A DNA stretch of 48,942 bases from Bifidobacterium hapali (GTDB lineage: Bacteria > Actinomycetota > Actinomycetes > Actinomycetales > Bifidobacteriaceae), in assembly GCF_002259755.1 (NCBI RefSeq), contig NZ_MWWY01000044.1:1-48942 (forward strand), read 5' to 3'. Numbering within the stretch: the first letter of the stretch is position 1; every line of letters starts with the position of its first letter. The notes beneath the pieces were generated by a model. That model had not been told where the DNA came from. It worked only from the letters and a program-made list of their open reading frames with translations, and did no database searches. Positions 1 through 48,942 of this stretch are shown here, piece after piece. A program made the position numbers and the translations under genes.

Positions 1-1
1 G

Positions 2-460
2 GCGCGTTATCAGCGGTGCATGGTGCATTTCGAACGCAATATCCTCGCCAAGGTCAACCCCAGAAACCGGGAGTGGGCTGCGGACGCGCTTAAGGCCGTG
101 TTTGCTATGGAATCACGCGACAAGGCGTTGGAGAAGGCGGAATCCGTCGCCAAGGAACTGGAGACAAGGAAGCTCAGAGAGGCTGCCAAATGCCTGCGCG
201 AAGGCATTAGCGAGACGACGACCTACCTGCTCGACGACTATCCGAGGGAACATCGCCGGCGCATCCGTACGAACAACATGATCGAACGATTGAACCGCGA
301 GATCAGGCGACGCACGCGCGTGGTCGGCTCGTTTCCGGACGGGCGGAGCGCGTTGATGCTCGTCTGCGCGCGCGTCCGCTACGTGACCTCGAACGAGTGG
401 TCGACGCGCCGTTACCTCGACATGTCCCGGCTCGGTGAGAGCGTACCAGTAGCGAACTGA
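2..460 (+). CDS. IS256-family transposase, C-terminal part (cut by window edge)
   Basis: The reading frame is open from the left edge and ends at TGA 458-460, so the start lies outside the window. About 152 residues remain. They match the C-terminal part of IS256/mutator-type DDE transposases: an early QRC.VHF-like segment, a helical Glu/Lys-rich stretch, and the typical NNMIERLNREIRRRT block that carries the last catalytic Glu, followed by VVGSFPD and the closing RYLDMS. In this family the protein cuts and joins the element's ends. No terminal inverted repeat could be identified downstream, where an IS3-type remnant starts within about 50 bases in the same frame, so this end of the element may be damaged. 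It is a different sequence from the IS256-family gene at the right edge. Confidence 0.85.
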   Translation, partial: ARYQRCMVHFERNILAKVNPRNREWAADALKAVFAMESRDKALEKAESVAKELETRKLREAAKCLREGISETTTYLLDDYPREHRRRIRTNNMIERLNREIRRRTRVVGSFPDGRSALMLVCARVRYVTSNEWSTRRYLDMSRLGESVPVAN

Positions 461-490
461 TCATCGTCGCAGAGCCGGGCGAAGACCAAA

Positions 491-799
491 GTGCGCAAGA
501 ATCCGGGCACTACCGGATGCCACTACCGGTGGCCTGAATGGATTCGCATCTGCACGGATCATGGATTGACGAGGTCGATGAGCGCGAAGGGCTGCAGTCC
601 GGACAACGCCGCCGCCGAGGGGTTCTTCGGCCGGCTCAAGCAAGAGTTCTTCCACAAGAGGAGCTTCCAGGGCGTCACGATCGACGAGTTCATTGCGATG
701 CTGGACGAGTACATGGTCTGGTACCGGGACAAGCGCATCAAACTCGAATACGGGATGAGCATCATGGACAAGCGCATCCAGCTCGGGCTCGTCGCCTGA
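491..799 (+). pseudogene. IS3-family transposase remnant (C-terminal integrase part)
   Basis: This frame (GTG at 491, though the similarity begins near 510) encodes only the last third of an IS3-type rve/integrase transposase. The visible landmarks are HYRWPEWI, GLTRSMS, the SPDNAAAEGFFGRLK block that carries the final catalytic Glu, and WYRDKRIK near the C terminus. The N-terminal helix-turn-helix protein (OrfA) and the first two catalytic Asp segments are absent, so the gene cannot make a working transposase. It directly follows the IS256-family gene in the same frame, as if one element interrupted or replaced the other. Its end lies about 107 bases from the leader-distal end of the CRISPR array. 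Confidence 0.8.
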
Positions 800-906
800 A
801 CACATGTGATATCGTTCTGAACGACCATTCAGACAACGAAGTCCAACAAAACGTCACCACCCCCAAACGCGGATACCAACTTGACAAAACACACACAACA
901 AGCATT

Positions 907-2291
907 ATTTCAATCCACGCTCTCCGTGAGGAGAGCGGCGGGGATTGCCATATGGGCATCACCTGCAATAACAAATTTCAATCCACGCTCTCCGTGAGGA
1001 GAGCGGCGTATCCCAAAGGGGAGAATTAAATATCCCAAAAGGATTTCAATCCACGCTCTCCGTGAGGAGAGCGGCGTTCGAACCGTTCTGCGGCGACAAG
1101 GAGGCCGTATTTCAATCCACGCTCTCCGTGAGGAGAGCGGCTCGAACAGCTGCGCATCATTCACGACAGCATGCCCATTTCAATCCACGCTCTCCGTGAG
1201 GAGAGCGACCTAGGCACAACCAGCCGTGAAGCGTCTACCACCATCATTTCAATCCACGCTCTCCGTGAGGAGAGCGACCGTAATTGTCCATTGGTTTCCA
1301 CCACAGGTAGGAATTTCAATCCACGCTCTCCGTGAGGAGAGCGACTATACGAGGCGTCCCCATCATCCCCGACCGCATGATTTCAATCCACGCTCTCCGT
1401 GAGGAGAGCGACTATACGAGGCGTCCCCATCATCCCCGACCGCATGATTTCAATCCACGCTCTCCGTGAGGAGAGCGACTTGTTCATGTCACCGCCAGCA
1501 GCTTCAGCACTGATTTCAATCCACGCTCTCCGTGAGGAGAGCGACCGACTACCACCGATCCGGCGCAATGGCGGCTGATATTTCAATCCACGCTCTCCGT
1601 GAGGAGAGCGACCGCTGGGTCGAACATCATCAACGGCCTGTGGAACGATTTCAATCCACGCTCTCCGTGAGGAGAGCGACCCCAGACCGCCGGCGCCGGC
1701 AAGCTCACGACCGAATTTCAATCCACGCTCTCCGTGAGGAGAGCGACACGTCCGCAAACGATTGGATCGCACCAGTATTCTGATTTCAATCCACGCTCTC
1801 CGTGAGGAGAGCGACTGGCCCGCACGACGTTGATCCCATGATTGCGACGTATTTCAATCCACGCTCTCCGTGAGGAGAGCGACCGGACTATATGGTTCTC
1901 GGATCATCCTCGAGTCATTTCAATCCACGCTCTCCGTGAGGAGAGCGACCAACGGAGAGTCGCCCCTGTTCTTTTTCGATTCGGAATTTCAATCCACGCT
2001 CTCCGTGAGGAGAGCGACCGCCGGGCGGGTGCTCCGTAAAGCAGCAAAATCTGTATTTCAATCCACGCTCTCCGTGAGGAGAGCGACCCATGTTCCACCG
2101 TCCTTACTTGGTGAGGAGCACATTTCAATCCACGCTCTCCGTGAGGAGAGCGACTCGGACAGGACTTCATCGCCGCCATGATGACCATACACATTTCAAT
2201 CCACGCTCTCCGTGAGGAGAGCGACCTACAAGGACGGCAAACGGTATTTCGCCTACGTATTTCAATCCACGCTCTCCGTGAGGAGAGCGAC
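907..2291 (-). CRISPR. Type I-C CRISPR array, 21 repeats and 20 spacers
   Basis: Repeats are 33 bases and start at 907, 975, 1043, 1109, 1177, 1246, 1313, 1380, 1447, 1513, 1580, 1648, 1715, 1783, 1851, 1917, 1986, 2055, 2122, 2193 and 2259. Spacers are 33-38 bases. Read on the minus strand the repeat starts GTCGCTCTCC, has a 7-bp stem (GCTCTCC/GGAGAGC) with a TCAC loop, and ends GTGGATTGAAAT, the typical type I-C form cut by Cas5c. The cas genes are on the same strand upstream, so the leader side is the 2291 end. The four leader-distal repeats (907-1141) differ from the rest at one base (GGC instead of GAC on the plus strand). Spacers 1346-1379 and 1413-1446 are identical. Spacer targets could not be searched. 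Confidence 0.98.
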
Positions 2292-2733
2292 TGCGACCGT
2301 GAGATGCCCTGACCGCATTGTGGACAGAACATTCACCCACAATCATATTTTACCGCTCATGCTGCCTAACAATCATTAATACTCGCATCCTCAGCTACCC
2401 AATTCGCCTCAATACCAATTCAACCCTGTTGAATTATCAAACTGCAATCAAAAACAAGAAAACTTGCTTCAACATCGCTATGCACGCGCATGCTCCACAT
2501 TGACTCAACGTGCACAACAGCGAGCACAACGATGGTGCGAACAGCCCGCATATTCATGATAGCTTGACTGTCGCACTGCGCAACCACGCTCAACGCTCGG
2601 CAGTGCCCACAAGTAATCAAAGCGCCAATCACAAGCGGCACCAATACGCATAACGCACAAACACACTACGCATCCCAGTCAATCAACAAAAATGGGTAGC
2701 CAATTCCCATCAACCGGGCACCATCGCATTGGT
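2292..2733 (-). promoter_or_regulatory. CRISPR leader region between cas2 and the array
   Basis: This 442-base stretch has no convincing gene. It is AT-rich next to the first repeat and by position is the leader, carrying the pre-crRNA promoter and the site for new-spacer insertion. It holds an 8-bp perfect inverted repeat (AATTCAAC 2417-2424, GTTGAATT 2428-2435), which may be a terminator for cas2 transcripts or a protein-binding site. TAAAAT at 2347-2352 on the minus strand is a possible -10 box, but no good -35 box stands at the right distance, so no promoter is called. Confidence 0.6.
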
Positions 2734-3024
2734 CTATATCATCATGACATCATCAACCGGCAGATGTCGTTGTTGACCAACATACTCAATCCGAGTCGAA
2801 TACTTCGCACCAAGATTATAAAACCGAAGACTGTCATGTTCAGCATCAATAATCTCGTCCAACTCGTGACGCAACACCACATAATCCGACGACGATACTG
2901 AACATTCGAATACACTGTTCTGTACTCGTTGACCGTATTTCATACAGGCTTTTGCCACCCGCCGCAGTCGACGCCGCCCCGCTGGCGTTTCAGTATTCAC
3001 ATCATAGGTAATCACAATCATCAT
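2734..3024 (-). CDS. cas2: CRISPR-associated protein Cas2
   Basis: Cas2 pairs with Cas1 to form the complex that captures and inserts new spacers. The protein is about 96 residues, normal for the family. Its N terminus MMIVITYDVNT is the characteristic first strand of the ferredoxin-like fold, with the conserved Asp at residue 8; the FYNLG segment near residue 70 is also typical. The start was set at ATG 3024 because the Cas2 fold begins there; a GTG at 3033 would add three residues. The gene follows cas1 by about a dozen bases and is the last cas gene before the leader. Confidence 0.95.
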   Translation of the reverse strand: MMIVITYDVNTETPAGRRRLRRVAKACMKYGQRVQNSVFECSVSSSDYVVLRHELDEIIDAEHDSLRFYNLGAKYSTRIEYVGQQRHLPVDDVMMI

Positions 3025-3036
3025 CGTTATCACTCA

Positions 3037-4068
3037 TCATTTCCACATAAACGGCGGATACGCATCACTATCACCACGCACATAACGAGCCAACAATAAT
3101 GCCTGTGCATGCGGCACTAATCCCCACGGAATCTTTTCTTCTAAAAATGGATGCGTGATTTGCTCGGTTTTTCGTTTCTGCCATGCCGCAAGCACAATTT
3201 TGCGACCTGATTCGTTCAGAAATACGCCCCCATTCTCACGTTCTTCAAAATGCGCGGCTTGCACAGCACCAGTATTAATTAGCGTTAGTGCGAATCGATC
3301 GGCAACTACTGGACGGAATTCTTCCATCAGATCCAATGCCAGCGAGGGCCTCCCTGGTCTATCGACATGCAAGAATCCCACATAAGGATCCAATCCAACC
3401 CCTTGCAATGCAGCAACGCAATCTCCTGTCAACAACGTATATACAAACGACAGTAACGCATTCATTCGGTCTAATGGAGGCCTTCGACTGCGCTGTTCAA
3501 AGAAAAATGAATCTTTATCGCGAAGAATTAGATCATCGAATGCATAAAAATAATCTTTCGCAGCTTTGCCTTCCACTCCACGCACCTCGTCAACCGAAGC
3601 ACAAGACATCACTCGTCTCAACCCATCTTTCAACAAACTGCTTTGCTCCATAAGACGTTCAGCATTCACGCGCAACGTATGATCTCGTTTTGTGCGTTCG
3701 ATAACCCATCGACAGTTATATATCTTGCCAGCAACGAACGCTGCAGCAAGTTCAAGACTATTCTCAGAAGAATCAGCTCTGCGAAACTGCTCTCTGCGAA
3801 GCAATACGTTACGATTATTTTCACCAAGTATCGAACAATAGAATCTTCCACGCGGAGAGAAAAACGACATTCCCACACCAAACCGCGAACATTTGCCCAT
3901 TAAAGCTGGCGACGCGCCTTTGTACGAGAAACTGATAATTTGTTCGATGGAACGCAACGGTATCTTTGCCAAAGTTTTATCGTCAATCTGTACAACAACA
4001 TTGTCATTTTCTAACGATAGATATGCATCGTCGCTCGTTACGAACAATGTATTAAGCATGGTACGCAT
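3037..4068 (-). CDS. cas1: CRISPR-associated integrase Cas1 (type I-C)
   Basis: Cas1 is the metal-dependent integrase that inserts spacers at the leader end of the array. The protein has 343 residues. The expected catalytic residues are present: Glu166 in RGVEGKA, His234 in GFLHVDR and Glu249 in LMEEFRP. The RRPPLDRMNALLSF block between them is typical of the family. GGGGAG stands 8 bases before ATG 4068 and supports that start; an internal Met4 is possible. It is preceded by cas4 with a 28-base gap and followed by cas2, forming the adaptation module. Confidence 0.97.
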   Translation of the reverse strand: MRTMLNTLFVTSDDAYLSLENDNVVVQIDDKTLAKIPLRSIEQIISFSYKGASPALMGKCSRFGVGMSFFSPRGRFYCSILGENNRNVLLRREQFRRADSSENSLELAAAFVAGKIYNCRWVIERTKRDHTLRVNAERLMEQSSLLKDGLRRVMSCASVDEVRGVEGKAAKDYFYAFDDLILRDKDSFFFEQRSRRPPLDRMNALLSFVYTLLTGDCVAALQGVGLDPYVGFLHVDRPGRPSLALDLMEEFRPVVADRFALTLINTGAVQAAHFEERENGGVFLNESGRKIVLAAWQKRKTEQITHPFLEEKIPWGLVPHAQALLLARYVRGDSDAYPPFMWK

Positions 4069-4096
4069 TATTTATTCTCCCCGCTCAGCCACTTCG

Positions 4097-4789
4097 CTAA
4101 ACAGCCACTTCGCTATCATGTATAACCTCATAAATACGATCATCAACATATTTGCGTGCTGATCGTTTCTTCAATAATTCCGGCAAACATACATCTTTCA
4201 ACGAGCACGCTTTACAACCTTGCTTTGTTCTCACTTTCGGAGTATGACCACGGGTATAAAAATCATGCATCTGACGAAACATATCCGTCACCGTTTCGCG
4301 CAATGATTCATCAAAACTTACGGTTTCACGTCGCCGTATGTGTTGATAGAATAACGCGCCTTCACGAATGTCACAAGACAACATTTCTTCTAAACACATC
4401 GCTTCAGCACACAACTGCAATCGATCAGCATCCTGCGTTTTAGGCTGTCCGTGTTTGTATTCTACCGGATACGGAATCCACTGACCATCACGTCCTTGCA
4501 ACGTCACACCATCAGGCGAAGCATGAAACTCCACAACATCGCACGCTCCAGACACACCCATCCGCCGGGAAAATACTCTCAGATCACGTAAAATTAACAG
4601 ATCCCCACGTTTTTCTGATGCGCCATAATCATGTGCTCGCTCATGCTCTATTGAACCTGATGTCGTCAACACATTGTCTTGCCATAATTGCTCGACATGA
4701 ATCAGCGCCCATTGACGACGACAGAATGAAAAATGTTGGATGCCAGATAAAGATAGCCAATCATCTTCTGCGTATTCGGCCAGTTCCAT
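4097..4789 (-). CDS. cas4: CRISPR-associated exonuclease Cas4
   Basis: Cas4 trims and orients prespacers so that those with a correct PAM are inserted. The protein (230 residues from ATG 4789) has the RecB-like nuclease motif VEYKHG and the four Cys that hold an iron-sulfur cluster: one in SFCRRQW near the N terminus and three in CKACSLKDVC near the C terminus. An AAGGAG stands 8-9 bases before ATG 4789; the open frame extends 14 codons further, but that part lacks family similarity. It lies 195 bases downstream of cas7, an unusually wide gap in this otherwise tight operon. Confidence 0.95.
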   Translation of the reverse strand: MELAEYAEDDWLSLSGIQHFSFCRRQWALIHVEQLWQDNVLTTSGSIEHERAHDYGASEKRGDLLILRDLRVFSRRMGVSGACDVVEFHASPDGVTLQGRDGQWIPYPVEYKHGQPKTQDADRLQLCAEAMCLEEMLSCDIREGALFYQHIRRRETVSFDESLRETVTDMFRQMHDFYTRGHTPKVRTKQGCKACSLKDVCLPELLKKRSARKYVDDRIYEVIHDSEVAV

Positions 4790-4897
4790 CGCAATGACTC
4801 CTTTGTCGTTCGCGACTCGCTCACTTCTCATGACTCGCGCATCTTACACGTTACTAACTTACGTACATGGATACGCGCACATACATTCTCACACAGT

Positions 4898-4936
4898 AGT
4901 GTTCGGAAGCACACCAATCATGCGCTCCCGAACACT
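4898..4936 (-). other. Hairpin in the cas7-cas4 gap
   Basis: AGTGTTCGG (4898-4906) and CCGAACACT (4928-4936) form a perfect 9-bp stem with a 21-base loop. It lies in the 195-base space between the effector genes (cas5, cas8c, cas7) and the adaptation genes (cas4, cas1, cas2). No T-run follows on either strand, so it is not a standard intrinsic terminator; it could be an mRNA processing or stability element, or a protein site. Confidence 0.5.
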
Positions 4937-4984
4937 GACGCAACACATACGCTGCTTCTGCCGCTACTGCCGCCTCAATGTCGT

Positions 4985-5917
4985 TTACAGTTCGTGATCG
5001 ACCATTTCAGTCACAGATACAGCATCCGGAATAGCACTGCGATCCACGGAAACCTCATAGTCTCCAAAGCTGCGCGCAACATCCACATCATCGCGTTTGT
5101 GAACCGCAATGCTATCGAACAATCTCCACGATGGAGCGTCGCCAAGTGCGCTACTGTGCTTGAACACATACAGCTTGCGTACTGCCATGTTGCCTCGCGC
5201 AGCGGAACGATCAAACTCAAACATGTTCACAATCGCCTGCCATAGTACGTCGAGATCCTCATCGCTGAATCCGGTGACATTCTGCGCGAGTTTGGCGGAA
5301 ACATAGCCGTTCATGCGATATAAACCGTAGGGAATAATGAACTTATTGCCCATCGTATTGTTCTTTTCCGCAGCATCCGCTTCCGTAGTCACGGCAATAC
5401 GCGTAATAGAAATTTCTTGCACGCTGACTGGGTCAATAGAACGAGCGAAACCAAGCTGGACCGGTCCACGAACTTGACCGCAAGACAAGCTGCCCTTAAC
5501 GAATGTGGTCATTACCGCACCGAATGTTCGAATATCAAAGAAATTAGCGCACATGTAGTCACGCAACCGACGATCCAATGTCGGATCATCTTTTTTCAAC
5601 GCTTTTATTTCTTTGGCGAATTCCTTATCTTCAGGACGTGCATCAATGTGTTCAGCTTCTAACGCTTCACTATCAAGTCGATTAAGAGTTCGTTCATTTT
5701 GAATGTAAATACGCCACGGAGCAGCATTGCCCATAATAGCTTGCACTCCGTCACGAATTTTACGTTTAATACAAACATCAGTCACCAGACCGTTGCCGGT
5801 TTCGATATCGACGCGCGGCATGTTACCCGAATCTGGGTCGCCGTTAGGATTACCATTTTCCACGTCGAAAAGGATGGTAAAGTCATAGCGATTTTCAATA
5901 GGTGCGTAATCAGTCAT
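4985..5917 (-). CDS. cas7: Cascade backbone protein Cas7 (Csd2), type I-C
   Basis: Cas7 polymerises along the crRNA spacer and forms the Cascade backbone; its thumb flips out every sixth guide base. The N-terminal block NRYDFTILFDVENGNPNGDPDSGNMPR is the hallmark of Csd2/Csh2-type Cas7. From ATG 5917 the protein has 310 residues. AAGGAG stands 6 bases before this ATG. The start lies inside the end of cas8c (8-base overlap, 5910-5917), which suggests translational coupling. Confidence 0.96.
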   Translation of the reverse strand: MTDYAPIENRYDFTILFDVENGNPNGDPDSGNMPRVDIETGNGLVTDVCIKRKIRDGVQAIMGNAAPWRIYIQNERTLNRLDSEALEAEHIDARPEDKEFAKEIKALKKDDPTLDRRLRDYMCANFFDIRTFGAVMTTFVKGSLSCGQVRGPVQLGFARSIDPVSVQEISITRIAVTTEADAAEKNNTMGNKFIIPYGLYRMNGYVSAKLAQNVTGFSDEDLDVLWQAIVNMFEFDRSAARGNMAVRKLYVFKHSSALGDAPSWRLFDSIAVHKRDDVDVARSFGDYEVSVDRSAIPDAVSVTEMVDHEL

Positions 5918-7712
5918 TGATCTCTCCTTGTTCATCATCATTGGTGTTTATAGTGGTCTTGTTGTAACGCTTCTGATTTTCGAAATAGTACCCAAGCTGG
6001 AAAGCGCCGCGTTCTTCAAGAGAAAGTTTCGATGGGAAACGGTCCCCCACCATCGCGCTTAGCTCTCCAAGCTTTTGGCCCAACTTAACCTTGTATCCTT
6101 GCGAGGTCCAAGTTTTCTTCATATGCTTTGCAGCAAGATCACCCAAAATCGGGAATATACGAGCTGGAGTCGCAGACGCACTAGTGAAATACTTATCTTT
6201 AATCGTAGTATTAATACCGGGTATAGCAGCTAATTGAATCTGCTCATAGACTGAGAACATGCGACCAAGTACGTATGGCACATATCTGCTTTCTTCATTA
6301 ATGTCCACTTGTAATACCTCCTTGAATTGTGCATTCGTTGTTGTGCGTAAGTAATACGCTTTAATAATTGCTGCTTTGTCAGGTGAAACATCGTGTTCAG
6401 CGATAATGCGGCGTTCCACAGCGTTGATTAAACTCACTGGATATGGCGTGCCGTTAAGAATTGCCTTCATAACCGCACCAGCCATTTCCGCTGATATTTT
6501 CGCATTTTTACTTTGCTGTCTGATAGTTTGATTAAGCAATCGCCACGTCGGTAAAAATACGGTCGTGTCGTAGTTGGGACGACGAATTTCAACATCGTTA
6601 TAGTGTTGTTCGATGTTGCGAGCGAATGTGCCGAACGTGTTAGTTAAGTAGAATCGAACTGATAGTCGTGCTGCATTAGGAGATAACGCCAGTATATGGA
6701 ATTCTTCATCTGGTGCAAGATGAATACCTTCATAGTTATATGGTTTTCCATGTGCGAGCGCTTGTGTCGCCGACTTAATTGTCGATTCTTTCAAACCACC
6801 GGCAGATTGTGCCGAAGCACCATATCGAGAGCGAGAGGACATCGCACCATTGATCATATAAGAATAAGCAGGGTCGCCGCAGCGCGCCCACGACACAACA
6901 GTGGCGTCACCAATATATTGGACTCCATCCTGATCGAAGAGCAGCGTATTTAATGCTGTAGTGTATTCGTAAGCTTCCCGTTTGCTCATTGGAGCATTCT
7001 CGTTCTGCTCAACACCATGAGAGCAGAACGCTGACGCATTAAATGAAATCAGCGATGCGCCAGCTGATTGTGCTCCCATGACTCCCTTGATTTTGGGATG
7101 CGTTTTTGCTGGGATGACAGGTTTACCAGAAACTAGACTGATCATTGTTTCCGCCTCGCCATCTGCATCCTCATGATCGTAGTATGCAAGCCAAGCATCT
7201 TGTACGGAAGCGCAATCTCCAACGAATGTTGTACCAGTCCCATCGTCATATCGCAGGACGAAATTCATCGTCTGAGCAGTTTTCCAAGCATCGTCGCCCA
7301 AAAACCGTTGCGCAGTTTCCCATTGCGGATCGCGTGTGAAAAACTCACGTACCGCAGCTGCGGCTGGCTCTTCAATTCCATCTAATATGCGATTATGTAA
7401 ATCACCACACGCTCGGAACGCTTGTACAGCTCGTTCTGGCTTGCCCTTGGCATTGTACCCAAGCATGTATGCGACAGTATCGCAGAGAAAATTCGCTACA
7501 ATATCGGACGATCGAGGAGTACGAGTTGGTACTGAGATGAAATTTATTGGTTTTTTACTGCTGTGATCGCCCAAGGGTTGAACATTGACTAGTTGACCTG
7601 CATCGTTGATCACGAGACCGTACGGCACATTGATATTATCGTATCCATAAGCTGGCGCTAGCTGCTTGGACACAAGCACGTTGTATTCATCGCAAAGATC
7701 GCTGATAATCAT
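5910..7712 (-). CDS. cas8c: Cascade large subunit Cas8c (Csd1)
   Basis: Cas8c is the large subunit of type I-C Cascade that reads the PAM and recruits Cas3; an internal start in cas8c also yields the small subunit Cas11c in characterised type I-C systems, though no such start was pinpointed here. The protein has 600 residues, a usual length for Csd1. It is recognised mostly by its place between cas5c and cas7 and by its overall sequence, including the N-terminal PAYGYDNINVPYGLVI segment. The ATG overlaps the cas5 stop by 4 bases (ATGA, 7709-7712). Confidence 0.94.
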   Translation of the reverse strand: MIISDLCDEYNVLVSKQLAPAYGYDNINVPYGLVINDAGQLVNVQPLGDHSSKKPINFISVPTRTPRSSDIVANFLCDTVAYMLGYNAKGKPERAVQAFRACGDLHNRILDGIEEPAAAAVREFFTRDPQWETAQRFLGDDAWKTAQTMNFVLRYDDGTGTTFVGDCASVQDAWLAYYDHEDADGEAETMISLVSGKPVIPAKTHPKIKGVMGAQSAGASLISFNASAFCSHGVEQNENAPMSKREAYEYTTALNTLLFDQDGVQYIGDATVVSWARCGDPAYSYMINGAMSSRSRYGASAQSAGGLKESTIKSATQALAHGKPYNYEGIHLAPDEEFHILALSPNAARLSVRFYLTNTFGTFARNIEQHYNDVEIRRPNYDTTVFLPTWRLLNQTIRQQSKNAKISAEMAGAVMKAILNGTPYPVSLINAVERRIIAEHDVSPDKAAIIKAYYLRTTTNAQFKEVLQVDINEESRYVPYVLGRMFSVYEQIQLAAIPGINTTIKDKYFTSASATPARIFPILGDLAAKHMKKTWTSQGYKVKLGQKLGELSAMVGDRFPSKLSLEERGAFQLGYYFENQKRYNKTTINTNDDEQGEIND

Positions 7713-8365
7713 GAGCGCACCTCCGCCGATGCGACATCCAATACCCCATTGTCTAGCGCAGCGCGGAAGAACAATGGCTGAGGCTGTGCTGGATTACGAT
7801 AGTCAAAGTCGTAAAACATATAGCCCAGATCGCGGTGCCCTTGTTCAAAACCGACTGGTTCTGATTCTCCTTCCCACACGCGGAATTCGGCAGGAAATTC
7901 TCGTGTTCCAAAATACGGATGATGGAAATACTGTCCTTTGGCTGCACGTCGCATAAACATGCTCTGGAATTTTTCCGCTGAATCCGCTGGTGACATTCTC
8001 TTACGATTCATGTCAAAATGTGCATCGATCACATATCTCACATCACGCAAAACAGTAGAAGCGCGCTGCTGAATGGATTCCGACGTATAGATGGCACCGC
8101 CATCGCCGCGGCCTTCTGCCATTGCTTTGATTTTACTGACATTGATAACGCTGTCCACCTCATTGCGGCGAATACTTGAGAATCGTATAGGATTGAGCAC
8201 ATGAATCTTATCGATTCTCCATATCATGCCAGGATGCCAGAAGATAGCTTCCAACAGGCCGCGAGCCGCTGATGGCGTCATAACGTCATAGGTGACACGC
8301 TCAACCTTTAATTCGGGACGAGAGAAGAGTGCGTAGTCTCCCCACACTTCTAAACGTACTGACAT
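7709..8365 (-). CDS. cas5c: crRNA-processing Cas5c (Cas5d)
   Basis: In type I-C systems, which lack Cas6, Cas5c cuts the repeat at the base of its stem and stays bound to the 5' handle of the crRNA. The protein has 218 residues from ATG 8365. Its start MSVRLEVWGDYALFSRPELKVE.VTYDVMTPSA.RG has the conserved Cas5 N-terminal strand and glycine-rich region. AAGGAGG stands directly upstream of ATG 8365; the open frame runs 29 codons further up but overlaps the promoter at 8423-8452, so it was not used. This is the first gene of the cas5-cas2 operon. Confidence 0.96.
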   Translation of the reverse strand: MSVRLEVWGDYALFSRPELKVERVTYDVMTPSAARGLLEAIFWHPGMIWRIDKIHVLNPIRFSSIRRNEVDSVINVSKIKAMAEGRGDGGAIYTSESIQQRASTVLRDVRYVIDAHFDMNRKRMSPADSAEKFQSMFMRRAAKGQYFHHPYFGTREFPAEFRVWEGESEPVGFEQGHRDLGYMFYDFDYRNPAQPQPLFFRAALDNGVLDVASAEVRS

Positions 8366-8422
8366 ATTCCTCCTTCCCTTGCTGGAGTGGTACATGAGAA
8401 CATCTCTGTTCTGCTGGTAATC

Positions 8423-8452
8423 AATATACCATATCTTAATGATAATTAACAA
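8423..8452 (-). promoter_or_regulatory. Promoter of the cas5-cas8c-cas7-cas4-cas1-cas2 operon
   Basis: On the minus strand TTGTTA (8452-8447) stands 18 bases before TATATT (8428-8423). The TG two positions ahead of the -10 box makes it an extended -10 promoter. Transcription would start near 8416, about 50 bases before the cas5 ATG. The -35 box lies inside the site matched by the crRNA-like element at 8578. Confidence 0.7.
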
Positions 8453-8475
8453 TAAAATAAATATGAAAATATTAT
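8446..8475 (+). promoter_or_regulatory. Divergent promoter that could make the crRNA-like RNA
   Basis: On the plus strand TTAACA (8446-8451) stands 18 bases before TATTAT (8470-8475); each box matches 5 of 6 consensus bases. Its -35 box is the same DNA as the cas5 -35 box. A transcript would start near 8482 and reach the lone repeat at 8578 about 95 bases later. The AT-rich context makes chance matches possible. Confidence 0.5.
8448..8467 (-). promoter_or_regulatory. Protospacer-like site in the cas promoter, with TTC PAM
   Basis: On the minus strand a TTC (8467-8465), the usual type I-C PAM, is followed by a site (8464-8448) matching the first 17 bases after the lone repeat at 15 positions. 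The mismatches are at positions 6 and 12, and the next at 18, after which the match ends. In Cascade every sixth guide base is flipped out and does not pair, so the pairing segments are unbroken for the first 17 positions. The site covers the -35 boxes of both divergent promoters, so bound Cascade would block them. Binding is inferred. Confidence 0.75.
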
Positions 8476-8577
8476 TTATTTACCGGTTCATGGCATCAAC
8501 AGATCTCCGCCTCCATGAGCCTTATTCATAATTGCGAAACAAGTCACCCCATTGGACTATGTATTCTGTACATATCA

Positions 8578-8643
8578 GTCATTCTCCGCAAGGAGAATGT
8601 GGATTGAAAAATATTGATTTTTTTGTTTCGGTAGATCGTAAAC
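8578..8643 (+). ncRNA. crRNA-like RNA: lone CRISPR-type repeat plus spacer-like guide (CreR/CreA type)
   Basis: 8578-8610 aligns without gaps to the 33-base array repeat read on the minus strand, with 26 identities. The stem changes from GCTCTCC/GGAGAGC to ATTCTCC/GGAGAAT, two base pairs altered on both sides so that pairing is kept; the loop becomes GCAA, a GNRA tetraloop; the 5'-handle part GTGGATTGAAA is unchanged. The next 33 bases (8611-8643) have the length of an array spacer and begin ATATTGATTTTTTTGTT, which targets the cas5 promoter at 8464-8448. A hairpin at 8644-8683 stands where a second repeat would be. Cas5c could process this RNA and load it into Cascade. Known relatives in form are the crRNA-like regulators called CreR and CreA. 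Expression is not shown. Confidence 0.75.
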
Positions 8644-8683
8644 ACCTCGTGTGCCCACCCTTTCACGGACGAGCACACGAGGT
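8644..8683. terminator. Hairpin after the cas3 stop and after the crRNA-like RNA
   Basis: ACCTCGTGTGC (8644-8654) and GCACACGAGGT (8673-8683) form a perfect 11-bp stem with an 18-base loop. It begins one base after the cas3 stop codon on the minus strand and 33 bases after the lone repeat on the plus strand. It may end or stabilise both convergent transcripts. No T-run follows on either side, so intrinsic termination is uncertain. Confidence 0.55.
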
Positions 8684-8684
8684 A

Positions 8685-11156
8685 TCACACAAAAATACCG
8701 TCAGTCGACACGCCATCCACGCGCAGCCCCAGCCGCGACGAATACAAACTCATATCCCGCAAAATAAAACACTCTTCCTCAGCGTTCGTCCCGCGACCAA
8801 CCGTCAACACGGCGCCTGCCGACTGTAATTTCGCAAGATGCTGAGGCCACACGTTAACCGCATACTTACCCAACTTCCGAAACAGCATGCGGTCAATATC
8901 GCCGTGTTCTAGCCGCTCACATAATCGCGCACCCTCATCGCCGAGCTCATCAGATAATGGGATATACACCGGCACTGTAGGGGTGTCAATGAGTTTGAAC
9001 GATCGAGCAATACGTTCAAACGGCATGTCCACTACCGCATTGTCACCGTGTAAAGGCAGGATGCGATGCGTATCAAACGCGTCATTAACAGCGGAACGAG
9101 CCGAACCAGCAGATCCACTGCCATACATTTCCAGCAGCCTCTGAAAATAGGCTTGAATCGCATCTTGCGAAGTCAGATCAGGATACTGTCGTAACACATC
9201 ACGAAACGCCGCGATATTCTGCTGAAGGAACGGCGCACAACCACCCTCCGTGCAAAACACATATACTTTGCTTGTCTCAGCAGAATGCCGACCTTCACGA
9301 TTGCATCGTCCGGCAGTCTGAATAACGGAATCAAGTCCAGCCTGTTCACGGTATGCGACAGGAAAATCAACATCTACACCAGCTTCAATCAAAGAAGTCG
9401 ACACCACGCGGCACAACTCTCCTGCTGTAAGACGCGTACGAATAGTGTCAAGCAATCGTTTACGATCAGCCGCACACTGTAATGTGGTCAGGCAGAAGGT
9501 TCCCTCCGCACCGCCATTCTGCGCAAGTTGATCATAGAGATACTGTGCTTTCTTGCGCGTATTGACAACACACAAAACCTGTTCATGACCGCCCAGTCGG
9601 TCCGCAAGCGTATCCAATGCAATGTCACCGATGTGTTCGATAGTCACACGGCGGAACGAGTCGCGATCAGTATCTGAAAACGGCGAAATCTCTTGAATAT
9701 CAACGTCTGCCTCATCAGAAATACTGTTGAACAGTGGCGTAAAGTCCGGCTGTGTAGCTGTACACAACACAGCTGTGGAACCGTATTGTTGCACAAGTTC
9801 GGCGATTGCGGTAATGCACGGTCGCAAATACGGTACTGGCAGCGTCTGCGCTTCGTCGAACACGATAACTGCATTCGCAATGTTGTGAAGTTTACGACAG
9901 CGCGACGTTGAGTTCGAATACAGGCTTTCAAAAAACTGTACTGCCGTAGTGACTACGATCGGCGCGTTCCAGTTTTCGGCCGCGAGCGCACGGCTGAGAT
10001 CGGTTTCATCCATATCCGATTCATCTTTGAGCTGGTACGGAGCTTCAGCGTAGTGCGGCAGCACGGCATCCGTTCCAAAGATTGTCTCAAACTGGCTGAC
10101 AGTCTGATCGATAATTGACGTGTAGGGGATCACGTAGATGACTCGCGGCAGTCCGTGCGTACGCGCATGTTCGAGTGCAAACGTGATTGATGAGATGGTT
10201 TTACCACTGCCAGTGGGAGCGGTTAATGTGTACAGCCCTTTGCCGCGCGATGAGTCTTTCCCATAGGTAAGGCATCGCGTAAGTAGTTCACATCGTTTGA
10301 TGTCGAGCGGTGTTTTGTTAGGTTTATTGAGATACTGTTGAGCGGTTTGCTCGACAATATCAGTCAGCCGCGCGATTGCCGAACATTGTTCGTGAGCATA
10401 TGTAGCGGCAATTTTCGACGATGTTTCACGCAATGTTTCCCATGAGGGAGCTTGTTCCTGCGCTAACGATTGTGGACCAAGCTGCTCCTTGAGCTGTTCT
10501 AACAGTTCATGTTCGGCGCGATGTTCACGGTTTGACGTGAAGAATTCCGCATCCAGACGGTCTCCATCCACTAACGCTGATAGCAGCATACGAGTCAGCA
10601 TCATGAAGGAGTAATGGGTCGGCTCAGTGGCCGGCGGTTGTGCAGATAACGCTGAGTCTGGAATATGCAGTTGCGTCGACCACGCATGAGCTAAGGCTAA
10701 TGGACTGCGCTCGCCAGCACTGAAAGCCTTGTTCATACGCCCGCTAAGGGTTGCTCCGTCTAGCTCATGAACATCGCCCACGTCTGCTAACCCTGCATGA
10801 TGAGCAGCTACTGCAAACTCCGCTGCGATACGACCATATTGATCTAACAACATCGCGCCTGCAGTGGAATGGTCAACTTTTCCTGAGTGTTCAGGATCTC
10901 GTATGCGTTTTTGAAACACAGAAGCATATTTGCCGATGTCGTGAAATAGTCCTGCTAACAGACCATCATCGAGATACCCGAATTGACTTGCAAAACCGCC
11001 AGACAGGCAACCGGTCATACACAGATGTTCTACGCATGTTTCATATCCGTGGTCGCTGGTTCGCGCATAAAACGGCTGAACTGGACGAGACGAGGAATTC
11101 CGACTAACTATTCCGTGTTGGCACCCGTGTTGAGCCGAATGTTCAACTGTTTCCAT
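8685..11156 (-). CDS. cas3: CRISPR-associated helicase-nuclease Cas3 (type I-C)
   Basis: Cas3 is recruited by target-bound Cascade to unwind and degrade DNA. The protein has 823 residues. The N-terminal HD nuclease domain has His72-Asp73 in LFHDIGKY. The SF2 helicase follows: Walker A TGSGKT near residue 315, the DEAQ motif in VIVFDEAQTL near 433, and motif VI QTAGRCNREGR. No key residue appears missing. ATG 11156 was chosen because GAGGGG stands 6 bases ahead; a TTG two codons earlier is possible. The gene has its own upstream region and is separated from cas5 by 319 bases holding the crRNA-like element. Confidence 0.96.
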   Translation of the reverse strand: METVEHSAQHGCQHGIVSRNSSSRPVQPFYARTSDHGYETCVEHLCMTGCLSGGFASQFGYLDDGLLAGLFHDIGKYASVFQKRIRDPEHSGKVDHSTAGAMLLDQYGRIAAEFAVAAHHAGLADVGDVHELDGATLSGRMNKAFSAGERSPLALAHAWSTQLHIPDSALSAQPPATEPTHYSFMMLTRMLLSALVDGDRLDAEFFTSNREHRAEHELLEQLKEQLGPQSLAQEQAPSWETLRETSSKIAATYAHEQCSAIARLTDIVEQTAQQYLNKPNKTPLDIKRCELLTRCLTYGKDSSRGKGLYTLTAPTGSGKTISSITFALEHARTHGLPRVIYVIPYTSIIDQTVSQFETIFGTDAVLPHYAEAPYQLKDESDMDETDLSRALAAENWNAPIVVTTAVQFFESLYSNSTSRCRKLHNIANAVIVFDEAQTLPVPYLRPCITAIAELVQQYGSTAVLCTATQPDFTPLFNSISDEADVDIQEISPFSDTDRDSFRRVTIEHIGDIALDTLADRLGGHEQVLCVVNTRKKAQYLYDQLAQNGGAEGTFCLTTLQCAADRKRLLDTIRTRLTAGELCRVVSTSLIEAGVDVDFPVAYREQAGLDSVIQTAGRCNREGRHSAETSKVYVFCTEGGCAPFLQQNIAAFRDVLRQYPDLTSQDAIQAYFQRLLEMYGSGSAGSARSAVNDAFDTHRILPLHGDNAVVDMPFERIARSFKLIDTPTVPVYIPLSDELGDEGARLCERLEHGDIDRMLFRKLGKYAVNVWPQHLAKLQSAGAVLTVGRGTNAEEECFILRDMSLYSSRLGLRVDGVSTDGIFV

Positions 11157-11288
11157 TATCAACCCCTCATCCGTTGCCGATCACAGTCTGCTTACAACAG
11201 GTACGTTTTAAGTAACACAACATTGTGGCCATGTTTCTTATCATCATACTCAATACACCTTGATATTAAGCCGCAACTGCAACTACCT

Positions 11289-11316
11289 ATTATGAGTAAT
11301 TCATAAGTAATCACAA
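11289..11316 (-). promoter_or_regulatory. Possible cas3 promoter
   Basis: On the minus strand TTGTGA (11316-11311) stands 16 bases before CATAAT (11294-11289). Transcription would start near 11282, giving a leader of about 125 bases before the cas3 ATG. The rest of the 381-base divergent region between cas3 and the acyl-CoA ligase holds a palindrome at 11432-11455 and no gene. Confidence 0.4.
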
Positions 11317-11431
11317 GCGATCATCAAGCAGACACTAACTCTCCCAGTAATTCCGCCGATCTCCACCGTCAGGCAGTTTGTACACGGTCACAAACCACGC
11401 CCAACGGTTTCGTAGGAGCATACAACGCACC

Positions 11432-11455
11432 ATAACCTACGCTGACGTAAGTTAT
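11432..11455. promoter_or_regulatory. Operator-like palindrome upstream of the acyl-CoA ligase gene
   Basis: ATAACCTACG (11432-11441) and CGTAAGTTAT (11446-11455) are inverted copies with one mismatch and a 4-base centre. The size and symmetry resemble the site of a dimeric repressor, for example of the TetR family. It stands about 80 bases before the fadD-like start. No regulator gene is nearby, so its ligand and protein are unknown. Confidence 0.45.
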
Positions 11456-11537
11456 ATGACGGAATACAAGAAACACATTATGAGACTTCTGCAATCACAT
11501 AGGCGATCGCAGAAAAACAGAAAGACACGAACCCAAC

Positions 11538-13358
11538 ATGCTCACCGAATACACTACCCCTGGTTCAATCGTCGTACGCGACGACGAAACCTTGTACAGT
11601 CTGCTCACTGATCGCATTGCGCGCACCGGAGAAGACACCGTTATCGCCTCGCGCAAGCTCGGACCGGGTCGCTGGGATGACATCAGCGCTGGCGAATTTC
11701 AGCAACTCGTACTCGCGGCCGCCAAAGGCCTTATCGCGTTCGGCATCGGCAAGGGCGACGCGGTCACCCTGTTTTCCGCAACCCGTTACGAATGGGGCGT
11801 ACTCGACTTCGCACTGGCTGCGATCGGAGCTGTGAACGTACCGATTTACGACACTGACTCTGCCGCGCAAGCTGAACGTATTCTCAACGATTCGTCCGTC
11901 AAACTCGCCATCGCCGACGATCGCGAACGCTTCGATCGACTCGATTCAATCAAAGACCACTGTCCAAAACTCAAGCAGATTCTGATGATGGACGGTAACG
12001 CGCTCGGCGCATTGCAAGGATTCGGAGTCACTGTTTCTGACGAAGAATTGAACGAGCGCATCGCATCCGTGCATGCTGACGATCTGGCGACGATCGTATA
12101 CACGTCCGGTTCGACCGGTGCACCGAAAGGTGCGGAACTGACGCATCGCAATTTTCTGTCGATCGTGCGCGCAGGATATGAATGCTTGCCACAGATGATC
12201 TGCGATCATCACCCGCGGCTGCTGCTGTTCCTACCGCTTGCACACTGTTTTGCCCGTTATATTCAGTATTGTTCGATCGGTTCAGATGATGGCGTGGTCG
12301 GTTACTTGCCGGATACAAAGTCGCTGCTGCCGGATTTACGTTCGTTCCAGCCGACATATCTGCTGGGCGTGCCGCGCGTGTTTGAGAAGGTATACAACGC
12401 CGCCTCACAGAAAGCAGGCATGGGTTTCAAGGGACGTTTGTTTGCGAAGGCAGCCGCCGCCGCACGCGCGTGGAGCCGCGATGAGCAAGCAGGACGCGCG
12501 CATTCAGCAAAAGCGATTGCTGAGCGAGCAACGTTTGAAACGCTCGTATATCGTACCGTGCGCGGCGCGTTGGGACCTAAGATTCGGTTCGTCGCATGCG
12601 GCGGTGCACCGCTCGATCCTGATCTCGCACATTTCTATAACGGTATCGGCCTGCCGATGATCCAAGGCTACGGTATGACGGAAACAGCCGCTCCGTTTAC
12701 CGTGACTCGCGTTGACGACAATATGATCGGTACGGTCGGACAGCCTGCACCCGGCTCATCAGTGCGTATTGCTGACGACGGCGAGCTGCAGGTGCGCGGC
12801 GCAAACGTATTCCGCGGTTACCATAATCTCCCCGAGAAAACTGCAGAAGCATTCGCTGAAGATGGATGGTTGAAAACCGGCGATCTTGCGTCGATTGATG
12901 ACGAGGGCCGCGTAACGATCACTGGTCGTAAGAAGGACATTATTATCACTGCTGGCGGCAAGAACGTGTCGCCGATTCCACTTGAACAGGAAATCGTCAA
13001 GTGCCCGATCGTCGAACATGCGGTAGTCGTCGGTGATCAACGGCCGTTTATCGGCGCACTGATCACGCTCGACCCGGATGCGCTCGCCCAATGGTTGCCA
13101 GCTCACGGATTTGCTGCTGATCTTCCGGTTTCGGACGTTGCATTACTACCGGATGTCCATGATGAAATCCAACAATATGTCGACAAAGCGAACGCTACTG
13201 TTTCGCGTGCTGAATCAGTACGCAAATTCGTAGTCCTCGATCAGCGGTTCACACAAGACAACAAATGTCTTACACCGTCGCTGAAGGTTGTGCGCCCGGC
13301 AGTCAACCGCATATTCGCTGATATTATCGATCGCGATATTTACGCCGGCAAGCGGTGA
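11538..13358 (+). CDS. fadD: Long-chain fatty acid--CoA ligase (AMP-forming)
   Basis: The protein activates long-chain fatty acids to acyl-CoA through an acyl-adenylate, at the inner face of the membrane. It has 606 residues, usual for bacterial and actinobacterial FadD-like ligases. The P-loop YTSGSTGAPKGAELTHRN begins near residue 185; the adenylate-binding GYGMTETAA follows in the middle; the KTGDL and GRKKDIIITAGGKNVSP hinge segments come next; and a late Lys in TPSLKVVR is the likely catalytic Lys of the C-terminal domain. Start ATG 11538 fits the family's N terminus, though the ribosome site is weak. It stands alone, divergent from cas3 and convergent with dapB. The exact acyl chain is not known from sequence. 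Confidence 0.9.
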   Translation: MLTEYTTPGSIVVRDDETLYSLLTDRIARTGEDTVIASRKLGPGRWDDISAGEFQQLVLAAAKGLIAFGIGKGDAVTLFSATRYEWGVLDFALAAIGAVNVPIYDTDSAAQAERILNDSSVKLAIADDRERFDRLDSIKDHCPKLKQILMMDGNALGALQGFGVTVSDEELNERIASVHADDLATIVYTSGSTGAPKGAELTHRNFLSIVRAGYECLPQMICDHHPRLLLFLPLAHCFARYIQYCSIGSDDGVVGYLPDTKSLLPDLRSFQPTYLLGVPRVFEKVYNAASQKAGMGFKGRLFAKAAAAARAWSRDEQAGRAHSAKAIAERATFETLVYRTVRGALGPKIRFVACGGAPLDPDLAHFYNGIGLPMIQGYGMTETAAPFTVTRVDDNMIGTVGQPAPGSSVRIADDGELQVRGANVFRGYHNLPEKTAEAFAEDGWLKTGDLASIDDEGRVTITGRKKDIIITAGGKNVSPIPLEQEIVKCPIVEHAVVVGDQRPFIGALITLDPDALAQWLPAHGFAADLPVSDVALLPDVHDEIQQYVDKANATVSRAESVRKFVVLDQRFTQDNKCLTPSLKVVRPAVNRIFADIIDRDIYAGKR

Positions 13359-13407
13359 TCATCCAGCGCTCGACAATATATCAGCTGTCGTGTAGACCAA
13401 AAAGCAT

Positions 13408-13511
13408 GCGTAACTGCGCGCAATACCGAGCCCTGCGCGCAGTTATGCTGGATTTTGAGGGGAAAAACAAGCGTAACTGCGCGCGGGCCTCGGTATTGCG
13501 CGCAGTTACGC
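13408..13511. repeat. Nested palindromic element with four copies of one motif (convergent intergenic)
   Basis: The motif GCGTAACTGCGCGC occurs four times in alternating direction: 13408-13421 (+), 13435-13448 (-, one mismatch), 13471-13484 (+) and 13498-13511 (-). The outermost arms extend to a perfect 23-bp inverted repeat (13408-13430 with 13489-13511). The sequence can fold as one long nested stem or as two separate hairpins. It fills the gap between the convergent fadD and dapB genes, so bidirectional termination is a likely effect; its makeup resembles REP/BIME elements. Confidence 0.85.
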
Positions 13512-13518
13512 TGGAAAA

Positions 13519-14271
13519 TTACAGATCGAGGAAACGATCAAGACCGATAGTCAGACCAGGGAACGCGCCAGACGCGATCTTGCGCACTGCGAGCAGAACG
13601 CCCGGCATGAAACTCGCACGGTCGAAACTATCCGCACGAATAACCAGTTGTTCGCCAGCATTACCGAACAGTACCTCTTCATGAGCGTTGAGACCACGCA
13701 AACGTACTGCATGTACGTGTACACCATCAATTACTTGCCCGCGCGAGCCACCATCTGTAGTCGTCGCATCCGGCATGTCACCAAGCCCGGCTGCGCGGCG
13801 AGCCTCACCAATCGCATGAGCCGTGTGGATAGCAGTGCCAGAAGGCGCGTCCACCTTGGTCGGATGATGCAGTTCGATAATTTCAGCTGATTCAAAATAT
13901 GGTGCCGCAACTTGAGCAAAATGATCAGCAAGCACGGCAGAAATTGCAAAATTCGGTGCGATGAATACACTTTGGTTGTCGCGCGGTGCATTCGCAAGCG
14001 CCGTTGTAACCTGCGCGAGTTTGTCATCAGTCCAACCGGTAGTACCGACGACTACGTTTACACCTTGCTTGACGAGCGTAAGAACGTTGTGTAGCGATGC
14101 ACTTGGCACAGTAAATTCGACCACGACATCAGTATTGTCCGGTGTGATTGCTGTCAGATCATCCTTGGCGTCAAGTGCAAGCGCAAGCTGCGTATCTGCC
14201 GCACTGTTGACCGCATCAACCACATGAGAACCCATGCGTCCTTGAGCTCCCACTACGGAAACGTTGATCAT
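13519..14271 (-). CDS. dapB: 4-hydroxy-tetrahydrodipicolinate reductase
   Basis: DapB carries out the NAD(P)H-dependent reduction in the diaminopimelate/lysine pathway, which supplies peptidoglycan and lysine. The protein has 250 residues from ATG 14271. The nucleotide-binding loop VVGAQGRMG is at the N terminus; VVGTTGW follows; the catalytic and substrate-binding segment ELHHPTKVDAPSGTA contains the His pair and Lys. GGAG stands 6 bases before ATG 14271; the open frame extends 21 codons upstream but without family similarity. dapA is not beside it. Confidence 0.95.
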   Translation of the reverse strand: MINVSVVGAQGRMGSHVVDAVNSAADTQLALALDAKDDLTAITPDNTDVVVEFTVPSASLHNVLTLVKQGVNVVVGTTGWTDDKLAQVTTALANAPRDNQSVFIAPNFAISAVLADHFAQVAAPYFESAEIIELHHPTKVDAPSGTAIHTAHAIGEARRAAGLGDMPDATTTDGGSRGQVIDGVHVHAVRLRGLNAHEEVLFGNAGEQLVIRADSFDRASFMPGVLLAVRKIASGAFPGLTIGLDRFLDL

Positions 14272-14352
14272 TGTTCGCTCCATTCTTACGTTATGCAAAT
14301 CCTGCACAATCATGCGATTGCCGTTGTGTCTCATACTACAAACGTCGCAGAC

Positions 14353-14408
14353 GACTGAGAGGTAGTTACACAGGTTGAACGTTCCAATGATGTGACTACC
14401 CCTCAGTC
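14353..14408 (-). terminator. Terminator-like hairpin after the MFS gene
   Basis: 14353-14370 and 14391-14408 are 18-base inverted arms with two mismatches, starting GACTGAG and ending CTCAGTC. The hairpin begins about 12 bases after the MFS stop on the minus strand and precedes dapB. No clear T-run follows. Confidence 0.6.
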
Positions 14409-14420
14409 AGCTTCGCCATA

Positions 14421-15782
14421 CTAGTCGCGTTTCCGTGCGAGCAACCAGCCGAATACCGCGAGCGGTACTGAACAGGCGACCGAAATCCACGGAATCATCA
14501 TGCTCGCATGGGTACCAGCTGCGTCAATAACTGCGCCCGCAAGCGTCGATCCCAGTGACGTACCGACTGCGCCAGCAGTAGTAAGCCATGACAGTCCTTC
14601 AGTCAAGGAACGTTCTGGCACAGCATCTTTAACAATCAAATTGCCGGTGGCGAACAGCGGCGAAACGCACAAACCCGAAAGCACTTCTAATGCGCCAAGC
14701 AGCAGGAAATGATCCATAGCAAGGCGGAAGAGTACGAATCCGATCGTGAGTAGCACGAGGAACAACATCATGTGTTGCCAATGCGATCCACGCATCTGTC
14801 GAGAACCAAAAATCATCGCTCCGATGCATGAGCCAACCGCGAACATGGCGAGCTGTAAGCCGAGCCATTGTTCGACGCCCGCAGCTTTCATCGACGCGGT
14901 AATAGACACGTCGAACGCATTGAAACTCATATTGAATACGATGAACACGATCATAATTGACAGGACGCCGGGATAGAGCAGCGCACTCTTCGGTTTCGGC
15001 GCGCTAGTGCGCAATTGACGTATCGTCAAGGTATCAGGTTGCGCGCTGTCGACAGATGAACTGGAAGCTGGAGCTAGGGTTGAATCCGACGTTGAAACAG
15101 AAGCTGAAGTCGCACGATTATCTGTTACGTCAACCAATTCCATAACCGGCGGCTGAGTGTGTTTCAACGAGAAAAATACAGCGCCACCGATACCACATGC
15201 CAGTGTCGGCACGAATAACTGCGAAACCGGATGTACTGAAGTCGCGAGAAATGCGGAGAGAATAGGACCAACGATAAATACAATTTCGTCAATAGCCGCT
15301 TCGAGTGCATAGGCTGTGTTGAGTAACCCCATGTTATTGGAATCACGCAATGCGTACGCCCAACGGGTTCGTACAAGTGCACCGAACGAGAATTGGGTAA
15401 ATCCCATAACAATCGCGAGCGCAAACAGTAGCGGAATCGGTACACGATTCCATGCGGCGAACGCGAAGCCGAGCATGGCGATCACCTGCACAGTCAAGGC
15501 AACTGTACCGATGCGACGTTGCCCGAAACGGTCGAATAACCGCGCATAAAACGGCGTAACTGAAGCGACGGCGAGAATATACGCAGCGCTCATCGAACCA
15601 GCAACGGTCCAGTTATCGTACAAGTAATTCAGCGCAAGTACGATACCGAGACTCATCATGGAAATTGGCAGGCGCGCGATCGCGCCGGATATGCAGAACG
15701 ATTTCGTGCCGGGAATAGCGAATAGTTTCGCGTACGGGGATGCCGCAATGCGTGATGTGGTTGTGGATGTCATCGATGTCAT
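14421..15782 (-). CDS. Major facilitator superfamily transporter
   Basis: This 453-residue protein has about a dozen hydrophobic segments in two groups, with a long hydrophilic Ser/Thr-rich loop near residues 215-260, the usual plan of MFS carriers. A FYARLFDRFGQRRIG loop after the second or third helix matches the conserved MFS loop between helices 2 and 3. Substrate is unknown; drug or metabolite export is only a guess. The start overlaps the stop of the acetyltransferase gene by 4 bases (ATGA), so the two are cotranscribed and may act on linked compounds. Confidence 0.85.
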   Translation of the reverse strand: MTSMTSTTTSRIAASPYAKLFAIPGTKSFCISGAIARLPISMMSLGIVLALNYLYDNWTVAGSMSAAYILAVASVTPFYARLFDRFGQRRIGTVALTVQVIAMLGFAFAAWNRVPIPLLFALAIVMGFTQFSFGALVRTRWAYALRDSNNMGLLNTAYALEAAIDEIVFIVGPILSAFLATSVHPVSQLFVPTLACGIGGAVFFSLKHTQPPVMELVDVTDNRATSASVSTSDSTLAPASSSSVDSAQPDTLTIRQLRTSAPKPKSALLYPGVLSIMIVFIVFNMSFNAFDVSITASMKAAGVEQWLGLQLAMFAVGSCIGAMIFGSRQMRGSHWQHMMLFLVLLTIGFVLFRLAMDHFLLLGALEVLSGLCVSPLFATGNLIVKDAVPERSLTEGLSWLTTAGAVGTSLGSTLAGAVIDAAGTHASMMIPWISVACSVPLAVFGWLLARKRD

Positions 15783-16615
15783 GCACTAGCTCCGTCGTGG
15801 TGAATGTCGTGTGTTGTACTGTGCTGTGATTGCTGTGATTTCGTTATTCTGGATGACGCTGCGTCTGTGGCTCCGGCATAAATATAGACATCGGCCATAG
15901 TTTTGCCATACTCCGGATGACCAGCCGCATACCACGAGATCAGACAACTCAGTCCTTGATGCACGTAGAAGCTCACGTCGCAAGTGGAATCGGTGTGTAG
16001 GAAGTAGCGAGTTACACCTACTTCACGCATGGTACGCATGGCGCTTCGCCACAATGTTCCACCGACACCATGTCCTCGTGCTGCCCTAGCCACAAGGAAT
16101 AGTTCAATCTCCCCTTGCGTTGTTTCGTTGGCTTGAACCTCATGTTCCAAATCGATTTCCAGCGCATGCCATCGCAATGTTTCGGTAAGCGCTTGTGCGC
16201 CGCGCGGATCGTCTTGGAGCATGCGATCCACGTCGGCGAGCGCAGGTGTTGCTTGAGGAAATAGTCTCGGACATCCGACTACACGGCAAACGATTACGCC
16301 GAGGAACTGTCCGTCACGTTCTGCAAGAATCGTATGTGTTGCTGGCTCAAGATAATGCAGTACGAAATGCCTTGATAAGACTATGGAAGCCGGAGTGCCG
16401 GCTGCACTTGAGAATCGTCCCCACGTTGCTTCGAATTGGGTAACGATGTCGTCGACGTCGCTCCATGTCATTGGCCGGTAGATAATTCCTGACGGGGTTT
16501 GTTGTTCGTGCTGTTGGTGAGAAGACGATACAGTGTCCGTACTGGAATGATAGATAATGCGGTTGGTGTGATCGTCGTGCGAGGCGATCCGATCGGTTGC
16601 GCTCGTCGCAGCCAT
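15779..16615 (-). CDS. GNAT-family N-acetyltransferase
   Basis: The protein transfers an acetyl group from acetyl-CoA to an unknown amine. It has 278 residues from ATG 16615; the first 70 are polar and low in complexity, then the GNAT domain runs from IIYRPMTWSDVDDI to about residue 260. The acetyl-CoA loop is visible as LFLVARAARGHGVGGTLW, followed by TRYFLHTDSTCDVSFY. AGGA stands 7 bases before ATG 16615; longer readings start in low-similarity sequence. It is coupled by overlap to the MFS gene. Confidence 0.85.
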   Translation of the reverse strand: MAATSATDRIASHDDHTNRIIYHSSTDTVSSSHQQHEQQTPSGIIYRPMTWSDVDDIVTQFEATWGRFSSAAGTPASIVLSRHFVLHYLEPATHTILAERDGQFLGVIVCRVVGCPRLFPQATPALADVDRMLQDDPRGAQALTETLRWHALEIDLEHEVQANETTQGEIELFLVARAARGHGVGGTLWRSAMRTMREVGVTRYFLHTDSTCDVSFYVHQGLSCLISWYAAGHPEYGKTMADVYIYAGATDAASSRITKSQQSQHSTTHDIHHDGASA

Positions 16616-16736
16616 GATAATTCCTGCTCCTTTTTGTACTGGCTGTTGTGTACGTGTGCCCGCCCACACGTAATGGCCAAGGGTCGCAGCTTCCCTCCGA
16701 CGCGAGGCCCACGGCACGTTTTACCTCTGTGGGTGG

Positions 16737-16774
16737 CACATGGTATTGGCCGCCATGACTTTGGCCGCCATGTG
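16737..16774 (-). other. Hairpin at the end of adnB
   Basis: CACATGG (16737-16743) and CCATGTG (16768-16774) pair across a 24-base loop that holds direct repeats of TTGGCCGCCATG. It touches the adnB stop codon at 16775 and is a possible weak terminator. No T-run is seen. Confidence 0.35.
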
Positions 16775-19700
16775 TCAGTCGTCGTCGGATTGTTCCGGGA
16801 TACCGGAGCTCAACTCGGCAAGGATTTCCTGTTCTGTTTTCGCATGTGCATGTAGCTCACGCGTTCCCTCATTGGGTTCACTCAGATAGTAGAGGGTGGC
16901 ATCGATACTGTCTAACGGCACGTGTTCGACGTTCGCTAATAACAGTCGATACCAGTCAAGTTGCACAAGTTTGTTGGCAATATCCTCCGATGTATGAGGT
17001 CGTTTTCCTGTCTTCCAATCTACAATAACGTATTGTTTGGTCGTATCAGATTCGTCAAGTCCACCGTAAAAAACCGCATCAAGTTTGCCGTTGACAATGG
17101 TTCCATCTGGCAGAGCGACGACGATTTGCCGCTCAGCCCACGCTGGTCGTCGGCTCGCCCACGGTGATGTTGCGAGGCGGCGTTTCCACAATGCTACATG
17201 GCGTTCTTTGGCGGTGCTGGGGTTGGCACGTATTGTGTTCTCTTGTTCGACTAGTTCGGCAAGCATAGTTTCACGAGTCGGCGGTATGGCTGCGGATGCG
17301 ATGATGTTGTCCGAATTGTCTGCATTATCTGCCGATAAGTTACGTATATCCGTGCCGATAGTTTCGCCGCCGAATTCGTCATATGCTCTGATAAATTGTT
17401 CTGCCCACGCATGGAGCAACGTGCCAGCTTCAGCTGCGGGCGGTGCTACATGCGGAATTGGACGGATGAGTCCTCGCCATATGATGCGCGCGTCTCGTGG
17501 AGAGATCTGGCCAGCTCTGGTTTGTAATGCGGTGACTGACTGCCGGCCTCGCGCAAGGATCTGGCTTGCTTTGCGGCGCACATGATCGTCAAGTTCTGTG
17601 TCATCGTACGACTGCGGCATCAAGTCAGGATCGGACGTGAGCATGAGTGCACGAGCCAGTAATGAGTCACGCGAGTCTGTATTGACACTGTTATTGTCAT
17701 TGGTACTGTCGGCATGTTTCGGCAACTGGTCACTGGCTGACGACGTATCAGTTGACTGTTCCAATTCGTTCATACCAGCACAGATCCGTTTCATAACGCC
17801 GTGGGATAGCGTTGCTGGCCATGACAGTGTACCGTCCGAAACTTGCTGATTAAGCTCACTACGCCACGCTTGTTCAACAACTGCTTGTTCATATGCGAAG
17901 GCTTGGTCGCCGACGAAGAAACCGTCAGGTCGCGCTACGCCTGCTGATTGCAAAGTGATGATGTCATGGTCGTCATGTGCTGATTCTTCACCCGTTGACG
18001 GTGTCTCATTCGTCTTGTCCCTGCCTTCAATAGCGTGTTCATTATCACCGTCGGCAGTTACGCGATCGGCATGATTGCCCAGTGATTCGTAGAGTTCACT
18101 CCAGAATACTGATGGTTTAGCCGCAACAGGTTTGCGACCACTTGTATTCAGCAACACATTGGGATCGCGGCTCTCCGTGTTATATCGACTGTAGGTTATG
18201 AGTGCATCATGTCGCGCACGAGTGAGGGCAACATAGGCAAGACGACGTTCATCCGCGAGTAGACGACGACCGTATTCTTCTTCCTGTGTTAAATACCAGT
18301 CGTCTGGATTGGAATCTTCCATACCATCGCCGATATCTTTACCGCGCATGTCTCCGTAAATCTCATCATCGATAACTTCAACATCGTCAAGCAGGGCAAG
18401 CCCGTCAGTCGCGTTTTGTGACGACGAATGTGCGTCGTGTGGGAATCTCGGCAAAATACCAGCGTCCACACGTACCGGCGCGGGTACTGCGGATTCATCG
18501 TCTAGCCATGTGGTCACACTCGTCTGATATTCGGGCGGCGACCATCGACCTGAAACTGGTGAATAACCACCCGAATGTTGTTCATCAACTGCAATATGCA
18601 GGCCGCTCTGATTGCTGGGGAATGAGCCGGCAGCCATGCCGACGACGGCCACCGCATCCCATTCCAATCCTTTAGACTGGTGGATGGTCATGAGTACGAC
18701 GTCAGCCGGAGTGTCTGGTATTACAGCAGTGTCTTCTTCGATACGATCCATTGAGTCGAGCCATGCGATAAATCCTCGCAATGTTGGTGACTGTCCTTCA
18801 AGTGTTTCTTTCGTATACGTATCAACCAAAGTAAGGAGGGTATCGATACCAACGCGCGCTAATACTGGCGTAGTTGAAGAAGACGAGGCATCCGGATGCA
18901 TGATTGACTGTGCGACAATCAGATCAATATCAAGATTGAGCGCTCGCACTGCAGTTTCGATCACCTCGACAAGCGCATGATTAGCTACTGCTTGCACTTC
19001 TTGCAACGCACGGCCTGCGCGCAAGATTATTGCAGCCGAGCGATCGTCAATCGACGTGTCAGCATCAAGCAAGCGTGCTAAATCTTTACGCAACAGTACA
19101 TCTGCAAGATAGATAGCATGCGGCACCTGATCTCGATATGCGCGCACAATTGCGGCCTGTTCTCGTGCGATCTTGCTATCGATCGCAGTGTCAATCGCAT
19201 CGTCATCGTGCTGCTTTGGTGTTACAAGGCCCGCTTCAACAAGCGACCGATACCGGTACTGGTCGTCCAATCGACTCGCTAACCCAGCTAACGCAGCTAG
19301 TGCGTCAGCCCCGAGTGCAAACCGTGGCGTAGCGAGCAGACGCATCAGTGACGCACTGTCGGTACGATCAGCCACCACATGCAGTAATGCGAGTATGTCA
19401 CGAATTTCTGGCCGTTCGAGAAGCGCTGCTCTACCGACTACTAGTGTGGTAAGCCCGGCACGTTCTAGACCTTGCGCAAACTGTGCCATGTGGGTTTTGC
19501 TGCGCATCAGTACAGCAACGTGCGTTCGATGGTCTTCCGTCGACGTTCTGGTTTCGGGCGTCTTTTGACTATCTTGTCCATCGACTTCGGCGTTATTTTT
19601 GCGATATCGGCGAATCGCCTGCCGTGCAAACCTTGCTACCGCATCGACTTCTTGCCCGAACGTGTCAAATCCGAGCACGCCAATCGTACCGACATCAGCA

Positions 19701-21091
19701 GTGTCAAGAGCTGATAATTCGTTCACTTCAACTTCATGCATGAGTGAGCTACTCTGCCGCGATGAGGGAAGTCGCAACGGCAATGTCAGATTGTTAGCAG
19801 CTTCGAGCACGATACGCGAGTTACGACGAGTTACACTCAACGGGTAAGGTTTCACGTCCGCAGGCATGTCGAAATCTCGCTGGAACATGCGGAATGCGCC
19901 AGGACTTGCGCCTCGCCATGCGTAAATCGACTGGAATGGGTCACCAACAGCATTAACATGCGCGTACGAATCGGTGACTGGTCGTTTAAGAGAACGCGCC
20001 AGCAGATGTTGTGGTACACCGTCATGTTGCGTGTGCTGCGATAGTGCAGTAACACTGTGTGATGCGGCCGATGTCACCGATGTGACAGTGTCGGTATTCT
20101 GCGACGGGTGGAATAATGCCGCGATAAGCATGGCTTGCGTGGTTGACGTATCCTGATACTCGTCAAGCAACACGTGAGAGTATCGCCGCCGATACGTTTG
20201 CGAGATCGATGGGAATCGAGACACCAGCTGGTAGGCAGCAACAGTAAAATCACTGAATTCTGCCATATTCTGTCGCCGTTTCTCGCGCTCATACTCCGCT
20301 ACTAAATCGAGAAGTACATCACGACGCTGAGCAACATCACGTAACCTATCACATCGCCATACGCACAATTCATGTAGTTGTGCTCGATACTCGTCTTGTT
20401 TCACTGCATAGGAAGCATCCGAATCTTTGCGAGCGCGAGTGGGAGCTTTCGCTTTCGGTATCTCTTGCGGCACGGGTTGTTCACCGATCGCAGTATCGAG
20501 CCGTTGTATGAAATCCGCATCCCACTGTCGGATACGAGCGATGGCTTCATCTACGCTCGAGACATCCGCACCGATCATTGCATTGCCGATCGCATGTGAC
20601 AGTCCAAGCATATGGTCAACTACGGTATTAAACGACCCGAAATCACGCGAGAGTAACGATTCAGTATGCCGACCGATTACCGAAGCAGCCAGTGTCATCG
20701 CTCCTGCTTCGCTTAACGGTTGCGTCTCGCGATCAAAACCGACCAGCAGACCATACTGTCGCACAATCGATTGAAAAAACGCATCATACGTGGATATCTC
20801 AGGTTTGAGAAACATTCGCCGCGCATGTGTGGCACTGGTCCGATCGGTCAGTTCATCACGCTCGCTTATTGCAGCAGATACTCGTGTGAGTAGTTCGGAT
20901 GCGGCTTTGCGCGTGAATGTTAAGCCGAGAATGCGTTCTGGCGGCACGCCTTCTGCGATGAGATTGATGATACGACGTGTCATCGTGTAGGTTTTGCCAC
21001 TTCCAGCACCGGCAACGACGAGTACATCATCGTCGGCTGGCGCGTGAATAACCTTCGCCTGTTCTGGACTGTCAGTAATACGAATGCTCAT
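16775..21091 (-). CDS. adnB: UvrD/RecB-like helicase-nuclease, AdnB type
   Basis: AdnB is the main motor of the actinobacterial AdnAB complex, which resects double-strand ends for recombination. The protein has 1438 residues. It begins with Walker A GAGSGKTYT (about 27-35) and LGLTFTRKAA; then LLDEYQDTS (motif II), GDPFQSIYAWRGA (motif III), VVLMTIHQSKGLEWDAV (motif V) and YVALTRARHDALITYS (motif VI). The RecB-type nuclease motif VIVDWKTGK is near residue 1360. All helicase motifs look intact. Several long acidic, Ser/Thr-rich stretches (for example residues about 880-930 and 1000-1060) make it longer than mycobacterial AdnB (about 1100). GAGG stands ahead of ATG 21091, which overlaps the adnA stop by 4 bases. 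Confidence 0.92.
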   Translation of the reverse strand: MSIRITDSPEQAKVIHAPADDDVLVVAGAGSGKTYTMTRRIINLIAEGVPPERILGLTFTRKAASELLTRVSAAISERDELTDRTSATHARRMFLKPEISTYDAFFQSIVRQYGLLVGFDRETQPLSEAGAMTLAASVIGRHTESLLSRDFGSFNTVVDHMLGLSHAIGNAMIGADVSSVDEAIARIRQWDADFIQRLDTAIGEQPVPQEIPKAKAPTRARKDSDASYAVKQDEYRAQLHELCVWRCDRLRDVAQRRDVLLDLVAEYEREKRRQNMAEFSDFTVAAYQLVSRFPSISQTYRRRYSHVLLDEYQDTSTTQAMLIAALFHPSQNTDTVTSVTSAASHSVTALSQHTQHDGVPQHLLARSLKRPVTDSYAHVNAVGDPFQSIYAWRGASPGAFRMFQRDFDMPADVKPYPLSVTRRNSRIVLEAANNLTLPLRLPSSRQSSSLMHEVEVNELSALDTADVGTIGVLGFDTFGQEVDAVARFARQAIRRYRKNNAEVDGQDSQKTPETRTSTEDHRTHVAVLMRSKTHMAQFAQGLERAGLTTLVVGRAALLERPEIRDILALLHVVADRTDSASLMRLLATPRFALGADALAALAGLASRLDDQYRYRSLVEAGLVTPKQHDDDAIDTAIDSKIAREQAAIVRAYRDQVPHAIYLADVLLRKDLARLLDADTSIDDRSAAIILRAGRALQEVQAVANHALVEVIETAVRALNLDIDLIVAQSIMHPDASSSSTTPVLARVGIDTLLTLVDTYTKETLEGQSPTLRGFIAWLDSMDRIEEDTAVIPDTPADVVLMTIHQSKGLEWDAVAVVGMAAGSFPSNQSGLHIAVDEQHSGGYSPVSGRWSPPEYQTSVTTWLDDESAVPAPVRVDAGILPRFPHDAHSSSQNATDGLALLDDVEVIDDEIYGDMRGKDIGDGMEDSNPDDWYLTQEEEYGRRLLADERRLAYVALTRARHDALITYSRYNTESRDPNVLLNTSGRKPVAAKPSVFWSELYESLGNHADRVTADGDNEHAIEGRDKTNETPSTGEESAHDDHDIITLQSAGVARPDGFFVGDQAFAYEQAVVEQAWRSELNQQVSDGTLSWPATLSHGVMKRICAGMNELEQSTDTSSASDQLPKHADSTNDNNSVNTDSRDSLLARALMLTSDPDLMPQSYDDTELDDHVRRKASQILARGRQSVTALQTRAGQISPRDARIIWRGLIRPIPHVAPPAAEAGTLLHAWAEQFIRAYDEFGGETIGTDIRNLSADNADNSDNIIASAAIPPTRETMLAELVEQENTIRANPSTAKERHVALWKRRLATSPWASRRPAWAERQIVVALPDGTIVNGKLDAVFYGGLDESDTTKQYVIVDWKTGKRPHTSEDIANKLVQLDWYRLLLANVEHVPLDSIDATLYYLSEPNEGTRELHAHAKTEQEILAELSSGIPEQSDDD

Positions 21092-24000
21092 GCTTGCCTC
21101 GTCTCGAATATGGTGTCAATCTGGCCAGCACATGCCGGGCATACTGTCGTCATACGACACTTACGAACATGAGACGGCAACGGGTGAGCTTCTAGGACAC
21201 GCGATTGGCTTGCTGCAGTCGCATACCATACGCGGGCAATCATCGTAAGCGCCCACACCGCCTGCGTGCCGCGCAAATTCAGTAATGATTGCCATGTTGA
21301 CTCTCGTACACCGTCCGGCGGCGTGTCAGGTAAATCGGGTACGTCCAGCACCTTGGACGGCTGATTGTAGCCTCTGCGAGGCATGAATACTGTGTTATTC
21401 AGTCCTTGACCTGTGAACAGCGATGGTTGGAATAAACTTTCCTGACCGTAACTTTTTGCAGGAGCATCATTGTATGCAACATGGAACAAGGCACTCTGGG
21501 CAATAGTCGGCATATGTCCGGATGCAAGACCTGTGTTCGGCTCATGTTCTGGGAACGCGAGAGCAAGCTGATAACATACGAGCTGCAAATCGTTGACGAT
21601 GTCTTTCACTGATGGCACGCTGCCTGTCTTGTAATCGATCAAACGAACCGTCTCACAGCCGTTCGGCAGTATTCGTCGCTCTAGTCGATCCATACGCCCG
21701 GATAAACGGATGGTGAGATGTTCATCCATTGCTTCAGGCCAGCCGCCAACGAGAGAGCCCATGATCGCAATGAGTTCACTGCGACTCATCGATTCGATGC
21801 CATCTGTAGCCAAACAAGCGGCAAGAATATCGTTACTGTCAAACCGGGCGGTAAATGTTCGCTCGCATTCGGCCTCTTGCAGAGTGCCTACAGTGAAATT
21901 CGTATGATTGCCCGCCGGATATTCGTCCATGTTTGACATGACAAAATAGTGGGCAATCATGTCAAGTATCGCGTCTGCGGAAGCATCTTTACGTGCTGCA
22001 TCATATTGTTGCTTCGGGTCAGAGACAGACAACGGACCGCTTAACTCGTGATAAATATCCAACATACGGGCGTGAATTGCTGCCACACGCGATTCAATCG
22101 GCTGATCTGCGAATGCATTTGGCAAGTCAAGGCCCTCTTCGCTGGCCTGTTGCGCGACAGCGTGAATGAGTGAACCAAATGATGCTTGCACACTGCTAGC
22201 GCGAGGACCATAGAACCGTCGAGACAACATCCAGCATATTGGACATGCCCAGATTGCGTCCACATCAGACGGCGACAGAGTAACCACTGACGAAGTATCG
22301 CCGGTATTGCGATAGTGCGTGTGACCTTGAGTCAGATCAACCGTATGCTGCTCAGCTTCACACGTACGAAGTTCGTCGCCAAGTGCTGGTGTGTGATGTT
22401 CGTTATCTTCATCTTGGCCGTCGCTTACAAACGGCCATTGCTGCGGGTCTGCTGCGCTGACGCCGCGAGAGCGAAGTAGTCGCAACGCGGCGATTGCATC
22501 AGCCCATTGAGGAGAATCTTGTGGTTGAGTAACGAGTATCGTACGGGCAGCAGCAACTAATCCACGTACCGTGCCGTCTAATCCGTTGAACCGATCAGCA
22601 TCTGCAAGTGGAGTATACCCTCTTTGTTGGGGATCTGCTTGTGCGCTGCGGTTGAAACGCTCTGGCAGATACACGTAGAGGAAATCTGAAGGCGCTGTAT
22701 CGTCGTCGTATACTGCGCTTAACGTCACTCTCCGTGCGCGAGTCAGCGCCACAAGCAAACTCTTCTGTTCAGAAGCTAGCACCGCGTCGATTGCAGGATC
22801 AAGGGCTGTGTCAGCACCGTCAAAAATACGGCCGAATAGCACCACATTCGTCAAGTCTTCACCGCCAAACATGGTATTACGCGGTGTCAGATTCGGCCAT
22901 ACGTCTTGCTGCAGTGCTGGAATCCATACTTGTTTCCAATGTCGTCCAGCAGCTCCAGCCGGTGTGGTTAAGGTGACAGCCTGATCAATAGGGGCGAGAC
23001 GTGCTAGGGAGTCAGCTTCAATACGCATGTCTCGAATTTGATTGACAAAACTGTGCCAGTCATGTGCAGCAGTTGAACCAGAAGCGTAGTCAAACAGGCG
23101 CATTGCAGCGTCCAACCGGTCATTAGCTGTTCTGCCTTCATCCGTGTTATACAACGCCTCACGCTGCCAACGATGCGCAACGCCGCACGCATCCCATGCG
23201 AGCGCCAACGCATATTGCGGTTCGTTAGATGGCAGGCTCTCTAATCCTTGTGCGACTTTGGATACAAGAGTCCACAAGCGTGAAAACGCTTGCGCGTGCG
23301 GATCGTCACCACATATGGCTTCAATCGAAGCCAATACTGTATCAGTCGCGTCAAATTCGAGGAGCAGATACAGTGCGTTCGTGCCAAACAGCAGGTTATC
23401 ACCGGCCGATGTAGCCTCATCAATGAGCGAATCATCGCGTTCTACAAGCACACCAGCTCGTGCCTGAAGTATAGCGTCATGCCACTGATTCCAGCGTTCA
23501 ATAAGCGCGCGCAATGCAGAAGCACCATTGTGATGAAGATCAGTGTCTGTAAGATCATTCGCATCGTTGTATATAACCGATGCTAATGATTCGAGCGCGT
23601 TCATAGCAGATTCTACGTTAGCTAATATTGCTGGACGTCCCTCATGATTGCGACTCGCGCCAATACTGATGAGCGGACTCGACATAAGCATGCTGACGCG
23701 TGAGCGGACAAACAGTGCTATAGCGCTCAAACTCATCGGCATCTCAGCTGGCATATTGTGGCGTAACTGTGCCAGTTCAAGAAGTGCAAACAATCCTTGA
23801 ACGAACGACTCATCGCGCAATGGTCGAGTCACCGACGAGTATCGTACTGGCACACCGTCGCGGCGCAATCGTTCACCGAACGCACGTACCGTTGCATTAT
23901 CGTGAGCGATAACAGCCATATCATTCCACGCATCACCCTGCGTAAGATGCGCTTGTTTGATATGCCATACGATATCATCGAGTTCCTCTGCCTCACTTCG

Positions 24001-25326
24001 ATACAACCGTGTAAGCAAACTGTCGTCTTCAAGTATCGCGTTATCGTTGTCCAATGTGCGTATTGGCAAACTATTCGGCAGTTGTGGCAGTTTACCGGGA
24101 CGAGATGGCAACGGCGTATCGCTATCCGCGGATGAACGGATAGAGAGTGATACGCGGGATGCTATTAACTCCCGATACGTGTAAGCCGAATGCTCACCAT
24201 CGCGCTCATCAAGCGAGACATTGACTTGACTGTTATCAGGATGCCTATCAACCGTTTCAATACGCAATGTTCGCGCATCAAATCTGTGGATGATCTGTGC
24301 AAATACATACTCAGGATATGATCCACGGAACGTTTGCACCGCCTCGTCAGGATTGCCAACCAATACCAACGGCACTTTTTGCTCATGTAACGCTTCTAAG
24401 AATGACAATCCAGCTAATGTCAGATCTTGAACATCGTCAACAACTACCATGCGAGGCAGTTCGTCAGCGTTGGCCTGACGTACCGCTTCCACGCCTTCAA
24501 TGAGCAGTCGAGATGAATCGAGTCGAAACTCATTGCCAGGCATCTGACGAATAGCGTCCATGTACTGCTTTCTGAGCGCAAAGGCAAGCCGCCACTGTAC
24601 GCGTAGCCGCTCGACATGCGCCGACCATTCGCCGAGTGTGGCTAATACGCTCGACTCATCCTCATCATGCACACCCAGCTCATTCATGCGCGCAATCATG
24701 TCACGCAGCTGCACGACAAATGCACCACTTACCGTGCGGCTAGCATCGCCAGATACTCGCTGTTCTCGCGTATCACCATTCTCAGAGGCGAGTACACTAC
24801 ACCAATCGTCTAAGCCGAAATAGTCGCGTAACAGCAGACACGTTTCGCAGGTATCGCCTGCCTTATCGTGTGTTACGTGTGCTTCGACTACACGATGCAG
24901 TAACGCGTCCTGCTCCGCTCCGTTAACGAGCTTAGGCATTGGCTCGCCTAAACGTTTGCGAACTGTCGTAACGAGTTGGAATGCTACAGCAGACAGCGTG
25001 GTTACCGGCCGAGTACGTGAGAGCGAACCGATGCGACGAATTGCCTCATCGGCAAGCAAATCAGCCGTATGACGATCCGAAACCGTCATCACCGAGGACA
25101 TTCCGCCTTCAACGCGCAATCCAGCCATTAACACGTCAAAAGCAAATGAGGTTTTGCCACATCCTGGGGCGCCGCAGGCAAGTAGTGCACCGGAATCTGC
25201 CAGCAACGACGCCAGAGCATCCTTGAGCGTCACGATCGCGTCATCGCGTCGCATATCGTCATGCAGCTCGTAACAGGAGCGCTCAGGCTTGGTCCCAGTC
25301 ATGTCATCCAGCGTAAAGAGAACCAT
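21088..25326 (-). CDS. adnA: ATP-dependent helicase-nuclease, AdnA type
   Basis: AdnA is the partner of AdnB in end resection. The protein has 1412 residues. Walker A GAPGCGKTS is near residue 50; MVVVDDVQDLTLAGL is motif II with D-D-V-Q instead of D-E-x-Q; SLLVALTRARRVTLS is motif VI. The nuclease motif RLIDYKTGS is near residue 1230. Cys in WACPICW and in CRMTTVCPAC at the C terminus could hold an iron-sulfur cluster as in AdnA/AddB proteins. Mycobacterial AdnA is about 1050 residues, so this one is larger. It leads the adnA-adnB operon, with a LexA-like box about 80 bases upstream. Confidence 0.9.
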   Translation of the reverse strand: MVLFTLDDMTGTKPERSCYELHDDMRRDDAIVTLKDALASLLADSGALLACGAPGCGKTSFAFDVLMAGLRVEGGMSSVMTVSDRHTADLLADEAIRRIGSLSRTRPVTTLSAVAFQLVTTVRKRLGEPMPKLVNGAEQDALLHRVVEAHVTHDKAGDTCETCLLLRDYFGLDDWCSVLASENGDTREQRVSGDASRTVSGAFVVQLRDMIARMNELGVHDEDESSVLATLGEWSAHVERLRVQWRLAFALRKQYMDAIRQMPGNEFRLDSSRLLIEGVEAVRQANADELPRMVVVDDVQDLTLAGLSFLEALHEQKVPLVLVGNPDEAVQTFRGSYPEYVFAQIIHRFDARTLRIETVDRHPDNSQVNVSLDERDGEHSAYTYRELIASRVSLSIRSSADSDTPLPSRPGKLPQLPNSLPIRTLDNDNAILEDDSLLTRLYRSEAEELDDIVWHIKQAHLTQGDAWNDMAVIAHDNATVRAFGERLRRDGVPVRYSSVTRPLRDESFVQGLFALLELAQLRHNMPAEMPMSLSAIALFVRSRVSMLMSSPLISIGASRNHEGRPAILANVESAMNALESLASVIYNDANDLTDTDLHHNGASALRALIERWNQWHDAILQARAGVLVERDDSLIDEATSAGDNLLFGTNALYLLLEFDATDTVLASIEAICGDDPHAQAFSRLWTLVSKVAQGLESLPSNEPQYALALAWDACGVAHRWQREALYNTDEGRTANDRLDAAMRLFDYASGSTAAHDWHSFVNQIRDMRIEADSLARLAPIDQAVTLTTPAGAAGRHWKQVWIPALQQDVWPNLTPRNTMFGGEDLTNVVLFGRIFDGADTALDPAIDAVLASEQKSLLVALTRARRVTLSAVYDDDTAPSDFLYVYLPERFNRSAQADPQQRGYTPLADADRFNGLDGTVRGLVAAARTILVTQPQDSPQWADAIAALRLLRSRGVSAADPQQWPFVSDGQDEDNEHHTPALGDELRTCEAEQHTVDLTQGHTHYRNTGDTSSVVTLSPSDVDAIWACPICWMLSRRFYGPRASSVQASFGSLIHAVAQQASEEGLDLPNAFADQPIESRVAAIHARMLDIYHELSGPLSVSDPKQQYDAARKDASADAILDMIAHYFVMSNMDEYPAGNHTNFTVGTLQEAECERTFTARFDSNDILAACLATDGIESMSRSELIAIMGSLVGGWPEAMDEHLTIRLSGRMDRLERRILPNGCETVRLIDYKTGSVPSVKDIVNDLQLVCYQLALAFPEHEPNTGLASGHMPTIAQSALFHVAYNDAPAKSYGQESLFQPSLFTGQGLNNTVFMPRRGYNQPSKVLDVPDLPDTPPDGVRESTWQSLLNLRGTQAVWALTMIARVWYATAASQSRVLEAHPLPSHVRKCRMTTVCPACAGQIDTIFETRQA

Positions 25327-25382
25327 GCCCGGCTTGTCTCATACAGGTCCAGTAAGCCATTGCAGATCAGGCATATTGTCGA

Positions 25383-25402
25383 CGTGTCGCAGTCACGACA
25401 CG
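25383..25402. promoter_or_regulatory. Inverted repeat in the adnA upstream region
   Basis: CGTGTCG (25383-25389) and CGACACG (25396-25402) form a perfect 7-bp inverted repeat with a 6-base centre, between the LexA-like box and the adnA start. It may be an operator or a leader hairpin. Confidence 0.4.
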
Positions 25403-25406
25403 CCGA

Positions 25407-25422
25407 TCGAAAATTCGTTCGA
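25407..25422. promoter_or_regulatory. LexA (SOS) box upstream of adnA
   Basis: TCGAAAATTCGTTCGA matches the actinobacterial SOS consensus TCGAAC-N4-GTTCGA at all but one defined base. It stands 81 bases before the adnA start in the region divergent to the kinase gene. LexA binding there would place end-resection under DNA-damage control. The other 300 bases of this region (25327-25658) hold an inverted repeat at 25383 and a lone DnaA-box-like TTATCCACA at 25505-25513. Confidence 0.65.
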
Positions 25423-25658
25423 ATAATTATTACCTTGCATCACGGCTTCACATAATCATTACAAGCCCGGATTTCCAACGTTTTGCGCCTTTATGCACCT
25501 CGAGTTATCCACATTATTTCACACACAATTTCTTCACATCCCCGGTTTTTCAACGATCTTCGACCGTTCGACCACATACCCCAAATACCAGTAGACAAGG
25601 TCGCGTAATCGTGTATGCTCGCACCCACTCATGATCACATTCGACTTGGGAGACAACG

Positions 25659-26852
25659 ATGCATCACATCACAGAACCCAACGCATTACCTGTGCCGCAG
25701 GTGCCTGACTGTGTGTTCATTCGCATGCTCGGCTCGGGTGCAGCCGCCAACGTGTACCTGTTTCGTCATGTCCAACAGCATCGTGATCTGGCCGTAAAGG
25801 TTTCTCATCAGCCTCTTCACTATCAAGATCAACAACGATTCCAATCGGAAGCAAAAGCACTAACAGCACTGTCAGCGCATCCGCACATCCTCACCATCCA
25901 CGGCTCATTCGTGGATGCTTGTGGACGTGGTTGTCTACTGCTCGATTATGCAACAAACGGATCTTGTCAAGATCTGATTCGTCACCAGCCCATGTCAGTT
26001 ATGCGAACGCTTGATATCGGCATCCAGCTCGCCGACGCCTTATCGTTCGCACACAGGCAAGGTTTTGTCCATCGCGATGTCAAACCATCTAATGTGTTGC
26101 TTGACGCGCATGGGCTACCATTACTTGCCGATTTTGGCATCTGCGCGCATTTGTATCAGACCTCGGTTATCACCGGGCACTCACCACTGTGGTCTGCACC
26201 AGAAGTACTCGCTGGGTTAAGTGGCGGCAATGACATGTCCGATATGTACTCGATGGGAGCCACACTAGCAGCACTACTGACTGGTATGCCTCCCGAACGA
26301 TGCGATCTTGATACTTACGATTTGCCCGCTGACCTCGTGCGTATACTTCGTCGCTTGATGGCGCACCATCCTGATGACCGCTATGGTTCAATGCGCGAAT
26401 GCATGCACACATTGCAGGAGGTTCAGTATCGTCTTATACACGAAGCAGAGCCACATGCACTACCAGCCCCATCGGATTTGCCGTCAGGCCCAACCGTTTC
26501 CATAATGGCTTCTTCCTCAAGCCAACCATATACACGTACACCATCAGCACATCCGAAGCCCGTTACACCCTTACGCCGTATCCGCAGATCACATATACAT
26601 CCATCACTACACACACTGCTAGCAATCATCATCGCAGCTGCATTACTCGCAGCTCTATTGGCAGCAATGCTTTTATGGCACGGCAGTGAAACTGTCGATA
26701 CCGACATGCTCGGCGTGGTAAATGACAACAACCGACATATGCCACCACCTGAGGTGGCCTCAACGCAGCCAAACCGTCACTTCAAACATGAGGATGCTAC
26801 AGCAATAGCGAACTCACCGGCTGCAACGTGCGAGGCAGGAGTCTCATCATGA
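25659..26852 (+). CDS. pkb2: Membrane-anchored Ser/Thr protein kinase (Pkb2-like, PFNA cluster)
   Basis: The protein phosphorylates Ser/Thr residues of unknown targets. It has 397 residues: a kinase domain at about 20-265, a Pro/Ser-rich linker, one membrane segment (about 317-341) and a short outside tail without PASTA domains. Kinase motifs are all present: glycine loop LGSGAAANVY, Lys in LAVKVSH (about 46), catalytic HRDVKPSNVLL (about 136) and ADFGICAH (about 158). GGGAG stands upstream of ATG 25659. Its place ahead of an FN3 protein, MoxR ATPase, DUF58 and transglutaminase-like gene identifies the bifidobacterial PFNA cluster. The symbol is assigned by that synteny. Confidence 0.9.
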   Translation: MHHITEPNALPVPQVPDCVFIRMLGSGAAANVYLFRHVQQHRDLAVKVSHQPLHYQDQQRFQSEAKALTALSAHPHILTIHGSFVDACGRGCLLLDYATNGSCQDLIRHQPMSVMRTLDIGIQLADALSFAHRQGFVHRDVKPSNVLLDAHGLPLLADFGICAHLYQTSVITGHSPLWSAPEVLAGLSGGNDMSDMYSMGATLAALLTGMPPERCDLDTYDLPADLVRILRRLMAHHPDDRYGSMRECMHTLQEVQYRLIHEAEPHALPAPSDLPSGPTVSIMASSSSQPYTRTPSAHPKPVTPLRRIRRSHIHPSLHTLLAIIIAAALLAALLAAMLLWHGSETVDTDMLGVVNDNNRHMPPPEVASTQPNRHFKHEDATAIANSPAATCEAGVSS

Positions 26853-29800
26853 TCAGGATACATCCCCACACACTCATTACTCGACTGACGACTACTCTTC
26901 TAACTAAGTCAAGCTCAACAGGTCGCACGCATACCAGAAAACCACACCGCCCTCGTCTCGCGTTACTGTTGGCCGCGCTTATACTGCTAGTCATCATCGT
27001 TGGAGCGCTAATCGTCACCACAGTAACTCGGCAACGAGTACATCTCGATAATGGCACAGTATGGGTTACATCCAGCACTCATCGATCGATTGCAAGATTC
27101 AACGTGCGCGTAGGGCAAATCGATGCATCCGTTCCTGCTTCGACGCCTCGATTCGACGTCGCACAATCCGGCAACAGTATGGCGATAATCGATTCGCACA
27201 CGATCACCAGCATGGATACTGCCACCATGCGCACCAATGCGCAGATTGATATCGCAACACATGTTCAGATTTCGCTCGCCGGAAACACTATCGCTCTGCT
27301 AGACACAACAAACGGTCACGTACGAGTAGGTCCCCTAACATCTTTGCATGCGCTCGCTGCAAGTCAATCCGACCCGACGATGAAGCTCGGTGAAGGTGGC
27401 ATGATTGCTGTATCTCATGACGGTATTGTGTACGGATATCGTCCACGTGACGGCATGGTAATCACCGCTGACACTAATGGTTCTGTTCAGGATATGGTGT
27501 CGCTCAGTAATGGCCGTTCTCTGTCTGCAAATAGCTTCACTGTAGTTGGCTCGGTGCCAGTAATTGCAACACAAGGATTCATCCAATGGCCCGATGGTAT
27601 GGCGACAGTCGATTCAACCGATACGTTGACGTTGCAGTCGCCAGATGTGGATGGCGACCAAAGCTCATGGGTAGCGGCAGCTGATCGCAATGGCTTATTC
27701 GTCACACAGCTGCGCCACGGGTCATCACAAGCGTTGCGATTGGCTACTACGGGTGAGGGAACGCCAGCACAACCGGTGTCAGTAGCTGGATGTGTATATG
27801 CGGCATGGAGTCAGCCGGCGCGTAACTATCGGCGTATTTGCGATGCTGATGGTAGTGATGCACACGGCAATCAAGGAGAATTCCAAACGCTGGCTTCAGT
27901 GTCACACTCTGCACATCTTCAGTTCCGCACAAATCATCGATTGGTAGTGCTTAATGATGCGGCTCATGGTACGCTATGGGACCCGCAATCTGCTATGGAT
28001 GCTGTTGACGTATCGTGGGATTCCTTGCAGCAGGAAGGTGGCGATACTGCTCACGCCGATACGTTTCCAACATCCGGAGAACAGCGAGAATATGCCGAGG
28101 AATGTGCTGAACATTCGGGACCACCGAGAGCTGTGGACGATCACATGGGTATTCGCATGGGCAGTACACGAATACTTGATGTGTTGCACAATGATGAGCA
28201 ATCGGATTGCTCAGTACTACGTATTATTACAGTCACACCACCATCAGTTGATGATGTCACCGTATCGTCAGTGTTTGATGGACGCTATATACAACTCAAC
28301 GCGACTGCATTAACCGATACAAACAGTACTGACATACGGTTTTCATATGAGATTGATGATGGACGCGGCAGACGATCATCAGCAACCGTTATCGTGAAAC
28401 CTGTCCCCCATGATCACAATCAGCCTGCAGCACAAACCGATATTCCCCCAGAATATGAGATCGAACAAGGTGCTGTAATGTCAGTGAATGCCTTAGCGTC
28501 GTTCACCGATGCTGATGGTGACCTCCTGTCACTGACTGATGCAACCGTATTGGCAGAAGAGGTTAGCGTTGCACAAGTTCGCGCGGATGGTTTACTAACT
28601 TTTTCCGCTCATAGCAATGCGTCTGGCCGTGTTCCAGTGCGAGTAACCGTGCATGACGGCCGTGTAACCAGTGATGGACTCATATATGTTTCGGTCCATC
28701 CAGTCAATACATTGCCAGCCCGCATTGACCCGATCACCGTATCAGCGAAGCCAGATACACCCGTCATGGTTGATATCACGCCATACGTGCATGCTACGTC
28801 TGCGCGTATGCCAATGCTGAGCACTGTGCAACAACCGGCAGGTACAACAACCATCAAAGAGAACGACCTGTCTTTCACGGTTATGGCAAGCAACCCCGGC
28901 ACATATTACGTGCCTTATACGGTCACGCAAGGCGATGTGAACGCTGACGGTATGGTCAGAGTTGAGATCACCGCTCAATCTTCAATCGATACCATTCCTG
29001 TTACAGCTGATGATGTCGCCATACTGAGCACCGATGGTACAGCTATCGTTGAGCCGCTCATAAACGATCGTGACCCATCAGGCGGAACATTAGCGATCAC
29101 CAGTGTCAACGTCGAACCGTCGACAGGCATATCTGCCGGTATTTTGGGTACCCGAGTATATGTGGTTGGACAGCGCATCCCGAATGCACCAGTAAATATA
29201 CGGTATACCGCATCAAATCAGGCAGGCTCATCTGTAGGCACCATCGTGGTATATCCTCCGACTGCTCGTCGTCATGGAATACTCGTTGCGCGCGATATCA
29301 CATTACGCGTGAGAACTGGAGGTATCACATCAGCCACTATTCATGATTACATACTCGCTTCATCTGATGCTGGAGTCACGCTCGACCACGATCTGCAATA
29401 CAACCGCGATACCTTCAAAGGATTATTGTTCGTGTCTGACAACACTATTCGATACCAAGCGAGTTCAGTATCAGGCCGATATCAAGCCACCTATACGGTA
29501 CATGATGATGCCGGTAACAGGGCACATGGCACTATCGTTATTGAAGTACATCAAGCAGATGCACAGTCCAAAGCTGATCCAAAACCGCTACCGGTACAAG
29601 CTCAAGTCGCTGCAGGACGAACAGCGCGCCTTGAGATTGCACTCACTGGTATTGATGCAGACGGCGATGACGTTACATTACTGGGATTAGGCAATCGTGC
29701 GCCTTCACTCGGACGTATTATTGATATCGGTGCCAATTACATGGTGTATGAAGCATATGCGGATTCTTCTGGCACTGATTCGTTCTCATATGCGGTAGAA

Positions 29801-32398
29801 GATTGGTCAGGACGCAGAGCACAAGCCAACATATCCGTTGCCGTGTTTCATCAGGATACAGCAGATACAGTGCTGGCTCGCGATGACGACATCACGTTGC
29901 GCCCCAATACGCGAGCTAGTGTGCAAGTGACTGATAACGATATCATTTCGGATGATTCTGTCATATCGGTAAGTCGACTTGACGATGTGCAGGGTATTAC
30001 TGACGCCACGTATAGCCAAGGCACGATCACCTTTACCACGCCACAGCAGGAAGGCACTGCCTACGTGGTGCATACAGTACAAAATGAGGCTGGTCTATCA
30101 AGTACCGCCACATTGACCATTCATATTGACGCAGCGGCACCAATTTCTCCTCCCATTGTGCAAGATCATCGAATTCCTGCTGCTGATACGATCGATAAAC
30201 GATCAGTAGAAGTCGACGTTGCAGCATGGATTAATAACCCATCCGGTACTGCTCACGAGCTCACAGTAACTATTGATTCATCCGCAGCCGATCACGCTCG
30301 TCGTATTGGCGGTGAATCCTCCACCATTATCAGCATTGATCTCACTGAACAGGCCCGCGCTGTACCGTATACCGTAACGAACACAACACATGGCATTTCC
30401 TCGACGGCATTCATACATGTACCAGCGTATGGAGTGTTTCCACCATTATTGCGACCAAATGCACCATCGTTGACAGTACGTGACGGTGATGCGTTAATCA
30501 TTCGCATCGCAGATCATGTGCGAGTAGGCGTTGGGAAAACCGCGTTCGTAGCATCTGCAGAAGAGGTCAGCGCAACCAAATCTGAGAATACTGACTTGTT
30601 CGTTGACGCGCAGACTTTGCGATTCGTACCACAAGACGGTTATGTAGGCCCTGCGTCAATTACGTTTGCAGTGGTTGATGCCAATCCAAGCGAGCACACA
30701 TCGCGTATTGTCAATCGTGCGGTTTTGACACTACCGATCAGTGTAACAGGTACGACTATTCCCCCACCATTATTCGTCTCCCCCACCGTTGATGTACCAG
30801 CCGGTGAGACGTCGGTTATTGATCTGTCTGCGTTCATACGTGACACTGGCTCCTGCACTACTCATCGCAGTACCGATGCCAATACCAGTGCAAGCGATAG
30901 TCCTTCTGCTACACAACGCTGTACGTATACAAGCACTGGAGCTGACGATGAACGGATAGCAGTATCTGTAACATCTGACGGGATGATGACCATTCGCGCG
31001 GTAGAACACGCGACTGCTGGCGATATCACTGTTCCGATTACGATCCGTTACGCGAAAGGCACCGTTAGCGGACATGTGATCGTGCGTACGACTATTTCAT
31101 CGCGGCCATTGGCGCGTCTCAATCAGCAACGGCTGACTGTTCAGGCAGGGGCATCTGCGACAGTGAACATATTAGAGCATGCGTATAACCCGTTCCCGCA
31201 AAAGGCTCTAACAATTGTGAACTGCGTTGTTGATGGTTCACATGAAATCAACGTGGCACAATGCTCAGCCAATGGCACGATATCGATTACTGTTGCCGAT
31301 ACTGCACAAGCTGGAGCATCAACTCTTCGAGTAACCGTGCAAGACGGTACCAACTCTCCCGATCGACACGTGCGCACACTGGTTGAGATAACTGTAATCG
31401 CAAGACCAGCAGCACCACTGATGCTGCCGACTGATAGACAGTCACACAATGCTTCAGTCAATCTGGCGTGGGTTGCAGGAGCCTCAAACGGCAGTCCAAT
31501 TCTTGAATATCGAGTTGAGTGGGATGGAGGTTCTCATTCTTGCGGCCTTGCCACAACATGTCGAATCGATGGCCTAACCAACGAACGGCAGTATACGTTC
31601 ACAGTAAAAGCGCGTAACGAAGTCGGATGGTCCGATGCCTCAGCCGCAGTGGTAGGCATGCCAGATGTAGTACCGCCGCAGCCAATCAATATCGTGGCGC
31701 AAGCTGGATATCGTCGTATTACAGTTCATTGGAATATGCCCGACTATGACGGCAGCAAAGCAGAACGATTCATCGTCACGGTATCTGATGCCTCAGGCCG
31801 GTATCACAATACGCAGAGCACTAATGGAACGTCCATTGATATTGCAATACCTGATGAAGCTATTACCGATGAGACAACCTTCCGAGCCAGTGTGACAGCA
31901 TATAACCGTGTTGGAGGCAGTATTGCTGGCACGTCCAATGATGATACTCGACCGTGGAGTGATCCTGATCCACCAAAACTAGTGTTGACACAGGATGGCA
32001 ATCAAATTACAGCTCATGTCACGCTCGGTAATATGCGCAATGCTGGGTGCGCACAGGTGACGCTTGAAGGAGCAGTGACGCACACACTCTCATGTGATAA
32101 TTTGTCCACGTCTTTTCCTCTTACCAACAATGAAGAGGACAAGTCAGATAACGCCATAACGGTGACAGCAACCTTACATTTACGACGTTCAATTCCTTCG
32201 AGTCTCTCAACAACAGCGACCATTACGCCGACGCTCCCAGAAGTTCCAGAACCGGGCCCAAACCCGGACCCGTCGCCCAATCCGGACCCGAAACCAGAAC
32301 CGGATCAACCCGATCAGACTCGTACTCCACAATCAACCACCAATCCCCTAAGCAGACGCTCCCAACATACGCGTCTCATTCCTATCGAAATGATGTAA
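26849..32398 (+). CDS. fn3: Large membrane-anchored Ig-like/FN3-domain surface protein (PFNA cluster)
   Basis: The protein has 1849 residues: a short basic cytoplasmic start, one membrane helix (about 37-59), then a very long outside part. The first about 380 residues may form a beta-propeller or similar fold; from about 430 there are repeated cadherin/Ig-like units with recurring D-D-x-x-T and V-x-V-T-x-D-N patterns; two fibronectin type III domains lie at about 1517-1610 and 1612-1705; a Pro-rich PNPDPSPNPDPKPEP tail follows. The start ATG 26849 overlaps the kinase stop (ATGA) with AGGAG upstream. FN3 proteins of this cluster have been proposed to bind host or extracellular ligands; that is inference here. 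No LPXTG signal was seen. Confidence 0.88.
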   Translation: MIRIHPHTLITRLTTTLLTKSSSTGRTHTRKPHRPRLALLLAALILLVIIVGALIVTTVTRQRVHLDNGTVWVTSSTHRSIARFNVRVGQIDASVPASTPRFDVAQSGNSMAIIDSHTITSMDTATMRTNAQIDIATHVQISLAGNTIALLDTTNGHVRVGPLTSLHALAASQSDPTMKLGEGGMIAVSHDGIVYGYRPRDGMVITADTNGSVQDMVSLSNGRSLSANSFTVVGSVPVIATQGFIQWPDGMATVDSTDTLTLQSPDVDGDQSSWVAAADRNGLFVTQLRHGSSQALRLATTGEGTPAQPVSVAGCVYAAWSQPARNYRRICDADGSDAHGNQGEFQTLASVSHSAHLQFRTNHRLVVLNDAAHGTLWDPQSAMDAVDVSWDSLQQEGGDTAHADTFPTSGEQREYAEECAEHSGPPRAVDDHMGIRMGSTRILDVLHNDEQSDCSVLRIITVTPPSVDDVTVSSVFDGRYIQLNATALTDTNSTDIRFSYEIDDGRGRRSSATVIVKPVPHDHNQPAAQTDIPPEYEIEQGAVMSVNALASFTDADGDLLSLTDATVLAEEVSVAQVRADGLLTFSAHSNASGRVPVRVTVHDGRVTSDGLIYVSVHPVNTLPARIDPITVSAKPDTPVMVDITPYVHATSARMPMLSTVQQPAGTTTIKENDLSFTVMASNPGTYYVPYTVTQGDVNADGMVRVEITAQSSIDTIPVTADDVAILSTDGTAIVEPLINDRDPSGGTLAITSVNVEPSTGISAGILGTRVYVVGQRIPNAPVNIRYTASNQAGSSVGTIVVYPPTARRHGILVARDITLRVRTGGITSATIHDYILASSDAGVTLDHDLQYNRDTFKGLLFVSDNTIRYQASSVSGRYQATYTVHDDAGNRAHGTIVIEVHQADAQSKADPKPLPVQAQVAAGRTARLEIALTGIDADGDDVTLLGLGNRAPSLGRIIDIGANYMVYEAYADSSGTDSFSYAVEDWSGRRAQANISVAVFHQDTADTVLARDDDITLRPNTRASVQVTDNDIISDDSVISVSRLDDVQGITDATYSQGTITFTTPQQEGTAYVVHTVQNEAGLSSTATLTIHIDAAAPISPPIVQDHRIPAADTIDKRSVEVDVAAWINNPSGTAHELTVTIDSSAADHARRIGGESSTIISIDLTEQARAVPYTVTNTTHGISSTAFIHVPAYGVFPPLLRPNAPSLTVRDGDALIIRIADHVRVGVGKTAFVASAEEVSATKSENTDLFVDAQTLRFVPQDGYVGPASITFAVVDANPSEHTSRIVNRAVLTLPISVTGTTIPPPLFVSPTVDVPAGETSVIDLSAFIRDTGSCTTHRSTDANTSASDSPSATQRCTYTSTGADDERIAVSVTSDGMMTIRAVEHATAGDITVPITIRYAKGTVSGHVIVRTTISSRPLARLNQQRLTVQAGASATVNILEHAYNPFPQKALTIVNCVVDGSHEINVAQCSANGTISITVADTAQAGASTLRVTVQDGTNSPDRHVRTLVEITVIARPAAPLMLPTDRQSHNASVNLAWVAGASNGSPILEYRVEWDGGSHSCGLATTCRIDGLTNERQYTFTVKARNEVGWSDASAAVVGMPDVVPPQPINIVAQAGYRRITVHWNMPDYDGSKAERFIVTVSDASGRYHNTQSTNGTSIDIAIPDEAITDETTFRASVTAYNRVGGSIAGTSNDDTRPWSDPDPPKLVLTQDGNQITAHVTLGNMRNAGCAQVTLEGAVTHTLSCDNLSTSFPLTNNEEDKSDNAITVTATLHLRRSIPSSLSTTATITPTLPEVPEPGPNPDPSPNPDPKPEPDQPDQTRTPQSTTNPLSRRSQHTRLIPIEMM

Positions 32399-32416
32399 AG
32401 AGATAAAGGAGTCACC

Positions 32417-33553
32417 ATGACAGAGCATATTCTCGTACACGATGCAACTTGGATTGCCGATGATGCCACCCAATTACGCTCCGATATGCCGCAACAAGTA
32501 GACAATGCACAATCTACTGTTCCAGTGCCACGAGCATCTTCCCGCCGTAGCCGCCGATCAACTCCACCTACGGACAATGCCGCACAATTATTGCATGCAG
32601 GATTTGAGCTATTAACCGATACCATCGGACGGGTCGTTGTGGGCAAACCAATACCGATTCGGCTGTGTGTTACCGCGTTACTTGCAGGAGGCCATGTACT
32701 CATCGAAGATGATCCAGGAACCGGCAAAACTCAGTTAGCAAAAGGATTAGCACGATCAGTTGATGTACCGTTCAATCGTATTCAATTCACAGCGGATTTA
32801 TTACCGTCCGATATCATCGGTGTCACATTCTACGAGCGGTCACGTTCCACGTTTTCGTTCCGACCTGGCCCAGTATTTGCATCCATTGTGCTCGCTGACG
32901 AAATCAACCGGGCATCAGCCAAAACACAGTCCGCGCTACTGGAAGTGATGGAGGAACGCAAAGTCACAGTAGATGGAACGACGCATACAGTACCAGATCC
33001 ATTCATGGTTATCGCCACGCAAAATCCTATTGATCAACTCGGCACATACCGGTTGCCGGAAGCGCAATTAGATCGATTCTTATTACGAACCTCAATTGGG
33101 CATCCTGGTCATGAAGCCAGTCTTGCCTTAGCTCAACAGGTTGACGTGCCAGATCGTGCAGCCAGTGTCCGTCCAGTCATAGACGGACCGGGACTCGCCG
33201 AACTGCGTTCGTTAGCGAGCGCAATCCATATCGCTCCAGTGCTGCTGGACTACATGGTGCGCATCATTGAATATATTCGGCATGATGAAACAACAGCGAG
33301 TGGCCCGTCAACTCGAGGTCTGCTGTCACTCGTTCGTTGCGTGCGCATTTGGGCTGCGGCTGAAGGTCGCCATTTTGTTATACCCGATGATGTTAAAGCA
33401 TTGGCAGTTCCTATATTGGCACATCGCATTATGTTGCAACATCAAGCGCTTATGTCAGGGGATACACCAGAACGGACTGTTGTACGCGCACTTGACAATG
33501 TGCCGGTACCAACAGTGGATGAAGCACATATGGAATGGAGGAATTCGTCATGA
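32417..33553 (+). CDS. MoxR-family AAA+ ATPase (PFNA cluster)
   Basis: MoxR ATPases act as chaperones for the assembly or activation of partner proteins, often von Willebrand or DUF58 proteins coded next to them. The protein has 378 residues. After a disordered first 60 residues come Walker A EDDPGTGKTQLAKGLA (about 95-110), RIQFTADLLPSDIIG, Walker B IVLADEINRA (about 158-165), and the sensor-1 segment FMVIATQNPID. AAAGGAG stands 5 bases before ATG 32417. It lies 18 bases after fn3 and overlaps the DUF58 gene. Confidence 0.93.
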   Translation: MTEHILVHDATWIADDATQLRSDMPQQVDNAQSTVPVPRASSRRSRRSTPPTDNAAQLLHAGFELLTDTIGRVVVGKPIPIRLCVTALLAGGHVLIEDDPGTGKTQLAKGLARSVDVPFNRIQFTADLLPSDIIGVTFYERSRSTFSFRPGPVFASIVLADEINRASAKTQSALLEVMEERKVTVDGTTHTVPDPFMVIATQNPIDQLGTYRLPEAQLDRFLLRTSIGHPGHEASLALAQQVDVPDRAASVRPVIDGPGLAELRSLASAIHIAPVLLDYMVRIIEYIRHDETTASGPSTRGLLSLVRCVRIWAAAEGRHFVIPDDVKALAVPILAHRIMLQHQALMSGDTPERTVVRALDNVPVPTVDEAHMEWRNSS

Positions 33554-34887
33554 CTATGCCATTGATGTCATTTATTCGTCGGCGTACGTGTCACGCGTAC
33601 GATTCCATTTCCCAAGGGCAAGAGGCTGCTGTGCCAACATCTATTGCGGCTCCTGCGGTGCAATTCAACAATGCTTGTGCCTCGTTGAAAACCCGCATTC
33701 GAGTAAGCAACGTATTATCTACCCGAGGATTATTGTCCGCATTATTCGTTGTTATCTGTCTTGCAATATGGTTTCCAACACGATGGCATGAGTTTCTGGC
33801 TTGTGCCATCATGCTCAGTTGCATGCTCATTGTGGCGCTCATATCGTGTATCCAAACTGGTTCACTACGTGTTGATATTCCTAGTCCAGAACGCTCGGCT
33901 GTCGCCGGAGAAACTATTGAGATGTCACTTGTGATCACCAATGTTTCACGTATCCGCCCAGCACGATGTCGCTTACAGCTACCAGTTCGTGATCACACAT
34001 CTACCGCACAGCACATCGTTGATGTTCCTCGCATCCAACGCGGGACATCACGTACTGTGAAAGTCCCACTCATGCCAACGGCACGAACAGTACTACATAT
34101 TGGACCAGCTAGTACGTCGCCTTCAGATCCATTCGGCTTATGCGGGAAGACACGAGATCTGTCTGAGACAGTCAATGTTCACGTGCATCCGTTTACTACA
34201 GCAGTCTCACTGCCGCGTACGGGCTTTATTCACGATCCACAAGGACTGCTCTGTGGCGATCAGGTGAGCGATGGGCTTGATTTTCAATCATTGCGAGAGT
34301 ACCAGCCCGGCGATGATTTGCGTAACGTTCATTGGCCGAGTTCAGCGAAATCTGATGTGCTGATGATACGTCGATACACTGCTATGCGTCGTGTTGACAC
34401 TGGGTTGACACTGGTGTCTGACGCGGATGCTTACTCAGATGCGAATGAATTTGAAATAGCGGTCGCTGCATATGCGTCACTGGGCGTGGCTTGTATTAAG
34501 GCTCAGCGGCCGTTATCCGTATCCGCTGGAGGCAAGGTTTTCCGACCAATAGATATGCAGTCATTTCTTGATGCTTGCAGCGACCTTATATATGGTGATG
34601 ATCATGCCACGGGCGAACAGCAACATGTACCTGTGCAATCAAGTGAAGATGAGAGTATTGAACGTTCTCGCCTTGACCAGCGTATATGCCAGATGCTCGT
34701 TACCGGTTCACGCATGCATGATGAGCGCATCGCTGCATTGACTGAATCCAGTCCACATGCCGCTTATCACGTAGTGATCACAGTACAACAAGATAAGCCG
34801 TGCCATGTGGCAATGTTGCCGTGGTATGTTCTCATGACAATCAGCTCATTGCAGGATCTCCCTACGGCGATGGGAGCATTGTTATGA
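33550..34887 (+). CDS. DUF58-domain membrane protein (PFNA cluster)
   Basis: The protein has 445 residues. Two membrane segments lie at about 55-100, followed by an Ig-like stretch and the DUF58 signature GLDFQSLREYQPGDDLRNVHWPSSAK near 240-265. DUF58 proteins regularly stand beside MoxR ATPases and transglutaminase-like proteins and are thought to work with them at the membrane; the exact role is unknown. GGAGG stands 8 bases before ATG 33550, which overlaps the moxR stop (ATGA). Confidence 0.9.
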   Translation: MTMPLMSFIRRRTCHAYDSISQGQEAAVPTSIAAPAVQFNNACASLKTRIRVSNVLSTRGLLSALFVVICLAIWFPTRWHEFLACAIMLSCMLIVALISCIQTGSLRVDIPSPERSAVAGETIEMSLVITNVSRIRPARCRLQLPVRDHTSTAQHIVDVPRIQRGTSRTVKVPLMPTARTVLHIGPASTSPSDPFGLCGKTRDLSETVNVHVHPFTTAVSLPRTGFIHDPQGLLCGDQVSDGLDFQSLREYQPGDDLRNVHWPSSAKSDVLMIRRYTAMRRVDTGLTLVSDADAYSDANEFEIAVAAYASLGVACIKAQRPLSVSAGGKVFRPIDMQSFLDACSDLIYGDDHATGEQQHVPVQSSEDESIERSRLDQRICQMLVTGSRMHDERIAALTESSPHAAYHVVITVQQDKPCHVAMLPWYVLMTISSLQDLPTAMGALL

Positions 34888-37493
34888 GTAACACAGCAGA
34901 TAGTAATGTCCACCAAAGGAGACTACCGCAATTATCTACCACAGTGCGCGGGTCAATCATAGCTATCGTTATAACGTTGTTATCCGCGTCGAATCTCATT
35001 GATGTGTACGGGTCCTTCTTTATCAGCTGGCTCTGCACTGCAATACCAGCAACCCTATGTGGGGTATTGGCCGCTCGGATGATGAAGCAGGCCACTGCGT
35101 GGGCGGCAATAATCACGTTGATCATCTCACAATTCATGATTGGCCCATTGATCACGTATGACGGTATTGCTGTGGGACATTTGCCAACGCTGACGTCACT
35201 GGTCTTGGGATGGCGAGCCATATTCGATTCGTTCTCATACGTTGTTGCGCTTAGCTCTCCAGTTGGGACGGATAACGGAGGATTCATGGCATTATGGACA
35301 ATATGCCTATGGTCGTCAATGCTTATGCGCTGGTGCTTGTGGCATGTCATGACGCCAGCGGCACCGACAGGTGCACCGTATAACACTAACATTCACAGTA
35401 GCGTTCATCATACATCGCAGCAACTTCTGCAATGGCGTCATGCTGTTGCGTTCATCATCGTTGTATTGTCGTCGTTTGCTATATGTGCAGCATTAGGCAC
35501 GTCATCAGGTTATTACCGCGTTACCGCAGCGATCAGTGCAATAAGCATTATGGCCTGGCAGTGGCTCACTACCACCGAGCAAACCAACAACCAGTATCAG
35601 CACCATGTGAGAAAGATAATACGCGCTATTATCACGTTACTTGTTGCCGCTGCAGTGACCTGTATTATCTGTCAGACCATACCATCGCATCGCTTCGTGT
35701 TACGTGAGTACTATGATCCGCCCGTCAGTTTGCGCGATTATGCCAGTCCGTTAAGCGGTATGCGCGCATACCGCAAACGATATGCAAACGATACCATAAT
35801 GACAGTGACTGGATTACCTCATGGAACGCCAATCAGGATTGCTGTTATGGATGTATTTGACGGTCAGGTGTGGAATGTATCCGGTGAAGAGGCGCATACC
35901 AGTCATGGTGAATACCGTCGCATTGGATCGGGCACAACATTGCCAACGTCGGATACGCACGATGAGACAGCTATACCTTTCAGTGCTCGATTTACTATTG
36001 GAGCGAATTTCGGTGACATTTGGCTACCAGTCGCTGGTGATGTTTCTTCTATCGCACTAGAGACTATAGAAACTCACGCTTCACGGGATACAGATTGGTT
36101 ACGCAGTCAGACTCCGGCGGTTTTCCACCATGCTGATGCTGAAGCAGCACTCATATTGCCGGGAATACAACAAGATTTATCGTATACCGTCAGTGGCATT
36201 CTGCATCCACAGCCAGATGAGCAGCAAATCAATAATGCTGCAGCAGATACGATCACATCACCCGAACCTCTTGCAATGCCAGAATCGTTGACCTCATTGG
36301 CTATAGCTACCGCCGCAGGGCAAAAACCAACTGGTCAAACAGCACAACTGCTCGCCACTGTATTGCATGAACATGGCTGGCTATCCCACGGAGCACAAGG
36401 AGAATACCCGTCGCCGCCCGGGCATAGCAGTTATCGACTTGATGCAATGATGTCCGCTGATCTTATGGTCGGAGATGATGAACAATACGCTTCTGCAATG
36501 GCCCTTATGGCACGTCAAGTTGGGTTGCCAGCCCGCGTGGTATTGGGATTACTACCGTCTGACAGCGATCGAACAGCGATCATGCCATATAACAGCGAGA
36601 AGGCTAGTAGCGAGGCTGTCCAAAATACGGTTATGACATTCACTGGCGAGCATATTGCCGCATGGGTGGAAATCAAGCTCGAAGGGCTTGGATGGGTGAT
36701 GTTCGATCCAACGCCTGATGAGTCGCGCACTGCTGTAGCAGGCATGAGCGTGGTACCGGATTCCACACCTATTATCCGACAACCATCACTACCCTTGATA
36801 GATCCGTTACGAGATCATGCTCAGCTTCATGATCGTTCGACAGTAGGAGGTACGAACGCTGAACCACCTGTAGAACCAACTGCACAACATCGTTTCGCAC
36901 ACATTGCAACCAAAGCGTTATGGTACGGCAGCCCGATCTGGCTTATGACGTTATATTGCATCTTAGTGATCGCAATCAAACGAACAGTGTTGATGATCAT
37001 CCGATGTCGCGGTTCGCCTCGTCACCGTGTGCTTGCCGGATGGGATGTACTTATCGTACAAGCATTGCCATGCACAATGGCGACACGACTGTGCTCTGGA
37101 ACATTGACGCGACATGAGCAAGTGAGCGCGATAATCAAGTATGGAGACATACCGATATCACTCAGCCCGCTCAGCCATAGCTCAATGAGTGCGCGTCTTC
37201 TCCAGTGTTTCCGTAACCACAGCAAACATCGTGCACAGACATCTCATTTATCCGACCAGCACACAACCGAATTTACCATTATGTTGCGCAGCATGGCAGA
37301 CCAAGCTGATCAAGCGATGTATTCGAGTATTGCGCCCGATGCATATCAGGCTGAATCATATTGGCTCAATGTCAAACAACTCAGTCAGCAAATGTTGGCA
37401 TCACTGCCACTGATGCAACGCTGGCGAGCACGGCTGTCACTCCGTGGCGTTCTGTCAATCATCCGACAGCACGCCACGGAGCTGCCCTCATAA
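34884..37493 (+). CDS. Transglutaminase-like membrane protein, probable pseudoenzyme (PFNA cluster)
   Basis: The protein has 869 residues: about six membrane helices in the first 250 residues, an outside part with the transglutaminase-like core, a membrane helix near 675-700, and a cytoplasmic tail of about 165 residues. The core is visible as VGDDEQYASAMALMARQVGLPARVVLG and EHIAAWVEIKLEGLGWVMFDPTPDE. In active members Cys stands where this protein has Asp532 (GDCEx... against GDDEQY); His590 is shifted from the usual HAW spacing; Asp608 is kept. It may therefore bind rather than cut or crosslink. ATG 34884 overlaps the DUF58 stop (ATGA) with GGGAG upstream. Confidence 0.88.
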   Translation: MSNTADSNVHQRRLPQLSTTVRGSIIAIVITLLSASNLIDVYGSFFISWLCTAIPATLCGVLAARMMKQATAWAAIITLIISQFMIGPLITYDGIAVGHLPTLTSLVLGWRAIFDSFSYVVALSSPVGTDNGGFMALWTICLWSSMLMRWCLWHVMTPAAPTGAPYNTNIHSSVHHTSQQLLQWRHAVAFIIVVLSSFAICAALGTSSGYYRVTAAISAISIMAWQWLTTTEQTNNQYQHHVRKIIRAIITLLVAAAVTCIICQTIPSHRFVLREYYDPPVSLRDYASPLSGMRAYRKRYANDTIMTVTGLPHGTPIRIAVMDVFDGQVWNVSGEEAHTSHGEYRRIGSGTTLPTSDTHDETAIPFSARFTIGANFGDIWLPVAGDVSSIALETIETHASRDTDWLRSQTPAVFHHADAEAALILPGIQQDLSYTVSGILHPQPDEQQINNAAADTITSPEPLAMPESLTSLAIATAAGQKPTGQTAQLLATVLHEHGWLSHGAQGEYPSPPGHSSYRLDAMMSADLMVGDDEQYASAMALMARQVGLPARVVLGLLPSDSDRTAIMPYNSEKASSEAVQNTVMTFTGEHIAAWVEIKLEGLGWVMFDPTPDESRTAVAGMSVVPDSTPIIRQPSLPLIDPLRDHAQLHDRSTVGGTNAEPPVEPTAQHRFAHIATKALWYGSPIWLMTLYCILVIAIKRTVLMIIRCRGSPRHRVLAGWDVLIVQALPCTMATRLCSGTLTRHEQVSAIIKYGDIPISLSPLSHSSMSARLLQCFRNHSKHRAQTSHLSDQHTTEFTIMLRSMADQADQAMYSSIAPDAYQAESYWLNVKQLSQQMLASLPLMQRWRARLSLRGVLSIIRQHATELPS
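37440..37481 (+). terminator. Hairpin over the last codons of the transglutaminase-like gene
   Basis: CTCCGTGGCGT (37440-37450) pairs with ACGCCACGGAG (37471-37481), and CTGTC with GACAG inside it, separated by one mismatch; the loop is 8 bases. It ends 10 bases before the stop codon of the gene. It stands just before a second strong hairpin at 37495. Confidence 0.55.
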
Positions 37494-37494
37494 C

Positions 37495-37534
37495 AATATG
37501 GTGGCTTCCTTCATCAGAAGGAAGCCACCATATT
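37495..37534. terminator. Bidirectional terminator between the PFNA operon and rpoC
   Basis: A perfect 17-bp stem (37495-37511 with 37518-37534, starting AATATGGTGG) has a 6-base loop CATCAG. It lies one base after the transglutaminase-like stop and about 60 bases after the rpoC stop on the other strand. The A/T pairs at the stem base supply A-tracts and T-tracts for both directions. Confidence 0.85.
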
Positions 37535-37593
37535 CAGCAGACAGTCAGTCAGACTAAGATTATTACCTCATCTGACCAACCGTAGAGCATCGA

Positions 37594-40500
37594 TCACTCG
37601 AAGTCGCCCTGACCGCCTTGATCGTCAAGGAAGTCGTCCGGGTTGAAGTCATCACCGAGCTTGAGATCGCCGAAGTCGATGTTTGCGAAGTCCACATCAG
37701 ACAGATCAGCATCGGAGAAGTCAGTGTCCGCATCGGTACCGCTACCCAAGCCGAAGTTCGGGTAAATAGTGTCGCGGATTGCCTTATCCGGCTCGACCAC
37801 AGCGTTACGGTAACGGGCGAGACCCGTACCAGCCGGGATGAGCTTACCGATGATGACGTTCTCCTTGAGACCCTTAAGGTCATCGACCTTCTGGCTCAAG
37901 GCGGCTTCGGTGAGCACGCGCGTAGTCTCCTGGAAGGATGCGGCAGACAGCCACGAATCGGTAGCCAGCGAAGCCTTGGTGATACCCATGAGCTCCGGAC
38001 GTCCGGCAGCCGGCTTGCCACCGTTCTTCACGGCTTCCATGTTCGCTTCCTTGAAACGAGCCTGATCAACCAGCTCACCCGGCAGCAACGAAGTGTCACC
38101 CGAGTCGATGACGGTGATACGACGCAACATCTGGCGCACGATAACCTCAATGTGCTTATCGTGAATATCGACGCCCTGAGAACGGTACACCGTGTGCACT
38201 TCCTCAACGATGTTGACCTGTGCTGCACGCGGGCCGAGGATACGAAGAATCTTCTTCGGGTCCACAGAACCCTCAGTCAGCTGCGTACCAGCCTCAACAT
38301 GCTGACCGTCCTTCACCAAGAGCGGAGCACGACGAGTCACCGTGTAGACGATCGGCTCAACGGTCTGATCGTCCGGCGTCAACGTCATCTGGTAGACGTG
38401 GTCAGCTTCCACATCAGTCTTGATAACGCCCGGGAACTCGGCGATAGGCGCCTCACCCTTTGGGGTACGGGCTTCGAAAAGCTCGGTAACACGAGGAAGA
38501 CCCTGCGTGATATCGGAAGCCGCCGCAACACCACCGGAGTGGAACGAACGCAGTGTCAGCTGTGTACCAGGCTCACCGATGGACTGTGCTGCAACGATGC
38601 CGACAGCTTCACCAACATCCACCAGCTTGTTGGTAGCCAGCGACCAGCCGTAGCACTTGGCGCACACGCCGCGCTTGGATTCGCAGGTGAGCACGGAACG
38701 AGCCTTCACCTGCTCAACTCCGTGTGCCACGAGGTCCTTGAGCACATCCATGCTCAGCGCGTCGCCACGCTTGTACAGCACGGTCGTACCGTCAGCCGGG
38801 TCCACCACATCGGCAGACAGCAGACGAGAGTACGGGCCACCGTCAGCTGCCTTAACCAGCGTCAGGTTACCGTCAGCGTCACGATCAGCGATCTGCATCG
38901 GCAGACCCTTCTTGGTGCCGCAGTCCTCTTCGCGCACAATCACGTCCTGAGAAACGTCAACCAGACGACGGGTCAAGTAACCAGACTCAGCAGTACGCAG
39001 TGCGGTATCAGCCAGACCCTTACGAGCACCGTGCTCGGAGATGAAGTACTCCAGCACGGACAGGCCCTGACGATAGTTCGATTCGACCGGTCGAGGAATA
39101 ACCTCACCCTTCGGGTTGTTCACCAGTCCTCGAATACCTGCGATCTGGTTGATCTGGGTCATGTTGCCTCGTGCACCAGACTGCACGATAATAGCGAGGT
39201 TGTTGCGCGGGTCGAAGTGCTTGACAACAGCATCCGACACCTTTTCGGTGCACTTGGTCCACTCGTCAATAATCGCCTGACGACGCTCTTCTTCAGTAAA
39301 GAAGCCGAGATCGTACTGCTGATTGATCTTGTTGACCTGTGCCTCGGATTCGGCGACGAGATCGGCACGTTCTGGCGGCTCGGTGACGTCAGAGAATGCG
39401 AAGGTTACGCCAGACCACGGTGCGCGGGTGAAGCCGAGATCCTTGAGTGCATCAAGGGTCGCGGCCACCTGAGCGGTGGAGTAACGAGTTGCGATGTCAT
39501 CGACAATACGCGAGAGCACCTTCTTCGGAGCCTGTTCGTTGACGAACGGGTAGTCGGTCGGCAGAGTCTCGTTGAACAGGAGACGTCCCATTGACGTGGC
39601 GAACAGCACAGTACCGTCCTTGAAACGCTCTTCGCGGACGACTTCCGGGCTACCCGGCTGCGGGTCAACAACCTTGACTTCGCTCGGCTCCCAATTGGTC
39701 GGCAGCACGAAGTCAGCGGGCAAACGTACCAGTACCTTGGCCTGCATGTCGATCTCGTGCAGGTCGAGTGCCATCTGCATTTCGGCAATGGACGAGAACA
39801 CGCGACCCTGTCCTTTAGCTCCTTCAAGCACGGTGGACAGCCAGTACAGACCGAGGATCATATCCTGAGACGGCATGGTCACGGTGTGACCGTCAGCCGG
39901 CTTCAAGATGTTATCGGATGCGAGCATCAACGAACGGGCCTCAGCTTGTGCTTCAGCGGAAAGCGGGAGGTGCACAGCCATCTGGTCACCATCGAAGTCT
40001 GCGTTGAATGCGGCGCAGGCCAGCGGAGGCAGGTGGATAGCCTTACCTTCAACAAGGATCGGCTCGAACGCCTGAATACCCAGACGGTGCAGCGTAGGTG
40101 CACGGTTAAGCAGTACCGGATGCTCGGAGATGACCTCTTCGAGCACACCCCACACTTCAGTGTCGCCACGGTCAACCATGCGCTTAGCGCTCTTCATGTT
40201 TTGCGCGTAGTTCATGTCGACAAGACGCTTGATAACAAACGGCTTGAACAGCTCAAGTGCCATCGGCTTCGGCAGACCGCACTGGTGCATGCGCAGCGAC
40301 GGACCGATAACGATCACGGAACGGCCAGAGTAGTCAACTCGCTTACCGAGCAGGTTCTGACGGAAACGACCCTGCTTACCCTTAAGCATGTCAGACAGCG
40401 ACTTAAGCGGACGGTTAGACGCGCCAGTAACCGGGCGGCCACGACGACCGTTATCAAACAGGGAGTCAACAGCTTCCTGCAGCATACGCTTTTCGTTGTT

Positions 40501-41604
40501 GAGCATGATCTCAGGCGCACCGAGTTCAATGAGTCGCTTGAGTCGGTTGTTACGGTTGATCACACGACGGTACAGATCATTAAGATCGGAGGTTGCGAAA
40601 CGGCCACCATCGAGCTGAACCATCGGGCGCAGATCCGGCGGAATAACCGGAATCACGTCGAGAACCATTGCCTCAGGCTTGTTCTCAGTGGTCAAGAACG
40701 CATTGACCACCTTAAGGCGCTTGAGCGCGCGAGCCTTGCGCTGGCCGGTGCCAGTGTCAATTTCTTCGCGCAGCTGCTTAGAGGCAGCCTCAAGATCGAA
40801 GTCCTGCAGGCGCTTCTTAATCGCTTCAGCGCCCATGCAGCCTTCGAAATAGTCGCCGTAGCGATCTTCCATTTCACGCCACAGGTCGACGTCGCCTTCC
40901 ATGTCGCCGGCCTTCAAGTTCTTGAAGCGGTCAAACACGGCATTCAGACGCTGAATCTGATCGTCGTAGCGCTGACGGATAGCCGACATATCACGCTCGG
41001 CGCCGTTGCGCAGCTTTGCCTTGTTAGCACCGCTCGCTTCGCCAGCCTCTTCAAGCTCACGAAGATCAGATTCGACCTTCTTAGCGCGCTCTTCGATTTC
41101 GTTGTCACGACGCTTAGCAAGGTGGCTGATCTCCGTGTCAAACTCGTCCTGCAAGTCAGGCATGTCCTGATGACGCTGCTCATCATCGACCTTGGTGACC
41201 ATGTATGCAGCAAAGTAAATGACCTTTTCAAGGTCCTTCGGCGCAATGTCGAGCAGGTAACCCAAACGAGATGGCACACCCTTGAAGAACCAGATGTGCG
41301 TCACCGGGGCAGCCAGTTCGATGTGGCCCATGCGTTCACGACGCACACGGCTCTTAGTAACTTCTACGCCGCATCGCTCGCACACGATGCCCTTGAAGCG
41401 CACGCGCTTATACTTACCGCACGCGCACTCCCAGTCACGAGTCGGGCCGAAGATCTGTTCGCCGAACAGACCGTCCTTCTCAGGCTTCAAAGTACGGTAG
41501 TTAATAGTTTCCGGCTTCTTGACTTCGCCGTGGCTCCAGCCGCGAATGTCGTCGGCGGTGGCCAAGCCGATACGAAGCTTGTCAAATGCGTTGACGTCCA
41601 GCAC
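37594..41604 (-). CDS. rpoC: RNA polymerase subunit beta prime
   Basis: This is the subunit that carries the catalytic Mg of RNA polymerase. The protein has 1336 residues from GTG 41604. The zinc ribbon [20 protein letters not shown] is near the N terminus; the active-site [12 protein letters not shown] is near residue 535; a second zinc site [14 protein letters not shown] lies near 985; the C terminus is acidic. GTG 41604 ([15 protein letters not shown]) has AGGA upstream and matches the usual actinobacterial start; a TTG at 41643 would add 13 residues. It follows rpoB by 227 bases with no gene between. Confidence 0.97.
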
Positions 41605-41831
41605 TCTATTGTCCTGTCTGTAAATCTGCGATGGTTTTATCAATGGGAGTCGTCACCCGATAACATTGGAATGACACCGATAATGGCATCAGTAACGTCG
41701 TCGAATTACAACTCAGCTGATATTCAGTTGATACGTCGTTCACAGTCGATCGATGATACGGTCACCGGCTGCGCGCAAAGCGCACCATGCGTGCAGAGCT
41801 CAGCACGCGCAACCGGCGACCAATCAGTCGA
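41605..41831 (-). other. rpoB-rpoC intergenic region
   Basis: This space of 227 bases holds no gene. It has several small inverted repeats, including copies of CTGATATTCAG-like sequence at both ends (about 41714 and 41836) and GC-rich arms near 41765 and 41809. The gap is wide for rpoB-rpoC; an mRNA processing site or an extra promoter is possible. Confidence 0.4.
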
Positions 41832-44800
41832 TCACTGATATTCAGGCTCTTCTGCTTTCTGATCTTCCTTCGCGGCCGCGTCAGGACGCGCACCAATGTT
41901 GAAGCCCAGATCGTCGCTGGCAGAAGCCGGATCGTCGTCCTCATCCTTCATGTCGATGGCCACGCCTTCAGCGTTCAGCACTTCAACATTCAGCGACAGC
42001 GACTGCATTTCCTTGAGCAACACCTTGAACGACTCAGGGATACCTGCCGGCGGCAGGTTATCGCCCTTAACGATCGCGCCATAGACACGCACGCGACCGT
42101 CCACATCATCGGACTTGGTGGTCATCATTTCATGCAGCGTGTAAGCAGCACCGTAAGCTTCGAGTGCCCACACCTCCATCTCGCCGAAGCGCTGGCCACC
42201 GAACTGGGCCTTACCGCCCAGCGGCTGCTGCGTAATCATCGAGTACGGACCGGTAGAACGCGCGTGAATCTTATCGTCAACCAAGTGGTGGAGCTTGAGC
42301 ATGTACATGTAGCCCACGGAAATCGGCTTGCCGAAACGCTCACCCGTGCGACCATCAAACAGCCACGCCTTGCCGTCTTCGCCGACCATCTGGTCACCGT
42401 CACGGTTCGGCAATGTCGACTTCATCAAGCCCTTGATGACTTCAGGCTTAACACCGTCGAACACCGGGGTAGCAACCGGCGTACCCGGTTCGCCCTTTTC
42501 AGCTCCAGCCGGCACGTACTTCTTCCACTCGGCGTCAAGATCCGGATCCAGCGAAATATCCCAACCGGAGTGTGCAATCCAGCCGAGGTGCAGTTCAAGC
42601 ACCTGACCGAGGTTCATTCGAGAAGGCACACCCAGCGGGTTCAGCATGATGTCAACCGGAGTACCATCCGCGAGGAACGGCATATCTTCTTCCGGCAGAA
42701 TGCGCGAAATACAACCCTTGTTGCCGTGACGACCGGACATCTTGTCGCCGACGGTGATCTTACGGTGCTGCGCAATGTACACACGAATCATCTGGTTGAC
42801 ACCGTTCGGCAGCTCGTCGCCGTCTTCCTCAGCATCCTCACGAGTGATTTCCTTGACTGCGATCACCGTACCAGTCTCGCCGTGCGGCACACGCAGTGAT
42901 GTATCGCGCACCTCACGAGACTTCTCACCGAAGATCGCACGCAGCAGACGCTCCTCTGGGGTCAGCTCAGTCTCACCCTTCGGCGTGACCTTACCGACGA
43001 GAATATCTCCAGCCTCAACCTCAGCACCGATGCGGATAATGCCGCGCTCGTCGAGGTTTGCCACTGCATCCTCGCCCACGTTCGGCAGGTCGCGCGTGAT
43101 CTCTTCAGCACCCAGCTTGGTTTCACGAGCATCGATCTCGTACTCTTCGATGTGAATCGAGGAAAGCGTATCGTCCTGTACGAGTCGCTGCGAAATAATC
43201 ACAGCATCCTCGTAGTTGTAACCGTTCCACGGCATGAACGCAACCAGCAGGTTCTTACCGAGCGCGATCTCGCCCTTTTCGATTGCCGGACCGTCAGCCA
43301 GCACCGTGCCAGCTTCCACGCGTTCGCCGTTCTTGATAATCGGACGCTGGTTGTAGCAGGTGGTCTGGTTAGAACGCTGGAACTTCGCCAACTTGTAGCT
43401 GGACTGCGTGCCATCGTCGTTCATCACGCGGATGAGATCAGCGGACACGTAGATCACAACGCCCGGCTTGTCTGCGATGATCACATCGCCGGAATCGTAA
43501 GCGACACGCCATTCAGAACCGGTACCCACCAGCGGACGCTCAGACTGTACCAGCGGCACGGCCTGACGCTGCATGTTGGTACCCATCAGTGCACGGTGGC
43601 CTTCATCGTGCTCAAGGAACGGAATCAGCGAAGCGCCGATCGAAACCATCTGACGCGGTGAGACGTCCATGTAATCGACGGAGCTCACCGGCACATCGAC
43701 GGCCTCTTCTTCATCGGCTCGAGCAAGAGCCATATCGGTGGCAAACTTACCGTTCTTGTCGAGCTTCTGGTTGACCTGCGCGATCACATGATCGTTTTCC
43801 TGATCAGCGGTCATGTACTCGACTTCGTTGGTCACCTGACCGTCGATAACCTTACGGTACGGGGTCTCGATAAAGCCGAACGGATTGACGCGGCCGAAGG
43901 TTGCGAGCGAGCCGATCAGACCGATGTTCGGGCCTTCAGGAGACTCGATCGGGCACATACGACCGAAGTGGGACGGGTGCACGTCTCGCACTTCCATCGA
44001 GGCACGGTCACGAGACAGACCGCCAGGACCGAGGGCGGACAGACGACGCTTGTTGGTCACACCAGCCAGCGGGTTGTTCTGATCCATGAACTGCGACAGC
44101 TGGGACGTTCCGAAGAACTCCTTGATGGTCGCGTTCACCGGACGAATGTTGATCAGCGACTGTGGAGTAATCGCCTCAGCGTCCTGCGTGGTCATACGCT
44201 CACGTACAACGCGCTCCATACGGCTCAAGCCCGTGCGCAGCTGGTTTTGAATCAGCTCGCCAACCTGACGGATACGACGGTTACCAAAGTGATCGATATC
44301 GTCAGTCTCAACACGCAGATCGACATCCTGACCCTTGCGCTTGCCCGGGAACGTAGCGTCACCCGAGTGCAGCGTCACCAGATACTTGATGGTGGCGATG
44401 ATATCTTCGCGCTTGAGCGAGCGATCGTTAATCTCATGCTCAAGGCCGAGCTTACGGTCGATCTTGTAACGGCCAACGCGAGCCAGATCGTAACGCTTCG
44501 TGTTGAAGTAGAAGGAGTCAAGCAGGTTACGGCCAGCCTCAGGAGTTGCTGTATCGGACGGGCGAATCTTACGGTAGAGATCAGTGAGTGCCTCGTCCTG
44601 CGTATCGATGGTTTCCTTGTCGAGCGCATCGAGAACCAGCGGATAGCCTTCAAATGCGTCGCGAATTTCCTGCTTGGTCATGCCGATAGCCATGAGGAAC
44701 ACGATCGCGGACTGCTTACGCTTACGATCGACACGCACGCCGAGCACGTCGCGCTTGTCGATTTCAAACTCAAGCCAAGCACCGCGCGACGGGATGATCT

Positions 44801-45395
44801 TCGCGCCGAAGACATCCTTGCCGGATGCACGATCGGTGGAACGATCGAAGTAGACACCCGGAGAGCGCACGAGCTGGGAAACGATGACTCGCTCGGTACC
44901 GCCGATGATGAAGGTACCGTGCGGAGTTTGCAGCGGGAAGTCGCCCATAAACACGGTCTGCGACTTGATTTCGCCAGTATCGCCGTTCTCAAATTCAGCG
45001 TTCACATACAGCGGTGCAGAGTAGGTGTAATCCTTCTCCTTGCACTCCTGCACGGTGTGACGCGGCTCCTCGAAGTACGGGTCCGAGAACGTCAAGGACA
45101 TGGTCTGTGCGAAGTTTTCAATCGGAGAAATCTCGTTGAATACTTCATCGAGGCCAGACATATGAGGAACAGTATTAGTGCCGTTCTTCTCATCTTCTTC
45201 AACCCGCTTCTTCCAGCGGTCAGAGCCGATCAGCCAATCGAAGCTGTCGGTCTGCACACCCAGCAGGTAGGGTACATCAATGGGCTCACGGATGGAGCCG
45301 AAGTTCACACGGTCCGACGCCTTGTGCACGTCAATGTCGTGCTGGTCGGCGCGTGCGATCATGGTGGTGGTGTTCGTCGTAGACTCAGTAGCCAA
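41832..45395 (-). CDS. rpoB: RNA polymerase subunit beta
   Basis: The protein has 1187 residues. The rifampicin-pocket region [32 protein letters not shown] lies at about 430-465, followed by [29 protein letters not shown]; the C-terminal clamp part [19 protein letters not shown] is intact. The residue matching E. coli His526 is Asn448, while Asp516 and Ser531 equivalents (Asp438, Ser453) are kept. The start is TTG 45395 with AAGGA 7 bases upstream. Promoter-like boxes stand at 45546-45574. Confidence 0.97.
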
Positions 45396-45545
45396 TGGAC
45401 GTTCCTTATCGCTCGCTTGTTCGTTCGATACTGTGTATATAGTTCCCCGACAAGCGCCTTATCAGGCCGCCATATGCCTGAAACTGCGGGCGCTCCGTCT
45501 TTGTCAGCATGCCCGCAATATGACATGCGTATACGCGAAATTCAT

Positions 45546-45574
45546 ATAGTAGCACTACCTAGCTCATACTGCAA
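45546..45574 (-). promoter_or_regulatory. Probable rpoB promoter
   Basis: On the minus strand TTGCAG (45574-45569) stands 17 bases before TACTAT (45551-45546), with a TG making an extended -10. Transcription would start near 45539 and give a leader of about 145 bases, which can form small hairpins. The 237-base region 45396-45632 holds no gene. Confidence 0.5.
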
Positions 45575-45632
45575 GAGTGCGACATAACCGGCGAGTCGCG
45601 CCGTATAGTAGGACAGCAGGACTGGCAGTAGC

Positions 45633-46295
45633 TTACTGAACCGTAATCGTCACAGGGTCGCTCGTCACTTTCGGCTGATCGCGCAACGACAGACGGGCAG
45701 TATACGTACCAGCGTTCACTTTCGGCAATGCGGCATCATCCTGACATTCGGAGCCAGTTGCGTTCGCATTCCACGTAATCTGCTGACGATCCTCGTCACC
45801 TTTGCCCATGAGCAGCATGCGCGAGTCAACCGGGCACGAATCTGACCGCCATACCGTTTTATCTCCCGACGAAATCGTCAGTACACGACCAGCATTCGAC
45901 CCGTCAACCAAACAGCCAGCTTTGGCCGAACCGGTGTACGCGATCGTCGCCGTAAAGTCCAGCGAACCCGCAACTGGCACACTCTGCGCGGCCGCAGTCA
46001 GCGACAAACTGACTGTGCCTTCGCCGCAGTCACGTACACCACCAGTTTTTGCGGGGTCAGGAACCGCACCGCGCGAGATCGCGTATATCTCACCGTGATT
46101 CATCGCGTCACCAATCGCACCAATACCACGAGCGATACTGTATCCGCAAAACACCACCAACGCGAGCGCAATCAGCAGTACTGACGCGACGACGATACGC
46201 CGACGACGATAGATAGCCCGCTGACGTGCACTCATCGCACGTCCGCGCGGCTTACGTCGCTGATTTGACCGTCCCGACTTGCGCTGTACCACCAT
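45633..46295 (-). CDS. Membrane-anchored hypothetical protein
   Basis: I do not recognise a family for this 220-residue protein. It has a strongly basic cytoplasmic start (about residues 1-34), one membrane helix (RIVVASVLLIALALVVFCGY, about 34-53), and an outside domain of about 165 residues. That domain contains four Cys (in VRDCGEG, AGCLVDG, DSCPVD and SECQDD), likely two disulfides, and ends with beta-rich segments such as NAGTYTARLSLRDQPKVTSDPVTI, suggesting an Ig-like fold. It stands 69 bases after mutY on the same strand and may be cotranscribed with it. Confidence 0.75.
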   Translation of the reverse strand: MVVQRKSGRSNQRRKPRGRAMSARQRAIYRRRRIVVASVLLIALALVVFCGYSIARGIGAIGDAMNHGEIYAISRGAVPDPAKTGGVRDCGEGTVSLSLTAAAQSVPVAGSLDFTATIAYTGSAKAGCLVDGSNAGRVLTISSGDKTVWRSDSCPVDSRMLLMGKGDEDRQQITWNANATGSECQDDAALPKVNAGTYTARLSLRDQPKVTSDPVTITVQ

Positions 46296-46364
46296 AGTCT
46301 CTCAGTGTATACCACGCCGCATGATGTGCGATCCGCACGCAATCAGCGCCCAATCAGCGCCCGA

Positions 46365-47297
46365 TCATCGCGGCAAACAAACGCCGCCATCCGGCAGTAT
46401 TTCAATCAAACCGTCATCATCCAACGATGCAAGGCACTGATCTAACTGGACATGATCATTCCACAACGATTCGATGCGAGCTCGATCAAGCACACTCTTC
46501 CCTTGCGGTAACTTACGCAACGCATCGAGAACCATTCCACGTACCTGCCGATCAGTTCCAGCAAACCGTTGCCGCGGGCGTGTTCTGCGCTCCCCCAGTC
46601 CCGGCCTGCCAGCCGCGAGAAACGCACACTGCGCAGACACAGGACACGTTTCACACAACGGTTGTTTTGCCGTGCACACTACCGCGCCCAGTTCCATCAC
46701 CGACTGATTCCACGTCACTGACTGCGCATCGTGAGCTGGCAACACGCGCGCAGCCAACTCACGTTCAGCCGGCCGGGCTGCTCCACCAAGCGACTCGACA
46801 CCGAGAAAAACACGCGACAATACGCGGCGGATATTCGTATCAATGACTGCAATACGCTTACCGAACGCGAAACTGAGCACTGCCGACGCAGTGTAATCAC
46901 CGATACCGGGCAAGCCGGTGAGTTCGTCGTATGTGCGCGGCAGCTGGTCATCGTACTGGTCACGCACCACGCGAGCGCACTCTTGCAATCGCAATGCGCG
47001 CCGCGGATAACCCAGCCGACCCCATGCAGTGATTACCTCAGCTGTCGTCGCATCTGCGAGCGCTGCCGCATCTGGCCACACTTGCATCCATGTCTGCCAA
47101 TACGGCACTACGCGACTCATCTGCGTCTGCTGGCTCATGACCTCGGAAACAAGCACACCCCACGGTGTGGTTCGGCCGAATCGCCACGGTAAGTCACGCG
47201 CGTTGATTTGCCACCATGCGGCGAGCGAGCGGCGGATAGACTCGGCGGACGACTTGACGAGCGGCTTCGCCGTTATATTGTCAGTGGCTGTAGTCAT
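46365..47297 (-). CDS. mutY: Adenine DNA glycosylase MutY
   Basis: MutY removes adenine mispaired with 8-oxoguanine. The protein has 310 residues. The catalytic Glu52 is in LVSEVMSQQTQ; the helix-hairpin-helix LPGIGDYTASAVLSFAFGKRIAVIDTN includes the conserved Asp; the iron-sulfur Cys pattern C-x6-C-x2-C-x5-C is seen in CTAKQPLCETCPVSAQC. The C-terminal part after the cluster is short (about 80 residues) compared with E. coli MutY. ATG 47297 has GGAG just upstream; GTG 47300 is possible. Confidence 0.94.
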   Translation of the reverse strand: MTTATDNITAKPLVKSSAESIRRSLAAWWQINARDLPWRFGRTTPWGVLVSEVMSQQTQMSRVVPYWQTWMQVWPDAAALADATTAEVITAWGRLGYPRRALRLQECARVVRDQYDDQLPRTYDELTGLPGIGDYTASAVLSFAFGKRIAVIDTNIRRVLSRVFLGVESLGGAARPAERELAARVLPAHDAQSVTWNQSVMELGAVVCTAKQPLCETCPVSAQCAFLAAGRPGLGERRTRPRQRFAGTDRQVRGMVLDALRKLPQGKSVLDRARIESLWNDHVQLDQCLASLDDDGLIEILPDGGVCLPR

Positions 47298-47321
47298 CAC
47301 GCTCCATTTCCCGCATATAAG

Positions 47322-47531
47322 GACTCGCTACGCGAGAATATTATTACCTCGCTCACGCCTACCGGCGCTCACTCGGCGTCACTACTCGAAAGCCCACAGG
47401 GCTTTCTCCTCACGCTCCGAACACAAACAAACGACTCGCTACGCGAGCAATGTTATTACCTCGCTCACGCCTACCGGCGCTCACTCGGCGTCGCTACTCG
47501 AAAGCCCACAGGGCTTTCTCCTCACGCTCCG
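47322..47531. repeat. Tandem 98/99-base direct repeat between mutY and the tRNA methyltransferase gene
   Basis: Copy A is 47322-47419 and copy B 47433-47531, separated by 13 bases. They differ by two substitutions and one inserted base. Each contains a small CTCGCTACGCGAG palindrome, GC-rich CGCC/GGCG arms and a perfect 8-bp hairpin GAAAGCCC-aca-GGGCTTTC (47388-47406 and 47500-47518). Copy B overlaps the last three codons and stop of the methyltransferase gene. The hairpins probably end its transcript ahead of mutY. Confidence 0.9.
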
Positions 47532-48169
47532 CCAGCGAAATTTAATTGTCGCCATGCTTCGTAGATGGCGATGGACGCGCAATTGGTGAGGTTAAGCGAA
47601 CGCAGACTTGGACGCATTGGCAAGCGCACTTGTTCGGCAACGTGAGGGCCAGCCATAATGTCCATTGGGTCCGGGATGTCGCCCGGTTCAGGACCAAACA
47701 GCAGAATATCAGTGGGTTTATATTCAACTTCCGTGTACAGCTTCGTGGCGTGCGCAGTGAACGCGATAATACGCGAGTTCGGCATTGATTCGACGAGATT
47801 ATCGAAATTCGGATGCAACACCACATGTGCCATGTCGTGATAATCGAGGCCCGCACGACGCAACTTCGTGTCGCGCAAGTTAAAACCGAGCGGTTCCACA
47901 AGATGCAGAATCGTGCCGGTGACCGCACACAGGCGAATCGCTGAACCGGTATTGCCGGGGATGCGAGGGCTGTAGTAGCACAGATGCGGGGTTGATGTTT
48001 CAGCCTTAGCAGCATCTTCGGCTGACAACATGGCATCGACCACTGATATCGGATTACCATGTGCATCAGTGACGAGCTCATCAGGACCATAATTCGACTT
48101 GCGGTAACCGTATTCAAACATTTTGCCGACTTTGGCTTCGGGATTTTGCGCCCCCGCCTGCTCCGTCAT
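47522..48169 (-). CDS. trmL: tRNA (cytidine/uridine-2'-O-)-methyltransferase, TrmL/SpoU type
   Basis: TrmL methylates the 2'-OH of wobble position 34 of certain leucine tRNAs using S-adenosylmethionine. The protein has 215 residues. SPRIPGNTGSAIRLC is motif 1; DILLFGPEPGDIP is motif 2 and LPMRPSLRSLNLTNCASIAIYEAWRQ is motif 3, which together form the SPOUT trefoil knot. The first about 65 residues have no counterpart in E. coli TrmL (157 residues). AGG stands 8 bases before ATG 48169; two other ATG codons directly precede it. The 3' end lies in repeat copy B. Confidence 0.9.
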   Translation of the reverse strand: MTEQAGAQNPEAKVGKMFEYGYRKSNYGPDELVTDAHGNPISVVDAMLSAEDAAKAETSTPHLCYYSPRIPGNTGSAIRLCAVTGTILHLVEPLGFNLRDTKLRRAGLDYHDMAHVVLHPNFDNLVESMPNSRIIAFTAHATKLYTEVEYKPTDILLFGPEPGDIPDPMDIMAGPHVAEQVRLPMRPSLRSLNLTNCASIAIYEAWRQLNFAGGA

Positions 48170-48264
48170 CATCATCACCTCGTAATGCTTCACACTTTGC
48201 CGTGCTTATGCGTAATTCGACTTTCGAGCATAAAACAGCCCCTGAACCAAGCCAGAGGGTTATA

Positions 48265-48370
48265 GGCCAAAATGTGTGTCTGTTTTGGCTCGCTTTCCTT
48301 TGTGGCAGTGGGCGTTTCCCCTGTTCGAGTTGTATGGGCGGGGAACTTGAAGTCGGCCAGAATGTGTGTC
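48265..48370 (+). repeat. Paired 16-base motif at the IS1249-like element end
   Basis: GGCCAAAATGTGTGTC (48265-48280) and GGCCAGAATGTGTGTC (48355-48370) are direct copies with one mismatch, 90 bases apart, upstream of the transposase gene. One or both may be the element's left terminal repeat; the other end is outside the window, so it could not be confirmed. Confidence 0.5.
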
Positions 48371-48440
48371 CGGAACAGGCTGTGAGGCCTTTCGGGACAA
48401 CGGTTGAGCGGCTTTCGAGTTGGCGTGGCAGATTGGGTGG

Positions 48441-48942
48441 ATGAACACACCCAGTTGCGCCGTGTGCGGCGAGCCGATGAAACGGAACGGAAGAACAAGC
48501 TCGGGGCGGGTCAGGTGGCGGTGCCGGGACGCCGGCTGCGGGAGCTCGCGCACCCAGTCGCGCGACAACAGGGCCCGTGACCTGCGGTGCGGACTGGACT
48601 GGCTGTTTTCCAAACGGTCGCAGGCCGAGCACGACCTGCCCTCCCGCACGCTGCGCCGCCGGTGCGAGCTGATGTGGGGCCTGTGGCCGCCGGTGCCCCT
48701 GGTGGACGAGGTGCATCACGTGGTGCATGTGGACGGCATTCACCTGCACCGCGACGCCGTGGTGCTGATCGCCATCGCCGACGGGCACGTGATCGGCTGG
48801 CACATCGCCAAAAGCGAACGGTCGGCGGCGTGGCAGAGCCTGATGGCGCGCATCGCGCCACCGGACGTGCTCGTGTGCGACGGCGGGGGCGGCATCATGA
48901 AGGCCGCGAAGACCATGTGGCCCGACACCCGCATCCAACGCT
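48441..48942 (+). CDS. IS1249-like IS256-family transposase, N-terminal part (cut by window edge)
   Basis: From ATG 48441 the frame stays open to the right edge, giving 167 residues. A zinc-finger-like start (CAVC at 6-9, then C28 and C33) is followed by a linker and the beginning of the DDE domain: Asp98 in HVDGIHL and Asp147 in VCDGGGG. The closing TMWPDTRIQR precedes the C/H-rich segment expected beyond the edge. The region is visibly richer in G and C than the neighbouring genes, in line with recent arrival. It starts 272 bases upstream of the methyltransferase start, on the other strand. Confidence 0.85.
   Translation, partial: MNTPSCAVCGEPMKRNGRTSSGRVRWRCRDAGCGSSRTQSRDNRARDLRCGLDWLFSKRSQAEHDLPSRTLRRRCELMWGLWPPVPLVDEVHHVVHVDGIHLHRDAVVLIAIADGHVIGWHIAKSERSAAWQSLMARIAPPDVLVCDGGGGIMKAAKTMWPDTRIQR

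Follow-up and report, generated by a model that had tools for sequence, protein, structure and literature searches.

A lone repeat inside a type I-C cas locus of Bifidobacterium hapali that probably encodes a CreR-type guide against its own cas operon promoter

A lone degenerate repeat between cas3 and cas5

Why does a single degenerate CRISPR repeat stand between cas3 and cas5, outside the array, and what is the short stretch behind it directed at? The question is raised by a 48,942-nt stretch of Bifidobacterium hapali DNA, called here the window, which carries on its minus strand an intact type I-C locus in which each cas gene is a full-length match to its family. The features of the locus and of the element within it are the following:

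8685-11162, minus strand, cas3 (TIGR01587 and TIGR01596), outside the presumed regulated operon
8611-8627, plus strand, guide of 17 nt, immediately 3′ of the 33-nt lone repeat, ATATTGATTTTTTTGTT
8578-8610, plus strand, lone degenerate type I-C repeat between cas3 and cas5, GTCATTCTCCGCAAGGAGAATGTGGATTGAAAA
8467-8465, minus strand, PAM TTC (reads GAA on the plus strand)
8464-8448, minus strand, protospacer-like target with a 15/17 match to the guide, ATATTTATTTTATTGTT
7709-8365, minus strand, cas5c (TIGR01876), first gene of the presumed regulated operon
5910-7712, minus strand, cas8c (TIGR01863)
4985-5941, minus strand, cas7 (TIGR02589)
4097-4831, minus strand, cas4 (TIGR00372)
3037-4068, minus strand, cas1 (TIGR03640)
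2734-3033, minus strand, cas2 (TIGR01573)
907-2291, minus strand, CRISPR array of 21 repeats of 33 nt

The lone repeat lies inside the cas locus, has kept the crRNA handle, and is like the array repeat at 26 of 33 bases, including 11 of the 12 at the 3′ end. Its stem carries paired substitutions relative to the array repeat (GC to AT, CG to TA) and still folds (MFE -11.7, z -3.6). A search allowing up to three mismatches gave 27 hits, 21 of them in the array and five in a run on contig C15, and the copy at 8578-8610 is the only one outside a run. Within the array, one repeat-spacer unit is exactly duplicated (1313-1446).

Since the array repeat is 33 nt long and all 21 copies end in ...GGATTGAAAT, base 1 of the guide is position 8611, so the register that an earlier note on this DNA had derived from the repeat end holds. 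So does the match it described: within the 17 nt the guide and the target, 82-99 nt upstream of the cas5 ATG, differ only at positions 6 and 12, and the next mismatch, at 18, is where the pairing stops; the target itself lies directly beside a TTC. An ordinary CRISPR spacer would match over its full ~34 nt and lie between two repeats; here there is one repeat and the match stops at 17.

Such a match is rarely reached by chance. The 740-nt region has 24 TTC sites, and of 100,000 shuffled guides only one matched any of these sites at 15/15 read positions. When the whole genome (2.83 Mb) was scanned with TTC plus the guide, leaving positions 6 and 12 free and allowing up to three mismatches, the single exact hit was the window target; the four remaining hits, one of them the guide itself, had three mismatches each, and the reversed pattern gave two hits. 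The 2.83-Mb genome thus holds no second target with fewer than three mismatches.

Matched guide and target pairs in other type I-C loci

We gathered type I-C loci by Cas5 matches, which were obtained in 18 of 112 genomes of the genus, in 13 of 189 of the family (genus included) and in 24 of 396 of a phylum sample. A further 80 loci, mostly from Clostridia, are the best 80 of 582 relatives. In three families around the Clostridial genomes Cas5 was present in 11/87, 56/400 and 32/397 genomes, from which 11, 30 and 30 loci were taken plus 27 of the 28 that were left, the last one lying at a contig start. One misplaced match (L149) was removed from all counts. The resulting 225 loci were reduced to 209 by removing 16 duplicates, to 202 by removing seven with less than 600 nt upstream, and to 192 by removing ten more duplicates. 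Every GATTGAAA handle (one mismatch allowed) at most 700 nt from cas5 was taken as a candidate, the bases following it were compared with every site in the region, and a pair was called at 13/15 or better beside TTC, or at 14/15 or better beside TTT or TTA.

A test set beforehand in the earlier note was whether the guides of relatives still match the region upstream of their own cas5. They do in 46 of the 192 distinct loci (window included), which represent 37 guide families; each of the 46 guides matches the cas5 upstream region of its own locus, beside TTC in 37 cases, TTT in eight and TTA in one. In the set of 202 loci (ten of them later recognised as duplicates), with TTC only, 42 of 292 handle candidates reached at least 13/15 at their own locus, versus 30 of 58,692 cross-locus pairings. 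With at most two exceptions, L156-L164 and L220-L100, these 30 connect loci that are duplicates or whose targets are homologous; the same is true, without exception, of the nine cross-locus pairings that reached 15. In the same set all 42 matched elements lie on the strand opposite cas5.

Neither the PAM nor the repeat had to be assumed. Best matches of at least 14/15 called PAM-free (n = 46) lay beside TTC in 34 cases, TTT in eight, TTA in one and other triplets in three, ties being assigned to TTC. A scan that ignored the repeat gave 34 hits, spread over 30 of 127 loci; 26 of the hits start right after a handle matching GATTGAAA at 7-8 of 8 positions; the reversed-guide control gave three hits, one of which is the pair of L091 itself. 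The first genus search gave five nearest relatives, and in four of them a pair is present whose guide is unlike that of the window (L011 and L012 at 15/15, L013 at 13, L014 at 11). In the one nearest by Cas5 (L010, 84%) no lone repeat was found in the 1.5-kb upstream stretch.

The lone repeats themselves resemble that of the window in keeping the handle: in 13 loci with an array, the lone and the array repeat, aligned without gaps, agree on average at 27% of the first 21 bases and at 93% of the last 12. Stems fold with z < -1 in 25 of 31 loci; L014 has no stem, and those of L075 and L082 are weak.

Every sixth base is free, and guides and targets change together

Across the 37 families, matches at positions 1 to 17 number 36, 37, 37, 37, 37, 12, 35, 36, 37, 37, 37, 10, 34, 36, 36, 31 and 28, and at positions 18 to 28 they number 10, 11, 10, 8, 7, 9, 8, 13, 5, 10 and 8, where chance is 10.9. 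Positions 1-5, 7-11 and 13-17 are thus matched in 531 of 555 cells, and positions 6 and 12 in 22 of 74. The high counts at the read positions arise because the families were selected on matching there; the selection took no account of positions 6, 12 and 18 onward, so the drop to chance at these positions is the informative part. The backbone of type I Cascade flips out every sixth base. The profile seen here is the pattern of such a backbone, cut off past the third segment, and the blindness to every sixth base that the earlier note had assumed is borne out by positions 6 and 12 being at chance.

Sister loci point the same way. In L042/L167 guide and target have changed together at positions 1 and 5, and the swapped combination scores 13 vs 15; in L047/L189 they have changed together at 7, 10 and 13 (11 vs 14 when swapped); in L013/L119 guide and target both differ at 2, 3 and 15. 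Within positions 1-17, the guides of L011 and L012 differ only at 6, and those of L073 and L077 only at 6 and 12. In two further sister groups, L059/L083 and L051 with L052/L226, AT-rich guides may have come together by chance. We conclude from these comparisons that the pairing is kept by selection in the relatives. The lone repeat, its register, the PAM, the 15/17 match and the relatives' matched pairs with compensatory changes are all read directly from the DNA.

Predicted promoters and ends of the lone-repeat RNA

Three further features of the window bear on transcription:

8423-8452, minus strand, predicted cas5-operon promoter TTGTTA-18-TATATT with TG before the -10 (consensus match only, 9/12)
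8446-8475, plus strand, promoter-like site TTAACA-18-TATTAT (consensus match only), which could drive the lone-repeat RNA and overlaps the target
8644-8683, plus strand, strong hairpin, 33 nt past the guide start, at the point where the lone-repeat RNA would run into cas3

The target was said in the earlier note to lie over the -35 box of the cas5 operon. It does cover five of the six bases of the predicted -35 hexamer TTGTTA (8452-8447), but the promoter is itself a prediction from nine of twelve consensus positions. In 8350-8720 there are five promoter-like sites, the cas5-operon promoter among them, where shuffled sequences give a mean of 1.8. On the strand of the element there are only two, which share one -35 and both overlap the target, so that the lone-repeat RNA would be repressed by its own product too; this is a lead, according to which the guide RNA of the window may also repress its own transcription. 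Directly 5′ of the lone repeat the scan of 8350-8720 found no promoter-like site. In L013 and L119 as well, the target is overlapped by the site that looks most like a promoter for the lone-repeat RNA. The hairpin at 8644-8683 is a possible 3′ end of the RNA; the promoter and terminator scan found no T-tailed terminator-like site 3′ of the element. In the cas5 leader, a short inverted repeat (GAACA...TGTTC), noticed by eye at 8380-8420 and with a similar counterpart in L010, could act as another control element.

Among the relatives, nine of 31 loci have their best sigma-70-like site on the element's strand with a -10 box that ends 1-3 nt before the lone repeat, so in these nine the RNA would start at the repeat. 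Targets strictly overlapped a predicted promoter in 12 of 31 cases, not significantly more than the 9.0 expected by chance (p 0.16). A wider interval, -65 to +25 relative to the predicted start, took in the target centres of 21 of 23 pairs against 11.4 expected (rank z -2.5); it was set afterwards, and five sisters as well as pairs scoring below 13 were left out. The target strand varies, being plus in 12 and minus in 19 of the 31 pairs.

The element occupies a gap upstream of cas5

We defined the gap as the distance from cas5 to the nearest upstream ORF of at least 120 codons on the same strand, which is cas3 in the window and was taken whatever its identity in the other loci; L243 and L248, where no upstream ORF was found, stand outside the bins. 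Of 66 loci whose gap measures 150-800 nt, 45 have the element, as against none of nine at 100-150 nt, one of 112 below 100 nt and none of three above 800 nt. A strong pair is absent in 21 of the 66 loci with a gap of 150-800 nt, three of which (L014, L016 and L063) have weak pairs of 11-12. In L115 cas5 is tight to its upstream ORF, and guide and target lie 2.2-2.4 kb before cas5, ahead of that ORF; that ORF has 713 codons, looks by eye like cas3 and follows the target after ~24 nt. The position of the element, judging from this arrangement, can shift when the operon starts further upstream. In L106 an ORF resembling a RelB/DinJ antitoxin (by eye; 6791-7126, minus strand) is found between the lone repeat and cas5.

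A branch with a DUF3990 cassette

Five loci (L091, L100, L201, L208 and L214) have their lone repeat and target at a distance of 1.0-1.2 kb upstream of cas5; the space between target and cas5, ~0.03-0.95 kb before cas5, is taken up by a DUF3990 gene and a gene of ~150 codons. The DUF3990 family (PF13151) was recognised with E 4e-50 in L091 and 5e-46 in L100, and the other copies by tblastn. The cassette occurs in eight of the 192 loci: in the five named, guide and target match at 13 or better beside TTC; the lone repeat of L216 is followed by a poor match (11), and L209 and L210 yielded no pair. The partner gene matched no Pfam family at 0.001, and at E 1 its only match, below the cut-off, was NA-iREase2 for the L100 copy (E 0.007); the DUF3990 protein of L091 had no solved-structure match at E 1. 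DUF3990 is placed in Pfam's ART clan in the relevant part of PMC7955679, and PMC12737573, in the text consulted, raises the question whether further CRISPR types have CrePA-like systems directed at different targets. By its gene content the branch is a possible CrePA-like cassette in type I-C, with DUF3990 as the putative toxin. More broadly, and with somewhat less than even confidence, we suggest that type I-C Cascade has a general, co-evolving self-repression switch that reads a 17-base window and is blind to every sixth base, and that a Lachnospiraceae branch inserted the ART-clan DUF3990 gene and its partner between the switch and cas5. This would make a suicide switch that fires on loss or inhibition of Cascade, equivalent to CrePA but in type I-C and with another toxin.

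Alternative explanations

The five cassette loci, in which lone repeats precede a DUF3990 gene, together with an anatomy identical to that of CreA, would fit a guide of the CreA type also in the window, that is, an antitoxin RNA that represses a small toxin gene and not cas5. We consider this improbable, since the target lies 82-99 nt before the cas5 ATG and the only minus-strand frames of at least 20 codons that start between the two are cas5 with an upstream extension and a 24-codon TTG frame. None of the ORFs in 8366-8684, read by eye, was recognised as toxin-like, a reading that covers protein toxins and with which an RNA toxin is compatible. The earlier note had likened the element to both CreR and CreA; the CreR features that could be checked are present, and the CreA half, with its toxin, appears not to fit the window, as no toxin gene is seen behind the target.

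That Cas1-Cas2 once captured a piece of the cas promoter, the match being the decaying accident of a leftover immune spacer, would account for the TTC PAM and for a match that starts at the repeat. It is very hard to reconcile with 37 families that keep matching at 13-17 and fall to chance at 6, 12 and 18 onward, it is contradicted by the compensatory changes in three sister pairs, and the strand is identical in 42 of 42; we give it hardly any weight.

Just as remote is a decoy like the Racr RNAs, in which a solitary repeat soaks up Cas5 or Cascade and the guide is irrelevant: the solitary I-C repeat would suit it, and a phage RacrIC1 is known from Bifidobacterium pseudocatenulatum (legend and text portions of PMC10651486), but the match between the guide and the region upstream of its own cas5 is maintained, the element sits within the cas locus, and no convincing phage copy of the guide behind a handle was found. 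Viral contigs were scanned with exact patterns of four Bifidobacteriaceae guides behind the handle. Three contigs were hit, all by one identical sequence that by eye lies inside a coding region without a repeat stem, and we regarded it as a coincidence. BLAST of the region against phages returned 29 records; in the ten listed, the match is AT-rich, has E 0.8 and is confined to the target side. Against plasmids it returned seven records (60-80% identity); the annotation was cas3 or cas5 in six of them and absent in the seventh.

Proposed mechanism and its implications

We return to self-regulation and propose, with a probability of about 90%, that the lone repeat and the following 17 nt encode a CreR-type crRNA-like RNA that guides type I-C Cascade to repress the promoter of cas5-8-7-4-1-2, whereby Cascade would set its own level. 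The RNA, the repression and the response to crRNA competition or to Cascade inhibitors are modelled on known CreR. The lone repeat would be transcribed toward cas3; Cas5 would cleave at the hairpin, leaving the last bases of the repeat as the 5′ handle, and the RNA would be loaded on Cascade. The loaded complex would then bind TTC and the 17 bases and block RNA polymerase at the cas5 promoter, presumably with no attack by Cas3 on this target because the pairing ends at 17. Repression would be released when array crRNAs or anti-CRISPRs draw Cascade away.

If this holds, self-repression extends to type I-C, which is not among the subtypes named as shown in the portion of PMC13131331 that treats them. 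The dozens of natural pairs would also display the bases on which stable binding of I-C Cascade, with no attack following, likely depends. A prediction is that anti-CRISPRs or Racrs against type I-C in bifidobacteria and gut Clostridia raise cas expression. The sister pairs with compensatory changes are ready material for swaps of guide and target, and the relatives offer a natural test bed for the DUF3990 variant.

Comparison with known systems

CreR is said to be the subject of a study by Liu et al. in Cell Host Microbe in 2023. Shmakov et al. (NAR, 2023) reportedly described crRNA-like regulatory elements, mostly of type I, in which standalone repeats, often as two-repeat mini-arrays, are followed by spacers that partly match cas promoters. 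The window element, a standalone repeat with a partial match to the cas promoter, is like these; it differs in having one repeat where theirs reportedly often have two.

Solitary I-C repeats are shared with Racr, which in the description available from PMC10651486 are repeat mimics encoded by phages or other invaders; the window element lies between cas3 and cas5. CrePA (PMC12737573, in the parts that describe it) has a target promoter that drives a protein toxin, whereas in the window the target directly precedes cas5. It is the DUF3990 variant of the five relatives that resembles CrePA, with a protein gene behind a promoter presumably covered by Cascade. CreP is typically KilA-N according to these parts of PMC12737573, and the five relatives have instead DUF3990, of the ART clan (PMC7955679). 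CreA of the type I-B CreTA of haloarchaea has, in the sections seen of PMC9458426, one or two degenerate repeats and a short promoter match read by Cascade. It thus shares the degenerate repeat and the short promoter match with the window; its target is the promoter of a toxin RNA, and that of the window is the cas5 upstream region.

The closest likeness is to CreR. A literature search judged by titles and abstract starts found no paper on a type I-C CreR. In the passages of PMC12737573, PMC13131331 and PMC12948488 that define it, CreR is a cas-regulating RNA of the cas locus, with a degenerate repeat outside the array and a short guide partly complementary to the cas promoter. According to these passages it has been shown in I-B, I-E and V-A (PMC13131331) or, in a broader statement, acts in type I and V-A (PMC12737573). 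For type I-C, the processing enzyme is Cas5 (figure legend of PMC10651486). The window element departs from CreR as so described in its subtype, in its single repeat and in a 17-nt pairing window with positions 6 and 12 free. With CreR it shares the degenerate repeat outside the array, the place in the cas locus and the limited complementarity of its guide to a predicted cas promoter beside a PAM. On the features that could be tested, it is best read as working like CreR and as belonging with it.
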